A stretch of 64,000 nt of DNA. It comes from Desulfovibrio ferrophilus (GTDB lineage Bacteria; Desulfobacterota; Desulfovibrionia; Desulfovibrionales; Desulfovibrionaceae). Made by a program: the position numbers and the translations under genes. The stretch is taken from contig NZ_AP017378.1 in the NCBI RefSeq assembly GCF_003966735.1, positions 2,252,905 to 2,316,904 on the forward strand. The letters run 5' to 3'. The notes beneath the pieces are model-generated. The model searched no databases. It saw nothing but the letters and a program-made list of their open reading frames with translations, and was not told where the DNA came from. This document shows positions 1 to 64,000 of this stretch, piece after piece. The number at the start of each line of letters is the position of its first letter. Positions within the stretch are counted from its first letter, which is position 1.

Positions 1-720
1 GCAGCCCTGAACCAGGGTGTGCGAAATGCCAACGATGCCATCTCGATGATTCAGACCGCCGACGGCGCGCTCCAGGTCATCGATGAAAAGCTCATCCGCA
101 TGAAGGAACTGGCAGAACAGGGTGCCACGGGTACTTACAACTCCGACCAGCGTCTGATCATCGACTCCGAGTATCAGGCCATGGCTTCGGAAATCACTCG
201 TATCGCCAACGCCACGGACTTCAACGGCATTTACCTGTTGAACGGTAACCTGTCATCCGACACTCACACCGGTTCTGGCCTTGTTTCTACCGGTAAGATG
301 AAGGTCCACTTCGGTACCGCCAACGACAGCTCCGAGGACTACTACTACATCAGGATCGACACTTCCACGGCTTCGGCTCTGGGTGTTGGCAACCAGGCGA
401 CGTCCACGTCTGCCGGTTTCACGATCTCGACTCAGTCCGCGGCGCAGAACGCACTGGACGGCATCAAGAATGCCATCGTGTCCAAGGATAAGATCCGAGC
501 CAACCTCGGCGCTCTCCAGAACCGTCTGGAGAACACCATCTCCAACCTGCAGATCCAGTCTGAGAACCTGCAGGCGGCCGAATCCCGCATCTCCGATGTG
601 GACGTGGCCATCGAGATGACCGAGTTTGTGCGTCAGCAGATCAAGTCCTCGGCCGCAGTGTCCATGCTCGCCCAGGCCAACTCGCTGCCTCGTATGGCCA
701 TGCAGCTCTTGGGCGGTTAA
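1..720 (+). CDS. fliC: Flagellin, C-terminal part (5' end outside the window)
   Basis: This is the filament subunit of the flagellum, exported by the flagellar type III system. The frame is open from base 1 (Ala-Ala-Leu-Asn-Gln), so the N-terminus lies outside the window and the GTG at 19 is an internal codon. The conserved D1 helix (AISMIQTADGAL) is followed by a short variable D2/D3 part (about residues 80-140). The typical C-terminal D0/D1 helix carries the motifs LGALQNRLENTISNL and SRISDVDVAIEMTEFVRQQI, and the protein ends in MQLLGG. The short variable region suggests a compact flagellin. Family assignment is firm; the symbol is the generic one. Confidence 0.95.
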   Translation, partial: AALNQGVRNANDAISMIQTADGALQVIDEKLIRMKELAEQGATGTYNSDQRLIIDSEYQAMASEITRIANATDFNGIYLLNGNLSSDTHTGSGLVSTGKMKVHFGTANDSSEDYYYIRIDTSTASALGVGNQATSTSAGFTISTQSAAQNALDGIKNAIVSKDKIRANLGALQNRLENTISNLQIQSENLQAAESRISDVDVAIEMTEFVRQQIKSSAAVSMLAQANSLPRMAMQLLGG

Positions 721-807
721 TACGGCAGGCCCCGTGGGCCGCCTGAACGCTGCTTGATCAATCAGCTGCACGACGGGCGTCACGGGCGCCCACAGGACGC
801 ATTACAA

Positions 808-840
808 AACGCCCCTCTTTCCATCGGAAGGAGGGGCGTT
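808..840. terminator. Hairpin terminator between flagellin and the phosphodiesterase gene
   Basis: AACGCCCCTC pairs with GAGGGGCGTT around a short loop. Read on the minus strand the stem runs into TTTTG, so it suits the leftward phosphodiesterase/mla operon best. It may also stop flagellin transcription, since the two transcripts converge here. Confidence 0.7.
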
Positions 841-873
841 GCCTGTATCAAATCAGATTCGAAATCTGTTTGT

Positions 874-1377
874 TCAGCCCATCTCCCTGGGCACCTGCAC
901 CAGCTCACGGGTCATGGTTCCATCCGCCGCCACGTGAACATAGGCCAAGGTGGGCGCCTTGCCGGTCTCGCGCAGGCTGCCGGGATTGGCGACCCGCACA
1001 CCATCATAGTCGATCCAGGCGGGTTCATGAGTATGACCGAAACACAGCAGGTCATAGTCCGGCCCAAAGGCCTGAGCCACAGCCCCGGACAGGGGACGGC
1101 CCGACAAACCGAAGCCGTGCATCATCCCGATACGCAGCCCGCCTTCTACGGTCATGGAAAGCCGGGTCTCAAGCTCGCCGGACAAAGACCACTCATCCAT
1201 GTTGCCAGCCACGGCGTGAAAACCCGGATGCTGCATGAAGAAGGACCATAATTCCTTGCTCGTCATGTCGCCCATGTGCAACAGAAGGTCGGCCTTGGCC
1301 AGATAGCGGTCATACACAGCCTGCATCCAGGGGGTTGGCCCCGTGGCATGTGTATCGGAAATGAGTGCGATCTTCAT
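874..1377 (-). CDS. YfcE/MJ0936-type metallophosphoesterase
   Basis: A 167-residue calcineurin-like phosphodiesterase. The metal-binding motifs are in the expected order: SDTH near residue 8, MGDM near 36, AGNMDEW near 59, MMHGF near 87 and FGHTHEP near 114. Family members hydrolyse phosphodiester bonds in vitro with two bound metals; the physiological substrate is usually unknown. The start codon lies 2 bp after the mlaD stop, so it is the last gene of the mla operon. Whether it acts on lipid-derived phosphodiesters is only a guess from that position. Confidence 0.85.
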   Translation of the reverse strand: MKIALISDTHATGPTPWMQAVYDRYLAKADLLLHMGDMTSKELWSFFMQHPGFHAVAGNMDEWSLSGELETRLSMTVEGGLRIGMMHGFGLSGRPLSGAVAQAFGPDYDLLCFGHTHEPAWIDYDGVRVANPGSLRETGKAPTLAYVHVAADGTMTRELVQVPREMG

Positions 1378-1379
1378 CG

Positions 1380-2894
1380 TTAGTTGGCAGCCGAAACCGG
1401 AATGCTGGACATGATGTACTTGATATCCTCGTCGGTAAACCTGAGGCCCAGCCCGGCGAAGAAGGAGCTATTACCCTTATTGCTGGCAAAATCATCCCAG
1501 CCCGCGGCAACGTAGAAATTCTTCAGGAAGTAGACATTCACACCGGCCTTGTAGTGCGCCGGATCGTTGCTATCGAAATCGAAGGCCTCGGCAAAAAGTC
1601 TCACCCGGTCCTCCCAGAGGTAATACTCCGCGCCAACGCCACCGGTGGATTCAAACACGCCTCCGCGCAATACAAAATCACCCCAGCGCTTGCCAATCTG
1701 GGCATTGAACAGCAACTGGTCACGCTCGGTCTTTTCCTCGATCTCCCGGACTTCGGTAAAGGCACCCCCAACCCATCGGCTGGTCACGGTCTCGGTTTCC
1801 GTAGTCCGCCCACGAGGGTCGGAGACCACGCCCAGCAGATAGAAATGGTCGCTGCTGGGGTGCAGCTCCACATTCAGGTACGATTTCAAATCGCCGCTTG
1901 CCGCCTGATGTTCGGCATGAAAATCAAGCACGGTCTTGAACTCATCCTGTTTGGCCAGGTACTTGTTGACCCCTTCCAAGGCCTTGTCCAACTCTTCGCC
2001 AGTCGTTTCGTCGTTGACCAGCTTGCCAAGGGTTCCCTTGCCCTCGTCAATCTTGCGGGCCACGCTCTCCAGCGAAGCAACAGTACGCTTCAAGTCCTCA
2101 CCCATTTCGTTATCACCGACCATCTTGCCAATGGCGCCCTGCCCGGAATCGATCTTGTCCAGAACAGAACCCATCTTGTCCAGAGTCACTCTGAGTTGGC
2201 CTGAGGCGACTTCAAAATTCTCGATGATGCTTCCGATATTCCGCTTGTTCTGACTGGAGACCTGACGCAGGTCGCCTGAGAACTCTCGCATGTTGGCAAC
2301 GATCATGTTCACACTTTCCATGTTTGACTGAACCATCTGGTTCAGGCTCACGGAAAGATCGCGCAGGCTGTGGAAGGTCAGGCGCAAGTCACGCTCGCCA
2401 TCAGGCCCGCCCATGACATTGGCCACGCTCTTGGCAACCACGCCGATATCATCGGCAATCTGCCCGACCTTTTCGAACAGCACCTCAAGATCGGCTGAAC
2501 GATCGGACAGTTGAATGGACTGGCCCTCGGCCAGATAGTCATACCCATCCGTACCGCCACGCAACTCCAGAAACTTGTCACCCAGAACACCACGCGACTT
2601 GATGCTTGCGGTCACATCGGAACGCACCTTCACATCATCCTTGATGCCCAACACAAGTCTGGCCCGGCCCCCCTCAAGGCCGATCTCCTTGACCAACCCG
2701 ACCTCGATGCCCGCGATTTCCACCGGGGCACCAGCCTTCAGACCCGTGACATTGTCAAAGACAACCACCAGATCATAGGTCCCACTGCTGAACAGGGAGC
2801 CGGAGCCCACCTGCAACGACATGACACCCAGCGCAACAAGGGCGATGAAGACGAATATTCCGACTTTGATTTCTGTTCCCGTCTTGAAGGCCAT
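1380..2894 (-). CDS. mlaD: MlaD-family (MCE domain) lipid-transport protein with long C-terminal extension
   Basis: This is the substrate-binding component of an MCE-type phospholipid transporter, anchored in the inner membrane and facing the periplasm. A single N-terminal membrane segment (about residues 12-30) is followed by an MCE domain (about 38-118, with the GLKAGAPVEIAGIEVG motif). A long helical region (about 130-330) ends in tandem repeat-like segments (GAIGKMVGDNEMGEDL, GTLGKLVNDETTGEEL). The C-terminal ~160 residues are beta-rich and resemble a membrane barrel or barrel-like module. At 504 residues it is far longer than E. coli MlaD (~180). GGGGAA precedes the start. It lies 43 bp downstream of the ATPase gene. 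Confidence 0.9.
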   Translation of the reverse strand: MAFKTGTEIKVGIFVFIALVALGVMSLQVGSGSLFSSGTYDLVVVFDNVTGLKAGAPVEIAGIEVGLVKEIGLEGGRARLVLGIKDDVKVRSDVTASIKSRGVLGDKFLELRGGTDGYDYLAEGQSIQLSDRSADLEVLFEKVGQIADDIGVVAKSVANVMGGPDGERDLRLTFHSLRDLSVSLNQMVQSNMESVNMIVANMREFSGDLRQVSSQNKRNIGSIIENFEVASGQLRVTLDKMGSVLDKIDSGQGAIGKMVGDNEMGEDLKRTVASLESVARKIDEGKGTLGKLVNDETTGEELDKALEGVNKYLAKQDEFKTVLDFHAEHQAASGDLKSYLNVELHPSSDHFYLLGVVSDPRGRTTETETVTSRWVGGAFTEVREIEEKTERDQLLFNAQIGKRWGDFVLRGGVFESTGGVGAEYYLWEDRVRLFAEAFDFDSNDPAHYKAGVNVYFLKNFYVAAGWDDFASNKGNSSFFAGLGLRFTDEDIKYIMSSIPVSAAN

Positions 2895-2937
2895 GGCAAT
2901 TTTCCCCGTTTGTCCACCCGATTATCCGGGCCTGCGA

Positions 2938-3693
2938 TCATGCAATCTGGATCGGCCCCTCGGCCTTGCCTTGAATAAACTGCTGCACCACCGGGTCCTG
3001 GGAATCTTTGATGCTTTCCGGAGTCCCGCTGGCAATAATCTTGCCATCATAAAGCATAAATATTTCATCCGCGATGGCAAAGGTCGCCTGGATATCGTGG
3101 CTGATCACCACACAGGTGGCCCCGAATTCATCGCGGGTTCTCAAGATCAAATCATTGATATTGGCACCCATCACCGGGTCCAGCCCGCTAGTTGGCTCGT
3201 CGAAAAGCACAATCTTGGGGTCCAGGGCAACGGCCCGCGCCAGCCCCACACGCTTGCGCATCCCACCCGACAGCTCGGAGGGCATCTTGGGCCCCTGGCC
3301 GGACAGCCCCACCGAAGCCAATTTTTCAGCCACAACCCGTTGGATTTCTGCAGCGCTGAGCTTTGTGTGTTCCACCAGGGGAAAGGCAACATTCTCTTCC
3401 ACATTCATGGAATCAAACAAGGCAGCCTCTTGAAACAGCACCCCAAACTTCTTGCGGATCTCGGTCAACTCCCGCTCCGAAAGCGGGACGGTATCCTGAC
3501 CATCCACAAACACCTGGCCTTCATCCGGCTTGAGCAGGCCGATCACATGCTTGAGCAGCACGGATTTGCCCCCGCCGCTACCGCCGATGATCACACTCAC
3601 CGTACCGGGGCGAATGGCCAGCTCCAACCCCTTGAGGACTTCATGGTCCCCAAAGCGCTTGCGTATATTCTTCAGTTCAATGATCGGTTCCAT
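2938..3693 (-). CDS. mlaF: MlaF-type ABC transporter ATP-binding protein
   Basis: ATPase subunit that powers the MCE lipid transporter from the cytoplasmic face. It has Walker A (GGSGGGKS, near residue 36), the ABC signature LSGGMRKRVGLARA, Walker B KIVLFDEPTSGLDP and the switch His in VISHD. The conserved phrase EPTSGLDPVMG is typical of MlaF/Ttg2A ATPases. The 251-residue length is normal. It sits between the permease gene (8-bp gap) and the MCE gene, as in other mla operons. Confidence 0.93.
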   Translation of the reverse strand: MEPIIELKNIRKRFGDHEVLKGLELAIRPGTVSVIIGGSGGGKSVLLKHVIGLLKPDEGQVFVDGQDTVPLSERELTEIRKKFGVLFQEAALFDSMNVEENVAFPLVEHTKLSAAEIQRVVAEKLASVGLSGQGPKMPSELSGGMRKRVGLARAVALDPKIVLFDEPTSGLDPVMGANINDLILRTRDEFGATCVVISHDIQATFAIADEIFMLYDGKIIASGTPESIKDSQDPVVQQFIQGKAEGPIQIA

Positions 3694-3700
3694 CTTGTTC

Positions 3701-4549
3701 CTACATCATGAACGCGGTCATCACGTAATCACTGGCCAGAATAAGTACGGACGAGAGAACCACAGCCTCGGTGGTTGCCCGGCCCACGCCTTCAGCTCCG
3801 CCCGAAGTGTAAAAGCCCTTGTAACAGCCTACCAAAGTCAGAATCGCACCAAAGACAGCGGCCTTGTACAGGCCTTCATAAATATCATCCAGGGTCAACA
3901 ATTCGTAAATCTTGTTCATGAAGATTCCGCTGTTGATGCCCAAGGTCTTCACGCCGATCAGGTACCCGCCCAGAATGCCCACGAAATCCGAAATCACGGT
4001 GAGCAGCGGCAGCATCAGAAATCCCGCCAATACACGCGGAGTCACCAGATACTGCACCGGGTTGATGGCCATCACCGTCAGCGCATCGACCTGTTCGGTC
4101 ACACGCATGGTTCCAATCTCAGCGGCAATGGCAGAACCGGCTCGTCCGGTCACCATCAGCGCCGTGATCACCGGGCCCAATTCACGAGTCATGGACAGGG
4201 CCACCGTAGCACCCACAAGGGATTCCGCAGAAAAAAGACGGAAGGCGTAGTAGGTTTGCAAGGCCAGAACCATACCCGTGAACAAGGCCGTCAGGCAGAC
4301 CACGAACAGGGACCGAACGCCCACGAATTCCATCTGCTTGAAGAACTGCCGTATACGCCACGGGGGACGCGCCAGCCAAGTACACGCCTCAGCAAACAAC
4401 GCTGTCACGCGCCCGATTTCTGCGACCATCTCAAGGGAGGAGCCGCCAAGCCACTGGAAGAAACGCATCATATCATCAACAGCCGGGATATCGTTACTTG
4501 ACAAGCCCCACTTGCCGCAAAACCCAAAAGGGCTGCGCGGGGAGGGCAT
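3701..4549 (-). CDS. mlaE: MlaE-type ABC permease
   Basis: Integral membrane subunit of the MCE lipid transporter. About five hydrophobic segments follow an amphipathic N-terminal helix. The conserved MlaE phrase around RELGPVITALMVTGRAGSAIAAEIGTM is present. I give the longest form (282 residues); a start at the Met pair near 4471 (MMRFFQWLGG) would match usual family length better, and neither has a clear ribosome-binding site. It is the first gene of the leftward operon mlaE-mlaF-mlaD-phosphodiesterase. No MlaB (STAS) or MlaC homologue is visible in the window. Confidence 0.9.
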   Translation of the reverse strand: MPSPRSPFGFCGKWGLSSNDIPAVDDMMRFFQWLGGSSLEMVAEIGRVTALFAEACTWLARPPWRIRQFFKQMEFVGVRSLFVVCLTALFTGMVLALQTYYAFRLFSAESLVGATVALSMTRELGPVITALMVTGRAGSAIAAEIGTMRVTEQVDALTVMAINPVQYLVTPRVLAGFLMLPLLTVISDFVGILGGYLIGVKTLGINSGIFMNKIYELLTLDDIYEGLYKAAVFGAILTLVGCYKGFYTSGGAEGVGRATTEAVVLSSVLILASDYVMTAFMM

Positions 4550-4604
4550 GATATAGCATCAAATGCGATACTTTACCAGAACTCAAGGGTTTAAAACAAG
4601 CGTG

Positions 4605-4620
4605 GCCGGGCGTTCCCGGC
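4605..4620. other. Short perfect GC hairpin in the mlaE / HD-GYP intergenic region
   Basis: GCCGGG-cgtt-CCCGGC lies between two divergent genes, so it is not at a gene 3' end. It has no T-tract on either side. It may be a regulatory hairpin or have no function. Confidence 0.3.
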
Positions 4621-4635
4621 TTGATCCGTGGTTGC

Positions 4636-4663
4636 TTGACGCAATACTGATTTATACTATTAT
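4636..4663 (+). promoter_or_regulatory. Candidate sigma70-type promoter for the HD-GYP gene
   Basis: TTGACG (4636-4641), a 16-bp spacer, then TATTAT (4658-4663), about 50 bp before the start codon. A competing -10 (TATACT at 4653) overlaps it. Assigned by eye only. Confidence 0.45.
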
Positions 4664-4713
4664 GGAGTAGATAGAAGTTTTTTTGCTATCCTCTTGCAGG
4701 CCATGGAGGAATA

Positions 4714-6033
4714 ATGTCCGCCCCCCGTCGCTCCGCACAGTGTGCGGATCAATTCAACGAGATCCTGGCTGTCAACGACAGACTCAATGAGCTCAAAGAC
4801 CTTGATGCCATCCTGGACCGCGTACTGACCGAAAGCCGCAGGCTGACAAATGCCGACGCGGGGACAATCTATCTTCTGGACGAGAACAAACTTAAATTCA
4901 GCTACGTGCACAACGACTCGTTCATGAAGGAAGGCGAGATCAACAAGGACATCTACGCCAATTTCTCCATCCCCCTCAACGACGAGTCCATCGTCGGCTA
5001 TGTGGCCGGACGAGGCGAATCCCTGAACATCGAAGATGTCTATGACATGCCCGGTGATTCGCCCGTGACCTTCAACCCCGCCTTCGATAAAAAAACGGGC
5101 TATCACACCACCTCCATGCTCACGGTGCCCATCAAGACCTCACAGGGCAAGGTCTCCGGCATCATCCAGTTGATCAACGCCAAGAACGAGACGGGCAAAT
5201 CCATCTCGTTTTCCCACGACTCCCAGAACATGCTACCTCTGTTCGCCAACACGGCCTCGGTGGCCATTGAACGGGCCATCATGACCCGCGAGCTGATTCT
5301 GCGCATGATGCAGATGGCCGAACTTCGTGACCCCACGGAAACGGGCCCTCACGTCACCCGGGTGGGAACCTACTGCGCAGAAATTTATCATAAATACGCC
5401 ATGATGAAGGGCTTAGCGGAAACCGAGCGCAAGAAGACAAAAGACCTGATCCGCGTGGCTTCCATGCTGCACGATGTGGGCAAGGTGGGCATCTCGGACA
5501 AGATTCTCAAAAAACCGGCCAAGCTCGACAACGAGGAATTCGCCATCATGCAGTTCCATACCGTGTATGGGGCCAAGCTGTTCGTGCATTCGACCTCGGA
5601 ACTGGACGCCATGTCCGGGCGAATCGCACTGGGGCATCACGAGAAATGGAGCGGCAGAGGCTATCCCGGCAAGATCACCGCCCTGACTGGTGAAGTAAAG
5701 GCCATGGGTGAATCACTGGTTGGCGAAGCAATTCCTCTGGAAGCACGCATCTGTGCCCTGGCCGATGTCTTCGATGCCCTGGGCTCGCGGCGCTCCTACA
5801 AGCCACCCTGGCCCGACGAGAAAATCATCGGTCTAATCAAAGAGGAGCGCGGACAGCACTTCGACCCCGACGTGGTGGATGCCTTCCTTGATATCTTCGA
5901 TGTCATCACGGCCATTCGCGACAAGTACACCGAAGACCTGCCCGAGGACGAAAAGCCCAACCCCCAGAGCGCCGAGGCCAAAAAAGCCGCCGAAGCTCAG
6001 GATAAGGAACGTGGCAAAGACAACAACGCCTAA
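4714..6033 (+). CDS. GAF + HD-GYP domain protein, probable c-di-GMP phosphodiesterase
   Basis: A soluble 439-residue signalling protein. An N-terminal GAF sensor (about residues 15-185) precedes an HD-GYP domain (about 195-405). The domain keeps the metal and catalytic motifs: HDVGK near residue 254, GHHEKWSGRGYP near 307 with the GYP signature, and ALADVFDALGSRRSYK. HD-GYP enzymes hydrolyse cyclic di-GMP; the ligand of the GAF domain is unknown. The C-terminal ~30 residues are charged and probably disordered. GGAGGA 3 bp before the ATG fixes the start. It is monocistronic, between a promoter candidate and a strong terminator. Confidence 0.9.
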   Translation: MSAPRRSAQCADQFNEILAVNDRLNELKDLDAILDRVLTESRRLTNADAGTIYLLDENKLKFSYVHNDSFMKEGEINKDIYANFSIPLNDESIVGYVAGRGESLNIEDVYDMPGDSPVTFNPAFDKKTGYHTTSMLTVPIKTSQGKVSGIIQLINAKNETGKSISFSHDSQNMLPLFANTASVAIERAIMTRELILRMMQMAELRDPTETGPHVTRVGTYCAEIYHKYAMMKGLAETERKKTKDLIRVASMLHDVGKVGISDKILKKPAKLDNEEFAIMQFHTVYGAKLFVHSTSELDAMSGRIALGHHEKWSGRGYPGKITALTGEVKAMGESLVGEAIPLEARICALADVFDALGSRRSYKPPWPDEKIIGLIKEERGQHFDPDVVDAFLDIFDVITAIRDKYTEDLPEDEKPNPQSAEAKKAAEAQDKERGKDNNA

Positions 6034-6058
6034 ATTCCCTCGATGTTTTACAGCCCAG

Positions 6059-6094
6059 AGGCCGGTCCCCGAACAAAACGGACCGACCTTTTTT
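6059..6094 (+). terminator. Rho-independent terminator after the HD-GYP gene
   Basis: AGGCCGGTCC and GGACCGACCT form a 10-bp stem with one mismatch, followed directly by six T residues. Confidence 0.85.
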
Positions 6095-6183
6095 CGAAGA
6101 CTAACACAGTCCCGCCCGGATCGAGCCGCCACAGGGATACTCCTTGAGAACTTCCCCTGAAGGGCTCAGCCAAAGCCACTAAA

Positions 6184-6214
6184 AAGGGCCGTCCATATGG
6201 ACGGCCCTTGCGAG
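6184..6214 (-). terminator. Rho-independent terminator of the TauE-type permease gene
   Basis: A perfect 26-bp palindrome (6184-6209, arms AAGGGCCGTCCAT / ATGGACGGCCCTT) is followed on the minus strand by a T run. It lies 26 bp beyond the stop of the leftward permease gene. Confidence 0.85.
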
Positions 6215-6235
6215 TCGAATCAGCCAGGCGCCAAC

Positions 6236-7033
6236 CTAGAACAAGCTCATGAGCATCCGGGTACCTACCACGAACAGTAGCACGGCAAAGGCCTTCTTGA
6301 GCTTGGGCACGGGCAGACTATGCGCCAGACGCACCCCCACCGGAGCCATGAGCACACCCATGCCCACGATGCCCACGAGCGCCGGGAGGTAGACAAAGCC
6401 CAGGGTCATGTCGGGACGGTTAGGCACGCCCAAGCCGTTGATGACGAATCCCAGCGTCCCGGCCACGGCGATGGGGAAGCCGATGGCCGAGGCAGTGCCG
6501 ATGGCCCGATGCATAGGCGTATTGCACCACACAAGAAACGGCACGGACAGCGTACCACCACCAATGCCTACAAGGCTGGAGACCACGCCGATGAAATTAC
6601 CTGTACCGAACATGGGCAGGGCCGAGGGCAAATCGCGCGAGGCTTTGGGCTGTTTACCCAAGAGCATCTGCGCACCCACGTAGTAGAGAAAGATGACGAA
6701 GAAGCCCTTCAAGAAATCCGACGGTAGCCATGCTGCGAGCACGGACCCCAGATAGGTACCGATCAGGATGCCCAGCACGATGCGCTTGACCGTGCTCCAA
6801 TCCACAGCCCCGCGCTTGTTATGCGAGCGAGCACTGGACACCGAGGTGAACAGGATGCAAGCCAACGAGGTGCCAAGAGCCACCTGCATAAGAATGTCGG
6901 GGTGCACCCCCTGAATGCCGAAACAGTAGACAAGGATGGGCACGATGACCAACCCGCCGCCGATGCCGAACAGCCCGGCCAGGACACCTGCGAGCGCTCC
7001 CGCGGCTATATAGAGGAAGAGGAAGCTAGACAT
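6236..7033 (-). CDS. TauE/SafE-family membrane transporter
   Basis: A polytopic permease of the sulfite/sulfonate exporter family with about eight hydrophobic segments. The two family-typical glycine-rich repeats are clear: GLFGIGGGLVIVPIL near the N-terminus and SSLVGIGGGTLSVPFLVW near residue 145. Family members move sulfite, sulfoacetate or other small organic anions, so the substrate cannot be read from sequence. I start at the ATG (MSSFLFLY) because a TTG 36 bp upstream has no Shine-Dalgarno and would add a polar tail before the first membrane segment. Confidence 0.85.
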   Translation of the reverse strand: MSSFLFLYIAAGALAGVLAGLFGIGGGLVIVPILVYCFGIQGVHPDILMQVALGTSLACILFTSVSSARSHNKRGAVDWSTVKRIVLGILIGTYLGSVLAAWLPSDFLKGFFVIFLYYVGAQMLLGKQPKASRDLPSALPMFGTGNFIGVVSSLVGIGGGTLSVPFLVWCNTPMHRAIGTASAIGFPIAVAGTLGFVINGLGVPNRPDMTLGFVYLPALVGIVGMGVLMAPVGVRLAHSLPVPKLKKAFAVLLFVVGTRMLMSLF

Positions 7034-7193
7034 ATCAATAGAATTCCCTGTGTTTGGGTATCTCGCCAAAGGCCGCCGGGCGTCCCTTTTCGGCGTATTG
7101 CATCCTCTTCCGCCCGCTGCTGAAAGCGGTGGGCGGATGACAGAGGAGGCCTAGTTTTATTGGAGATTGCCCTAAGACAATCATTTGTCTTGG

Positions 7194-8195
7194 CTAGGCC
7201 AGGACACGTTCGTTGATATCGGCAACGGACTTGCAGCCAGTCAGCACCATGGCCTGTTCCAACTCACCGCGCAGCTGGTCCAGATACTTGCCAACACCTT
7301 CTGCCAGACCACCCACGGCGGCGATGGAGAAGGGGCGCCCGATCATCACGGCATCGGCACCAAGGGCCAGCATCTTCAGGACATCCACGCCGGTCCGGAT
7401 ACCACCATCTACGATGACTTCCATGTCGCCGTTCACGGCCACGGCAATGGAGGGCAGGACCTCGGCTGTGCCTTGGGCATAATCCAGCACACGACCACCA
7501 TGGTTGGACACGACAATGGCATCCACCCCGGCCTCCACGGCCAGACGCGCATCTTCCACGGTCATCACGCCCTTCAGGATGAATTTACCAGGGGTGCGTT
7601 CCACAATCTCTTTCAATTGATCCAGAGATTTAGGAGCCACGGGACGCCCCATCTTGCGCAAAGTCACCAGCCCGGCGGCATCAAGGTCCATGCCGAAAAT
7701 CGTAGCCCCGGCAGCGGCGGCCTTGTCGATTTTGGTGAACAGTTCGTCGGATTCCCAGGGCTTGATGAACGGAATTCCCCCGAACTTGACGAGGGCGGCA
7801 TTGCCGGCCTCATGGATGAAGTCGGGCACGCCATCACCGGTGCAGCCTACGATGCCCTTTTCCTTGCACCCGGCAAGCACGGCGTCGATATAGTCTTCCT
7901 CGGAAATCTTGCCACCCATGTTGAAGGACACACCGCCGATGGGTGCGGCCAAAACGGGCATGGCAAGGTCCATACCCAACAGGCTGGTCGCCGTATCGGG
8001 CTGCACGGCATCATGCACCAGACGCAGACGCAGACGAACCATTTCCAGGGCCTTCATGTTGTTGAAAAATGATGATCCCGTCCCCAAGCCGCCCATACCG
8101 GGAACTTCACTGGCGCAGGCCTTGCCATTGCAGACCGGGCAAACCCGACAGAATCCCTTCATCAACTCACGTGCATGATCACGAACTTCTTTCAT
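7194..8195 (-). CDS. FMN-dependent alpha-hydroxy-acid dehydrogenase/oxidase
   Basis: A TIM-barrel flavoprotein of the L-lactate/glycolate oxidase family. The catalytic-loop His appears in SNHGGRVLDYAQG, and the FMN phosphate region in DGGIRTGVDVLKMLALGADAVMIGRP. An N-terminal cysteine cluster (CRVCPVCNGKAC, near residue 16) is not part of canonical lactate oxidases and might hold a metal or disulfide. L-lactate or a related 2-hydroxy acid is a likely substrate, since lactate is a common electron donor in this group, but that is inference. The start has GGAG 8 bp upstream. The downstream-facing FadR-type gene at 8376-9080 is its probable regulator; only a half-site like its operator (TCTGACC at 8353) lies between them. 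Confidence 0.85.
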   Translation of the reverse strand: MKEVRDHARELMKGFCRVCPVCNGKACASEVPGMGGLGTGSSFFNNMKALEMVRLRLRLVHDAVQPDTATSLLGMDLAMPVLAAPIGGVSFNMGGKISEEDYIDAVLAGCKEKGIVGCTGDGVPDFIHEAGNAALVKFGGIPFIKPWESDELFTKIDKAAAAGATIFGMDLDAAGLVTLRKMGRPVAPKSLDQLKEIVERTPGKFILKGVMTVEDARLAVEAGVDAIVVSNHGGRVLDYAQGTAEVLPSIAVAVNGDMEVIVDGGIRTGVDVLKMLALGADAVMIGRPFSIAAVGGLAEGVGKYLDQLRGELEQAMVLTGCKSVADINERVLA

Positions 8196-8375
8196 CACTG
8201 CTTCTCCCGAGCGCACAACGCCCTATTTCTTGAAGAATGGATACATGACCGATGCCCCGGAAGTACCGACCAAATGTCTAAAACCGGCAGTGCATTCGCT
8301 CTGCAAGAGGCGGACACCAACGATTACTCCATATCATTAGAACTCAAAACACTCTGACCGAACAGATATGCCGGT

Positions 8376-9080
8376 CTATTCCTCAGTACCGCAAATCAAT
8401 TGTTCAAGCTCGCTCAAATGGCGCGCCATCTCCTTTGCGGCAAGATCCTGATCCCTGGCCTCGATGGCGTTAAGCACCCGCTTGTGGGACTCCAGTGAAG
8501 CACGGTCCCGCACGGGGCTATCGAACTGCTTGGCGCGAGGAACATCAAACAGACTTGCCAGGGATCTCACAGCCTCCACGGCCAGAGGATTGCCCGTGGC
8601 CTCCGCCACCAGACGGTGGAACTGCCTATCCTGCCTGCGACCTGTACCACCGGTCTCGATATCCAACTCCTGGCGCCGAACGGCTCCGCGCATTTGCTCC
8701 AGCTGCTCATCCGTGACGTTGACCACGGCCTTACGCACCATTTGTGGCTCAAGCATACGCCGAAATTCGAACACCTGGGACACCCGGGCGTTCTGCCCCT
8801 GAGCGGCCACCGCAAGACGCTTCAAAAGCGTCGCACCCGAGGCTGGCGCCAAAAAGGTACCGGCTCCACGACGGCTCTCCAGAATGCCCTGCTCGGCCAG
8901 GGCGCGTATGGCTTCGCGCACGGAACTGCGCGACAGGCCGAACTCATCGGCCAATTGCCGTTCGGGCGGCAACCGTCCGCCCGGCAATATCTCGCCAGAC
9001 CGGACCAGATGCCGAATCCGTTCCACGGCCTTGGCAAACGCCGTCTCTCCCGTCATTCCAACATTATTCGCCGAATTCAT
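8376..9080 (-). CDS. FadR-subfamily GntR transcriptional regulator (LldR/PdhR-like)
   Basis: A 234-residue repressor with an N-terminal winged HTH (PPERQLADEFGLSRSSVREAIRALAEQGILESRRGAGTF) and an all-helical FCD ligand domain with the metal-site pattern DRQFHRLVAEATGN ... SHKRVLNAI. I chose the ATG at 9080 because GGAG lies 6 bp before it; longer forms would translate through the operators. Two perfect TTGGTCTGACCAA palindromes flank its own promoter, so it almost certainly autoregulates. Effectors in the family include lactate and pyruvate; the adjacent hydroxy-acid dehydrogenase supports lactate here. Confidence 0.9.
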   Translation of the reverse strand: MNSANNVGMTGETAFAKAVERIRHLVRSGEILPGGRLPPERQLADEFGLSRSSVREAIRALAEQGILESRRGAGTFLAPASGATLLKRLAVAAQGQNARVSQVFEFRRMLEPQMVRKAVVNVTDEQLEQMRGAVRRQELDIETGGTGRRQDRQFHRLVAEATGNPLAVEAVRSLASLFDVPRAKQFDSPVRDRASLESHKRVLNAIEARDQDLAAKEMARHLSELEQLICGTEE

Positions 9081-9110
9081 CGTAATCTCCATCATGCTGC
9101 TGAACAAGCA

Positions 9111-9125
9111 ATTGGTCTGACCAAT
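9111..9125. promoter_or_regulatory. Operator 1 for the FadR-type regulator
   Basis: Perfect palindrome ATTGGTCTGACCAAT, matching the known FadR/PdhR/LldR operator form (TGGT-N3-ACCA). It overlaps the -10 hexamer of the predicted promoter and is centred 38 bp from operator 2. Confidence 0.85.
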
Positions 9126-9149
9126 ACACCTACAGACTCTCTTCGTCAA
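9121..9149 (-). promoter_or_regulatory. Promoter of the FadR-type regulator gene
   Basis: On the minus strand TTGACG (9149-9144), a 17-bp spacer, then TATTGG (9126-9121). The -35 touches operator 2 and the -10 overlaps operator 1, so a bound repressor dimer pair would block RNA polymerase directly. Confidence 0.6.
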
Positions 9150-9163
9150 TTGGTCTGACCAAT
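9149..9163. promoter_or_regulatory. Operator 2 for the FadR-type regulator
   Basis: A second perfect copy of ATTGGTCTGACCAAT, just upstream of the -35 of the regulator promoter. Confidence 0.85.
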
Positions 9164-9303
9164 AAAACTGACGCGCTGTTTTCACTCTAAGTATTGAGAA
9201 ATTAGCAGGTACAAATCATGATCAGTGGATATTTCCGACAAAGAGAAATCCCTGCAGACAATGAACTCGCATCCTCTGACGCAGTACCCGCGGGCAAATG
9301 AAA

Positions 9304-11058
9304 TTACCGCCGAAGAGCTCGCGTTGCTCCCTCGTGGAGCCCCTGGAAAAAGCAACGGGCATTTATCCCCAGGGAGCGAATAAGATACCCCCCCTCCTGC
9401 ACGACCAACGTCCGCAGCCCCAATTCGCCGATAAGGAGACCGTTGGCGGTGAAATCCCTGGCCTGCAGACTCCACGTGCCTGTGGGATCCCCCTTGGCCG
9501 GATCAAGACCCAAGGCCACGACGAGGAAGGTCGGATTGAAATCCTTGATCAACGCCAAAGCCCGTCGCAGGGTATTGCGATACTTCTCCCCATCAACACG
9601 TTCCAAAAGAGGGAAATTCCTGTTGTAGCCTTCACCGGCGCCCTGCCCGACCTCCTCGGAGAACCCGCTGAAATAGGGATAGGCGAAACGCGGATGCCCA
9701 TGAATGGAAACGGTCAGCACATCCTTGCGATCATAAAAGATATTCTGCGTACCATTGCCATGGTGATAGTCGATATCCAGAACTGCAACGGTCCCGAGGG
9801 TAGAAAGACGATGAGCGGCGATGGAGGACGTATTGAAGTAACAGAACCCGCCAAAAGCCTTGCGCTCCGCATGGTGCCCCGGAGGGCGGACCAGAGCGTA
9901 GGCAGCCCTGCGCCCCCCCAGAAGTTCGTCAGCTGCTGTCAGACCACAGTCAACGGCCCTTTTAGCGGCCTTCCAGGCATTGGCATTGAGCGGAGTGAAC
10001 GTGTCCATGCAGTAGTACCCCGCCCGAACGGGCAGTTCGCGCGGAGGTCGCGAGGCGTTTCGGATGGGAAAGACATAGGGATAGATGGATTTGTCGTCGG
10101 GCAGTTTGGCGCAGACCCGCTTCAGGTAATTCACGTAATCCTTGTCGTGAACAGCCATGATCGCTGACTCCGGATAATGGCGGACCCTTGATTCCACGAA
10201 AAGATCGGACTTGATCAGTTCCTTGTGGATCTTGGGAATACGGACGGGTGCTTCCACGTAGCCCCGCTCGCGCACATGATGAATGTCGTGTTTGTCGTTC
10301 ATGACCAGCGCGATGCGCTTGTCCTGACTGAGGCGCGAGATGGCTGATGCCTCGATTTCGGCCTGAATGCCGTAGCGTGCGGGCCTGAGTTCCAACTCGC
10401 TTTTGGTGAAGGATTCGACGACCTTGTCCGTATATTCCTGCGGGCAGATTCCATGGTACTTTCGAGTCAGAATCGCACGGACAATGGAACGAATCCGCTT
10501 GCGGGACAGATGCAGACTCCTGCCAAGGGAATCCACCACCAGATACGGTGGACAATCTCCTCCCGGAGTCAGGGGAGTCTCATAGGCGGTTCCGATGATC
10601 GGGCGTGCATTGTAACGCTCGTAGAACCTCAGGCGAGCCGCGTTTTCCTTGAGGGTTTCCGGCGATGCGCAGAGTGCTTTCTCATCGGGCAGGCACTCGA
10701 AGAACAGGGCCGTATCGCCCAGCGCCTGAGCCTCTTCACGGATTCGTTCATACAGAACCGAGCCAATTCCCCCGCCACCGTCACGCTGGCGCACGGAAAT
10801 ATAGTCTAGGTAACAGAACTCAAGGTCCGGGAAATGGCAGAGCAGAGCAAACCCGCGCAACTCCCCGCGGCCGTTTTCCGCCACAAAGAGAATGGTGCGA
10901 TACTGCTTGAGAAATGGATTGGCGAGCAGAGCAGGCAGTTGCTCAACCTCGTGAGCAGGGATGTCCGAAAAACGCTCGCGCAGCAACTCCTGCACTTTGC
11001 CCACTGCCACGCGATCCATGGGAAGCCGAATATCGTAGATAGGACGGATTCTGAACAT
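9304..11058 (-). CDS. GNAT acetyltransferase fused to histone-deacetylase-type amidohydrolase
   Basis: A 584-residue protein with two opposing activities. Residues ~1-155 look like a GNAT N-acetyltransferase, with the acetyl-CoA loop in QRDGGGGIGSVLYERIR. After a linker (~155-245), residues ~248-575 form a class-I/II-type Zn deacetylase (AcuC / acetylpolyamine amidohydrolase superfamily). Its motifs are RPPGHHAE (~391), DIDYHHGNG (~428, metal Asp and His), GLDPAKGDPTG (~517, metal Asp) and EGGY (~555). Substrates may be protein lysines, polyamines or another amine. It lies upstream of the FadR-type gene in the same direction, about 220 bp away, with its own likely promoter. Confidence 0.88.
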   Translation of the reverse strand: MFRIRPIYDIRLPMDRVAVGKVQELLRERFSDIPAHEVEQLPALLANPFLKQYRTILFVAENGRGELRGFALLCHFPDLEFCYLDYISVRQRDGGGGIGSVLYERIREEAQALGDTALFFECLPDEKALCASPETLKENAARLRFYERYNARPIIGTAYETPLTPGGDCPPYLVVDSLGRSLHLSRKRIRSIVRAILTRKYHGICPQEYTDKVVESFTKSELELRPARYGIQAEIEASAISRLSQDKRIALVMNDKHDIHHVRERGYVEAPVRIPKIHKELIKSDLFVESRVRHYPESAIMAVHDKDYVNYLKRVCAKLPDDKSIYPYVFPIRNASRPPRELPVRAGYYCMDTFTPLNANAWKAAKRAVDCGLTAADELLGGRRAAYALVRPPGHHAERKAFGGFCYFNTSSIAAHRLSTLGTVAVLDIDYHHGNGTQNIFYDRKDVLTVSIHGHPRFAYPYFSGFSEEVGQGAGEGYNRNFPLLERVDGEKYRNTLRRALALIKDFNPTFLVVALGLDPAKGDPTGTWSLQARDFTANGLLIGELGLRTLVVQEGGYLIRSLGINARCFFQGLHEGATRALRR

Positions 11059-11166
11059 TTCGATGCCAAAAGCCCTAGCGGCTCAGGATAAGGTGAACGC
11101 CAAATTGGCTTGATCAGGCGCCTTATGCTCTCCTCACAGGATGATGGCAACAGAATTCATCAGGGT

Positions 11167-12114
11167 TCAGGAAAGAGTCACCCGGTTCCTGCCCCCCTGC
11201 TTGCTCGCGTACATGTTTTCATCTGCCCGGCGGATCAGGAAATCCATGGTCTCCCCCGCCCCGAGCACGGCCCCACCCATAGAGATGGTCACATTGATAC
11301 GCTGCTCTTCGAGATCGAACCAGGAACGCTCAACGAACATCCTTGCACGTTCGGCGATGGTTCCCAGACCTTCCAGATCGGTATTGGGAATGATCAGCAG
11401 AAATTCTTCACCACCCCAGCGGCACGCCACATCCATCTCGCGCAGGGAGCCTTCCAGCGATCGGGCGACCATACTCAGCACCCTGTCGCCGATATCATGG
11501 CCATAGGTGTCATTCACCCGCTTGAAATGGTCGATATCACAGAAGACAACTCCGAAATTCACTTTGTGTTCCTTCTGCTCAACCATGCGGGCGTCCAGAG
11601 TCAGATTGGCGAACTTGCGATTGCCGATCTGGGTCAACTCGTCCAGATAAACCTCCTGACGCAACTGCTGCAGTTCCTTCAGTACATTCTTTCGTCTGGA
11701 AATATCATTGAAGACCTCCACCGCCCCGACCACTCCTCCCTGATCATCAAACACCGGTGCGGCCCGGACTGCGACGGGCACCCGATGTCCATCCTTGTGA
11801 TGCAAAAAGACCTCGATTTCTCTGGTTCTGCCGTCCTGCAGGGTCTTCTTGAGCGGGCAACCATGATCGCAGAGTTCAGTCCCCATATCGTTGATATGCC
11901 TCAAGATACCATGCGAGCAGGACGAGCCCAGCACTTCAGAGCGGTCAAAGCCGGTGATGCGCTCCGCACTCTTGTTCCAATAGGTAATCGTGCGATCCCG
12001 ATCCACGTAGTAGACCCCGTCGAACAGATTTTCGAGGAGCATGTCAGACAGAGCTAAGCCGCCACCGTTATCGCTCTTGGCAGAGCCCTTGGGGATATGA
12101 TGTAGGTTTTCCAT
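11167..12114 (-). CDS. PAS-GGDEF diguanylate cyclase
   Basis: A soluble 315-residue protein that should make c-di-GMP from two GTP. An N-terminal PAS domain (~25-140) includes the PAC-like stretch REIEVFLHHKDGHRVPVAVRAAPV. A short coiled linker follows, then a GGDEF domain with the active motif GGEEF near residue 232. The allosteric I-site REMD is present five residues before it, so product inhibition is expected. I start at MENLHH (12114); the longer reading to 12216 would begin inside the terminator of the upstream gene. Confidence 0.9.
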   Translation of the reverse strand: MENLHHIPKGSAKSDNGGGLALSDMLLENLFDGVYYVDRDRTITYWNKSAERITGFDRSEVLGSSCSHGILRHINDMGTELCDHGCPLKKTLQDGRTREIEVFLHHKDGHRVPVAVRAAPVFDDQGGVVGAVEVFNDISRRKNVLKELQQLRQEVYLDELTQIGNRKFANLTLDARMVEQKEHKVNFGVVFCDIDHFKRVNDTYGHDIGDRVLSMVARSLEGSLREMDVACRWGGEEFLLIIPNTDLEGLGTIAERARMFVERSWFDLEEQRINVTISMGGAVLGAGETMDFLIRRADENMYASKQGGRNRVTLS

Positions 12115-12184
12115 ACTTGAATAGATACCAAACAGATCAAGACAGGACAATCCTTGTACCGCCAATTCTTCTGTTCTCACAACG

Positions 12185-12212
12185 CAAAAGCGCGGGATCT
12201 TACTCCCGCGCC
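12185..12212 (-). terminator. Rho-independent terminator after the HD hydrolase gene
   Basis: On the minus strand GCGCGGGA-loop-TCCCGCGC is followed by TTTT. It separates the HD hydrolase transcript from the diguanylate cyclase gene. Confidence 0.75.
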
Positions 12213-12254
12213 TCATTTTATCAAATCACCAGACAACCAACGGTGCCAAGCGCA

Positions 12255-12914
12255 CTACTTCTTGCCGTTCTTACGCTCCCACCAGGATTTGTCCGGCCCC
12301 AGATACCACCAATCGCTCTGGTCGGTGGTCGAGATACGCTGTGCCAATTCCTGGCCTTGCGGAGTACGCAGACGCTCCAGAGCACTTTCCATCCACTTGC
12401 CCGCATAGCGATTGCCCAGATCCAATTCCTCCTTGAGGTTCAGGATCAGGTCAATCTGATCTGCGTCCTGAGCCAATTGGGCTTCCAGAGAATCAGCACT
12501 CTCCAGCTCATCCCACATACCGAGAATCGGCTGGGACAGCCCTGTACCCGCAGTGGCATCCTTCAAGGCTTGAGTCCGCTTGGACTCGTTGTACATCTTG
12601 TTGACGTAGTTGAAATCTCCGGTGCGGGCCTCATGCAGATCATGAAACAGGCACAGCAGCGTGGTTCGCGACTCGTCCGCACCGGCCATATTCGCCAGCA
12701 CATAGCCAATAACGGCGGTACGAAAGCTGTGTTCAGCCACGTTCTCCGAACCGGTGCCCAAAAACTGGTAGCCGGTGCGTGGAGTCTTGCGCAGCATGCC
12801 CACTTCAAACAAAAAATCCGCCAGTCGCTTCATCCGATCCTGATCCGGCTTGCCAGCGGCAATGTGCCCGCCACAGCCTGAATCATCACTTTGCTTGCAG
12901 CTCATGTGTTCCAT
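12255..12914 (-). CDS. HD-domain hydrolase, YfbR/HDDC2-like (probable 5'-deoxynucleotidase)
   Basis: A 219-residue HD-superfamily phosphohydrolase. The metal residues appear as H in VAEHSFRTAV (~63), HD in LFHDLHEARTGDF (~91) and D in AQDADQIDLIL (~149). This spacing resembles the HDDC2/YfbR family, which removes phosphate from deoxynucleoside monophosphates. An N-terminal His/Cys-rich tail precedes the domain. AAGGA lies 5 bp before the ATG. The gene begins 14 bp after argJ and is probably cotranscribed with it. Confidence 0.8.
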   Translation of the reverse strand: MEHMSCKQSDDSGCGGHIAAGKPDQDRMKRLADFLFEVGMLRKTPRTGYQFLGTGSENVAEHSFRTAVIGYVLANMAGADESRTTLLCLFHDLHEARTGDFNYVNKMYNESKRTQALKDATAGTGLSQPILGMWDELESADSLEAQLAQDADQIDLILNLKEELDLGNRYAGKWMESALERLRTPQGQELAQRISTTDQSDWWYLGPDKSWWERKNGKK

Positions 12915-12928
12915 TTATCCTTGAACCA

Positions 12929-14107
12929 TCAGGTCCTGTAATCGGCATTGATGGTCACGTATTCATGGGTCAGATCCGAGGCCAGAAGGTAGGATTCCCC
13001 TTCTCCAGAGCCCAGGATCACCTTGATCTCGACATCCTGACGATCCAGGATCGGGGCGAACATGCTATCGATATCCATCGATATCGGCTGCCCATCCTTG
13101 AAAATCTCGATGGCCCCGATGCTGATGCTGACCTCATTGGGATCAAAATCAGCGCCGCTGCGTCCCAGTGCTGCGGCGATGCGACCCCAGTTGGGGTCCT
13201 TGCCGTACATGGCCGTCTTGACCAGCGGCGAGTTGCCAACGGCTCGTGCAGCCAGGTCGGCCTGGGCATCGTCCTTGGCTCCCACCACATCGATCTGCAC
13301 GATCTTCGTGCCGCCCTCGGCATCCTGCACAATGAGGTAGGCCAGATCCTGACAGACATCGAGGACCGCAGCAGCCAGGGCTTCCTCGGCCCCTTCCAGG
13401 AACGTCACGCCCGAAGCGCCGTTGGCCAAGCCGTAGACCGTATCGTTGGTACTGGTATCCCCGTCCACGGTGACCCGGTTGAAGCTCTCCTGCACGGCCC
13501 AGCTGATGATACGCCGCCACAAGGCCGGATCAATGCCTGCATCGGTCAGGATCAGTCCAAGCAGGGTCGCCATGTTCGGACAGATCATGCCCGCGCCCTT
13601 GCACATGCCCAGCACACGGACTTCACGCCCGTCCACTTCAATGGAACGCCAGGCCAGCTTGGGGAAGGAGTCGGTGGTCATGATGGCCTTGGCCATATCC
13701 ATGGGATCGGCCTTGCCGAAACTCTCGCGGACCTGCTCCATGGCTTCGGACCACTTGTCCATCTTCAACTGATCGCCGATGACCCCCGTGGAGGCCGGCA
13801 AAATATCATCTTCCTGAAGGCCCAGATTCTGAGCGATCAGTTCGCGGGTCACACGGCAGTTTTCCAGACCTTCATCGCCAGTGCAGGCATTGGCCTGCCC
13901 GGAATTGATCACCACGGCGCGAGCGGTTTCGGACTGTTCCAGCAGTTCACGGCCAGCCAGAACCGGTGCTGCCTGAAATTTGTTGGTGGTAAATACTCCT
14001 GCTGCAGCGGCAGGGACCTTGCTCTCAACCACACCGAGATCCAACCGACCGGGTTTTTTGAACCCGCCAGCGGCCACGGCAAATCTGTATCCTTGGGGTA
14101 TCAACAT
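12929..14107 (-). CDS. argJ: Glutamate N-acetyltransferase / amino-acid acetyltransferase (ArgJ)
   Basis: Arginine biosynthesis enzyme that transfers acetyl from N-acetylornithine to glutamate, recycling the acetyl group. The proenzyme cleaves itself before the nucleophilic Thr in the motif MATLLGLILTDAG (near residue 183), which is intact. TTNKFQAAPV near the N-terminus and TVDGDTSTNDTV (~230) are family signatures. Whether this copy also uses acetyl-CoA (bifunctional type) cannot be read from sequence. GAGGAG precedes the start. Length (392) is normal. Confidence 0.95.
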   Translation of the reverse strand: MLIPQGYRFAVAAGGFKKPGRLDLGVVESKVPAAAAGVFTTNKFQAAPVLAGRELLEQSETARAVVINSGQANACTGDEGLENCRVTRELIAQNLGLQEDDILPASTGVIGDQLKMDKWSEAMEQVRESFGKADPMDMAKAIMTTDSFPKLAWRSIEVDGREVRVLGMCKGAGMICPNMATLLGLILTDAGIDPALWRRIISWAVQESFNRVTVDGDTSTNDTVYGLANGASGVTFLEGAEEALAAAVLDVCQDLAYLIVQDAEGGTKIVQIDVVGAKDDAQADLAARAVGNSPLVKTAMYGKDPNWGRIAAALGRSGADFDPNEVSISIGAIEIFKDGQPISMDIDSMFAPILDRQDVEIKVILGSGEGESYLLASDLTHEYVTINADYRT

Positions 14108-14242
14108 CTTGTTCTCCTCATTGAAGCGCCACCCTACACTCGGCCCGAAGAGGTGTAAACGGTGCGGCCATCAGGTTCAAACAGTAGGCTACAGCTTCGT
14201 GCCCATGCCTTAGATTTGGGAAAATCATGTCCGGCCAGAAAC

Positions 14243-14268
14243 GGCAAGATCATTTTTCAACTCTTGCC
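14243..14268 (-). terminator. Possible terminator of the LysR-type gene
   Basis: GGCAAGA and TCTTGCC form a 7-bp stem just past the stop of the leftward regulator gene. The following minus-strand sequence (CGTTTCT) is only weakly T-rich. Confidence 0.4.
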
Positions 14269-14276
14269 CTGAATCT

Positions 14277-15167
14277 TCATTCTTTCGCTGCCACGGCCCG
14301 TTCAAGCGCTTCTGCAAGCCAGCGCCCAGCCGCTCCCAGAGCTGAACCCGATGCGCGCAGCACGTAGACAGGATCAGCATGACCGGAAAAGACTCCGACC
14401 ACAGGCAACACAACCAACCGTCCCGCACGAAGGTCGTCCTCAATGAGATGGTCGGCGACCATGCCCCAGCCGACACCCTGCAACAACAGGTCGCGGATCA
14501 TGTACGACCCTTCGACCTTCCAGATGCGTGAACCAAACACCATCTCCTCAGGGGCTTTGTCACCCCCTCGGCTGGTAATCACCAACTGACGATGAGCGGC
14601 AAGGTCCGCGGCACTGACTTCGGTCAATGTCGCCAAGGGATGCGACGATCCGACCACAGGACTGAAACCCAACGCCCCGGCCAATCGATGTGGTACTTCC
14701 CGCGGGGGCGGCCCCACGGGAACAAGCATTCCCAAGTCAGCCCGACCCGACTGCACCATGCCCAACACGTCTCCCAGCACGCCATAGAGGATTTCCAGTT
14801 CCACACCAGGATAGCGCCGCCCAAACTCCACCAGCACCTCGAGCATCAACTCATGGGGCACCACCTCATCCACGGCAAGGCGAACCACTCCGCCTTCCCC
14901 ATCTGCGCAGGCCCAGGCCCGGTCCCTGAGTTCGGCACAGCGCAACAAGATGGAACGAGCCTCGCGCAACAGAGTTTCTCCCTCCAGGGTCAGCAGCGGC
15001 AACTTGCCGCCACGGTCAAAGAGGGACACCCCGAGGTCGATCTCCAGATTGGCCACTGCGGTGCTCACGGCAGACTGGGCCTTGCCCAGATGCCGACCCG
15101 CAGCAGAGAATGAGCCTTCATCCGCAGCCGCCACAAAGGCTTCCAGTTGTTCCAGAGAAAATTGCAT
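14277..15167 (-). CDS. LysR-family transcriptional regulator, divergent from the PACE efflux gene
   Basis: A 296-residue LysR-type regulator. The N-terminal winged HTH (SFSAAGRHLGKAQSAVSTAVANLEIDLGVSLFDR) is followed by a periplasmic-binding-protein-like effector domain (~90-290). It is transcribed away from a PACE-family efflux gene, the arrangement known for AceR/AceI, where the LysR protein activates the transporter in response to its substrate. A 23-bp perfect dyad lies just upstream of its start. The role as regulator of the neighbour is an inference from position. Confidence 0.88.
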   Translation of the reverse strand: MQFSLEQLEAFVAAADEGSFSAAGRHLGKAQSAVSTAVANLEIDLGVSLFDRGGKLPLLTLEGETLLREARSILLRCAELRDRAWACADGEGGVVRLAVDEVVPHELMLEVLVEFGRRYPGVELEILYGVLGDVLGMVQSGRADLGMLVPVGPPPREVPHRLAGALGFSPVVGSSHPLATLTEVSAADLAAHRQLVITSRGGDKAPEEMVFGSRIWKVEGSYMIRDLLLQGVGWGMVADHLIEDDLRAGRLVVLPVVGVFSGHADPVYVLRASGSALGAAGRWLAEALERAVAAKE

Positions 15168-15173
15168 CCCTCT

Positions 15174-15196
15174 TTCTATCTAAACTATAGATAGAA
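15174..15196. promoter_or_regulatory. LysR-type binding dyad in the lysR/PACE divergent region
   Basis: TTCTATCTA and TAGATAGAA form perfect 9-bp arms with a 5-bp spacer (AACTA), and the site contains the T-N11-A LysR box form. It lies 7 bp before the regulator start and ~85 bp before the PACE gene, as expected for autoregulation plus activation of the divergent gene. Confidence 0.65.
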
Positions 15197-15281
15197 GCCA
15201 ACTTTAATTCATCACCAGAACAGATATTTCTTCTCGCGAAACAACGTCAATCCGAGGTACAGCCCTCTCTGGAGATTCCCC

Positions 15282-15710
15282 GTGAGAACCAAAACCGATC
15301 GCTTCCGCCATACCATCCTTTACGAACTGCTGCTCATTACCCTGGCTGTGCCCATACTGTCCTGGGCACTAGACCTGTCCCCCGGCAAACTCGGGGCTTA
15401 CAGTGTTGCCATGAGCACTTTGGCCATGATCTGGAACTATGCTTACAACCTGAGCTTCGATCATTTGCTGCTGCACCAGGGAAAGCCCCTGTATCCGCGA
15501 GGCTTCTTTCTGCGGCTTCTGCACAGCCTGGGCTTTGAGGGCAGCTTCCTGCTGGTCTGCGTGCCTGCGGGCATGTGGTGGCTGGGCTATGACCTGCTGA
15601 CCGCCCTGACCGTCAATCTGAGCTTCATTCTGGTTGTGCCCATCTACACCATGGGCTTCAACTGGCTCTATGACATGACCTTCCCCGTGGCAGAACCTGT
15701 TACGCACTAA
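15282..15710 (+). CDS. PACE-family multidrug/biocide efflux transporter (AceI-like)
   Basis: A 142-residue inner-membrane protein with four transmembrane helices arranged as two tandem bacterial-transmembrane-pair domains. The conserved PACE features are the charged RHTILYELLLI at the start of helix 1, the WNYAYNLSFDH segment in repeat 1, and the matching FNWLYDMTF in repeat 2. PACE proteins export cationic biocides such as chlorhexidine, and short diamines, using the proton gradient. The substrate here is not known. The divergent LysR gene is its likely regulator. It starts with GTG. Confidence 0.88.
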   Translation: MRTKTDRFRHTILYELLLITLAVPILSWALDLSPGKLGAYSVAMSTLAMIWNYAYNLSFDHLLLHQGKPLYPRGFFLRLLHSLGFEGSFLLVCVPAGMWWLGYDLLTALTVNLSFILVVPIYTMGFNWLYDMTFPVAEPVTH

Positions 15711-15737
15711 TCTCGCAACAACTGACCTTCCCAATAG

Positions 15738-15773
15738 CAAAGCCCCTGATCGACTCCACGGTCAGGGGCTTTG
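15738..15773 (+). terminator. Terminator after the PACE gene
   Basis: CAAAGCCCCTGA pairs with TCAGGGGCTTTG; the T run is short (TTTGTC). It stands 27 bp after the stop. Confidence 0.7.
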
Positions 15774-15785
15774 TCACTGTCTGAC

Positions 15786-15823
15786 AAAAAAAAGACCTCG
15801 CGTACGCAACATACACGAGGTCT
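15786..15823 (-). terminator. Minus-strand terminator in the PACE/secA intergenic region
   Basis: AGACCTCG pairs with CGAGGTCT; on the minus strand the stem is followed by eight T residues. It faces secA and probably ends the secA transcript beyond the two repeat elements. Confidence 0.6.
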
Positions 15824-15869
15824 GGATTAATTCTTAAAACAATGAAGCAGATGGTCGTCACCTGATCCA

Positions 15870-15994
15870 GCAGGCTGTTCAAAAATGTGTGAGCGAGGCG
15901 CCAGAGATAATCAGGGCCGACGCATATTAAAACATATGCGAAAGTTTGACTGTCCTGAAACAACGAAGCAGGCAGGCGTTTTTCAACAGCCTGC
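15870..15994 (+). repeat. Imperfect-palindrome repeat element, copy A
   Basis: A 125-bp element bounded by perfect 10-bp arms GCAGGCTGTT / AACAGCCTGC. Inside each arm comes a C:C mismatch and an A5/T5 run. The AGGCGC box is at 15896. The apical hairpin is CGCATAT-TAAAAC-ATATGCG (15921-15940). The right box reads CAACGAAGCAGGC. Copy B follows 3 bp later in the same orientation. Together with B it fills most of the 411-bp gap between the PACE gene and secA. Confidence 0.8.
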
Positions 15995-15997
15995 CCT

Positions 15998-16120
15998 CGG
16001 GCGCTCAAAAGCGTTTGAGCGCTAGAAATAAGGCGCGGCCGAGACCGACGTGTATCTAAACATACACGAGGGTTCGACCGCGCCGAAATGACACCGCGAA
16101 CATGCGCTTTTCAGCGCCCG
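15998..16120 (+). repeat. Imperfect-palindrome repeat element, copy B
   Basis: A 123-bp element with arms CGGGCGCT / AGCGCCCG, a C:C mismatch, then AAAAGCG / CGCTTTT. AGGCGC is at 16031. The middle stem pairs GGCGCGG with CCGCGCC, and the apical hairpin is CGTGTAT-CTAAAC-ATACACG (16049-16068). Its right end stops one base short of the secA stop codon. Confidence 0.8.
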
Positions 16121-16121
16121 A

Positions 16122-18632
<2,511 letters not shown>

Positions 18633-18669
18633 CGAGTTCTCCTGGTTGGTATTCGTTGCGAACCGCCCC

Positions 18670-19875
18670 TTACGGGGTCGGCGTCTCAATGTATTGAAGG
18701 AGGTCCAGCCAATGCCCCACACATACCCCTTCGGGGGCTGTGGAAGCCAACTGCAACCAGCAGCCGCTGCATCCGGTGATCACCTGATCTCCGGGAGCGG
18801 GCCGCATGCTTTCCCATAAATTTCCAGCGACTTGCGAGGATAAACCGGGAGCTGCCATCTGCAGCACTCCGCCCATCCCGCAGCAGGCTTTACCGTCCAC
18901 AGGGGCCAATCGCTCCCCAACGGCCTTTGTCATCCAGGCCCTGTCCGGGTCCGGTTCGGGGGCGTGGCAGGGCTGGTGATAATGCACCTGCTCAGGGGCC
19001 GCATCGACCACACCAAATCGCCCGCAAGCCACCAATTCGGAAAGTGGCACCAGAGCCTTGGTCCAGACCTCGACCTCGCCGTCTTCGAACTCCAGTCCAT
19101 TAAGATCCATATACGACGCCAAACCATGATGGCAGGAGGCGCAATAGGTGACGATGGATGGCCGCCCGGCCTCACGCCAGGCACGGACATTGGTCCGGGC
19201 CGCCTCGCGCTGCCGTTCAAGGAGCCCTGCGTGGCCCAAAGTCCCGCCACAGCAAGCCCAATCCGGGGCATCCTGCACCTGGGCTCCAAGCCTGTTTAAC
19301 AGGGAGAGGGCCTTGTCTGTCCAGTCAGTGCGAACACTTCGAGCCAGACAGCCCGGGAAAAGTACGATCTTCGGGGCCTGAGGGCAAGCATCGAAGCTCT
19401 CTGCAGCAATCCAGGGGACAAGCTCCCCGCCCAGGCCCATGGTCGCAAGCTTGGAAGCCAGTCCGGCTGCCACACCATCCGATCTGCCCGGGAGCTTGCC
19501 TTTCAAGACATTTCCCAGTTTGGCGGCGGCGGGCCAGAGCAGGCCAGAGCGTTCGACCCAGGTCTTCCACAACCAGCGCTGAAAGCCCGGATGCTTGGCC
19601 CGCAAACGCGACACCTCGGCCGGAACATCAGTTCCCTGGGGGCAGGCCTTGGCACAGCGGCCACAGGTCAGACAGAGTGAAGCCAGCCGCTCGGCATCAG
19701 CCTCGGACAGCGTTTCCGGGGCTTCGGCAAGACGCGACAACAGCAGCAGCTTGCCCCGTGGCGAAAATTCCTCGCGCCCCGTGGCAGCCAACAGCGGGCA
19801 AACCTCCAGGCATTTGCCACAGAGAATACACTGTGGCTTTTGCTTCTCGTCTGTGATGTCGTTGTCTTGCTGCAT
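18670..19875 (-). CDS. GlcF-like Fe-S subunit (CCG-domain, two 4Fe-4S clusters)
   Basis: A 401-residue cytoplasmic electron-transfer protein. Two 4Fe-4S motifs lie near the N-terminus ([12 protein letters not shown] ~16 and [12 protein letters not shown] ~68). Two cysteine-rich CCG domains follow (CCGGTLGH ~216 with CASCHHG ~254; CCGMGG ~340 with CSGCWLQL ~376). This is the layout of glycolate/D-lactate dehydrogenase subunit GlcF and of LldE/HdrB-like proteins. It may work with the FAD subunit encoded at 25483-26859, although the genes are separate here. A perfect GC hairpin (19886-19903) lies in its leader. It precedes secA in the same direction. Confidence 0.85.
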
Positions 19876-20031
19876 GCAGATACGTTCCCGGCCTACGCCG
19901 GGAGTACGATAAGTACGGACCTCGCCTGCGTCAATGCCGACGACAAGAAACGAATAGACAGAGAAACGCGGCGAAGATAGAAAAAAGCCCCTGGTATGTC
20001 ACCGGGTACTCTTCAGCCCAAACGGAACCCC

Positions 20032-20913
20032 ATGAAGACCACAAGCCCGCTACTCGCCTATCTGGCACTGACCATGGCCTCCCTGCTCTGGGGTGGCTCG
20101 TTCATTGCCATGAAATACGCCCTTGCGACCTTTGATCCGATGATCATCATCTTTGGGCGAATGGCGCTGGGCTTTGCCGTCATGCTGCCCTTTGCAACCA
20201 GAATCCGACAGGGCTGCACCCCTCGGCCCGGCGACTTCAAATTCCTGGTATTCATGGCCCTGTGCGAACCATGCCTGTACTTCGTCTTCGAGGCCAATGC
20301 CCTGCAATACACCACGGCCTCCCAAGCTGGAATGATCACGGCCACGCTGCCGCTCATGGTTTCCATGGCTGCCATCCCCATCCTGAAAGAGAAAGTCAGC
20401 CCCGGTACCCTTTTCGGATTCGGGCTGGCCGTGGCGGGTGTGGTCTGGCTTTCAACCTCCGGCGTCGCCACGGAGGATGCCCCCAATCCGATGCTCGGCA
20501 ACATCCTCGAAGTCCTGGCCATGGCCTCGGCCGTGGGCTACATCATCACTTCCAAGCACCTGTCCACTCGCTACAGCCCTCTGTATCTGACCATGTTCAT
20601 GGCTGGTGCGGGAACGGTCTTTTTTCTACCGACCCTGCTACTGCCGGGCACCCATCTACCCACGTCATTCCCCACAGGACCATGCCTGGCCGTGGCCTTT
20701 CTGGGAATCGCCGTCACGCTGGGCGCCTTTTTCTGCTACAACTACGGGGTCAAATGCATCCCCACCAGTCAGGCAGCGGCCTTCATCAATCTGATTCCAG
20801 TTTTCACAGCGACCATGGGCTGGCTATTCCTGGGCGAAATATTCACTTATCAGCAGTTCGCGGCCTCCACTCTGGTTCTGGGTGGCGTGCTCATCAGCCA
20901 GCACAAAAAATGA
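20032..20913 (+). CDS. EamA/DMT-superfamily transporter
   Basis: A ten-helix inner-membrane transporter of the drug/metabolite superfamily, with two EamA repeats (LLWGGSFIAMKYALATFDPM near the start; the second from ~150). Members export amino acids, metabolites or drugs; the substrate is not evident. I start at the ATG before KTTSPLL (20032). The longer reading from 19996 adds a polar stretch and has no ribosome-binding site. Confidence 0.85.
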   Translation: MKTTSPLLAYLALTMASLLWGGSFIAMKYALATFDPMIIIFGRMALGFAVMLPFATRIRQGCTPRPGDFKFLVFMALCEPCLYFVFEANALQYTTASQAGMITATLPLMVSMAAIPILKEKVSPGTLFGFGLAVAGVVWLSTSGVATEDAPNPMLGNILEVLAMASAVGYIITSKHLSTRYSPLYLTMFMAGAGTVFFLPTLLLPGTHLPTSFPTGPCLAVAFLGIAVTLGAFFCYNYGVKCIPTSQAAAFINLIPVFTATMGWLFLGEIFTYQQFAASTLVLGGVLISQHKK

Positions 20914-21017
20914 TCCTAAAATTCACCTGATTTCCCTGCTTTCATTTCCTATTCTCCTCATGCTATACAGGGGGACACACCCAATCCGCACCTGTCCGGG
21001 AAAGACTCCGCGGCACC

Positions 21018-23360
21018 ATGAGAGACCAGAAGCAGAACAGATCGACATTCGGTGAACAGCGCCAGGGCCAACGCCCGAAATCAGGCAGCGACGATCTTCG
21101 CTATCGCGCCGTCTTTGCTCATATGGCTAGCGCCTTGGCTATCTGGGTCCCTTCCGACGACAACACCGATTTCATTCTGCGGGACATGAACCCCGCCTCC
21201 GAACGCCTCAACAGAATCAAACGCGAACAGGTCCTCGGCCATACACTCTCCGAGATATTGCCCAATGCGGAAAGCATCGGACTGCCCAGTGCCATCCATA
21301 GAGCCCTGAGCACCGGGGAGACCATCCACCTGCCGGCTCAACTGTACCAGGACGACAAACGATCCGGTTGGCGCAAGTACACTATTTTCGCATTGCCCTC
21401 CGGTGAAATTGTCACACTGATAGACGACGTCACCGAACGCAAACAGGCTGAGCTCAAGATGCGGGAGAACCTGGAGTTGTTCTCTCATATCTTCGAAGAC
21501 GCCTTCATGACCATGCTGCTCATCGACCCGATGACAGGAAATATCGTGGAGGCCAACACCAAGGCCTGTGAGTTTTATGGCTATAGTCGTAGCAAGCTCA
21601 AAACACTAAACATTTCAGATATCAACACTCTACCAACAGAAGAACTCAAGCATCGTCTAACGCAAGTCCACACTCAAAAGCAGAACCTCTACAATTTCAA
21701 GCACCGACTTGCATCCGGCGAGGTACGCGAGGTTGAAGTCCACTCCGGGCCAGTCAAGATACTGGATCAGGAACTTCTGTTCTCCATCATCCACGACGTC
21801 ACCGAGCGCAAACAGGCCAACGAAGCCCTGCGCCAGAGCGAAGCCGCACTTCGCAGCCTCATTCGATCCGCCCCTGTGGGTATCGGAGAAGTACGCGATC
21901 GCATCATCGGACAGGTCAACGACCACCTCTGCAGTCTGACCGGCTACTCGCCCGAAGAACTGAAAGGCCAAAGTGCACGCATCCTTTACCCCGATGAAGA
22001 AGAATTTTTAAGGGTCGCACGCATCAAGCATCCTCAGGTGCAACTCACGGGGCATGGCTCTCTGGAAACCATTTTCAGATGCAAGGACGGAGAACGACGC
22101 AATGTCATCCTCTCCTCATCCTGGAAAGATGATCAGCACCAGGACACTGGCATGATATTCACGGCTCTGGACATCACGGAGCGAAAAGAGGCCGAACGGG
22201 AACTGCGCAAGGCCCGTCGTGACCTGCATAATATCATCGATGCCATGCCCTCGGCCGTCTTCTGTGTTGACCTGCAAGGCAGAATCGTACTCTGGAACAG
22301 TGACGCCGCCCGATTGGCATGCAGCGACAATCTTGAAAACCGCCCTCTCACCAGTTCAGTCTCCGGCCTTTCCGAATTCGATGCCATGTTGCAGGAGACC
22401 ATCCGAACCCGCGAGCCCATCTCCTGTAAGGCTCTGCCTATGGAAAGGGATGGCAAGCTCACCTTCTGGGACATGCTGCTCTATCCCCTGCCCGAAGGCG
22501 GCACCGATGGCGCGGCAGTCCGTCTGGACGAGGTCACCGATCGCATCCATCTTGAAGAAATCATGATCCAGTCCGAGAAAATGCTCTCCCTGGGAGGGCT
22601 TGCTGCAGGCATGGCCCATGAAATCAACAATCCATTGGGCGGTATCCTTCAGGGTGCACAAAATATCATTCGCCGATTCGATTCTACACTGCCCGCCAAC
22701 GTCAATGCCGCCGAAGAACTGGGGTTGTCGCTGGAGGCCATGCGGGAATACATGAGCCGCCGCAGTATTTTCAATATGCTGTCTGGGATCAGAGACTCTG
22801 GAGAACGGGCGGCACAGATTGTCGCCAACATGCTCGACTTCAGCCGCACCAGCAATTCACGCCGGGCGCTCGTCGATATCACCGATTGCATCGAGAAGAC
22901 GCTGGATCTTGCGGCCAATGACTATGACCTCAAGAAAAAATACGACTTCAGAGATATCGAAATCGTACGTGATTTTGAAGAATTACCGCCTGTTCCCTGC
23001 ACGGAGACTGAAATACAACAGGTGCTGCTCAATCTACTGGTTAATGCGGCCCACGCAATGGCACCGTCATCCGACCATCCCGCCCCAAAACTCATTCTGC
23101 GCATCAGACGCAAGTCAGCACTGGCGATGATCAGTGTTGAAGACAATGGGACAGGGATCGATCCTGCGCACAAAAATCGAATCTTCGAACCGTTTTATAC
23201 CACCAAGGACCCCGGCGAGGGCACAGGGCTAGGCCTTTCCGTGGCCTACTTCATCATCACCCGCAACCACCGGGGCACGATTTCCGTGGACTCCGCTCCA
23301 GGACAGGGAGCCCGCTTCACCATCACCCTGCCTTTGAAAACCGACGAATTCGGAACATAA
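21018..23360 (+). CDS. Multi-PAS sensor histidine kinase
   Basis: A 780-residue kinase with no membrane segment, so it senses in the cytoplasm or through partners. Four PAS/PAC modules occupy ~28-510; the repeated phrase DVTERKQA or DITERKEAE marks their ends. The dimerisation/phosphoacceptor domain has GMAHEINNPLGG with His near residue 534. The HATPase domain carries LLNLLVNAAHAM (N box), VEDNGTGI (G1) and GTGLGLSVAYFI (G2). There is no receiver domain and no adjacent response-regulator gene, so the partner is unknown. Confidence 0.92.
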   Translation: MRDQKQNRSTFGEQRQGQRPKSGSDDLRYRAVFAHMASALAIWVPSDDNTDFILRDMNPASERLNRIKREQVLGHTLSEILPNAESIGLPSAIHRALSTGETIHLPAQLYQDDKRSGWRKYTIFALPSGEIVTLIDDVTERKQAELKMRENLELFSHIFEDAFMTMLLIDPMTGNIVEANTKACEFYGYSRSKLKTLNISDINTLPTEELKHRLTQVHTQKQNLYNFKHRLASGEVREVEVHSGPVKILDQELLFSIIHDVTERKQANEALRQSEAALRSLIRSAPVGIGEVRDRIIGQVNDHLCSLTGYSPEELKGQSARILYPDEEEFLRVARIKHPQVQLTGHGSLETIFRCKDGERRNVILSSSWKDDQHQDTGMIFTALDITERKEAERELRKARRDLHNIIDAMPSAVFCVDLQGRIVLWNSDAARLACSDNLENRPLTSSVSGLSEFDAMLQETIRTREPISCKALPMERDGKLTFWDMLLYPLPEGGTDGAAVRLDEVTDRIHLEEIMIQSEKMLSLGGLAAGMAHEINNPLGGILQGAQNIIRRFDSTLPANVNAAEELGLSLEAMREYMSRRSIFNMLSGIRDSGERAAQIVANMLDFSRTSNSRRALVDITDCIEKTLDLAANDYDLKKKYDFRDIEIVRDFEELPPVPCTETEIQQVLLNLLVNAAHAMAPSSDHPAPKLILRIRRKSALAMISVEDNGTGIDPAHKNRIFEPFYTTKDPGEGTGLGLSVAYFIITRNHRGTISVDSAPGQGARFTITLPLKTDEFGT

Positions 23361-23363
23361 AAA

Positions 23364-23390
23364 AAAGCGCCGCAAGGCGCTTTATTCATA
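23364..23390. terminator. Bidirectional terminator between the histidine kinase and small-protein genes
   Basis: AAAGCGCC-gcaa-GGCGCTTT, with A-rich sequence on the left and TTTATTC on the right. It works for both convergent transcripts. Confidence 0.8.
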
Positions 23391-23408
23391 CTGAATTCAT
23401 AAAAACGA

Positions 23409-23843
23409 TCAGGAACGGACCTTGGATTTCGCCAAAGACAATTCAGCAGATGTAATCACATCCATCATCACCAGAATCTCGCCCAGATCATAAGGACTTT
23501 GGGAATCATCCTTGAACTTCTCAGCCTTGTCGAGATCGGCCTGGGAAATAATCTTGGAGGTCAGCAAAAAGTCCTCGGGGGTCTCAAAATCATCACCGCC
23601 CAACGAAGGCGCCCCACTCCGCGCGCTCATCACAGACACACGCTCACGGACCAATTCATCCTCTTCTTCCTTCAAACGATCCCGCTCGGCGGTCTTGTCT
23701 TCAATCATCACTACGATCCGGGCAATTTCCTGACGCAGACGGAGTGCCTCGTCCCCGTAGGCCTTGGTCATCCTGATGTAGAGCACGGGCGATGCCAACA
23801 ACACCAACCCGAGGATAAGATAGATATAGATGGTCATTGTCAT
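23409..23843 (-). CDS. Small membrane-anchored coiled-coil protein, type A (copy 1)
   Basis: A 144-residue protein of unknown function. One N-terminal membrane segment (~4-24) is followed by a heptad-rich coiled coil (~28-75) and a C-terminal helical pair with the phrase LGEILVMMDVITSAELSLAKSK. That phrase resembles the half-repeat of MshEN (GspE/PilB N-terminal) domains. It is a close paralogue of the protein at 24443-24883. I start at 23843, where GAGGTG lies 8 bp upstream; the longer reading would overlap the preceding gene. It is the second gene of a two-gene cassette. Confidence 0.8.
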   Translation of the reverse strand: MTMTIYIYLILGLVLLASPVLYIRMTKAYGDEALRLRQEIARIVVMIEDKTAERDRLKEEEDELVRERVSVMSARSGAPSLGGDDFETPEDFLLTSKIISQADLDKAEKFKDDSQSPYDLGEILVMMDVITSAELSLAKSKVRS

Positions 23844-23859
23844 TGGGCATTCACCTCGT

Positions 23860-24306
23860 TCACAATACTTCCTGAGTGGCAATTTCCATGTCTTCAGGCG
23901 AAACAATTCCCAAAATGACCAACGCTTCTTCAACACTGGACCCGCTCTTGGTTTCCTCAAGATGTGCGGTCACACGCAGCAGGTCACTGTCGGTCACCTT
24001 ACCCATGGACATGAGGACACCCACAATATCCTGCCGGGGAGCATCGCTCTGGGCTGCAGCCTTTTTCTCCTGCTCAATAGCCACGCGCAGAGCCTGAACA
24101 TCCTTGCGGATCAGGTCCACCCGGCCCTGCCTGAGCAGGACATCCTTCTGAATGGACAGGAGATCCTTCTCCAAGCCCTTCAAATCGCCCAGCATACCGC
24201 GAATTTCATGGTTCAGCTTACGGCGCTTGTTCAACACAAGTCCACCCAACACAATGAAATACGCAAGCAGAATAACGCACACCAGTGCTACGGTCTGTAT
24301 ATCCAC
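23860..24306 (-). CDS. Small membrane-anchored coiled-coil protein, type B (copy 1)
   Basis: A 148-residue protein of unknown function. A membrane segment (~6-26) is followed by a coiled coil (~30-85) and a C-terminal domain with two similar halves: DIVGVLMSMGKVTDSDLLRV and SVEEALVILGIVSPEDMEIA. It is paralogous to 24894-25337. It is the first gene of the cassette, 16 bp before its type-A partner, so the two products probably associate. Confidence 0.78.
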   Translation of the reverse strand: MDIQTVALVCVILLAYFIVLGGLVLNKRRKLNHEIRGMLGDLKGLEKDLLSIQKDVLLRQGRVDLIRKDVQALRVAIEQEKKAAAQSDAPRQDIVGVLMSMGKVTDSDLLRVTAHLEETKSGSSVEEALVILGIVSPEDMEIATQEVL

Positions 24307-24397
24307 TTACGGCCTCTCATAATTGACAAGTCTTACCAGAAAATACGCAAAGTGACGATACAAGGCAATCGACATTCAAGTCGTCTGTTCTCAGGCA

Positions 24398-24420
24398 CAA
24401 AAAAAGCGCCCCAAGGCGCC
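24398..24420 (-). terminator. Terminator after the upstream cassette of small membrane proteins
   Basis: On the minus strand GGCGCC-ttgg-GGCGCT is followed by seven T residues. It separates the two duplicated cassettes into two transcripts. Confidence 0.75.
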
Positions 24421-24442
24421 CCGCGCAACGGCCATGCCTTCC

Positions 24443-24883
24443 TCAGTCTCTGACCTTGGACTTGGCAAAAGACAATTCAGCTGGCGAGATCGTATCCATC
24501 ATCACGAGAATCTCACCCAAATTATATGGACTTTTCGAACCCTGTTTGAACTTTTGGGCCTTTTGGATGTCCTCGGCCGTGATCGTACCCACTGACAGCA
24601 GATACGCCTCCGGGTTCTTGTACTTTCGCCCTCCGGCGCTCCCCAGCGTTGGCAACGAAGGATCAACTTCGATTAACGACAACTTCTGCTTGTTCAACTC
24701 ATCCTCCTGAGCCACAAGCCCGGCCACCTCGAAATCCAATTCCTCCTTGGTCACCGTCAATTGCGCAACCTGATGTTCCAGGCGCCGGACCTCATCGGCA
24801 TAGGCTCTGGTCATACGGCAATAATACACGGGGCAGGTCACGAGCAGAATCAGCCCAATAATAGAAAGGTAGACCATCATCAT
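24443..24883 (-). CDS. Small membrane-anchored coiled-coil protein, type A (copy 2)
   Basis: A 146-residue paralogue of 23409-23843 with the same plan: membrane segment (~5-23), coiled coil (~28-70), then paired helical repeats AYLLSVGTITAEDIQKAQKF and LGEILVMMDTISPAELSFAK. The ATG at 24883 has GAGGA 7-8 bp upstream. The last ~25 residues are nearly identical in the two copies, while the linker before them differs. Function unknown. Confidence 0.8.
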   Translation of the reverse strand: MMMVYLSIIGLILLVTCPVYYCRMTRAYADEVRRLEHQVAQLTVTKEELDFEVAGLVAQEDELNKQKLSLIEVDPSLPTLGSAGGRKYKNPEAYLLSVGTITAEDIQKAQKFKQGSKSPYNLGEILVMMDTISPAELSFAKSKVRD

Positions 24884-24893
24884 GCCGATATCC

Positions 24894-25337
24894 TCACATG
24901 GCCTCTTGGGCTGCGCTGTCCATATCCTCAGGACGCACAAGCCCCAGAATCATCAAGGCTTCTTCGACCGTTGAACCGCTCTTGGTATTTTCCAGATAAG
25001 TTCTGGCGCGCAGCACATCCTCGGCCGTGATCTTGCCCATGTACTGCAACGCTTCAACGATGGTTCGGCTGGGGACATCACCAGCTGCGGCGGCAGCGCG
25101 CTCCCGTTCCTTGGCAAGCTCCAGACTCTCGATCTCCTTTTCAAGATTGGAGACCCGAACCTCTCGGATCAGCATATCCGCCTTGAGATCCTTGATCCCG
25201 TTTTCAAGATCAAAGCTCTGATGACGCAATGAACGGATGACACGCAAGTAATTGGTACGGACGTTACGAACGATACCCCCAAAGACAAGGGCAAATATCA
25301 ATAACACGACACATGCGAGAACAGCGGTAAGTATCAT
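24894..25337 (-). CDS. Small membrane-anchored coiled-coil protein, type B (copy 2)
   Basis: A 147-residue paralogue of 23860-24306: membrane segment (~5-23), coiled coil (~28-80), then the tandem halves TIVEALQYMGKITAEDVLRA and TVEEALMILGLVRPEDMDSA. GGGGGA lies just upstream of the ATG. It is followed 10 bp later by its type-A partner. The B-A order and spacing are the same in both cassettes, which points to duplication of the whole pair. Confidence 0.78.
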   Translation of the reverse strand: MILTAVLACVVLLIFALVFGGIVRNVRTNYLRVIRSLRHQSFDLENGIKDLKADMLIREVRVSNLEKEIESLELAKERERAAAAAGDVPSRTIVEALQYMGKITAEDVLRARTYLENTKSGSTVEEALMILGLVRPEDMDSAAQEAM

Positions 25338-25482
25338 GTTTCCCCCAAAACAACAGAACCAAATCAGCTACCGACCATCTACACCACTTGGGGGGAACAA
25401 ATCAACAGGGAAAGCGTTTGCTCATGCAATATAAACACTTACAACAATATAAGGGGAAAGCAAGAGAAGGGACGGAAGTAAA

Positions 25483-26859
25483 TTAGTAGCCTTTACCAGG
25501 GTTTAGTATCCCTTTGAAATCAAATACTTTTTTAATATAATGCATAATCTCGGATTCCAGGGGAGACAGCTGCTTTCCCAGATGCGCGTACTTGGTCAGC
25601 CCGACGCCGTGCTCACCGGACATGGTCCCCCCAAGGGACAATACCAGTTCCACCACCTGGCTCTTGACCTGGAGGGCACGGTCGCCCTCGCCTGCGGCTT
25701 TGTCATGCATGACATTGACGTGCAGATTGCCATCACCAAGATGACCAAAGACCAACACCGTCAGACCGGCCTCGGTGGCAATTTTGCGAATACCGTCCAC
25801 AGCGTTGCGCACCTTGCTGCGGGGCACGGTGATATCGTCAGACAATTTATCCGGAGCAACCTTGAACGAGGCAGGATTGATCAACCGGCGTACCTCCCAC
25901 AAAGGCTCCTCTTCGCGCGCCCCCAAACCGCGGAGCAAAAACGAAGGCGAGGCCGAACGGACCACCTGCTCCAATCGATCTAGATCAGCAGCCAACGCCT
26001 TGCGGCCACCATCCAGGCGCAGCAACAATGCCGCGCCCGTGCCCTCGGGCCAGGGGACTTCTCCGACCTTGGCAACAGCCTTCAGAACGTCGCGTTCCAT
26101 GAACTCCATGGCTGCGGGCAGAATCCCGGCCGCAAAGATGTCCCGTGCGGCACCCAAGGCACCATCCGTGTCCGGCCACCCGGCCAGAACCGAGGCCGTG
26201 GCCTCGGGCTTGGGCAGAAGTTTCAGGGTAATTTCCGTCAACAGACCAAGCGTGCCCTCGGAGCCCACGAACAATCGTGCCAGGTCAAGCCCGACCACAT
26301 TCTTGTGGTTACGCCCACCGGTGTACAGAACGCGCCCACCGGGCAGCACCGCCCGTACTCCAAGCACGTAGTCACGGGTCACTCCGTATTTAACGGCGCG
26401 CATGCCCCCCGCGCAGGTGGCCACATTGCCGCCAATGGTCGAAATCCGAACACTGGCCGGATCGGGCGGATACATCAGCCCATGCCGGTCCAATTCCTTC
26501 TGGAGATCGGCAGTCACCACCCCCGGCTGGACCACAGCCACAAAATCCTGCGCATCGATCTCCAGAATGCGATTCATGCGCAGGGTGGAGACAACCACTC
26601 CGCCACCACGCGGCACGCACGCGCCCACCACGTTGGTTCCACGCGCTCGGGGGAACAGGGGCATGCCCTCTTCCTGAGCCCAGGCCATCAGCCTGACCAC
26701 CTGTTCCTCGCTCTCGGGCCGCACCACGGCCCAGGGGGCTTCGAACAGACGGCTGGCGTCCGCACCAAAGGCACAGGTCTCCTCGGGCACGGCAGTAAAG
26801 CCGTCACCCGGGAAGAGTTCGCCCAGAAATCGTGCTTGTGCTGGAGTCAGTCCGGACAT
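25483..26859 (-). CDS. FAD-linked glycolate/D-lactate dehydrogenase subunit (GlcD-like)
   Basis: A 458-residue flavoprotein of the VAO/PCMH family. The FAD domain has PRARGTNVVGACVP (~70), PPDPASVRISTIGGNVATCAGGMRAVKYG (~130) and FVGSEGTLGLLTEITLKLLP. The C-terminal FAD-oxidase domain has the substrate-side GHLGDGNLHVN and SGEHGVG motifs. It should oxidise D-lactate or glycolate and pass electrons to an Fe-S partner; the gene at 18670-19875 is a candidate. It is the last gene of the long leftward block, 7 bp after smpB. Confidence 0.9.
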   Translation of the reverse strand: MSGLTPAQARFLGELFPGDGFTAVPEETCAFGADASRLFEAPWAVVRPESEEQVVRLMAWAQEEGMPLFPRARGTNVVGACVPRGGGVVVSTLRMNRILEIDAQDFVAVVQPGVVTADLQKELDRHGLMYPPDPASVRISTIGGNVATCAGGMRAVKYGVTRDYVLGVRAVLPGGRVLYTGGRNHKNVVGLDLARLFVGSEGTLGLLTEITLKLLPKPEATASVLAGWPDTDGALGAARDIFAAGILPAAMEFMERDVLKAVAKVGEVPWPEGTGAALLLRLDGGRKALAADLDRLEQVVRSASPSFLLRGLGAREEEPLWEVRRLINPASFKVAPDKLSDDITVPRSKVRNAVDGIRKIATEAGLTVLVFGHLGDGNLHVNVMHDKAAGEGDRALQVKSQVVELVLSLGGTMSGEHGVGLTKYAHLGKQLSPLESEIMHYIKKVFDFKGILNPGKGY

Positions 26860-26866
26860 GGAACTC

Positions 26867-27337
26867 CTACTTGTAGCGGGTCAGTTCCCGGGCCGTGTCA
26901 CGCGCGATATCGCGCTGCTTGATGTCGTCACGACGATCAAAGGTCTTTTTGCCCTTACCCAGAGCAATTTCAACCTTCACCTTGCCGCGCTTGAAGTACA
27001 TTTTGGTAGGAACCAACGACAGCCCCTTCTGCTCTACTTTCGCAGCCAGAGAGTCGATCTCGCGCCGGTGCAGCAGCAACTGTCGTGGTCGTTCGGGCTC
27101 GTGCCCAAAATGGGTGGCAAACTCATAAGGGGCAATATGCACGCCCACCAGCCAGGCTCCGTTGGCATCAATCCTGACGTAACCGTCCTTGAAGCTGACC
27201 TTGGACTCGCGCAGGGATTTGACCTCGGACCCCATGAGAGCGATGCCAGCCTCCACCGTATCCAGAATTTCGTAATACCGGCGGGCATTCTTGTTGGTGG
27301 CGATAAGTTTGGTGCCGGATGTGCTTTTTTGACTCAT
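26867..27337 (-). CDS. smpB: tmRNA-binding protein SmpB
   Basis: The trans-translation partner of tmRNA that rescues stalled ribosomes. The 156-residue protein has the OB-fold core (YYEILDTVEAGIALMGSEVKSLRE) and the basic C-terminal tail (KGKKTFDRRDDIKQRD) that inserts into the ribosome. I start at MSQKSTSG, 4 bp after the ptsI stop; a Met seven codons earlier would overlap ptsI. tmRNA itself is not in the window. Confidence 0.96.
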   Translation of the reverse strand: MSQKSTSGTKLIATNKNARRYYEILDTVEAGIALMGSEVKSLRESKVSFKDGYVRIDANGAWLVGVHIAPYEFATHFGHEPERPRQLLLHRREIDSLAAKVEQKGLSLVPTKMYFKRGKVKVEIALGKGKKTFDRRDDIKQRDIARDTARELTRYK

Positions 27338-27341
27338 ATCG

Positions 27342-29123
27342 TTATACAAAGTCCTCATTGTCCAGAAGGGAGGAATAGAAAGCCAGTTCTTCGGGGAAGC
27401 GCTGGAAAATAGAATCCATGACCAGCTTGTTGATCTTGGTCACGGTGCGGCACTCCAGGACACGCCTCAGGAGCTCCTTGCATTCGTCCATGGTGGTCTG
27501 GCGAATGATGCGCTTGATGCCGGGAATGGCCTGTGGGTTCATGCTCAGGGAATCGATCTGCATCCCCATCAGGATGGGTACGCAGAACGGATCAGACGCG
27601 ACCTCGCCGCACAGACTGACCTCGATACCACTCTGATGAGCCGCATCCACCACATGCTTGATGGAGCGCAGGATCGCCGGATGCAAAGGCTGATAAAGGT
27701 ACGAAACATGCTTGTTCGTACGGTCGATACCCAGAGAATATTGAATCAGGTCATTGGTCCCGATGGAAAAGAAATCCACTTCCTTGGCCAGCAGCTCGGC
27801 AGTCATCACTGCCGAAGGCAACTCCACCATGATGCCCACGGGCAGCTCTTCGTTGAAGGGAATCCCCTCGTCGCGCAACTGGGCCTTGGCCTCGGCCAGC
27901 ACACGGTTGGCCTCGCGCAACTCGCGCAGGCCGGAAATCATGGGATACATCATGGCCGTGTTGCCTGCCAAGCTGGCCCGCAGAATAGCGCGAATCTGAG
28001 ACCTGAAAAGATCGCGGTGTTGCAGGCACAACCGGATGGAGCGCAGCCCCAGAGCCGGATTGCGCTCGTCGATGGCGCCAAATCCGGAAATGAATTTGTC
28101 CGCTCCCAGGTCCAGAGTACGGAAAACGACCTTGGCCGGAGACAGAATGCTTGCCAGATCCCGATACTCTTCGAACAGTTCATCCTCGGAGGGCAGGATC
28201 TCGCGATTCATGTAGGAATACTCAGTCCGGTACAGCCCAACGCCCTCTGCACCATGGTCCAGCACTGCCGCGACTTCCTCGAAAAGTTCAATATTGGCCT
28301 GCACCTGCACCCTGTAACCATCAATGGTCTCGGCAGGCAGATGGCAGTTGCGGACAATGGCTTTCTGATAGCCATCAAACTGGTCCTGAAGGGCAATATA
28401 CTCGGCCAGCTCGTCCTCTTCAGGCTCCACCAGAATCCTGCCCTTCAGGGCATCGATGATCACGAATTCGCCGTCTTCGACGGTGTCCTCGAGATCCTTG
28501 ACTCCCACGATGGATGGAATCTGCAACGATCGGGCAAGGATACCCGTGTGCGAAGTCTTGCCGCCTTCAGCCGTGGTGAAGGCCATGATCTTGTCCACTT
28601 CGAGCCCGGCGGTATCCGACGGAGCGAGGTCATGGGCCATCAGGATGATGCGACCTTCGATCTCCTGCATCTCATGGGACAGGCCCATCAGCTTGGACTG
28701 CACACGATCAGCCACCAGGCGCACATCCTGAATACGCTGACGAATGTAGTCGTCCTGGATGACAGCGAATCGCTTCTCCATCTCCTTGACGGCTTTCAGC
28801 AGCGCCCATTCAGCATTGATGCGCATGTCTTCGATATAACCGAAGGCCAGATTCCTGAGCTTGGGATCGCGCAGGATGGTGATGTGCGAATCGATGATCA
28901 GCCCGTGTTCCTTGAACTCGTTCGGCACCTGCCCACGTACGAGGTCCAGCTCTTCCACGGCCTGATCCATGGCCTGCTTCAGGCGCGATTTCTCGCCCTC
29001 CACAAAATGCTGAGCAATGGACTGACGCGGAATCCGTCCGTACAAGCGGCGATTCATGAACAGGGCTTTGCCAATGGCAATCCCCGAAGAGACCGGAATA
29101 CCGGTCAGGACCTTTCTGGCCAC
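27342..29123 (-). CDS. ptsI: PTS enzyme I (phosphoenolpyruvate-protein phosphotransferase)
   Basis: A 593-residue enzyme that takes phosphate from PEP and passes it to HPr. The phospho-accepting His is in GGKTSHTGILARS (H192). The PEP-binding barrel has FRTLDLGADKF, LGLRSIRLCL and the active Cys region VSLCGEVASDP. It starts 3 bp after the HPr gene, giving ptsH-ptsI order. It is slightly longer than the usual 575 residues. Confidence 0.96.
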   Translation of the reverse strand: MARKVLTGIPVSSGIAIGKALFMNRRLYGRIPRQSIAQHFVEGEKSRLKQAMDQAVEELDLVRGQVPNEFKEHGLIIDSHITILRDPKLRNLAFGYIEDMRINAEWALLKAVKEMEKRFAVIQDDYIRQRIQDVRLVADRVQSKLMGLSHEMQEIEGRIILMAHDLAPSDTAGLEVDKIMAFTTAEGGKTSHTGILARSLQIPSIVGVKDLEDTVEDGEFVIIDALKGRILVEPEEDELAEYIALQDQFDGYQKAIVRNCHLPAETIDGYRVQVQANIELFEEVAAVLDHGAEGVGLYRTEYSYMNREILPSEDELFEEYRDLASILSPAKVVFRTLDLGADKFISGFGAIDERNPALGLRSIRLCLQHRDLFRSQIRAILRASLAGNTAMMYPMISGLRELREANRVLAEAKAQLRDEGIPFNEELPVGIMVELPSAVMTAELLAKEVDFFSIGTNDLIQYSLGIDRTNKHVSYLYQPLHPAILRSIKHVVDAAHQSGIEVSLCGEVASDPFCVPILMGMQIDSLSMNPQAIPGIKRIIRQTTMDECKELLRRVLECRTVTKINKLVMDSIFQRFPEELAFYSSLLDNEDFV

Positions 29124-29126
29124 TGG

Positions 29127-29423
29127 CTACCCCTCACCAAACCGGCTCTTGAACAGGCCGGTCAGAGCTTCTAACGCCTCACTGGCATCATCTCCACTTG
29201 CACGAATCTGCATCCGCCCTCCCTGCTGGGCCGCCAGAGTCAGGATATCCAGGATGCTCTTGGCATCCACTTCCTGATCGCCGGACACCAGAAAGATATC
29301 ACAGTCGAAACGCTGCGCTTCCTGAGCCAGTTTGGCAGCCGGGCGCGCATGCAGCCCAAGCTCATTGCCGACGCGAACCTCGGCACTCAATGCTTTGCCT
29401 GGGGCAGTCCCCTGGTCGATCAC
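29127..29423 (-). CDS. ptsH: Phosphocarrier protein HPr
   Basis: A 98-residue HPr with the phospho-His in GLHARPA (H25) and a Ser in DAKSILDIL (S56), the position that HPr kinase modifies in organisms that have it. The N-terminus is extended by ~10 residues compared with E. coli HPr. It lies between the IID gene and ptsI. With no sugar-uptake set nearby, a regulatory role is as likely as transport. Confidence 0.92.
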   Translation of the reverse strand: MIDQGTAPGKALSAEVRVGNELGLHARPAAKLAQEAQRFDCDIFLVSGDQEVDAKSILDILTLAAQQGGRMQIRASGDDASEALEALTGLFKSRFGEG

Positions 29424-29475
29424 GTGACCCCTCCTTGCGCGCAGTTCATTGCGACATGACGTTCACACACAAACA

Positions 29476-30285
29476 TCAGAACAACGACCAGACAAGTTGC
29501 TTCAACCAAGGCAGCCCAAGGTAGACGGCCAGTGCTCCGGCCATCAGAATCTCCCGGGACAACCCCGTACTCAATATGAGTGCGGCTGCGCTTCCAAACA
29601 GAATTACCGCCGGAATCCACTCATACCACACAATGGGGCCAGGCCAGGCCAGCACCCACACCGCCACCAAAAGCCCCGCATTCAACAGCTTGAACCGCTG
29701 CCCCCAATTGATGAGGTTCCAACGCCCGAGCCGGTGCAAAATATTAAGTCCTTCCCTGAATCCGAACCAGAACGTCCAACACTTGAACAGAACCAGAGCC
29801 GCAAAACAGGTCACTCCCAAGACAATGGCGGCAAAACCGTGCCCGGACAGAAACAGACAGGCCGTAGTCAGTGACCAGAGGACCAGAACGCTGCCCCCGA
29901 AAAACGAATCACCGATGGCGGACAAGGTGTAAATAGTCGTCCCGCGCACGCTTTCGTACAAGTCGACGGTCAGAATCCCCTTGGAAATCTTCTTTTCCAT
30001 GCCAAGAAAAACACCCACAAGCAGCGGCGTCCAGAATGGATGGGTATTGTAATGCTGAGCGTAACGCTGGCGGGCCTGACGCAGCCGTTCCCCACCACCA
30101 TAGATCGCCATCAGGCCCGGGTCCATGGCGTAGGCCAACCCCAGGTTCTGCATGCCACGCGTGCTGATCCCCGCGCCCACCAGCCACGTGCGCATCAGGC
30201 ACATGAACAGTATTCGGGCGGTGGGAAACACGGTGGAAGCTGTCGGGTGGCGCTTCCATGCATGTGGTCCACTCTCAGCGCTCAA
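29476..30285 (-). CDS. PTS mannose/fructose/sorbose-family IID component
   Basis: A membrane protein of the mannose-class EIID family. The typical N-terminal stretch TRGMQNLGLAYAMDPGLMAIYGG is followed by KKISKGIL, IGDSFFGGS and C-terminal hydrophobic segments. No IIA, IIB or IIC gene is adjacent, so it may belong to a partial or regulatory PTS. The predicted start is a TTG overlapping the rsmI stop (TTGA), with GGAG 5 bp upstream. No in-frame ATG or GTG gives a better start before the conserved region. Confidence 0.82.
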   Translation of the reverse strand: MSAESGPHAWKRHPTASTVFPTARILFMCLMRTWLVGAGISTRGMQNLGLAYAMDPGLMAIYGGGERLRQARQRYAQHYNTHPFWTPLLVGVFLGMEKKISKGILTVDLYESVRGTTIYTLSAIGDSFFGGSVLVLWSLTTACLFLSGHGFAAIVLGVTCFAALVLFKCWTFWFGFREGLNILHRLGRWNLINWGQRFKLLNAGLLVAVWVLAWPGPIVWYEWIPAVILFGSAAALILSTGLSREILMAGALAVYLGLPWLKQLVWSLF

Positions 30286-31178
30286 CTCGACTCCGATTCC
30301 ATCCCGGGTTTTCCAGTCTCTTCGCGGTCCATTTTCAGCAACAATTCATAAGCGGCCTTGGCCGTCCAGCCCGTTGCCTGCGCAACAGCCCTGCGAGCCA
30401 CTTCCTTGGGCTTGCCCCCATTGTCGCGCTCACGATCCAGAATAAGGCGCATCCCATCCTCGGAGGTTTCGCCTTTCTCCTCGGGGGGACCGATGACCAC
30501 CGTGAACTCGCCCCGTTCAGGGACATCCAATTCATCCAGCGCATCCAAACGGCCTAATATAAATTCCTCGTGGGCCTTGGTCAATTCGCGCGCCACACTG
30601 ACCTCGCGAGCACCCAGCGCATCAGCGGCAACCGCCAGACTGGCCATGAGCCGGTTCTTACGCTCAAAAAAGACCAACGTCGCGCCACTGGCCCCGTGGC
30701 GCTCAAACAGTCGCCGCTGCTCGCCCACCTTGCGCGGCAGAAACCCCAGAAATGTAAACGGCTGAGGCGCCAGACCACAAGCCATCAGCGCGGTCAAAGG
30801 TGCTGATGGTCCTGGGACCGGAACCACCTCATGCCCGGCCTCACGGCAGGCACGCACCAGGGTGAATCCGGGATCTGACATCAGCGGTGTGCCCGCGTCG
30901 GAAATGAGCGCCACGGAACGGCCCTCGGCAAGCATGGACAAGACCTGTCCTCGCTTGCCGTTCTCGTTGTGCTCATGAAAGCTGATAAAGCCATGCGACT
31001 TGATGCCCAGACGCTGAAACAGCAGCCCGGCGCGACGCGAGTCCTCAGCCAAGACGATGTCCGCCCCGGACAGGACCTCGTGGGCACGAGGCGAAAGATC
31101 ACCGAGGTTCCCCAGAGGAGTCGCCACGATGTACAGCGCTCCCGGGCGCACGGTCGTTGTGCAGTCGTTCATTGTCAT
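30282..31178 (-). CDS. rsmI: 16S rRNA 2'-O-methyltransferase RsmI
   Basis: Methylates the ribose of C1402 in 16S rRNA using SAM. The tetrapyrrole-methylase-like fold shows YIVATPLGNLGDLSPRA at the start, VLAEDSRR, ISDAGTPLMSDPG and VPGPSA. A C-terminal extension (~230-298) is the RsmI HTH domain. It overlaps the IID gene by 4 bp and begins 4 bp after the YraN gene. Confidence 0.95.
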   Translation of the reverse strand: MTMNDCTTTVRPGALYIVATPLGNLGDLSPRAHEVLSGADIVLAEDSRRAGLLFQRLGIKSHGFISFHEHNENGKRGQVLSMLAEGRSVALISDAGTPLMSDPGFTLVRACREAGHEVVPVPGPSAPLTALMACGLAPQPFTFLGFLPRKVGEQRRLFERHGASGATLVFFERKNRLMASLAVAADALGAREVSVARELTKAHEEFILGRLDALDELDVPERGEFTVVIGPPEEKGETSEDGMRLILDRERDNGGKPKEVARRAVAQATGWTAKAAYELLLKMDREETGKPGMESESS

Positions 31179-31182
31179 GGAA

Positions 31183-31578
31183 TTACCAGGGCTGCCAATT
31201 GCCGCCTTGCGGCGTCAGTGAACAGGCATTTTCAATATGCTCGATGACAGGCGAATCGTCATTCTCGATCTCGACCCCCACCAGATCCAAACGACAAGGG
31301 CGATCCCACAAATCACCTCTGCTCAGATATTCTGAAACCGTACGCATCAGCACGCTCTGCTTGTTGGCGGTCAGCCCCTGATAAGGCTTGTTCATGGGGC
31401 CAGGGGTTCTGGTCTTGACCTCCACAAACACAATCTCGCCATCCTTTTCGCAGATCAGGTCCAACTCGCCGCGCGTGCCTCGCCAATTACGATCACGAAC
31501 CTTGTAGCCCTTTTTGCGCAGGAATGCAGCAGCCGCGTCTTCGCCCAGACGGCCAAGCACTAAATGCCGGGGAGGCAT
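31183..31578 (-). CDS. YraN-family (UPF0102) endonuclease-like protein
   Basis: A 131-residue protein with the PD-(D/E)XK-like core GELDLICEKDGEIVFVEVKTR, the invariant feature of the family. The molecular function of YraN proteins is not established. The gene overlaps rnhB by 19 bp, a common genomic partnership. Confidence 0.92.
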   Translation of the reverse strand: MPPRHLVLGRLGEDAAAAFLRKKGYKVRDRNWRGTRGELDLICEKDGEIVFVEVKTRTPGPMNKPYQGLTANKQSVLMRTVSEYLSRGDLWDRPCRLDLVGVEIENDDSPVIEHIENACSLTPQGGNWQPW

Positions 31579-32198
31579 AGCGCCTGCTCCCTGGATGGCT
31601 TCTCGGGCTTTACCCCCCGGAAGGTCATGCGGTGCATGCGACAGGGACCAAGTTCACGTATGGCCTGCATATGGGCCTTGGAACCGTACCCCTTGTGACC
31701 GGCAAACGCGTAGCCCGGATATTTCCGATCCAGCTTGATCATGACCCGATCACGCAGGGTCTTGGCCAGCACGGAAGCCGCCGAGATTTCGGGCACCTTG
31801 GAGTCCCCCCGGACCACTGTGGCCTGGGGGATGCTCGACGGCACCTTCTGGTTGCCATCCACGACCAAAAACACGGGGTGAATCTTCATGCAGTCCACAG
31901 CAAGGCACATGGCCTTCAAGCTGGAGCGCAGGATATCCGTTCGATCGATCTCAAGGGGCCAAATCACACCAATGCCCCAGGCAATCGCCTGGGCCTTGAT
32001 GAGCGGCTCCAGCTCAAGACGATGCTTCTCGGTGAGTTTCTTGGAATCGGTCAGACCGGGGAGGTCATACTCGGGAGGTAGGATAACGGCGGCAGCAACA
32101 ACAGGCCCGGCGAGGCATCCCCGCCCGGCTTCATCCAAACCGGCAAAAGGCCGGGGAAAAGATTCCCCGGCCAATTCTGTCGTTTCCATAAGCGGCAT
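31560..32198 (-). CDS. rnhB: Ribonuclease HII
   Basis: Removes ribonucleotides misincorporated in DNA. The catalytic acidic residues appear in GLDEAGRGCLAGPVV (~20) and LVVDGN (~112), with the conserved SAASVLAKTLRDRVM and GHKGYGSKAHMQAI segments. The 212-residue length is normal. Confidence 0.96.
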   Translation of the reverse strand: MPLMETTELAGESFPRPFAGLDEAGRGCLAGPVVAAAVILPPEYDLPGLTDSKKLTEKHRLELEPLIKAQAIAWGIGVIWPLEIDRTDILRSSLKAMCLAVDCMKIHPVFLVVDGNQKVPSSIPQATVVRGDSKVPEISAASVLAKTLRDRVMIKLDRKYPGYAFAGHKGYGSKAHMQAIRELGPCRMHRMTFRGVKPEKPSREQALCLPGI

Positions 32199-32263
32199 GG
32201 CTTACTGCCTTGCACCGCATCGAGAGCACCGGAAGGGGAACCCTCCGGCAAGCACCCGCAGGA

Positions 32264-32614
32264 TTAATCCCACAGGTTCTTGGTCTTGATACGCGCGGCC
32301 TTGCCCTTACGCTGGCGCAGGTAGTAGATGCGGGAACGGCGGACTTTGCCCTCGCTCACCACTTCAACACGCTCCAGGTAGGGGCTGTGCAGGGGGAAAA
32401 TACGCTCAACACCAACACCGTCGGACACCTTACGCACCGTGAAGGTGGCGTTGGTGGTACCGCGGCGGACACGCAGCACGGCGCCCTGGAACATCTGGAT
32501 GCGTTCCTTGCCGCCCTCGAGGATGCGGGTGTGCACTTTGACGGTGTCGCCAGCCTTGAACTGAGGCAGGTCGATGCGAAGCTGTTCGTTTTCGATTTGC
32601 TTGATGATATCCAT
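32264..32614 (-). CDS. rplS: 50S ribosomal protein L19
   Basis: A 116-residue large-subunit protein at the subunit interface. The family phrases FKAGDTVKVHTRILEGGKERIQMFQG, ERIFPLHSP and VRRSRIYYLRQRKGKAARIK are present. AAGGAG precedes the ATG. It follows trmD in the classic rpsP-rimM-trmD-rplS order. Confidence 0.98.
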   Translation of the reverse strand: MDIIKQIENEQLRIDLPQFKAGDTVKVHTRILEGGKERIQMFQGAVLRVRRGTTNATFTVRKVSDGVGVERIFPLHSPYLERVEVVSEGKVRRSRIYYLRQRKGKAARIKTKNLWD

Positions 32615-32660
32615 ATCAAAACTCCTTAAGCGGAAGATTTTTCACGTCGGGAACTTGGCT

Positions 32661-33950
32661 CTATAGCGCGTCGCCAAGCAGACGGTCAACCATTATAGCC
32701 GTGGCCGAGCGGACAGAAAGGTGATTATACCCACTCATGAACCGTACCGGCCGTAGCACACCATCAGCCCTTTCAAGGACTTCCGGCGCCAACCCGTGTG
32801 CTGTGCCCATCACAAGCAGCACGGGGCCCTCCCCAAGCCATTCCCGCACTTCATTCCCAGTCAGGTCTCCCGCACCGCGCGCCGATGTGGCGACGATCTT
32901 GGGAACCTGTCCGCAGCGGTTCTCCACATCCTGGACGATTTCTTCCAGATCTGTAGCCGCGCGGATAGTGCCAATGGCCTCCGAGCGGTCGCTGTTGGCC
33001 CTGCGGCCGGGGCCGTCGAGCCAATGCCCGACCAGTCGCTCCAGGAGCTTTCGCTGATCGGCGAGTGGCGTGGCAATATAATATCCGCCAAGTCCACACG
33101 TACAGGAAACGCGGGCTATATCGTGGATGTCGAGGTTTGTCAAAGAGACAGACACCGTATGCCCAAATTTATTCACCACAGGAGCGTGCAACAACGCCAG
33201 GTACAAATTGCGCCCTAACGCGCCTCCAAGCCCTTCGGCCCGGGCCCGGCGCAGATAATGCACATCATCCCCGTCGATTTCTGCCTGCCACAACAAGTCC
33301 GGGCGGCTGGCCAGGGTCTGATCAAGAGCCCGTTCATGCCGCCACTGGGCAATGCGCTTGTGGTCGCCTCCGGTCAACACCTCGGGCACGGACAAGCCTC
33401 GATACTGCTCGGGCCGAGTGTAATGAGGATATTCGAGCAGCCCGGTGGAGAAGCTCTCCTCATCCGCAGAATCTTCATGTCCCATGAATTCAGGCACCAA
33501 ACGGGCCACGGATTCCAGCAGACACAAGGCAGCGCTTTCGCCACCGTTGAGCACGAAATCACCCACCGACACCTGTTCAATGGGAAACAGTTCCAGCAAC
33601 CGCTCGTCGAGACCCTCATAACGCCCACAGATGAGCGTCAGGTTCTGCTCCTCGGCAAACTCCCTAGCCAGGGACTGACTCATGGGTTTACCGCGCGGAG
33701 AAAGATACACGATGCGCCCTGGATCGGGCAGACTCTCGATGGCTTGAGCCACGGGGTCACACATCATGACCATGCCCGGACCACCGCCATAGGGCCGATC
33801 ATCCACGGTACGATGCCTGTCAGAAGTGAAATCGCGGGGGTTGAGCAGCGAAAAGTTCACCAGTCCCTGCTCCGTGCCTTTGGCCATCAGGCCACAGGAC
33901 AGAGGGGAGTCGAAGAACTCGGGAAACAAGGTGATAATATTGAACTGCAC
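32661..33950 (-). CDS. trmD: TrmD fused to a second SPOUT-like RNA methyltransferase domain
   Basis: The N-terminal ~245 residues are a standard tRNA (guanine-37-N1)-methyltransferase: FNIITLFPEFF, DDRPYGGGPGMVM, ICGRYEGLDERLLE, VGDFVLNGGE. The remaining ~185 residues (YLALLHAPVVNKFGHTVSVSL ... GPVLLVMGTAHGLAPEVL) match the Methyltrn_RNA_4-type domain, another predicted SAM-dependent RNA methyltransferase. I chose the GTG start at 33950 because GGAG is 5 bp upstream and the protein then begins MQFNIITLFPEF, as TrmD normally does. The ATG at 33977 would overlap rimM. Confidence 0.93.
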   Translation of the reverse strand: MQFNIITLFPEFFDSPLSCGLMAKGTEQGLVNFSLLNPRDFTSDRHRTVDDRPYGGGPGMVMMCDPVAQAIESLPDPGRIVYLSPRGKPMSQSLAREFAEEQNLTLICGRYEGLDERLLELFPIEQVSVGDFVLNGGESAALCLLESVARLVPEFMGHEDSADEESFSTGLLEYPHYTRPEQYRGLSVPEVLTGGDHKRIAQWRHERALDQTLASRPDLLWQAEIDGDDVHYLRRARAEGLGGALGRNLYLALLHAPVVNKFGHTVSVSLTNLDIHDIARVSCTCGLGGYYIATPLADQRKLLERLVGHWLDGPGRRANSDRSEAIGTIRAATDLEEIVQDVENRCGQVPKIVATSARGAGDLTGNEVREWLGEGPVLLVMGTAHGLAPEVLERADGVLRPVRFMSGYNHLSVRSATAIMVDRLLGDAL

Positions 33951-33960
33951 GCTGGCTCCG

Positions 33961-34590
33961 CTATTCGCTGCTATCATCGTTCAGATACAGTTCCAGCAGT
34001 CCCGGAGGAGGTACAATGGTCACCCAGCCCTCATCAAGGTCCACTCCGGCCACAAACTCGTCGGCAACCGGAAACAGCACTTCCCGGCCGTCTTCGGTGT
34101 CGATGGCCCAGACTTCCTGCCCGGCTGGCAACAGCTGCACCTGGCGCACGTGCCCCAGAGTCGAACCGTCCTCCAAAAGCACGGTCAGCCCCTCCACCTC
34201 ATAGAGATAGAGTTCATCCTCACCGGGCTCGGGCAAATCCGCCTCACGGACCAGCAGTTCGGCTCCGCGTAGCTCATCTGCAGCATCGCGATCCGCGATA
34301 CCTTCGAAAAACACCAGAAGCCGCCCCTTATGAGGCCGCCAGGATTCGATCTTCACGGGTCGTGTACGAGGTGCGGCAGGCTTGGCAACACGCTTTTTCA
34401 AGCCGGGCTTGCCGGATTTTGCGCCCACCGTTGGTCGGGGCCTAGGTGCTTTGGGCCTCAAGAATATCTCGGGGAATTCATCCAATAGAAAAGGGGAGTC
34501 TCCGTGGTAATCCACTGAGACTTCCCCTCGAATTCCATGGGGCTTCAATACCTCGGCTATCAGCACGAGGTCCTTTGTCGACGTCGTCAC
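33961..34590 (-). CDS. rimM: Ribosome maturation factor RimM with basic insertion
   Basis: Assists assembly of the 30S head and binds S19. The N-terminal RimM domain begins LVLIAEVLKPHGIRGEVSV, and the PRC-barrel domain carries DELYLYEVEGLTV and LPAGQEVWAIDT. A Pro/Arg/Lys-rich stretch (~residues 48-80) interrupts the N-terminal domain after IFLRPK; usual RimM proteins have only a loop there. The GTG start at 34590 has GGAGG 6 bp upstream; the longer reading upstream has no RimM homology. Confidence 0.93.
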   Translation of the reverse strand: MTTSTKDLVLIAEVLKPHGIRGEVSVDYHGDSPFLLDEFPEIFLRPKAPRPRPTVGAKSGKPGLKKRVAKPAAPRTRPVKIESWRPHKGRLLVFFEGIADRDAADELRGAELLVREADLPEPGEDELYLYEVEGLTVLLEDGSTLGHVRQVQLLPAGQEVWAIDTEDGREVLFPVADEFVAGVDLDEGWVTIVPPPGLLELYLNDDSSE

Positions 34591-34690
34591 TGACCGCCTC
34601 CGGCCTTCTAGCCTTGTACTGTCCCGCCCGGAGCTTGCACCCCACCGCGCATTCCGAAACGGTAGCGGCCAAAATGACCGCACAGTGAAC

Positions 34691-34924
34691 CTATTCGATG
34701 ATTTCGAGCACGGCCCGCTTACGGGCCTTGGTGGAAGCTGCACCGATAATGGTGCGCATGGCACGGGCCGTACGACCCTGCTTGCCAATCACTTTACCAA
34801 GGTCTTCCTTGGCCACCTTCAACTCAAGCACCGAAGTTTGTTCACCCTCGATTTCCGAGACGACGACGTCGTCTGGGTTGTCGACCAACGATTTGGCAAT
34901 GTACGAGATCAGATCTTTGAGCAT
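34691..34924 (-). CDS. khpA: KH-domain RNA-binding protein KhpA
   Basis: A 77-residue single KH domain with the [11 protein letters not shown] loop that binds RNA. It matches the KhpA/YlqC family, which pairs with KhpB/Jag in other bacteria. It lies between rpsP and rimM, the usual place. Confidence 0.92.
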
Positions 34925-35023
34925 GGTACCCTCCGCATCAATTCCAAGGGGGACGTCTCGCAGGAACTACAACACATTGCCGCCATGATCGACAGCGGAA
35001 CGGGACGTTGTGAATAAAGTAAA

Positions 35024-35269
35024 CTACTCAGCCTTGGCGGCTTTCTTGAGCAGAGACTTGACGGTATTGCTGGGCTGGGCCCCGCGATCCATCCATTTCT
35101 TCACTTTGTCCATGTCCACTTTCACGTCCACGGGCTCAACCATGGGGTTGTAGTAACCCACATACTCAAGCGCGCGGCCGTCACGGCGGGTGGCACTGTC
35201 CATGGCCACGATACGGTAAAACGGACGCTTCTTGGATCCCATCCTGGTCAGTCGGAGCTTCAGAGCCAT
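35024..35269 (-). CDS. rpsP: 30S ribosomal protein S16
   Basis: An 81-residue small-subunit protein beginning [32 protein letters not shown], then the VGYYNPM and [15 protein letters not shown] motifs. The ATG at 35269 has GGGAG 8 bp upstream; a longer reading adds five residues without support. Confidence 0.97.
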
Positions 35270-35284
35270 TCGTCTATCTCCCAA

Positions 35285-35320
35285 TTGGTATAGTATTACA
35301 ATTTAAACGAAAAAAGCAAG
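35285..35320 (-). promoter_or_regulatory. Candidate promoter for the rpsP transcript
   Basis: On the minus strand TTGCTT, an 18-bp spacer and TACTAT lie in an A/T-rich stretch before rpsP, in the 134-bp gap after ffh. The hexamers are weak matches, so ffh and rpsP may also be cotranscribed. Confidence 0.35.
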
Positions 35321-35403
35321 CAGCCATAAAACATCGGTAAAATGAGGCCTAAACCTTGTATACCTAAGGCTCACCTGGGGCAGCCGCGTCCCGGTGTGCC
35401 GTC

Positions 35404-36906
35404 CTATTTCTTCTTCTTTTTCTTCTTCTGAGGCTTCACGCGTTTCTTGCGCTTGACCTTGGCCTTGGTAAACTGGGCGCGGGCGGCTTCATCACCGTCC
35501 ATTCCCGGCATACCTCCCATACCTTCCATCCCTTCCATACCCGGAATTCCTGGCATACCGCCACCCATTCCGGGAAGCTTGGGCATTTTCGGCATACCGC
35601 CCTTTTTCTTGGAGCGGCCCATCATCTTCTTCATCATCTTGCGCATCTGCTCGAAGTTCTTGACCAGCTGGTTGACTTCATCCAGCTCGATGCCCGAACC
35701 ACGCGCGATGCGCTCCTTGCGACTGGGATTGATGAGGTTGGGGTTCTTGCGCTCTTCCATGGTCATGGAATTGATCATGGCTTCCACGCGACCCAGTTCC
35801 TTGTCTGGAACCTTGAGTTCGCCCAACTTCTCCTTGAGGCCGCCCATGCCGGGGAGCATCTTGAGAATACCCTCCAGCGAACCGAGCTTCTTCATCCGCC
35901 GCATCTGCGTACGGAAGTCCTCGAAATCGAACTCCGCGCGCTGAAATTTCTTGCCGATTTTCTCGGCTTCTTCCTCGGTGATATCTTCCTGAGCCTTCTC
36001 GATCAGGGTGAGCATATCACCCATGCCCAAGATACGCGAGGCCGCGCGATCAGGGTGGAATACTTCCAGATCGCTAGCCTTCTCGCCCATACCCACAAAC
36101 TTGATGGGCTTGCCCGTGACATGCTTGATGGACAAGGCCGCACCACCGCGGGCATCACCGTCCATCTTGGTCAGCACAACACCGGACACATCCAGGCGCT
36201 CGTCAAAGCTGGCGGCCACGGTCACGGCATCCTGGCCGGTCATGGCATCCGCCACAAAGAGAATCTCCTGCGGCGACACTTCGGCCTTGATGGCCGCAAG
36301 CTCGTCCATCAGCGTCTCATCGATGTGCAGACGACCGGCAGTATCCAGGAGCATCACGTTGCAGCCCTGCTCACGGGCGTATTCGCGTGCCTGACTGGCA
36401 ATGTCAACGGGGTTCATGTCCGTGGAAGACGCAAACACAGGCACGTCCAGCTGCTTGCCAAGCGTCGTCAGCTGCTCGATAGCCGCAGGACGATAGACGT
36501 CCGCCGGAACCAGCAACGGCTTGAACTTCAGGCGCCTGAGGTGCAAAGCGAGCTTGGACGAGGTCGTCGTCTTACCCGAACCCTGCAGGCCGACCATCAT
36601 GATCACAGCCGGATTGCCACGCAGTTCAAGGTCAGCGGTCTCGCCGCCCAGCAGGCCGATCATCTCTTCGTGGACGATCTTGACCACTTGTTGACCGGGG
36701 GTCAGGCTCTTGAGCACATCCTGACCAAGGCAACGATCCTTGACCCGGCTGATGAACTCTTTGACAACCTTGAAGTTGACGTCCGCCTCCAAGAGCGCAA
36801 GACGCACCTCGCGAAGGCCTTCCTGGATATTATTCTCATCCAGGCGACCCTGCCCCTTGAACTTCTTGAATACCGTGTTCAGGCGGTCTTGTAGATTGTC
36901 AAACAT
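35404..36906 (-). CDS. ffh: Signal recognition particle protein Ffh
   Basis: SRP GTPase that binds signal sequences and 4.5S RNA. The NG domain has GLQGSGKTTTSSKLALHL, DTAGRLHIDE, LTKMDGDARGGAALS. The M domain (~330-430) is methionine-rich, and the C-terminal tail adds repeated Gly-Met-Pro segments and a poly-lysine end (PQKKKKKKK). The tail is longer than in E. coli Ffh. It is the first gene of the leftward translation block. Confidence 0.97.
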   Translation of the reverse strand: MFDNLQDRLNTVFKKFKGQGRLDENNIQEGLREVRLALLEADVNFKVVKEFISRVKDRCLGQDVLKSLTPGQQVVKIVHEEMIGLLGGETADLELRGNPAVIMMVGLQGSGKTTTSSKLALHLRRLKFKPLLVPADVYRPAAIEQLTTLGKQLDVPVFASSTDMNPVDIASQAREYAREQGCNVMLLDTAGRLHIDETLMDELAAIKAEVSPQEILFVADAMTGQDAVTVAASFDERLDVSGVVLTKMDGDARGGAALSIKHVTGKPIKFVGMGEKASDLEVFHPDRAASRILGMGDMLTLIEKAQEDITEEEAEKIGKKFQRAEFDFEDFRTQMRRMKKLGSLEGILKMLPGMGGLKEKLGELKVPDKELGRVEAMINSMTMEERKNPNLINPSRKERIARGSGIELDEVNQLVKNFEQMRKMMKKMMGRSKKKGGMPKMPKLPGMGGGMPGIPGMEGMEGMGGMPGMDGDEAARAQFTKAKVKRKKRVKPQKKKKKKK

Positions 36907-36928
36907 AGTTAGTTCACCATCTCAGAAA

Positions 36929-36960
36929 ATAAAAAGAGGTTCTTGTTAAAGAACCCCGAG
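36929..36960 (-). terminator. Terminator upstream of ffh, ending the bd-like cytochrome operon
   Basis: On the minus strand GGTTCTT and AAGAACC form a stem followed by TCTTTTTATTTT. A second, longer GC hairpin (arms ACCTGCGCCCG / CGGGCGCAGGT, 36994-37035) lies between it and the cytochrome stop. Confidence 0.7.
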
Positions 36961-37044
36961 AGTTTCGTCAAGCTCAATAAGCCGGGTGGTTCTACCTGCG
37001 CCCGCCAGAGGAGTCAACCCCGGACGGGCGCAGGTTCTTCTTTT

Positions 37045-39726
37045 CTATCGGAAGCCACCCGGATGATGTGCCATATCCGCAGCAGTGTATTCGGTATTCA
37101 CATGGCAGACATTGCAGTTGCCATCCTTTCCCATCTGCTTGGCCTCGCCCATATACTGCATGGGAGGGATATTATCGCGGTTCGCACCGTAGCCGGAATC
37201 CTCGCGAGCCGGATAGATGGCGTGGGTGGAACCATGACAGGCCTCGCACATCAGGGCGTCCATGTCGTCGCGGCGGTTGCGGAAGAGTTCCGAGCCGTCG
37301 GCGGTCCATTTGTTAAACCCGTCCATGGTCTCGGGCGGCTCAAAGCCCACGTGGCAATTCAGGCAGTCAGGCTCCTGCAACCACGGGGTCCGGCCATTGA
37401 CCTCGGCCAGGCTGTCTACGGTGCGTGGCGCCAAGTTCTTCATCAAACGCGCCGCGCCCTTCTTGCCAGCCTCGTCCTCCTTCTTGAGCAAAGACAAAGC
37501 GTGATCTTCCATGGTTCCATGGCAATTGACGCAGGTCACGCCAATGTCATCATGAATCCCGCGTAGACAGCGTGTCGGACCTATCGGATCGTTGGGATGG
37601 CATGCCGCGCAGGCGTCCTCCTCGCGTCCCGTCAGATAGTTGGCGTGCCAGCCATGCAACGCCGCCGGGAAGTTGAGGATTTCAGGATTGCCCTCGGTAC
37701 CCAGCACCGGATCAGCGTGGCAGCTCTGGCAGAGCACCGGTTCCCCCTGCTCGGCCAGTTTAAGCAGGTCAGTCTTGTTGATCTTGTCATGCACGGCCAG
37801 CACATCGCGCGAGGTCTCACCCGTGAATCCGGCCACCACGGCCACTCGCCACTCGCCGCCATGGCAGTTGCGACAGCCCATTTCAGTCGTCGTGGGAGCC
37901 ACGGTGCGCGTGGTCGCCAGCACCTCACCAGTCTCGGAATCAACGGCCTTGACCGTAAACAACGGATACGGGTTGAACCCGCCGCCGTCGGGATACGGCA
38001 CCACAGGAATCAGATCAGCATGGAAGGCCCGACGCTCTGCATCCAGGTCCATGTCACCGATCAGCCCCTTGCCCGCCAACCCGACATTCTTCTGAAGCGT
38101 CGCGCCAAACAACTTGTCAGCGAAATCCCAGAATTCCACGTGGTCGGAAGGATTTCTGAACCCTTCTTCCACTTCATAGGTAATGGTCACGCCCTCGGTC
38201 ACCAGTTCGGGCACATCGCCGCGTCGCACCAGTTGGGCAAAGATATCATTGGCCGGGGGCAACAGCGTCCACCAGCGGTCGGAGTCGGAGATGCAATGCA
38301 TGCCCAGATTATTCCAGGCCAGCAGCACGTATTCATCTTTTTTCTTGTCAAAAGGCGGAATATCCACGGGCGTGGGCACCTTGGCGGCCTCCACAGCCCC
38401 GGCAACATCGGCCTCCCCCGCTGCACCATAAAAGGGCTTATCGCCTCCATGCAATTCCTCGACGATATACGAGGCCAGAGCCAAACGCTCCTCGCCCGTG
38501 CCTGCAAAAGGCGGCATGTAGTTACGGATCTTGCCCTGCCCATCCAATTGCGCATCCAGGCCAAACACACTGAACTTGGCGGTCAGGGGCAAGATGTCGT
38601 TGGAAAGGCCTCCCACGCTATGGCAGGAAAAGCACTGGCCGTAGAACAACTCACGCCCGGCAGCCAGACGGTTGTCGTCGGTGATCTCGCGGTTCTCCAC
38701 CCACTTGGCAATCTTCAGCCAGCCCTGCTCATTGATGCGCTCGATATCCTGAGGGTGAATCTGGTTGGAATAGGTATGCCCCGCCAGCACATAAGGCCTG
38801 CGAGCAGCCTCGCGCGTCCATTCGAAACCGCCCATCTGGACTTGCCCCAGAATGAGCAGAATCAGCGCCACCCAACGCCGGACCGAGGGCGGCAGCTTAA
38901 GGGTCATGAGCAACGCCAGAGCCAGGATCGCCGGAGAGGACGCCAGCAGCGCACGGGTAAAGGGCACGATCTCGGCGTTCCAGCCCATGATCATGGCCTG
39001 CGGCCCTTCGGGAAGAATGCTGAAGTACCACCAGCCCGTGGGGACCATCAGTACCAGCGGAATGCAGGTCCACATGGCGTTATAGCGCGCCAGCCCGTCC
39101 CGAATTTCCGGGTCGCGACTGAAAGAGGCCGTAAAAAACCCGAACAGCCCGGCAAAGGAAAAGCCCAGTAGCGCACGGAAAAAGAGCGCTGGCCAGAAGC
39201 TGGGGTTGAAGAACCCGTCCCAGAAATTCTGGGTCTCGAGCCAGTCACCCGGAGTCAGCATGGAACCGATAATGGCGTTGATCATGAACAGCGAGGCGAA
39301 CCCGAAGAAGAAATACAGCTTGCCCACGGTCAGATGGTCACGCGAATTCATCTTGCCGAAGGTATAATAATACACCAGCAACGCCACGATCTCGCCCAGG
39401 AAAAACACCCACTCCGTGGCCCAGGCAAAGCCATAGGTATGGATAAGAGTCAGGGTCGCCGTGGGGTTGGTCAGAGCGATGACGAACCAGATGGCCACGC
39501 CGGTCAGACTGCCGAAAACCATGGTCAACAGCAGGAAAAACTTCGTGTGCTTCTTGCAATAGGCCAGGATGGCATCCGAGCCCTCGATCAGCCCCTTGCG
39601 CTCGGTCAGCACCAGGAACAGTCCGCCTCCCACGGCCAGGTGAGCCACATAAACGTGGACCACGGCAATGATGGCAATGAGCAGGCCGCCGCCGAATTCG
39701 GGGATATGCCAGACGGGATAATCCAT
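37045..39726 (-). CDS. bd-like quinol-oxidoreductase membrane domain fused to octahaem cytochrome c
   Basis: An 893-residue redox protein. Residues ~1-310 hold about nine membrane helices with several His (PVWHIPEFGGG, VVHVYVAHLAVGGG) and resemble CydA-like cytochrome bd subunit I. A mono-haem c domain follows (CFSCH ~366). A long periplasmic part then has seven further CXXCH sites: CRNCH ~619, CQSCH, CAACH, CVNCH, CLNCH, CEACH, CNVCH ~872. The likely role is transfer between the quinone pool and periplasmic haems, but direction and partner are unknown. The gene follows 39730-40797 with a 3-bp gap. It is not a normal CydA, because subunit I does not carry c haems. Confidence 0.75.
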   Translation of the reverse strand: MDYPVWHIPEFGGGLLIAIIAVVHVYVAHLAVGGGLFLVLTERKGLIEGSDAILAYCKKHTKFFLLLTMVFGSLTGVAIWFVIALTNPTATLTLIHTYGFAWATEWVFFLGEIVALLVYYYTFGKMNSRDHLTVGKLYFFFGFASLFMINAIIGSMLTPGDWLETQNFWDGFFNPSFWPALFFRALLGFSFAGLFGFFTASFSRDPEIRDGLARYNAMWTCIPLVLMVPTGWWYFSILPEGPQAMIMGWNAEIVPFTRALLASSPAILALALLMTLKLPPSVRRWVALILLILGQVQMGGFEWTREAARRPYVLAGHTYSNQIHPQDIERINEQGWLKIAKWVENREITDDNRLAAGRELFYGQCFSCHSVGGLSNDILPLTAKFSVFGLDAQLDGQGKIRNYMPPFAGTGEERLALASYIVEELHGGDKPFYGAAGEADVAGAVEAAKVPTPVDIPPFDKKKDEYVLLAWNNLGMHCISDSDRWWTLLPPANDIFAQLVRRGDVPELVTEGVTITYEVEEGFRNPSDHVEFWDFADKLFGATLQKNVGLAGKGLIGDMDLDAERRAFHADLIPVVPYPDGGGFNPYPLFTVKAVDSETGEVLATTRTVAPTTTEMGCRNCHGGEWRVAVVAGFTGETSRDVLAVHDKINKTDLLKLAEQGEPVLCQSCHADPVLGTEGNPEILNFPAALHGWHANYLTGREEDACAACHPNDPIGPTRCLRGIHDDIGVTCVNCHGTMEDHALSLLKKEDEAGKKGAARLMKNLAPRTVDSLAEVNGRTPWLQEPDCLNCHVGFEPPETMDGFNKWTADGSELFRNRRDDMDALMCEACHGSTHAIYPAREDSGYGANRDNIPPMQYMGEAKQMGKDGNCNVCHVNTEYTAADMAHHPGGFR

Positions 39727-39729
39727 GAG

Positions 39730-40797
39730 CTAGCCCTCCTTCCGGGCCTTGGCGGCCAGCTTGAGAATATAGGCCATGAGGCCCAGCCCGACAACCAGGG
39801 CAACCACAAACATGATCATGGGCGAATACTGTCCCGTGACCTCAAGAGAGGTGGCCTTGAAATACGGATCCATGGTGCCGATGCGCGCGAACTCGCGTAC
39901 CCCGGTCATGGTGGCCACCGTGCAGACCAGATAGAAAGCCCCTTGCCTGGGCTGCTTGAAGAACCCGGCATGCAAACACATCAAGGCCCCCATCAGCGAA
40001 GCCAGGAACAAGGCCGTTGCCAAACCGGAATGCCCCATGAACTGCAGGATCACATCGTGCCCAAAACCCAGCAGGAACCATGGCCCCACCACGAGTTGCG
40101 CCACGGTGCCGCGGAAGAACCACTTCATGCCCTGATCCACATACCATTCCGCCAGCGGTTCGGCCTGCTTGGAAGGCCGCTGCCAGTGCAGGGCAGTCAC
40201 CAGCCCGCCCACGGCCAGCGAGGCCAGAACGAAATGCAGATAACGTGGGATCAGCGTCGGATCCCCGAAATTCAGGAAGGTGCCACCTTCGGCGGTAAAA
40301 TACTGCGGCCACTGCACCGGATTGCCGAGCAGCGAAATATTATTGGAAAACAGGAACCCCACCAGTAGCAGAATCAGGGCGCAGAAACCGATGACCAGCC
40401 CCCGCAGTGAGCCCAACCCGTCGAACTGAAAATCAAAGAGGTAGGCCGCGTAGTAGGCGACGATAATCAGAAACGGAACAACCAGCCACCACCAGCCCAT
40501 GAGGATATCGCTGACATAGAACAAATGCCCGTACAGGGTCTGCAAAAACAGAAGCGGAGCCACCCCGAAGTTCACTGCCAGCGCGATGATCGTTGGCAGC
40601 TTCACGGAAATATCCTTACCCACCGGCTCGGTGCATTCATGCTTGCACCAAGTGGCTGACAGTGCGGCCAAGGCACCACCCAGGGCGATATTCACCAGCA
40701 GAATATGTACGACGAAGGTCAGGGATAAAAGCCCCTGAAACCAGCCCCAAGGCACCTGAATGGGGTCAGGGATTGGGACAAGTAAAGTCGGATCCAT
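39730..40797 (-). CDS. Membrane subunit of the bd-like/octahaem complex
   Basis: A 355-residue polytopic protein with about nine membrane helices and several helix-embedded His (LTFVVHILLVNIALGG, RYLHFVLASLAVGG, LGFGHDVILQFMGHSG, LMCLHAGFF). Its N-terminal pattern (helix with VVHILLVNIALGGALAA) parallels the partner's VVHVYVAHLAVGGGL, so the two proteins look like distant paralogues forming a two-subunit core. It lacks CXXCH motifs. It is the first gene of the operon. Function is inferred from the partner; I do not recognise a characterised family. Confidence 0.65.
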   Translation of the reverse strand: MDPTLLVPIPDPIQVPWGWFQGLLSLTFVVHILLVNIALGGALAALSATWCKHECTEPVGKDISVKLPTIIALAVNFGVAPLLFLQTLYGHLFYVSDILMGWWWLVVPFLIIVAYYAAYLFDFQFDGLGSLRGLVIGFCALILLLVGFLFSNNISLLGNPVQWPQYFTAEGGTFLNFGDPTLIPRYLHFVLASLAVGGLVTALHWQRPSKQAEPLAEWYVDQGMKWFFRGTVAQLVVGPWFLLGFGHDVILQFMGHSGLATALFLASLMGALMCLHAGFFKQPRQGAFYLVCTVATMTGVREFARIGTMDPYFKATSLEVTGQYSPMIMFVVALVVGLGLMAYILKLAAKARKEG

Positions 40798-40971
40798 GGC
40801 ATTCCTCTCGGGTCAAAGCTGTCGGGCTTGCGCCCGGTGTTGTCCAGGGGATTCAATATCGCCTCCGGGCTGAAAGGACAACCCGCAGGCCGAGGAAATC
40901 AACCACTTGAATTTCCCTCTGAAACCATTACATTCCGGTGAGCGGAAACAGCATAGTCCATCAAGGGAACC

Positions 40972-43148
<2,177 letters not shown>

Positions 43149-43275
43149 GCGGATCGTCCGTGAGCCGCCATCTGCGGCGTTGCTTCGGGCGATGCAGTCC
43201 CTCGCGTATGATCAAATACGCGTCAGTCCTGCATCGCCCTCGCGCCTGGCATCCGACGGCTCTCAAACAATCCGC
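43149..43275 (-). repeat. Imperfect-palindrome repeat element, copy E (reverse orientation)
   Basis: A 127-bp element starting at the base after the eno stop. Outer arms GCGGAT / ATCCGC. The middle stem is a perfect 11 bp (GGGCGATGCAG / CTGCATCGCCC), and the apical hairpin CGCGTAT-GATCAA-ATACGCG is at 43203-43222. The AGGCGC box reads GCGCCT at 43242 on the plus strand, and the right box CAACGCCGCAGA is near the eno side. There is no T run, so it is not a classic terminator. Confidence 0.8.
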
Positions 43276-43348
43276 AGTGGTTCCTTTTTTTAAGGCAAAC
43301 CACTTAACCCGGAATTTCAAAACGCGTTTAGCAGGAATAGCTTTATAT

Positions 43349-43369
43349 GGGGTCGGCGTATCCGACCCC
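43349..43369. other. Perfect GC hairpin between repeat copies E and D
   Basis: GGGGTCGG-cgtat-CCGACCCC followed by AATTATTTG. It could be a weak terminator for eno or a remnant of another element. The rest of 43276-43420 holds no recognisable gene. Confidence 0.45.
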
Positions 43370-43420
43370 AATTATTTGAAATGACGAAAACGCCTCCAGG
43401 CGACGGCCAAGCTCCTCTTC

Positions 43421-43547
43421 AACGGGTGCTCAAGGATAGTCGGATGCGAGGCGCAAGAACGATTCAAGATCGAGTAGTATTGAGACATACGCGAGATTTT
43501 GAATCGTTCGTGGCAACAAAGCAGACGGCCGTTCATGGGCGGCCGTT
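43421..43547 (+). repeat. Imperfect-palindrome repeat element, copy D (in the folD leader)
   Basis: About 127 bp. The outer arms are decayed (AACGG / CCGTT), but the middle stem is a perfect 10 bp (AACGATTCAA / TTGAATCGTT) around the apical TGAGAC loop. AGGCGC is at 43449 and CAACAAAGCAGACGG near 43514. It ends about 15 bp before the folD start, next to its ribosome-binding site, so unlike the other copies it sits in a 5' leader. Confidence 0.7.
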
Positions 43548-43561
43548 TCGGAGGGATAGAA

Positions 43562-44428
43562 ATGATATTGCTGGATGGGAAAGCCACGTCCGCAGCCATC
43601 AGGGCTGAGATCAAGGAAAAAGTGGATGCTCTGGAGAAGAAGCATGGCCGCGTCCCGGGGCTAGCCGTAATTCTGGTGGGTGAGGACCCCGCGTCGCAGG
43701 TCTACGTGCGCATGAAGGAAAAAGGCTGCGTCGAGACCGGCATCCGCTCCATCCCCCATCGTCTTGACGCCTCCGTCACTCAGGACGAACTCATGGACCT
43801 GATCCGCAGCCTCAATGCCGATGACACCGTGGACGGCATCCTGCTGCAACTCCCTCTGCCGAGTGGACTGGACTCCCAGGCCTGTCTGGATCTCATCGAT
43901 CCGGACAAGGACGTGGACGGCTTCCATCCCATGAACGTGGGCAAGCTGGCTCTGGGTCTGCCGGGCTATCGATCCTGCACCCCCGCCGGAGTCATCGAGC
44001 TGCTCAAGCGCTACGACATCAGCACCAGCGGCAAGAAGGCCGTGGTTCTGGGCCGTTCCAACATCGTGGGCAAGCCCATGGCCTTGATGCTCATCGAATA
44101 CAGCGACCAGGGCAATGCCAGCACCACCATCGTGCACTCGCGAACCCCTTTGGAAGACCAGAAGGCCTTTTGCCAAGACGCCGACATCGTCATCGCTGCT
44201 GTGGGGCGCCCCTTGCACGTCAAGGGAGACTGGATCAAGGAAGGCGCCGTGGTCGTGGATGTGGGTATCCACCGCACCGACGACGGACTGGTGGGCGACT
44301 GCGACTTTGAGGCTATGAAGGACAAATGCTCGGCTATCTCCCCAGTGCCGGGCGGCGTGGGCCCCATGACCATCGCCCAGTTGCTGCTGAACACCATGCA
44401 GGCTTACAGCGATCACGTGAAAGCCTAA
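43562..44428 (+). CDS. folD: Methylene-tetrahydrofolate dehydrogenase/cyclohydrolase FolD
   Basis: Bifunctional one-carbon enzyme acting on 5,10-methylene-THF. The motifs are ASQVYVRMKEKGC (~46, catalytic Lys), LLQLPLP, PCTP-type region SCTPAGVIELL, GRSNIVGKPMALML (NADP loop) and PVPGGVGPMTIAQLL. The 288-residue length is normal. GGAGGG lies just upstream of the ATG, which fixes the start; the longer reading would run into repeat D. Confidence 0.97.
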   Translation: MILLDGKATSAAIRAEIKEKVDALEKKHGRVPGLAVILVGEDPASQVYVRMKEKGCVETGIRSIPHRLDASVTQDELMDLIRSLNADDTVDGILLQLPLPSGLDSQACLDLIDPDKDVDGFHPMNVGKLALGLPGYRSCTPAGVIELLKRYDISTSGKKAVVLGRSNIVGKPMALMLIEYSDQGNASTTIVHSRTPLEDQKAFCQDADIVIAAVGRPLHVKGDWIKEGAVVVDVGIHRTDDGLVGDCDFEAMKDKCSAISPVPGGVGPMTIAQLLLNTMQAYSDHVKA

Positions 44429-44449
44429 CTCCAGCAAAATTACCCAACC

Positions 44450-44484
44450 AAAGGGGCCTGTGCCATCGCACCGGCCCCTTTCTC
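44450..44484 (+). terminator. Terminator after folD
   Basis: AAAGGGGCC and GGCCCCTTT form a 9-bp stem followed by TCTC. It lies 21 bp beyond the stop. Confidence 0.75.
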
Positions 44485-44616
44485 ATTTCAACAACATGAA
44501 TTTATCCGTTTCCTGTTGCTCCCGGCAGCAGGCATCGACTAGGATGGGAACCCAAGACAAAACTCACTGCCCGCCCATCAGGGCACAATGGGCATCAACC
44601 CTATCGAGAGTATTCC

Positions 44617-46614
44617 ATGGGCATCGCTTCCGACCTGATCATCATCATCGTGGCCTCACTGATCTTTGCCATCATTGCCCGGCGTCTGGGCCAGCCGCTG
44701 ATTTTCGGCTATATCCTGGCCGGTATCCTGGTGGGGCCGCACACGCCGGGAATCATGGTGGGCAATGCCCACAACATCGAACTACTGGCTGAAATCGGAG
44801 TGGGACTTTTACTCTTTGAACTGGGTATCGAGTTTTCACTCAAGGAACTCAGACCCGTGCGGTTAGTGGCACTCATTGGCACTCCCATCCAGATCCTGCT
44901 GGTCATGGCTTTCGGTTACGGGCTGGGTGAGTTCCTCGGTTGGGACAGAACCGCTTCCATCTGGCTCGGGGCCGTGCTTTCCCTTTCCAGTACCATGGTG
45001 GTGTTGAAAACGCTCGAAAGCCAGGAGCTGCTGGGCACCCTCTCCAGCCGGGTCATGATCGGCATGCTCATCGTGCAAGACCTGGCCATTGCCCCCATGC
45101 TCATCATCCTGCCCCAGATTGGAGTTGAGGACGCCGGGTCGGGCCCTCTCATCTGGGCCGGAGTCAAGGCCGTGCTCTTTCTGGGCACCATGTTTGTACT
45201 GGGCCGCAAGATCATCCCCATGCTCCTTGAGCGCATCGCCCGGGCGGGTTCGCGCGAACTGTTTCTACTTTCCACCTGCACCATCGGGTTAGGCATTGGC
45301 TACGCCACGCACCTGACAGGGCTGTCCTTTGCCTTCGGGGCTTTTGTGGCGGGCATGGTCCTCAGCGAATCCGATTACGCCTACCAGATTCTGAGCAATG
45401 TATTACCTCTGCGCGATCTGTTCGGCCTACTCTTCTTCGCCTCAGTGGGTATGATGCTGAACCCTGTGGTCCTGTTTGCCAATCTGGGCACGGTCCTGCT
45501 GCTTGTGGGCGCTATCATGCTGGTCAAGGGACTCATTTTCGCAGGGATTGCCCGCATCTTCCGTTACGGCAACGTCGTACCACTGGCCATGGGGCTGGGC
45601 ATGTCACAGATTGGCGAGCTGTCCTTTCTGCTGGCTGGCACGGGCCTGGCCGTCGGCGGGCTGAATCAGAACCAATTCGCCCTGATTCTGGCAGTGACAG
45701 TGCTGACCATGCTGCTGACTCCGGCTCTGTCCAAGGCCACGGGGCCGCTCTACGACGTTCGCAAACGCTTCCTGCCCGATCAACAGCTGACGACCATCAA
45801 TATCAAAACCGAGACCTTGAGGAACCACGTGGTGCTTGTGGGCGGAGGCATCATAGGCGGGCTAGTGGCAGATATTCTGCGCCGCTTCGGTGTTCCCTAT
45901 GTGGTTATCGAGGCCAGCCACAGATGCATGAAACGCCTGACCGATAACGGCCATCCCGTTATCTACGGAGATGCCACCCAGGAGGTTGTCCTTCATGCCG
46001 CGCATCTCGACCAGGCCAAGATCGTGCTCATCACGCCTCCAGCCTTCGATGTCACCCGCACCGTGGTTCAGTTGGCTCAGCACCTCGCCCCCAACGTCGT
46101 GACCATTGGCCGCACCAACGGCCCTCAGGAGATGCAAACCATGTCCCGCCTCGGGCTGGACGTGGTGGTAGAGCCGGGTATGGAGGCCAGTCTGGAATTC
46201 ATCCGACAGACCCTGGCTCAACTCAAGGTGCCAGCCGCCCATATCATGCGCTTCACAGACGAGGTCCACAGCGACTTGTACGACACCTTTCATCATGGAC
46301 AGGAAAAAGCCCTGCGCAAACTGCGTGTCTCGCGAAATCTGTTTGACCTGCACTGGATAGAACTGGGCGAGAACTGCCCCCTGGCTGGCAGGACACTGCG
46401 TCAGGCCGAGGTCAGAACCCGGACCGGGGCCTCGGTTATTGCCATCGAACATCATGAGGAACTCCAGATCAACCCGTCACCGGACACCTCGCTATCCGTG
46501 GGCGATCTGGTGGCGGTCATCGGCACTGCCAAACAAATCCGGGAGTTCACCAGCACATTTCTGCCCTGTCCGGTAGGCGATCTGATCCCCAAAGAAGAGG
46601 TGACACCGGCCTAG
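44617..46614 (+). CDS. CPA2-family cation:proton antiporter with RCK domains (KefB/YbaL-like)
   Basis: A 665-residue inner-membrane transporter. Residues ~1-390 form the Na+/H+ exchanger-type membrane domain ([33 protein letters not shown]). A TrkA-N/RCK domain follows (~410-525; [21 protein letters not shown], the dinucleotide loop). A TrkA-C domain ends the protein (~565-645). It probably exchanges K+ or Na+ for protons under nucleotide control. There is no adjacent KefF/KefG-type gene. Confidence 0.9.
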
Positions 46615-46642
46615 CCCCGCTTCTGTACAGAATACTCCACCA

Positions 46643-46672
46643 AAAAGCCCGGCGCGGATGCGCCGGGCTTTT
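46643..46672. terminator. Bidirectional terminator between the antiporter and PAS-GGDEF genes
   Basis: AAAAGCCCGGCGC-ggat-GCGCCGGGCTTTT, a perfect 13-bp stem with A and T runs on opposite sides. Confidence 0.9.
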
Positions 46673-46704
46673 ACACTTTCATCATTGAAAAATCGCGGTT
46701 CACT

Positions 46705-48522
46705 TCACTCAGCCATTCGGAATCCGTTCCGACCTCCCTGCTTGACGCTGTACATGGCATCGTCAGCGCGCTTGGTCAGGGTTCTGGCATCTTCCCCATG
46801 GTCAGGATACTGGCTCCCGCCAATGCTCACCCCCACGGTCACGGTGGCAACGGAGAGCTCCGTGGAACGCCCAATGGATTCCACGATCTCGGCGGCAATG
46901 CGAGCCACAACATCGCTGTCCGTCGGGTTCCAGAGCAGGACACCGAACTCGTCACCACCCAGGCGAGCTGCCACGTCGGATTCACGCAGCCGGGCCTGAA
47001 TCCGACGGGCCACTTCCACAAGAAGCTCATCGCCGACCTGATGCCCGTAGTTGTCGTTAACGGGCTTGAAGTTGTCGAGGTCCATATACAAGAGGGCCAA
47101 TCGTTCTCCCGAGCGTTTGGCCTGAGCCAGCATCTTTTCAAAGGCTTGCTCAAACAAAAAACGATTAGGAAGCCCGGTCAGGGCATCGGTGGTGGCCCGG
47201 CGAGTCAATTCATGCTCTGCTGTTTTGCGCTCGGTGATATCCTCGACCACGCCCTCCAGGCGAACAAGTTCACCGGCAGCATCATTAATCCCCTTGATAC
47301 TCACAGAAACCCAGACTCGCTTGCCATCGCGCTTCTGCACCTCGAGTTCCTGCCCCTGAATCTCACCATCACGCTGCAATGCTGCCAGCAGCAAATCGCG
47401 CTGGTTGGAGTTGGCATAAATCTGCTTGGCGATATCCTTCACTTCGGCCACCATCAATTCCGGGGTTTCATACCCAGAAAGTCTGGCCATGGCGGCGTTA
47501 ACCTTCAGGAAACGACCATCCGGTGTGGAGGTGAAAATGCCCTGGCCGGAATTCTCGAAGATATTCCGATAGGTTTCCTCGGCTTCACGCAGGTTGTGCT
47601 CTATGCGTTTGCGTTCGGTCACGTCGGTCAGCACCCCGACAATACCGATGCGCTTGTCCTTGGAATCGGTGACCAGCCCTTCGTGCACCATCACATCGCG
47701 CCGGCCGCTGCCACGGGTTCTGACCCAGGATTCAAAGCGTTGCATGGCCGCCCCGCTGGCCGAAAGCAGTCCCTGGTCAGCCATATCCCATTGCTCGAGG
47801 GCCTCATCCGGGATCATTTCAGACACGGGCTTGCCCAGCATTGCCTTGCGCCCCATGCCCATGAATTCCTCAAAGGCCTTGTTCACATGCCGGATTCGCC
47901 CGGAACGATCCTTGAAAAACAACGGAGTGGGTAACGTGTCCATTACGGCCTGCAGGAACAAATGCCCATCGCGCAGTTCGCGCTCGGCCAGCCGGGTGGC
48001 GGTCACGTCCACAACGGCGCCTTCCATGCTGCCATCCTCGGGATGGATATGAGCCCACAGCGAAACGATCTTGCGCTTGCCATCAGGCCGTTTGATCATG
48101 ATTTCATAGCCCTCGACCCGGCCTTCCCGGTTCAGGGCATCAACGAGCTCCAGATGCTGGTCCGGATCGGCATAAAAATCCTTGGGCGTGCATGACTCCA
48201 TGAACTCGGCTTCGGTGTCAAAGCCGAACATCCGGGCAGCGGCGTCATTGCCCATGAGCACTCTGCTGCCATCCACAAGGATACGCAGAATCCCCACCGG
48301 AGCGGATTCGTACAGATGTCTGAATTTTTCCTCGCTGCGGCGCAGGTCCTCGTTGCGCTTTTCGCTGTCGTGCAGGCGCCGTTCAAAAGCCGCGCCACTG
48401 CTCTTCCCCGAACAGAGTCGACGCAAGACCAGTCCAAGGGCTGTGCACAGCCCCAAGAGAACCAGCCCAAGCAGCAGCAACTGCCACACGGGAACGAGAT
48501 ATGTGCTTGTTAACAAATCCAT
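46705..48522 (-). CDS. Membrane-anchored PAS-PAS-PAS-GGDEF diguanylate cyclase
   Basis: A ~605-residue c-di-GMP synthase. One N-terminal membrane segment (~10-35) is followed by three PAS/PAC modules (~60-440) and a GGDEF domain with RLGGDEF near residue 525. The I-site RESD stands five residues before the motif, so feedback inhibition is expected. No EAL domain follows. The start is uncertain: I use the second Met (48522); a Met seven codons earlier (48543) is also possible, and neither has a strong ribosome-binding site. Confidence 0.88.
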   Translation of the reverse strand: MDLLTSTYLVPVWQLLLLGLVLLGLCTALGLVLRRLCSGKSSGAAFERRLHDSEKRNEDLRRSEEKFRHLYESAPVGILRILVDGSRVLMGNDAAARMFGFDTEAEFMESCTPKDFYADPDQHLELVDALNREGRVEGYEIMIKRPDGKRKIVSLWAHIHPEDGSMEGAVVDVTATRLAERELRDGHLFLQAVMDTLPTPLFFKDRSGRIRHVNKAFEEFMGMGRKAMLGKPVSEMIPDEALEQWDMADQGLLSASGAAMQRFESWVRTRGSGRRDVMVHEGLVTDSKDKRIGIVGVLTDVTERKRIEHNLREAEETYRNIFENSGQGIFTSTPDGRFLKVNAAMARLSGYETPELMVAEVKDIAKQIYANSNQRDLLLAALQRDGEIQGQELEVQKRDGKRVWVSVSIKGINDAAGELVRLEGVVEDITERKTAEHELTRRATTDALTGLPNRFLFEQAFEKMLAQAKRSGERLALLYMDLDNFKPVNDNYGHQVGDELLVEVARRIQARLRESDVAARLGGDEFGVLLWNPTDSDVVARIAAEIVESIGRSTELSVATVTVGVSIGGSQYPDHGEDARTLTKRADDAMYSVKQGGRNGFRMAE

Positions 48523-48690
48523 AATCACTGCCTGTTCGAACATGAGGGGAATTCAAAAAATGTTTCCGACTGCTGCCTCATTTACCCTTGAAACGCAACT
48601 TCCGCAAATTCAACGCAATCCTGTTTTTGCCAATCCCCTTGGTTCATTGTACATCAAGACCGCAGCGGAGACCATTTTTCAGGAGACTCC

Positions 48691-49233
48691 ATGGATCTTT
48701 CAGTGCTCGACGAACTTGGCCAGCAGGGCAAGGACGACTACATCCGGTTCCTGTTATGGCATTACCGTGTGGTGGATGCGTTCTGGTTCATTCGCGTCGA
48801 AGAGAAATTCGGTCGTGAAACCGCCGAAAAGCTCAACGAACAGGTCTGGGGAAAATGCGGGCAACTGGGTGCGCGTGACCTGACCCGACGCTTCGGCATT
48901 ACCGAGGCCGGATTGACCTCTTTCGTGCGCGCCATGAGGCTTTTCCCCTGGTGCATCCTCGTGGACTACGACATTCGGGAAACCGAGGACGAAGTCACCA
49001 TCCAGGTCCCTCACTGCCCAGCTCAGGAGGCCCGTCTGGCCAGAGGCCTGGGTGAATACTGCTGCAAGGATATGCACATGGCAGAATTCTCGCAGTTCGC
49101 CACCGAGGTTGATCCTCGCATCAAGACCGAATGCCTTTTTGCCCCGCCGGATTCGCACCCCAAGGAAGTCTTTTGCAAGTGGCGGTTCACTCTGGTATCC
49201 GAAGCGCAACAACTCGACCATCAAGGAGACTGA
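48691..49233 (+). CDS. DUF6125-like protein (ATC-hydrolase-related fold)
   Basis: A 180-residue cytoplasmic protein. The C-terminal half has the conserved pattern [21 protein letters not shown] ... [19 protein letters not shown] ... FCKWRF, with several fixed Cys and His. This matches the DUF6125 group, which I recall as related to L-2-amino-thiazoline-4-carboxylic acid hydrolases. No function is established. The N-terminal half is helical. It is followed 5 bp later by the PEBP-family gene. Confidence 0.7.
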
Positions 49234-49238
49234 CCCGC

Positions 49239-49691
49239 ATGAAACTGTTCAGCACATCCTTTGACGAAGGCGCCGCCATTCCCATCCAGTATACCTGCGA
49301 CGCCAGCGACTTCTCTCCCGCCCTTGAGTGGGAAGATGCGCCCGAAGGCACCAAGACCTATGCCCTGATTTGTGACGACCCCGATGCTCCCGCCGGAACA
49401 TGGACCCATTGGCTCATCTACGGCATCCCGGGCATCGCCTTCCGCCTTGCGGCCAAGATTCCCGCTCAGGCTGAGCATCCCTCGGGCCTGCGCCAGGGCC
49501 TGAACAGCTGGAATCGCATCGGTTACGGCGGCCCCTGTCCTCCCAGTGGAACACACCGCTATTTCTTCACCCTCTATGCTTTGGACTGCGATCTGGACCT
49601 GGCTCCCGAGGCCAGACGCGAAGAACTGGAGCAGGCCATGGAAGGACACGTCCTGGCTTCGGCCCAGACCATGGGCACCTACACCAGATAA
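49239..49691 (+). CDS. YbhB/YbcL-family PEBP-like protein
   Basis: A 150-residue member of the Raf-kinase-inhibitor-like (phosphatidylethanolamine-binding) family. The ligand-site motifs are ALICDDPDAPAGTWTHWLIYGIP and YGGPCPPSGTHRYFFTLYALD. Bacterial members have no established role. It probably shares a transcript with the DUF6125-like gene, since the gap is 5 bp. Confidence 0.92.
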   Translation: MKLFSTSFDEGAAIPIQYTCDASDFSPALEWEDAPEGTKTYALICDDPDAPAGTWTHWLIYGIPGIAFRLAAKIPAQAEHPSGLRQGLNSWNRIGYGGPCPPSGTHRYFFTLYALDCDLDLAPEARREELEQAMEGHVLASAQTMGTYTR

Positions 49692-49709
49692 CCCCTTCCC
49701 AAACATTTT

Positions 49710-49752
49710 CAGCCGCCCACGCATCCCTGGTGTGTGGGCGGCTGTTTCTTTA
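49710..49752 (+). terminator. Terminator after the PEBP-family gene
   Basis: CAGCCGCCCAC pairs with GTGGGCGGCTG, then TTTCTTT. It lies 18 bp past the stop. Confidence 0.8.
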
Positions 49753-49804
49753 CCTTCCTTTCTGATACTCTGGGCAAACGATTCATTCCCTGCCCGGAGG
49801 TCCC

Positions 49805-50575
49805 ATGCCCCACCATCGCACCCTGGTTTTGTGCCTGGCACTGGCTGTCCTGCTTGCTGGCTGCACGCGAATACCGACAACCCTAAGCCCCGTGCCCGAA
49901 GCGCTGCCCGACGAGGCATCCGCCTATCCACCCGATGCCATTCATGCCATGCGGGGCATCATTGGGCACTTACAGGGTGAGACCTTGCGCGGGACACGGT
50001 TCACACCCGAGGCACACCACGCTCTTGCCGCCCACGGCTTCCATTACTCCGGTTTCCGGGTCACACACCACCGGCTATTGCGCTACGCTGCACGAGCAGA
50101 TGGCCCCACAGGGCGCACCACCAGCGGCGCAGCGACACTCTCCGACAGCAACGGACGCCGGGCAGGAATCGTTTACAGCTCAATATACACGGTGGATGAG
50201 AACGGGGTGAATATCGACATGGCCCAGGTCACTCCCATCTATACCAGAACCCCTGTCATCAGAGTCTTCCTGGTGCCCAAGGACGGCTTGCCCGCCCCTG
50301 CCGCCACCTGGACCGAAACATACAAGACCATGCGTAGATTGGATTCCATGCCCGAAGGAGGGCTGGAGGATGCCCGTCCGCTGGACACCCACGCCTTGGC
50401 CGTCTTCGTACTGGATCGTACAGCCCCTGATGCGGATGTGCAGTTGTCCCTGGATATCCCGGAACTCAAGCGCATCCTGCCCATCGTCAGGCTGAAATCA
50501 GATGACTACCGCGACTATGATGGCTGGCGGGTGGCCATTGTTCGGGTCAACCCTGCCATGCAGGCAGGTCTGTAA
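49805..50575 (+). CDS. Predicted lipoprotein of unknown function
   Basis: A 256-residue protein with a type II signal peptide: a basic start, a hydrophobic core and the lipobox LLAGC with Cys near residue 20. The mature part has no motif I recognise. It is moderately Arg- and Asp-rich and looks like a mixed alpha/beta periplasmic domain. CGGAGG lies 4-5 bp before the ATG. It stands alone between a terminator and repeat copy F. Confidence 0.75.
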   Translation: MPHHRTLVLCLALAVLLAGCTRIPTTLSPVPEALPDEASAYPPDAIHAMRGIIGHLQGETLRGTRFTPEAHHALAAHGFHYSGFRVTHHRLLRYAARADGPTGRTTSGAATLSDSNGRRAGIVYSSIYTVDENGVNIDMAQVTPIYTRTPVIRVFLVPKDGLPAPAATWTETYKTMRRLDSMPEGGLEDARPLDTHALAVFVLDRTAPDADVQLSLDIPELKRILPIVRLKSDDYRDYDGWRVAIVRVNPAMQAGL

Positions 50576-50705
50576 CGCCTTTTCAAAAAGCGGAACAAAA
50601 AAACAGCCCTGCATTGCTCTGTAGGACTGATTTGAAATTGCCACGACAGGCGAGGGGGGGGACCAACTTCATGGGTACTCCCCCATCTTCCTCCCTGACA
50701 CCGGA

Positions 50706-50831
50706 CAGGCGATTCAAAAGCGCATGAATGCCAGGCGCAAAACGAGATCAAAACCGACGCCTATTCCCATATCGACGAGGATTCGTTCTCGCCGACGCAA
50801 TGAAACAGAAACGCGTTTTTTCAAATGCCTG
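50706..50831 (+). repeat. Imperfect-palindrome repeat element, copy F (overlaps a gene 3' end)
   Basis: About 126 bp. Outer arms CAGGC / GCCTG with a two-base mismatch next to them (CAGGCGATT against CAGGCATTT), then C and an A4/T6 run. AGGCGC is at 50733. The apical hairpin (50758-50777) and middle stem (CGAGA / TCTCG) are the most decayed of the set. Its right arm encodes the last three codons and the stop codon of the racemase gene on the other strand. Confidence 0.65.
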
Positions 50832-51519
50832 ACAGCGCAAAGTCCACGGCGGCCAGAGCATGCAGGGTGGTGGTGTCGTGCAGGGGCAAGGGAGAATCCT
50901 GCGGGCCAACCAACAAGGGGATTTCAGTACATCCAAGCACCACGGATTGCGCCCCCCGGGAGGCAAGATCAGCGATGACCTCCACGTATTTCGTACGCGA
51001 TTCATCACGAAGCTCACCCTTCACGAGTTCTTCGAAGATAATGCGATCCACTTCGCCTCGCTGGGTCTGGTCCGGCACGAGCACTTCGATGCCGTGGTGC
51101 TCCGCCAACCTGCCCGCATAGAAATCAAGCTCCATGGTAAAACGCGTTCCCAACAGTCCCACCCTGGTCTGCCCGGCGGCCTTCACGGCGTGGCCTGCTG
51201 CATCGGCAATGTGAATCAAGGGCACGGAGAGTTCCTCCTGCACCTGCGCAGCCACATTGTGCACGGTGTTGGTGCAGATGAGGACACAGTCGGCTCCCTG
51301 ATCGACCAGCCCGCGGGCTGCTCGCCCCACAACCCCGGCCAGGCCATCCCAGTCACCACCACACATCAGATCGTAAATATTCTGGAAGTCAAAGGACCGC
51401 ATCAGGATATCGGCGGAGTGCACCCCTCCCAGGCGTGAAGCCACCTCGCGGTTGATAATGCGGTAATATTCCACACTGGATTCCCAGCTCATGCCTGCCA
51501 GCAGTCCGATGCGCTTCAT
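50821..51519 (-). CDS. Aspartate/glutamate racemase family protein
   Basis: A 232-residue racemase of the Asp/Glu/hydantoin family. The two catalytic Cys are in CTNTVHNVA (~75) and LGCTEIPLLV (~193). The N-terminal phrase MKRIGLLAGMSWESSVEYYRIIN is typical of aspartate racemases (RacX/YgeA-like). Substrate range is uncertain. The ATG at 51519 has GGGAGG 5 bp upstream. The last residues (Ser-Gly-Ile-stop) are contributed by repeat F. Confidence 0.88.
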   Translation of the reverse strand: MKRIGLLAGMSWESSVEYYRIINREVASRLGGVHSADILMRSFDFQNIYDLMCGGDWDGLAGVVGRAARGLVDQGADCVLICTNTVHNVAAQVQEELSVPLIHIADAAGHAVKAAGQTRVGLLGTRFTMELDFYAGRLAEHHGIEVLVPDQTQRGEVDRIIFEELVKGELRDESRTKYVEVIADLASRGAQSVVLGCTEIPLLVGPQDSPLPLHDTTTLHALAAVDFALSGI

Positions 51520-51682
51520 GGTCGCCTCCCTAGGTCCGGTCATTAAAATATACCGTCTGTATGCCGAGCTATCTTAGGCATTTCAAGGACTCCACCGCAA
51601 TGGCCTAAAAGGGAGCAACCACCTACAGCGACTCGCGGGAAGTACGTGATATGGGAACGAAGTTCCGCACTCCCACCTCCCC

Positions 51683-51807
51683 TAGTCGCTTCAAAAGGGT
51701 GTGGAGGGTAGGCACGAGTTCAAAGCAAGCCCGACGCCTACACGGACGTAGGCGAGGGTTTGTTTTGAACGAAGCAACACCGCAGACGCGCCTTTTTCAA
51801 GCGACTA
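51683..51807 (+). repeat. Imperfect-palindrome repeat element, copy C
   Basis: The best-preserved 125-bp copy. Perfect 9-bp outer arms TAGTCGCTT / AAGCGACTA, a C:C mismatch, AAAAGG / CCTTTTT. The AGGCGC box reads AGGCAC at 51710. The middle stem GTTCAAA / TTTGAAC continues through GU-compatible pairs, and the apical hairpin CGCCTAC-ACGGAC-GTAGGCG is at 51735-51754. The right box reads CAACACCGCAGACG. It ends 2 bp from the stop codon of the gate-domain gene. Confidence 0.85.
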
Positions 51808-51809
51808 AA

Positions 51810-52769
51810 TTAACCAAGAAAGTAGTAGCCGATGCCGACAAGAATCACCGCCGCCACGCGCAGGGTCTGATTCACCGCGATGAGCCGCAGCGCAATACGC
51901 GGCTTGAAGATACCCGCATAGTATGGAAACTGGTGCCTGAATGCTCTCATGGGCGAAGACAAAACGTTGCCCAAAAGAAGCGCCAATACAATCTCACGCG
52001 TTGTCAGGCTGCCATCGGCCAACAAAGCTCCGGCAGTGGCCAATCCTGCGGTGAATTCGGCAGCGACATGAAACACCACAATGCCCAGAGCCTGTGGTGG
52101 CAGCCAGGAGAACACGCTGACGTGCTCGGCCATGAACTGTTCCATGGCTGTGAAACCGCCCAATTTGTTGATAAAGAAAATCAGAATATAGATGGGCACG
52201 GTGATCCGCAGAATCTTGTGAATACGCTTCTTGAAGCGTGACCAGGTGCGTTCCAGGGCCTCGCTCCAGCCACGACTTTTCTGCTCGTCCAGACGGCAGA
52301 CAACACAGCCCTCGGGCAATGGCGGTAACAACAGACGGCCCATAAACACAATGCAGACTGTACGCAGAAATGCGGCAAACAGGGTCAGCCCCACATAGGT
52401 CACCGCCGCATCGCCGATAAACGGCACGGTGATGAAAAACATGGTCGGCAGATGCAGAAAATAGGTAGGCAGGCTGTTGAACAGGTTGGAGAGCATCAAC
52501 TCCCGGTCCGAAAGCTTGCCCTGTTCATGGGCCTCGGCCAACATTGTGTTGGCCGTAATCCCGGAGAAAAAGGCCATGGAAAAGGCCGCGCCAGTAATAT
52601 CCTTCAGGCGAGCCACCGTGGTCAAAGGCTGAGCCAGTTTGGCCACGGCCCTGGTCCAGTTCAGGGCCTCGATGAGGTTACCCACCAGGACGCCCACGGA
52701 GATAAAGAAAATCAAACGAATGAGCGGCCAGCCAAGGCCGGTCCACAGCGTATGCAGATCAAATTCCAT
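51810..52769 (-). CDS. Nucleoside-recognition/gate-domain membrane protein
   Basis: A 319-residue polytopic protein with two gate domains: SVGVLVGNLIEALNWTRAVAKLAQPL / FFSGITANTMLAEAHEQGKLSDRELMLSNLFNSLPTYF and, in the second half, PPQALGIVVFHVAAEFTAGLATAGALL / LLLGNVLSSPMRAFRHQFPYYAGIF. This resembles SpmA/B-like and YjiH-type proteins whose substrates are unknown. A cytoplasmic loop with CVVC (~165) might bind metal. It lies 11 bp downstream of panB. Repeat copy C begins 2 bp after its stop. Confidence 0.8.
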   Translation of the reverse strand: MEFDLHTLWTGLGWPLIRLIFFISVGVLVGNLIEALNWTRAVAKLAQPLTTVARLKDITGAAFSMAFFSGITANTMLAEAHEQGKLSDRELMLSNLFNSLPTYFLHLPTMFFITVPFIGDAAVTYVGLTLFAAFLRTVCIVFMGRLLLPPLPEGCVVCRLDEQKSRGWSEALERTWSRFKKRIHKILRITVPIYILIFFINKLGGFTAMEQFMAEHVSVFSWLPPQALGIVVFHVAAEFTAGLATAGALLADGSLTTREIVLALLLGNVLSSPMRAFRHQFPYYAGIFKPRIALRLIAVNQTLRVAAVILVGIGYYFLG

Positions 52770-52780
52770 AGTTGCGGCGC

Positions 52781-53614
52781 CTACCCTTTGAGCTTTGCGA
52801 CTTCTTCGGCCGGCATGTCAAAGGAATGCTCAGGCCCGGGGAAGGCCCCGGCCTCCACATCCTCGCGATAGGCCTGCATGGCGGACACGGCAACCTTGCC
52901 GAGTTCGGCATAACGCTTCACAAACTTCGGGGTGAAGCGATCAAACAGACCAAGAACGTCATGGGTCACCAGCACCTGCCCATCGCAGTACGGTCCGGCA
53001 CCAATACCGATGGTCGGGATGGATACGGCTTCGGTGACCAGCTTTGCAATGGGGGCCGGAACGGCTTCAAGCACCATGCTGAAACAGCCGGCGTCCTCCA
53101 GCATGCGAGCCTCTTCCACCAGAGCCCGTCCAGCTTCGGCGGTCTTGCCCTGGACCTTGAATCCACCCAGCTTTGCCACACTCTGAGGGGTCAGCCCGAT
53201 ATGACCCATCACCGGAATATCCGCGGCCACAATGGCTTGAATACGACTCAGCATGCGCGCCCCACCTTCCAGCTTGATGGCGCTGGCGCGCCCTTGAGCC
53301 AGAAATCGTCCCGCATTGCGCACAGCTTCCTCATCAGAAGTCTGATAGGACATAAAAGGCATATCGCCCACGACCAGGGCCCGTTCTGTACCCCGGGAGA
53401 CGGCCCGGGTATGATGGATCATGGCATCCATACCCACCGCCAACGTATCGCGCTGCCCGAGCCCCACCATGGCCAGCGAATCGCCAACCAGAATCATATC
53501 CACACCACTGGCATCAGCTAATGCGGCCAGCACCGCATCATAGGCGGTGAGCATGGACAGCTTGCGACCGCCCTTGCAGGCAACGACACCAGGAACCGTT
53601 ATCTTGTCACTCAT
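52781..53614 (-). CDS. panB: 3-methyl-2-oxobutanoate hydroxymethyltransferase
   Basis: First committed step of pantothenate synthesis, linking to coaX in the window. The 277-residue TIM-barrel enzyme has LTAYDAVLAALADASGVDMILVGDSLAMV, GDMPFMSYQ, PVMGHIGLTPQS and the catalytic Glu region SMVLEAVPAPIA. The ATG at 53614 has AAGGAG 6 bp upstream; the upstream extension lacks homology. Confidence 0.96.
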   Translation of the reverse strand: MSDKITVPGVVACKGGRKLSMLTAYDAVLAALADASGVDMILVGDSLAMVGLGQRDTLAVGMDAMIHHTRAVSRGTERALVVGDMPFMSYQTSDEEAVRNAGRFLAQGRASAIKLEGGARMLSRIQAIVAADIPVMGHIGLTPQSVAKLGGFKVQGKTAEAGRALVEEARMLEDAGCFSMVLEAVPAPIAKLVTEAVSIPTIGIGAGPYCDGQVLVTHDVLGLFDRFTPKFVKRYAELGKVAVSAMQAYREDVEAGAFPGPEHSFDMPAEEVAKLKG

Positions 53615-53700
53615 TACGATCTCCTTATTTCCCGGCTCGTACAAGCGCGGGCGCATAGACTAACAGTCCGTGCACGCCGCTGACAAGCACCTCAACCCAC

Positions 53701-53736
53701 TGAAAAAGCCCCCCTCAATCGAGGGGGGCTTTTTCA
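53701..53736. terminator. Strong bidirectional terminator after the CI-like repressor gene
   Basis: A perfect 16-bp stem (TGAAAAAGCCCCCCTC / GAGGGGGGCTTTTTCA) with loop AATC. It separates the repressor transcript from panB. Confidence 0.88.
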
Positions 53737-53793
53737 GTCATTATCCCGGCAGGCACAGCCCTTCCCGTTGCTGTGCCAGTAAGAGATCACTCG

Positions 53794-54516
53794 CTAGACC
53801 TCTTGCATCATCCAGACCATGCGGCCCAGAATGCGGTCCTTGTATTCATCAAAGGTGAAATGCTGATCCGCATGACCTTCGTTCTCGGCCCGTAGCACAA
53901 AGCGTGTCTTGTCGGCTTCCAGGAACACACGCCGAACGACCAATCCCTCGAAGGGCAGCAGCACGCCGTAAATCTCTCCGGAAAGCACGGTGGTCTGATC
54001 ACGGTCCAGGCCGACATAAGCACCACGACGAATCATGGGCTCCATACCGCCACCGTCCATCTTGACCACGAGCAGCGACTTGCGATCAAACCCCTTGGGG
54101 ATGGTCAACTTGCCTGCGGGTACGGGCTTCCACTGTCCGGACTCGGAGGTGCCGCCAGCCATGGCATAATAGGAGACCACCTTGGCAGATGCCATGGGAT
54201 CACCATACGGAGAGGCTTCTTCACGCACGGTCTCTGACAGGGCAGGCTGATCAAAGGGCTGATAGCCTTCCTTGGTCTTGATGTAGCGGGGACCGCGGCC
54301 ATAGGCCAACCAATCGGGATTCAAACCGAACTCGCGAAAAAGAGTAAGATACCAATCAGCGGGCACGGAGTCCCTGCGTTTGGCATCAGAAATACTGGAC
54401 TGGCGAATGCCAAGTACTGCTGCGAGTTCAACCTGAGTCCTGGTTCCCGTTGCTTCCTTGATACGATCCACGACAGGGCCAAATCCTTCCCCGTACTTCT
54501 TACCTGACTTTCCCAT
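53794..54516 (-). CDS. CI-like repressor with degenerate S24 peptidase domain
   Basis: A 240-residue phage-repressor-type regulator. An N-terminal HTH (TQVELAAVLGIRQSSISDAKRRDSVPADWY) of the Phage_CI_repr type is joined by a linker (~85-125) to an S24/LexA-like domain (~126-238). The catalytic Ser is replaced by Gly in DGGGMEPMI (usual form DGDSMEP), and the Lys position reads Arg in LVVRRVF. It should therefore dimerise and bind but not cleave itself. AAGGAA precedes the ATG. It is divergent from the small HTH protein; no phage structural genes are near. Confidence 0.82.
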   Translation of the reverse strand: MGKSGKKYGEGFGPVVDRIKEATGTRTQVELAAVLGIRQSSISDAKRRDSVPADWYLTLFREFGLNPDWLAYGRGPRYIKTKEGYQPFDQPALSETVREEASPYGDPMASAKVVSYYAMAGGTSESGQWKPVPAGKLTIPKGFDRKSLLVVKMDGGGMEPMIRRGAYVGLDRDQTTVLSGEIYGVLLPFEGLVVRRVFLEADKTRFVLRAENEGHADQHFTFDEYKDRILGRMVWMMQEV

Positions 54517-54561
54517 TCACATTCCTTCCCTATCGTTTCCCGGGTTTCCTTAAATTGGCTA

Positions 54562-54591
54562 TTGACAGCTACTTCGCCTAACTTATATAGA
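54562..54591 (+). promoter_or_regulatory. Promoter of the small HTH gene, implying a leaderless transcript
   Basis: TTGACA (54562-54567), then TATATA at 54584 (16-bp spacer) or TATAGA at 54586 (18 bp). Transcription would start near 54595-54600, at or a few bases before the ATG at 54600. No ribosome-binding site is present. Confidence 0.6.
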
Positions 54592-54599
54592 CTCTAGCA

Positions 54600-54875
54600 A
54601 TGACTACTCAAATAAAAGAAACAAGTAAAGTACTTGAATCAAATGTCCCATCTCGTCAAGCCAAGCTGCGCGCCTGGCTTGTGCTCAACGGGTACACTAT
54701 GGGTGGCCTTGCCAGATTGCTCGGGGTTCACCCCTCGATGATCACCCGTATTGTAAAGGGAGAAACCGCTCCTGCCAAGCGCATCCAGCAATTAGCGGAA
54801 ATCGGAGTCCCCGAGGATCTCTTGCCTATCCCATCCCGACCGCCAGGGCGACCACGTGGAACAAAAAACAAATAA
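54600..54875 (+). CDS. Small HTH protein with AT-hook-like tail
   Basis: A 91-residue DNA-binding protein. The HTH (YTMGGLARLLGVHPSMITRIVKGETAPAKRIQQLAEIGVP) is of the Cro/CI type. The C-terminus RPPGRPRGTKNK matches an AT-hook, which would add minor-groove binding. It is divergent from the CI-like repressor, the arrangement of a phage genetic switch, though the rest of a phage is absent. It has no Shine-Dalgarno sequence. The target is unknown. Confidence 0.75.
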   Translation: MTTQIKETSKVLESNVPSRQAKLRAWLVLNGYTMGGLARLLGVHPSMITRIVKGETAPAKRIQQLAEIGVPEDLLPIPSRPPGRPRGTKNK

Positions 54876-55213
54876 CGAGCCGGCCCTCCCCACGAGAGAG
54901 CGCGCCCAACGATTCATCAAAACAGGTATTGCGTGGAAGTCTAAGGCAAAACGACACGCCCTCAGGAATTGTTGGCAACCCAACGAGAACGCAAGTCGAA
55001 AGCCTTCGCCTGCCATTCCCCAACCTATTTCAATTCCCCTCAGTGCGACTTGAGACACCCGCATAATGAATACAAGGTCTACCCTTGTCAACGACATTTC
55101 CTAGTAAGATGATCGGTATTGTCGGGATAAATATCCATAACCCCCAGTAGACACCCAACTTTCAATACACAAAAAAAATTCTGCATCATATATTGCATCT
55201 TCAATGCAGCATC
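54876..55213. other. Intergenic stretch without a recognisable gene
   Basis: This is the longest gap in the window without a gene or repeat copy. It is less GC-rich than its surroundings and has repeated TGCATC words near 55185-55210. A 65-codon frame (54856-55053) has no recognisable features and overlaps the HTH gene. The local base composition and the CI-like switch beside it may mark the edge of an old insertion, but I see no attachment site. Confidence 0.4.
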
Positions 55214-55248
55214 AAAAAAGCCCGCCCCCGAAAAAGGAGCGGGCTTTG
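55214..55248 (-). terminator. Terminator of the hflK-hflC operon
   Basis: AAAGCCCGC and GCGGGCTTT form the stem; on the minus strand it runs into six T residues. It lies about 28 bp beyond the hflC stop. Confidence 0.85.
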
Positions 55249-55275
55249 CATTCTACATGCTCAACAACAAACCAT

Positions 55276-56127
55276 CTACCTCAGATACTTAAAGAACTCG
55301 CTCTTCGGTGTCAGGATAACACGAGTATTACCCATCAAGCTCTTCTCGTAGGCTTCCATGCTTCGCTTAAAGGCATAGAACTCCGGAGACTGGTTGAGGG
55401 CCTTGGCATAGATGGCAGTCGCCTGACCGTCGCCCTGACCCTGCAGCATGGCAGACTCGCGCTCGGCTTCGGCCAGGATGAGCGCCCTGTCCTTGTCGGC
55501 ATTGGACTTGATCTTGGCCGACTCTTCCCGACCTTCGGAACGATACTGCTTGGCCTGGCGTTCACGCTCGGCACGCATCCGGCCAAAGATGGCCCGTTCG
55601 TTCTCCGTGGGCAGATCCGTGCGCTTGATACGCACATCGACAATCTCGATACCGTAGTCCTTGACCAGCTCGGAGGCCCGGGCGGACACTTCATGCATGA
55701 TCTGACCACGTTTCTCGGCCACAACCTCGATCAGGGTATACCCACCGAGAGCCACACGCAGCTGGGCGTAGACGATATCGTCAAGCCGAGCCAGTGCACC
55801 CCGCTCGTTGCGCACGGTACGGTAGTACTGCAGCGGATCAACAATGCGATATTTGGTGAAGTTGTCCACGATCATGTTCTTCTTATCCTTGGTCAGGATC
55901 TCCTCGGGGCGGGCGTCATACTCCAGCACCCGGGAATCGAAGAACAGCACATTCTGGACAAACGGTTTCTTGAAATGCAGTCCGGGGAGCATGACGCCGC
56001 CCACAGGCTTGCCCAATTGCAGGACAATGGCCTTTTCGGTCTGGTCCACGGTGTAAAGACTCTGAGTCACGAAAACAAAGCCCAACACGAGCACAGCAAG
56101 GAGGATTCCAGCCTTCTTTCCTGGCAT
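55276..56127 (-). CDS. hflC: HflC, FtsH protease modulator
   Basis: A 283-residue SPFH/band-7 protein anchored by one N-terminal membrane helix (~7-25) and facing the periplasm. It forms a large ring complex with HflK that encloses the FtsH protease. The SPFH core has YTVDQTEKAIVLQLGKPVGGVMLPGLHFKKPFVQNVLFFDSRV; a long helix with GQGDGQATAIYAKALNQSPEFYAFKRSMEAYEKSL follows. The start codon overlaps the hflK stop (TAATG). Confidence 0.95.
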   Translation of the reverse strand: MPGKKAGILLAVLVLGFVFVTQSLYTVDQTEKAIVLQLGKPVGGVMLPGLHFKKPFVQNVLFFDSRVLEYDARPEEILTKDKKNMIVDNFTKYRIVDPLQYYRTVRNERGALARLDDIVYAQLRVALGGYTLIEVVAEKRGQIMHEVSARASELVKDYGIEIVDVRIKRTDLPTENERAIFGRMRAERERQAKQYRSEGREESAKIKSNADKDRALILAEAERESAMLQGQGDGQATAIYAKALNQSPEFYAFKRSMEAYEKSLMGNTRVILTPKSEFFKYLR

Positions 56128-57194
56128 TACTTCTTTCCTCCTTCAATCTTCTGCCTTCGATCAAGCGGCAGGTAGGGCAGAACCGAGCCCGCAGCATCAT
56201 CACTAATGATGACCTTCTCCATATCCGGATTGGAGAGAATCTTCTCCATGGTCTCCAGATACAGACGCTTGCGGGTCACGTCCTTGGCCTTGTTGTATTC
56301 GCGCAACACGGACAGGAACTTGTCGGCTTCACCCTTGGCGACCCTGATCCGGGTCTCCTTATAGGCAGCGGCCTGATTGATCAGAACAGCCGCCTGACCA
56401 CGGGCCTTGGGCATCAGATCGTTGCGGTAGGCATCGGCCTCGTTGATGAAGCGGCTCTTGTCCTCACGGGCAGAGGCCACGTCCTTGAAGGCATCGATGA
56501 CTTCCTTGGGCGGATGGACATCCTGAAGCTGAACAGCCAGCACGTTGATACCGCACTCGTACTTGTCCAAAATGGACTGGAGTTGCAAACGGCATTCGTT
56601 CTGAATTTCCAGCTTGCCGGTCGTCAGCACCGCGTCAATCTTGTTGTAGCCCACAACCTCGCGCATGGCCGCCTCGGCCACGGACTTGACCGTGTTTTCC
56701 TGGCCCTTCAGATTGAACAGATACTTGGCAGGGTCCTTGATCTTGTACTGCACGATGAACTGCACATCCACGATGTTCTCGTCACCGGTCAGCATCAGGG
56801 ACTCTTCGGGAGTCAGACGCGAATTCTGAGTGAACTCGCTACGCCCCAGGCTCATGAAACCAACTTCCACGCGATGAACCTTGGTCACCTGCGGCTTGAG
56901 TACGGATTCAAAAGGAGCTGGCCAGTGATAATGCGGCCCAGGTTCCGTCTGGCTGCTGTACGCGCCGAAGCGTTTGACCACGCCGACCTCGTCAGGGCCT
57001 ACGATGTAGATACCCGACGCCAGCCAGAGGAGCACCAGCACCCCAAGCAGTATCTTCCAACCGGGGAATCCGAAATTCTTAAACCTGTCAAAATTAACGT
57101 TCAAGTCGCCCAGATTCGGCCCATTGGGGCCTCCTGGGGGTCTCTGCCGACGTTGCTGTAATTTTTCCCAATCCCAATTCATAATAGCATCCAT
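56127..57194 (-). CDS. hflK: HflK, FtsH protease modulator
   Basis: A 355-residue SPFH protein with a Gly/Pro/Gln-rich cytoplasmic N-terminus (WEKLQQRRQRPPGGPNGP), one membrane helix (~46-66; ILLGVLVLLWLASGIYIVGPDE) and a band-7 domain (GVVKRFGAYSSQTEPGPHYHWPAPFES, TGDENIVDVQFIVQYKIKDP). It pairs with HflC in the same operon. The start is the first Met; a Met four codons later is possible. Confidence 0.95.
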   Translation of the reverse strand: MDAIMNWDWEKLQQRRQRPPGGPNGPNLGDLNVNFDRFKNFGFPGWKILLGVLVLLWLASGIYIVGPDEVGVVKRFGAYSSQTEPGPHYHWPAPFESVLKPQVTKVHRVEVGFMSLGRSEFTQNSRLTPEESLMLTGDENIVDVQFIVQYKIKDPAKYLFNLKGQENTVKSVAEAAMREVVGYNKIDAVLTTGKLEIQNECRLQLQSILDKYECGINVLAVQLQDVHPPKEVIDAFKDVASAREDKSRFINEADAYRNDLMPKARGQAAVLINQAAAYKETRIRVAKGEADKFLSVLREYNKAKDVTRKRLYLETMEKILSNPDMEKVIISDDAAGSVLPYLPLDRRQKIEGGKK

Positions 57195-57390
57195 TAAGTT
57201 CTCAGGCTTGTGTGGTCAAGGCACAAAGGCCCTTTCCACCCGAAACCTTTCGTCTTTTACCCGATATAAACCTGTGGTACACAGCGTCCACACTGAAAAG
57301 CGGCTTGATAAATCCCACGTCGGGGTTTAATCCTTATAAATAGGATAACCTTGCCCGACAATGATAACGTTATATCACACGGGAGGATAG

Positions 57391-58758
57391 ATGAAACCCG
57401 TCAATAAAGAGATTTTTCGTGCTTATGACATCCGCGGAATCGTGGACAAGGATTTCGACGCGGATTGGGTCGAAATCCTGGGCAAGGCATGCGGTACCTA
57501 CTTCCGCCGTCAGGGAATCACAGAAGCCATTGTGGCTCATGACTGCCGCCATTCCTCGCCCGGTTATCAGGAACGCATGATCAATGGGTTGACCTCCACG
57601 GGCGTGGACGTGATCTACCTGAACATGGTGGCCACCCCACTGTTCTACTTTGCGGTTAAAAAACTTGGCCGCAAAGCAGGTGTCATGATCACCGCCAGCC
57701 ACAATCCGCCCGAGTTCAACGGATTCAAGGTCTGGGCTGGTGAGTCCACCATCCATTCCGAGGAAATTCAGGAAGTCTACAAGATCATGGCTTCTGGCGA
57801 ATTCGAGACCGGAAGTGGCATGGCCTCGTCCCATGACATCGTCCCCAGCTATCTGGATGATCTGTCAGCACAGGTCACTCTCGAGCGACCTGTCAAGATC
57901 GTACTGGACGGCGGCAATGGCGCTGGGGGCGAAGTCTGTGCCGAGTTGCTCAGGCGTATCGGAGCCGAGGTCATCGAGCAGTACACCCGGCCTGATGGCG
58001 ACTTCCCCAATCACCATCCCGACCCCACGGTGCCCAAGTACATGGCTGACCTCATCAAACGGGTCCCGGCCGAAGGCGCAGAGCTGGGCATCGGCCTGGA
58101 TGGTGATGCGGACCGCATCGGCGTCATCGATGAAAACGGCAAAATGATCTACGGCGACCAGCTGTTGTCCATCTATGCCCGCGACATTCTGACCCGCCAC
58201 CCGGGAGCCTCCGTCATCGGTGAGGTCAAGTGCACCCACCTGATGTACAAGGATATTACCGAGCACGGAGGCGACGCCATCATGAACGCCACTGGCCACT
58301 CGCTGATCAAGGCCAGGATGCAGGAAACAGGTGCGCTGCTGGCAGGTGAGATGAGCGGACACATGTTCTTCGCGGACCGCTACTACGGATTCGACGACGC
58401 TCTGTATTCGGCCCTGCGCATCGTGGACATCGTTGCTCGCACTCCGGGCAAACCCATCAGCACCTACCTTGAAGACTGGCCAAAGACGTTCAACACCCCC
58501 GAGATTCGTCAGGAGTGCCCGGACGCCATCAAGTTCGACGTGGTCAAACGCGCTCAAGAGTTCTTCAAGGACGACTATGATGTCATCGATGTGGATGGAG
58601 TACGCATCGTCTTCCCCGACGGATGGGGACTGCTACGCGCCTCCAACACCCAGCCCGTGCTGGTGCTGCGATTTGAGGCCGAAAGCGCCGAGCGTCTGGA
58701 AGAAATCCGCAAGGTCATTGAAGTCCCATTGGCTCAATGGATCAAGGAAATGAGCTAA
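57391..58758 (+). CDS. Phosphomannomutase/phosphoglucomutase (alpha-D-phosphohexomutase)
   Basis: A 455-residue enzyme that moves phosphate between C6 and C1 of hexose phosphates for cell-envelope sugar synthesis. The active-site phosphoserine loop is TASHNPPEFNGFKV (~104), the metal loop LDGDADRIGVID (~234), the sugar loop GEMSGHMFFADRYYG (~323) and the C-terminal phosphate loop RASNTQPVLVLR (~415). It is closest in form to AlgC/ManB dual-specificity enzymes. GGGAGGA precedes the ATG. It is the first of a rightward group that continues with the ferredoxin gene. Confidence 0.92.
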   Translation: MKPVNKEIFRAYDIRGIVDKDFDADWVEILGKACGTYFRRQGITEAIVAHDCRHSSPGYQERMINGLTSTGVDVIYLNMVATPLFYFAVKKLGRKAGVMITASHNPPEFNGFKVWAGESTIHSEEIQEVYKIMASGEFETGSGMASSHDIVPSYLDDLSAQVTLERPVKIVLDGGNGAGGEVCAELLRRIGAEVIEQYTRPDGDFPNHHPDPTVPKYMADLIKRVPAEGAELGIGLDGDADRIGVIDENGKMIYGDQLLSIYARDILTRHPGASVIGEVKCTHLMYKDITEHGGDAIMNATGHSLIKARMQETGALLAGEMSGHMFFADRYYGFDDALYSALRIVDIVARTPGKPISTYLEDWPKTFNTPEIRQECPDAIKFDVVKRAQEFFKDDYDVIDVDGVRIVFPDGWGLLRASNTQPVLVLRFEAESAERLEEIRKVIEVPLAQWIKEMS

Positions 58759-58850
58759 GAACCCTCTGGCAGACCAGAATAAACATAAATAGTTGGGAAG
58801 CAGGGAACCTCCTGTTTCCAACAACTTGTGCAGGGAAAAGGAGAAAGGAC

Positions 58851-59312
58851 ATGCCCAAGATACTTGTTGCCAGCGCCATGGAGCGTTGCATTGGCTGCCA
58901 TTCCTGTTCCCTGGCCTGCGCACGTCTGGTCCACGACAGCCTGTCCTGGACCCGTGCGGGGATTCGCATCGGGTCGGCAGGCGGCCTGTCCACGGGATTC
59001 GAGGCCACGGTCTGCGTGGCCTGCGACCCGGCACCCTGCGCCGAAGCCTGCCCCACAGGAGCCTTCACCCAACGCAAAGGCGGAGGCGTCAAGGTCAAGC
59101 GCGAACTGTGCATCCGCTGCGGCGAATGCGCCAAGGTCTGTCCGGTGGCCGCCATCAGCATGAGCCCGGAAGACGGCTTCCCCTATGTCTGCATCCACTG
59201 TGGACGCTGCGTGTCCTTCTGTCCGCACGAATGCCTGGAACTTGCCGAAGCCCCCAAACGCAGGGGCCGGCCCCTGCCCGTGGAAACCACCGAGGGAGAC
59301 CATCATGAGTAA
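58851..59312 (+). CDS. Four-cluster ferredoxin-type electron-transfer subunit
   Basis: A 153-residue protein with four [4Fe-4S] motifs: CIGCHSCSLAC (~13), CVACDPAPCAEACP (~54), CIRCGECAKVCP (~86) and CIHCGRCVSFCP (~117). This is the DmsB/HycB-type arrangement. It overlaps the aldehyde oxidoreductase gene by 8 bp (the stop lies inside the next start region), so it is very probably the redox partner of that enzyme. AAAGGAG stands upstream of the ATG. Confidence 0.9.
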   Translation: MPKILVASAMERCIGCHSCSLACARLVHDSLSWTRAGIRIGSAGGLSTGFEATVCVACDPAPCAEACPTGAFTQRKGGGVKVKRELCIRCGECAKVCPVAAISMSPEDGFPYVCIHCGRCVSFCPHECLELAEAPKRRGRPLPVETTEGDHHE

Positions 59313-61050
59313 TCGCCCATTCCACATCATGCATGTCGATATGCAGACCGGACGAGGTGAACGCTCGGATTTCCTGTCGCCTGCAGAATGTCTGGGAGGT
59401 TCCGGGCTGGCAGCCAAGCTCTATGAGCATTTCGGTCACCCGGAACTGCCCGCCCTACACCCTGATCAACCACTGATCTTCGCCATCGGCCCCCTGACCG
59501 GGCATTTCCCCCTGATGAGCAAAGTGGTCTGCGGCTTCAAGTCTCCCTACAACGAACAATACGCCGAAAGCCACGCCGGTGGACGACTTGCCCTGTCCAT
59601 GCGTTTTGCCGGCTACGACGCTCTGGTGGTTACCGGACGTTCGGAGCGACTGTCCTCGCTCTTCCTGGCCGGACGTGGCCTGCGCGTGGAAGATGTGGAG
59701 TACATGCGCGGACGCGACGTCTTTACCACTGGCAAATACCTGCGCCGTCGGGCCGCAACAGCCGGCCATCGCAGCATCTTCCGCATCGGCCCTGCGGGTG
59801 AAAACCTCTGTTCCTACGCCTGCATCAATGTGGATTCCTTCCGCCATTTCGGGCGGCTGGGCTCCGGTGCGGTCATGGGCGCCAAAAACCTGAAGGCCGT
59901 GGTAGTGGAAGGTGATCGAGAACTGCCTCTGGCCGGGGGCAAGGATTACAAGAAACTTTTCAAGGCCATCTATTCCGACCTGACCGGCACGGACATGATG
60001 AGCAAGTATCACAACCTGGGCACTGCCGAGAACCTGCTGGCCCTGAATGAACTCTCGGCCCTGCCCTGGAACAACCTCCAGAAGACAAAGCGCCCGGAGA
60101 TAGACGGCATCTCTGGCGAGCGCATTGCCGAGCAATTACTGCTCAGACAGACCGCTTGCGCGGGTTGTCCGGTAGGCTGCATTCATATCGGCCTGCTACG
60201 GGAAAAATTTGCCAGCGAGAATGAATACCTCTACCGCCAGGTCTCTTACGACTACGAACCCGTCTTTGCCTGCGGCTCCATGCTGGGACTGACCAACGCC
60301 TCGGATGTGCTGGCCGTTCTGGATGCCTGCGAACGCCAGGGCATGGATGTGATGAGTGCCGGCGTGGCCCTGGCCTGGGCCGCCGAAGCCCTGGAAAAGG
60401 GCCTTATCAGCGAACAGGAGACCCTGCTCCCGCTGGCCTTCGGTGACTCCAAGGGCTTCATCGCCGCCATGGACTGCTTGGGAGGCCGGACAAACGAATT
60501 CTACGAAATCCTGGCACGCGGGGCCATGGTTGCCGCCGAGCACTATGGCGGAGAGGACTTTGCCTGCGTACTGGGCCAGGAGATGGCCGGTTACGCCACA
60601 GGAGAAGTCTTCTACGTCTCCCAGGCCATGGGCTTCAGACATTCACATCTGGACAGCGGCGGTTATTCATACGACCAGTCCGCCAAGGACAAGGATGTGG
60701 ACAAGGCCGTGAAGTTCATGGTCGACGACGAACGTGGCCGGGTGATGCTGACCAGCATGGTTTCCTGCCTGTTTGCGCGCAAAATCTACTCCAATGAACG
60801 TGTGGCAGAGGCTCTGAGTTCCGTGGGTCTGCAAGACACCGCCACGAACCTCGAGGCTCTGGCCGGGGAGATGCAACGCCTGCGCTGGCGCCTCAAACTG
60901 ACCACCGGGTTTGATCCGACGCAGGCCCGTGTGCCCAAACGGTTCATGGAGGTCGTCACCTGGAAAGGCGCGATGGACCCGAAGTATCTGGCGGCGCTTC
61001 AGGAGGCCTATTCGCGATCCATACTGGACCTTGGTGCCAACCCGTCGTAA
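59305..61050 (+). CDS. Aldehyde:ferredoxin oxidoreductase family protein (tungsten-pterin type)
   Basis: A 581-residue enzyme of the AOR family, which oxidises aldehydes to acids (or works in reverse) using a bis-pterin tungsten site and one 4Fe-4S cluster. The N-terminal domain begins HIMHVDMQTGRGERSDFLS and has LGGSGLAAKLY and RFAGYDALVVTGRS. Cluster Cys occur in TACAGCPVGC (~290), with a further Cys downstream (GEDFACVLGQEM ~430). The family can be specific for aldehydes, glyceraldehyde-3-phosphate or others, so the substrate is open. It is translationally coupled to the ferredoxin gene. Confidence 0.88.
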   Translation: MSNRPFHIMHVDMQTGRGERSDFLSPAECLGGSGLAAKLYEHFGHPELPALHPDQPLIFAIGPLTGHFPLMSKVVCGFKSPYNEQYAESHAGGRLALSMRFAGYDALVVTGRSERLSSLFLAGRGLRVEDVEYMRGRDVFTTGKYLRRRAATAGHRSIFRIGPAGENLCSYACINVDSFRHFGRLGSGAVMGAKNLKAVVVEGDRELPLAGGKDYKKLFKAIYSDLTGTDMMSKYHNLGTAENLLALNELSALPWNNLQKTKRPEIDGISGERIAEQLLLRQTACAGCPVGCIHIGLLREKFASENEYLYRQVSYDYEPVFACGSMLGLTNASDVLAVLDACERQGMDVMSAGVALAWAAEALEKGLISEQETLLPLAFGDSKGFIAAMDCLGGRTNEFYEILARGAMVAAEHYGGEDFACVLGQEMAGYATGEVFYVSQAMGFRHSHLDSGGYSYDQSAKDKDVDKAVKFMVDDERGRVMLTSMVSCLFARKIYSNERVAEALSSVGLQDTATNLEALAGEMQRLRWRLKLTTGFDPTQARVPKRFMEVVTWKGAMDPKYLAALQEAYSRSILDLGANPS

Positions 61051-61103
61051 CCTCTGCACTTACAAATTCTTAACACTCGTTTTCAACACACGAGAGTGGA
61101 TAC

Positions 61104-62330
61104 GTGCGCAAAAAAATCATCATTGCCATCCTTGTCTTTGCCATTGCCGCCCTGGGCCTGTTCTGGACCACCCGCAGTGGTGACGGCAAAATCGAAGTCC
61201 TGAACACCGCCCGCGTGGCCCGCGGCGAAGTCCGTAACCAGTTGGAGGCCACGGGCATCGTCAAAGCGCAGGTCGGGGCCATCGTCAAGATCGGGGCCCA
61301 GGCCACTGGGCGCATCACCACAATGAACGTCCGCGTGGGTGACCCAGTGACTCAGGGCGACCTGATCGCCGTGATCGATGACCGCGAACTCAAGGCCTCC
61401 GAAGCCGAAGCCCTGGCTCGCCGCGAACATGCCCGAGCCGAGTTCTCACGGGTCAAAACCACGTCCCCCCTGCGTGTCAACGAGGCCGAAGCCGAGCTGA
61501 ACGCCGCGGCCGCCGAGCTGGATTACGCGATTCTGTCCTTCGAGCGTCAGCGCCAGTTGGCCGAGGCCGATCTGGTCGCCCAAGATGCCCTGGACGATGC
61601 CCGCCAGAATGCAGCGGTCAAGAAAAGCGCTCTGCGCGTCAAGGTCTCGGCCCTGGAACGCATCCGCTTCGAAACCGTCGAGGATCAGCGCAAGGCCCAA
61701 AAGACCCTGGCGCAGGAGCAGGCAGCTCTGGATTCCATCCGCACCCGGCTGTCCTACACGCGCATCATCAGCCCATTGACCGGGGTGGTCAGCCAGGTTG
61801 CAGCCCAGGAAGGAGAAACCGTGGTCACGGGCCTGGAAGTGGCCAACCTGATCACCGTGCTCGATCCCACACGCCTGGAGATGTGGATTTACGTTGATGA
61901 AACAGACATCGGGCGAGTGCGCCCGGGGCTGCCCGTTGAGTTCCAGGTGGACGCCTACCCCGGTGACATCTTCAACGGGACCATCGACCAGATCTATCCC
62001 GAACCGGAAATCCGCGACAATATCGTCTACTATCAGGCACTGGTTCGGCTGGACAAGGATCAGGCCCTGCGCCTGCGCCCCGAGATGACCACCCAGAGCC
62101 AGATCATTGTGGAAATCAAGAAAGACGTCCTGGCCCTGCCCAATGCCGCTCTGAAATGGGTGGGCGGCGAGCAGGTTGTCTTCGTGTCTGAAGGAAAGGA
62201 TGTCCGCAAGGCATATCCGGAACTCGGGTTGGCCGGAGTCACACATTCCGAAGTGCTCTCGGGTCTGTCCGAGGGGGACACCGTCGCTACCCAACTGGTG
62301 CTGCCCGGCCAGAAGAAGAAAAAGGACTAG
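61104..62330 (+). CDS. MacA-like periplasmic adaptor (membrane fusion protein)
   Basis: A 408-residue adaptor for a tripartite ABC exporter. An N-terminal membrane anchor (~4-22) precedes a lipoyl domain (VKIGAQATGRITTMNVRVGDPVTQGDLIAVID), a long alpha-hairpin with coiled coil (~100-215) and beta-barrel domains (LITVLDPTRLEMWIYVDETDIGRVRPG). The GTG start follows a weak GAGAGTGG. It is linked by 3 bp to the ATPase gene, giving a macA-macB-like operon. Confidence 0.9.
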   Translation: MRKKIIIAILVFAIAALGLFWTTRSGDGKIEVLNTARVARGEVRNQLEATGIVKAQVGAIVKIGAQATGRITTMNVRVGDPVTQGDLIAVIDDRELKASEAEALARREHARAEFSRVKTTSPLRVNEAEAELNAAAAELDYAILSFERQRQLAEADLVAQDALDDARQNAAVKKSALRVKVSALERIRFETVEDQRKAQKTLAQEQAALDSIRTRLSYTRIISPLTGVVSQVAAQEGETVVTGLEVANLITVLDPTRLEMWIYVDETDIGRVRPGLPVEFQVDAYPGDIFNGTIDQIYPEPEIRDNIVYYQALVRLDKDQALRLRPEMTTQSQIIVEIKKDVLALPNAALKWVGGEQVVFVSEGKDVRKAYPELGLAGVTHSEVLSGLSEGDTVATQLVLPGQKKKKD

Positions 62331-62333
62331 CCC

Positions 62334-63017
62334 ATGGGTGACGCCCACCTCATACGCCTGGAAGGCGTGACCAAAGATTACGTGCAGGGCGACTTGACCA
62401 CCAAAGTCCTCAAAGGTCTTGATCTGACCATCAATCAGGGCGATTTCGTGGCATTGCAGGGCCCTTCGGGCTCGGGAAAATCCACTCTGCTGCACATTCT
62501 CGGCTTGCTGGACCGCCCCAGTGCAGGGCGTTATCTGCTATCGGGCAAAGATGTGTCATCCATGGATGACGACGCCCAATCAGAAGTGCGCAACACACAG
62601 TTCGGTTTCGTATTCCAAAGCTTTTACCTGATCCCCTACGCCTCTGCCCTGGACAATGTCCTGTTGCCCGGCCTGTATGGGACTGAGTCCCGGCGCACCC
62701 TCACGACCCGCGCCCAAGACATTCTGGACCAAGTGGGGCTGGCGGACAGAGCCGCCTATCGGCCTTCGCAATTGTCCGGCGGACAGCAACAGCGGGTGGC
62801 ACTGGCCCGGGCATTGCTGAACCGACCCGCAGTGATCTTCGCCGACGAACCCACAGGCCAGCTCGACTCCACCACCAGTGGAGAAATCATGTCCCTGCTT
62901 GCACAAATCAATGCAGGCGGAACCACTGTCATCATGGTCACCCACGACGAGGAGACCGCCTCCTACGCGACCTCGTCCATACAGATGCTGGACGGGAACA
63001 TTGCGCCAAGCGATTGA
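62334..63017 (+). CDS. MacB/LolD-type ABC transporter ATPase
   Basis: A 227-residue ATP-binding subunit. Walker A is GPSGSGKSTLL (~43), the signature LSGGQQQRVALARALLNRP, Walker B VIFADEPTGQLDS and the switch His VMVTHD. The LolD/MacB family phrase ADEPTGQLDS is conserved. It works with the permease that follows and the adaptor before it. In this organism the ATPase and permease are separate proteins, unlike E. coli MacB. Confidence 0.93.
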   Translation: MGDAHLIRLEGVTKDYVQGDLTTKVLKGLDLTINQGDFVALQGPSGSGKSTLLHILGLLDRPSAGRYLLSGKDVSSMDDDAQSEVRNTQFGFVFQSFYLIPYASALDNVLLPGLYGTESRRTLTTRAQDILDQVGLADRAAYRPSQLSGGQQQRVALARALLNRPAVIFADEPTGQLDSTTSGEIMSLLAQINAGGTTVIMVTHDEETASYATSSIQMLDGNIAPSD

Positions 63018-64000
63018 GACCCTTGTCACTCTAGGCCGCGTCTTCGGGTTCGCACTGGAGGCGGTTTGGGCCTACAAACTGCGCAGCATCTTTGTATCAG
63101 CGGGTATTGCCATGGGCATCGCCGCACTCACGGTCATTGTCACCAGCGTGGATGGCGCCCAACGCAAGGCGCTGGAAATAGTAGACATGTTCGGACCTGA
63201 TGCGGTGTTTGTTCTGGGTGGAGACATCAAGAGCCGTGCCGTGGGCAAACGCACCCTGACCTTGTCCTGGGAGGACGCCCGCAGGCTTCGCCAGTCCCTG
63301 CCCGGCGCCTATCTCGTAGTACCCATGCGCGCCAAGCGCAGCATCATGGCCCGCTACGGAGGCAAAAGCAAAGAACTGCCCGTGGTGGTAGGGTCCACTG
63401 CCGCTTATTCCGAGGTCTGGAACTGGCCTCTGGCCGAAGGCCGGGACTTCAGTGACCGGGATGTGGCCCTGGGCACCAAGGTCGGACTGATTGGCGACCA
63501 AGCGGCCGAAGAGCTGTTCGGGGACGAGTCCCCCATCGGCAAGGTCGTCTTCCTGGGAGACCTGCCCATACAGGTCATCGGACGGCTCTCCTACCGGGGG
63601 TTCTCAGGCGGTGGATCGAGCATCGACGAACGCATGATCATTCCCCTGACCACCCTCACCCAACGTTTCAACATGGACCGCAAATATTTCCGCGCACTGC
63701 GTGTCAAATTCCATGACCCCGAACGCATGAGCGTGCATGTGGAGAACACCCGCTCACTGCTTCGGCACCTGCACGGCCTGAAGGACGGCGAAGACGACGA
63801 TTTCACCATCCTCACCGCCGATGAAATCCTGAAATTCATTGGCATGCTCAAGGGCGGACTGGTTGTTTTTCTGGGCGTCACGGCCACGGTTGCCATGCTG
63901 GTAGGCGGGTTTGTATTGGCCAACCTCTTCTACATCAGCGTCAGCGAACGTACCTCGGAGATCGGCCTGCGCAAGGCCATGGGAGCCAAGGCCTGGACCA
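63001..64000 (+). CDS. MacB/FtsX-type ABC permease (3' end outside the window)
   Basis: The frame is open from TTG at 63001 to the window edge; the gene overlaps the ATPase by 17 bp. The start region reads LRQAIETLVTLGRVFGFALEAVWAYKLRSIFVSAG, a typical MacB-family N-terminal helix. A large periplasmic domain follows, then FTILTADEILKFIGMLKGGL and the second membrane helix with SVSERTSEIGLRKAMGAKA, the family hallmark. A GTG or ATG start further in (the ATG near 63112) would cut the first helix. The gene continues past base 64000. Confidence 0.85.
   Translation, partial: MRQAIETLVTLGRVFGFALEAVWAYKLRSIFVSAGIAMGIAALTVIVTSVDGAQRKALEIVDMFGPDAVFVLGGDIKSRAVGKRTLTLSWEDARRLRQSLPGAYLVVPMRAKRSIMARYGGKSKELPVVVGSTAAYSEVWNWPLAEGRDFSDRDVALGTKVGLIGDQAAEELFGDESPIGKVVFLGDLPIQVIGRLSYRGFSGGGSSIDERMIIPLTTLTQRFNMDRKYFRALRVKFHDPERMSVHVENTRSLLRHLHGLKDGEDDDFTILTADEILKFIGMLKGGLVVFLGVTATVAMLVGGFVLANLFYISVSERTSEIGLRKAMGAKAWT

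Follow-up and report, generated by a model that had tools for sequence, protein, structure and literature searches.

Paired membrane-anchored coiled-coil proteins with predicted MshEN_N-type heads in Desulfovibrionales and their possible link to the flagellum

Four small genes for membrane-anchored coiled-coil proteins lie at positions 23409-25337 of the window, the whole 64,000-nucleotide stretch of Desulfovibrio ferrophilus DNA analysed here, and they raise the question of what family they belong to and what their C-terminal heads might bind. The initial annotation described a duplicated two-gene cassette whose ~145-residue products each carry one membrane helix, a coiled coil and a pair of helical half-repeats. 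Our analysis bore this out: two A-B operons stand in tandem on the minus strand, A1/A2 and B1/B2 are each ~45% identical, and all four products (144-148 aa) have this architecture. The pairs had been written as B-A; the pairing stands, but the order does not, because by transcription (A1, B1, A2, B2) each cassette runs A then B. The features are as follows.

24894-25337, minus strand: A1, 147 aa, membrane helix, coiled coil and MshEN_N-like head (open reading frame, signs of purifying selection, AlphaFold model, head comparison with MshE; values below)
24897-25073, minus strand: A1 head, ~residues 89-147, predicted four-helix MshEN_N-like domain
24443-24883, minus strand: B1, 146 aa, membrane helix, coiled coil and MshEN_N-like head (open reading frame, AlphaFold model, head comparison with MshE; values below)
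24446-24622, minus strand: B1 head, ~residues 88-146
24403-24422, minus strand: terminator-like GC-rich hairpin and T run, 3' of B1 (cassette 1)
23860-24306, minus strand: A2, 148 aa, GTG start, A1 paralogue (open reading frame, dN/dS, tree)
23863-24039, minus strand: A2 head, ~residues 90-148 (alignment with A1; NF053729 match at 97-141)
23409-23843, minus strand: B2, 144 aa, B1 paralogue (open reading frame, dN/dS, tree)
23412-23588, minus strand: B2 head, ~residues 86-144 (NF053729 match at 91-136; alignment)
23364-23383, minus strand: terminator-like GC-rich hairpin and T run, 3' of B2 (cassette 2)

The genes of a cassette are separated by 10 bases (A1-B1) or 16 bases (A2-B2), and B1 has three adjacent ATGs as candidate start codons. 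The two cassette-end hairpins are near copies of each other, and over the whole region terminator-like sites are not in excess (3 vs 2.3 in shuffles). In a related genome (G001; JAHIUW010000036.1, L090), all four genes were found flanked by the same neighbours, with dN/dS values of 0.16 (A1), 0.17 (B1), 0.15 (A2) and 0.10 (B2), indicating that all four are under purifying selection. The same four genes in the same place with low dN/dS argue that the genes are real. In this orthologue comparison the coil was less conserved than the head and the membrane segments. The upstream genes in the window, named by eye from sequence, are glcD, smpB and ptsI. On the other side, the cassettes had been noted to adjoin a large PAS histidine kinase, and the position is correct: the gene at 21018-23360 on the plus strand has PAS, HisKA and HATPase domains (Pfam) and occupies the same place in G001. 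However, it is convergent with B2 across the second terminator hairpin, outside the operon, and the syntenic g49 locus has no kinase, an EamA-like gene lying directly next there. The kinase was thus ruled out as a component and is probably outside the system.

One N-terminal hydrophobic helix was present in 52/53 family members by a simple hydropathy scan, and the mean number of Lys/Arg was 3.5 in the 15 residues after it vs 0.02 before. By the positive-inside rule, this charge after the helix predicts a cytoplasmic location for both coil and C-terminus. AlphaFold models (mean pLDDT 87 for A1 and 78 for B1, each from an alignment of 9 sequences) showed a single helix to residue 86 (A1) or 72 (B1), followed by a short-long-short-long four-helix bundle. 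FtsB/DivIC and MotE-like proteins are likewise short and single-span with a coiled coil, an architecture that the family shares. However, none of the four proteins matched MgtE_N or DivIC (PF04977) in Pfam, although the true FtsB of L054 scored 1.1e-15 with the latter; the head has another fold and the coil is predicted to be cytoplasmic.

The C-termini had been likened to MshEN, with structure prediction named as the check; run for A1 and B1, it returned the MshEN_N fold and not an unrelated one. The head has ~58 residues in four helices, built as two tandem 24-residue half-repeats, as in the MshEN_N domain of V. cholerae MshE and the GSPII domains of T. thermophilus PilF. With Foldseek, A1 was best matched by GSPII-B structures of Thermus PilF (rmsd 1.6-1.7 across ~55 columns, probability reaching 0.99), with E-values of only 0.3-0.9, probably because the long helix diluted the query; GSPII-B and MshE were matched likewise by B1. 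VIA-align to MshE gave Z 9.7 for A1 (rmsd 1.7, 58 residues) and 9.4 for B1, against ~5-7 for unrelated rows, though for helical bundles a Z below ~13 may carry little weight, which made sequence evidence important. A head-only profile of 28 relatives matched PilF in the PDB at 2.6e-9, and each of its top nine PDB rows was a pilus or type II ATPase aligned over the N-domain (PilF, MshE, PilF GSPII-A, PilB, XpsE). Furthermore, NF053729, the NCBIfam model of an MshE-related c-di-GMP motif, matched B1 and B2 at 2e-4 and was common over the head among relatives (12/18, E up to 0.1, all under the cut-off); its scores of 21.2 (B2), 21.1 (B1) and 15.2 bits (A2) stay below the cut-off of 38, and no match was listed for A1. 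The A and B heads are homologous to each other (30% over 43 residues). PilF GSPII-C could also be aligned with the family head and has a 7-residue linker between half-repeats; the linker is 7-8 residues in most members and 5 in the g7-type and some others, as in MshE. The likeness to MshEN exceeds what chance would give, and we consider the MshEN_N fold predicted with good support from models and sequence.

Only the MshEN_N half is present, since the proteins end after four helices without the alpha/beta MshEN_C (ND1). PF05157 did not match the four proteins and gave two hits in the whole genome, both elsewhere. This Pfam model appears to cover the alpha/beta MshEN_C half, as its window-genome hits also look, and its silence is therefore uninformative on the head; presumably for the same reason, hhalign of the heads against those hits did not succeed. 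The T2SSE ATPase domain (PF00437) was not matched either, the proteins being only 144-148 aa. Compared with MshE and PilF, the family heads thus lack the c-di-GMP residues, the MshEN_C half and the ATPase, and are fused to a membrane helix and a coiled coil. The initial annotation had recognised no characterised family, and none emerged convincingly from Pfam, PADLOC or PHROGs.

A 33-member profile (E 1e-6) found the family in 88/247 genomes sampled from the sulfate-reducing order Desulfovibrionales, in 19/51 genera. A phylum-wide set of 148 genomes, drawn mostly from other orders, gave nothing beyond partial matches to coil or head once the window genome is set aside, and a search with one degenerate pattern found no viral relatives. 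Typically, two neighbouring genes encode membrane coiled-coil proteins of which one or both carry a head, and such units occur at several unrelated loci. In families f2-f4 the head is on the first gene and the second encodes a short headless partner; in g4, g7, g13, g47 and the second pair of g49 the headless gene comes first; both genes bear heads in the window genus and in the first pair of g49. Every pair inspected has at least one head, as found with head-bearing profiles that could miss headless pairs. Two adjacent short headless membrane coiled-coil genes in G186 (L120 5252-5744) may be a headless cassette or a chance coil similarity. In genus g21, a protein of 716-792 aa is encoded directly upstream of the head-bearing member (L053 3756-5906, L061 6480-8858, L063 6500-8665); it combines a single membrane segment at the N-terminus with a short coil and with a long tail, acidic and of low complexity, that ends FIVPE/YIVPE; it had no Pfam match in the two scanned, and may replace the usual small partner.

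In the tree, the four A proteins of the window genus formed one group, to which the g49 A was sister (92/90), and the four B proteins another, with the g49 B as its sister (99/96). These groupings are most simply read as duplication of the whole cassette in the window genus, later than its divergence from g49 but earlier than that of the two species sampled within it. That the whole cassette was duplicated together argues for the pair as the working unit. Tandem cassettes in genus g4 (L111 6046-7623) and two nearby head genes in another genome (G145:C78:7179-8446) seem to be independent of the window duplication.

The surroundings of the cassette, with gene names given by eye unless Pfam was run, differ among lineages. 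For example, it lies in an rsmI-cobD-ptsI-smpB-glcD locus in g1 and g49, beside an ABC-F gene with the leu operon in g4, and at pgsA-pilT-pilU-ftsB-TPR / lipoprotein-FBPase-tsaD in f2-f4. In g7 (L085 2726-5511, L087 2735-5508) it is divergent from genes for a REC-DUF3369-HD-GYP protein and a REC-DUF3369 histidine kinase (Pfam, L085). In g21, g39 and a Halodesulfovibrio locus (L091), a member sits directly upstream of fliM; in this subfamily it is 134-296 bases upstream on the same strand in 8/8 loci measured, besides L091. That no secretion or pilus genes adjoin the cassettes holds for those in the window. The window organism does have a PilT locus (L103), and no cassette is in it; PilT-locus adjacency is therefore weak evidence, and we rejected it as a functional link. 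The same pgsA-pilT-pilU-ftsB-TPR-FBPase-tsaD locus, widely conserved in Desulfovibrionales, also encodes an unannotated lipoprotein-like protein of ~250 aa (L103 7210-8019; L054 6790-7539), whose L054 copy had no Pfam match.

What, then, would the heads bind? The c-di-GMP motif of MshEN is RLGxx(LVI)(LVI)xxG(LVI)(LVI)xxxxLxxxLxxQ, present twice with a 5-residue linker (PMC5013675). Among 49 head-bearing members, motif I kept Arg-1 in 1, Gly-3 in 0 and Gln-24 in 1, and at Leu-21 both motifs mostly have Lys, Glu or Arg; by contrast, most members retain the hydrophobic core at positions 6 and 12 as well as Ala-20, and about half retain Gly-10. Of the 12 key ligand residues, the window proteins keep 0-4 (A1 0, B2 4), with a maximum of 6 in any of the 49, so the degeneracy pointed out earlier for the window proteins extends to all the relatives examined. 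A role as receptors of c-di-GMP, or another dinucleotide, sensing a second messenger at the membrane could draw on the shared fold of the binding site, on the Leu-2, Gly-3 and Leu-17 of motif II that survive in B heads, and on the HD-GYP phosphodiesterase genes adjoining the cassette in g7 and close to it at some f2 loci. However, binding is abolished by fewer changes than these in PilF GSPII-A, a natural non-binder (PMC12002112), and is held to be so in XpsE, another natural non-binder whose motif is lost (PMC5013675). Judged from residues, the heads probably do not bind c-di-GMP, and we regard the receptor reading as very unlikely. With those residues gone, a protein is the most likely ligand. 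The X. citri PilB ND0 and the XpsE N-domain have the same fold with the ligand motif likewise lost (PMC8389850, PMC5013675), and the ND0-ND1 domain of this PilB binds PilZ, chiefly via ND1 (PMC8389850). ND0, which by its lost motif counts as a further natural non-binder, sets a precedent for a motif-less MshEN_N as part of a domain that docks a protein, though it does not prove that the family heads dock one; unlike the family head, which is C-terminal on a membrane protein, both are N-termini of soluble hexameric ATPases.

The kind of protein partner was approached through co-occurrence across genomes, a check proposed for the pair at the outset, in the same 247 Desulfovibrionales genomes (88 family-positive, 159 negative). 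The family, usually as a two-gene cassette, tracked fliM (88/88 positives vs 131/159 negatives, p=2.8e-6), and more weakly flhA (86/88 vs 141/159, p=0.013), and did not track the ATPases scored, those of the PF05157 (GspE/PilB) type (52/88 vs 90/159, p=0.79); these Fisher counts take related genomes as independent, and the flagellar hypothesis was formed after seeing the data. Family and fliM also covaried within three genera, g53 (2 with both, 5 with neither), g23 (4, 2) and g25 (1, 1), with a within-genus exact p=0.0016, where the count of neither takes in G059 and G094 with their weak partial fliM match. All eight genomes with neither also lack flhA and keep PF05157 ATPases. The converse fails, as most flagellated Desulfovibrionales sampled are without the family, which thus behaves as an accessory kept only where a flagellum is present. 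Against a flagellar reading, the window cassettes have no flagellar gene nearby, and no family member lies upstream of fliM in the window genome. Docking to or regulation of type IV pilus or type II secretion ATPases (PilB, PilT, GspE) by mimicry of their N-domains would fit the head homology, which is to exactly those domains, and the f2-f4 locus with its two PilT-like ATPase genes. Yet there the cassette is oriented opposite to the flanking genes, the PilT locus of the window organism has none, and neither the PF05157 counts nor the eight flagellum-less genomes show the expected association; we hold this explanation to be improbable. Somewhat better placed, though still unlikely, is a general envelope or cell-pole/division scaffold without a specific flagellar role, the fliM correlation then coming from genome reduction or relatedness. 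It agrees with neighbourhoods that vary by genus, with ftsB, leu, glcD-smpB and FBPase genes among them, and with an architecture reminiscent of FtsB/FtsL, and small genomes are common among the flagellum-less relatives, several of which are small or incomplete MAGs. However, cassette and fliM are both retained in the 1.8-Mb genomes G079 and G091 and both missing from G085, a 2.8-Mb genome of the same genus, and the charge pattern predicts a cytoplasmic coil, unlike the periplasmic one of FtsB-type proteins.

Computation supports gene reality, paired genes, the topology signal, the MshEN_N fold, the loss of ligand residues, the family spread and the fliM co-occurrence. Our preferred reading, which we put at slightly below an even chance, is that A and B are an accessory inner-membrane adaptor pair whose partner would probably be a component or regulator of flagellar motor or placement. 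Each cassette would produce two single-span inner-membrane proteins, A likely pairing with B via the cytoplasmic coiled coils, and together they would present four-helix heads of the MshEN_N type on the cytoplasmic side of the membrane. These heads would likely serve as a membrane-tethered adaptor docking a protein, with about even chances that this is a part or regulator of the flagellar motor or its placement. Many flagellated relatives would do without such an accessory, and the two diverged cassettes of the window would yield two such adaptors, related to each other but differing in their partners or conditions.

In open-access literature (PMC; subscription papers fall outside it), no paper brings together the MshEN domain and Desulfovibrio, or the GSPII domain and coiled coils anchored in a membrane, and papers combining MshEN, flagellar motor and coiled-coil had other subjects by title and abstract. 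The family is real, its building block is a fold already known, and within the reach of the searches it has not been described before. So far MshEN_N has been known mostly for sensing c-di-GMP in pilus and secretion ATPases and in fused regulators; a bare MshEN_N without ligand residues, heading paired membrane coiled coils, would be a fold recruited away from nucleotide sensing. More tentatively still than the adaptor role itself, the Desulfovibrionales may possess an order-wide and hitherto undescribed class of flagellum-linked inner-membrane adaptors, in which MshEN_N moved onto paired membrane coiled coils and its ligand pocket became a protein-docking surface. The flagellar co-occurrence gives this uncharacterised family a concrete motility hypothesis.
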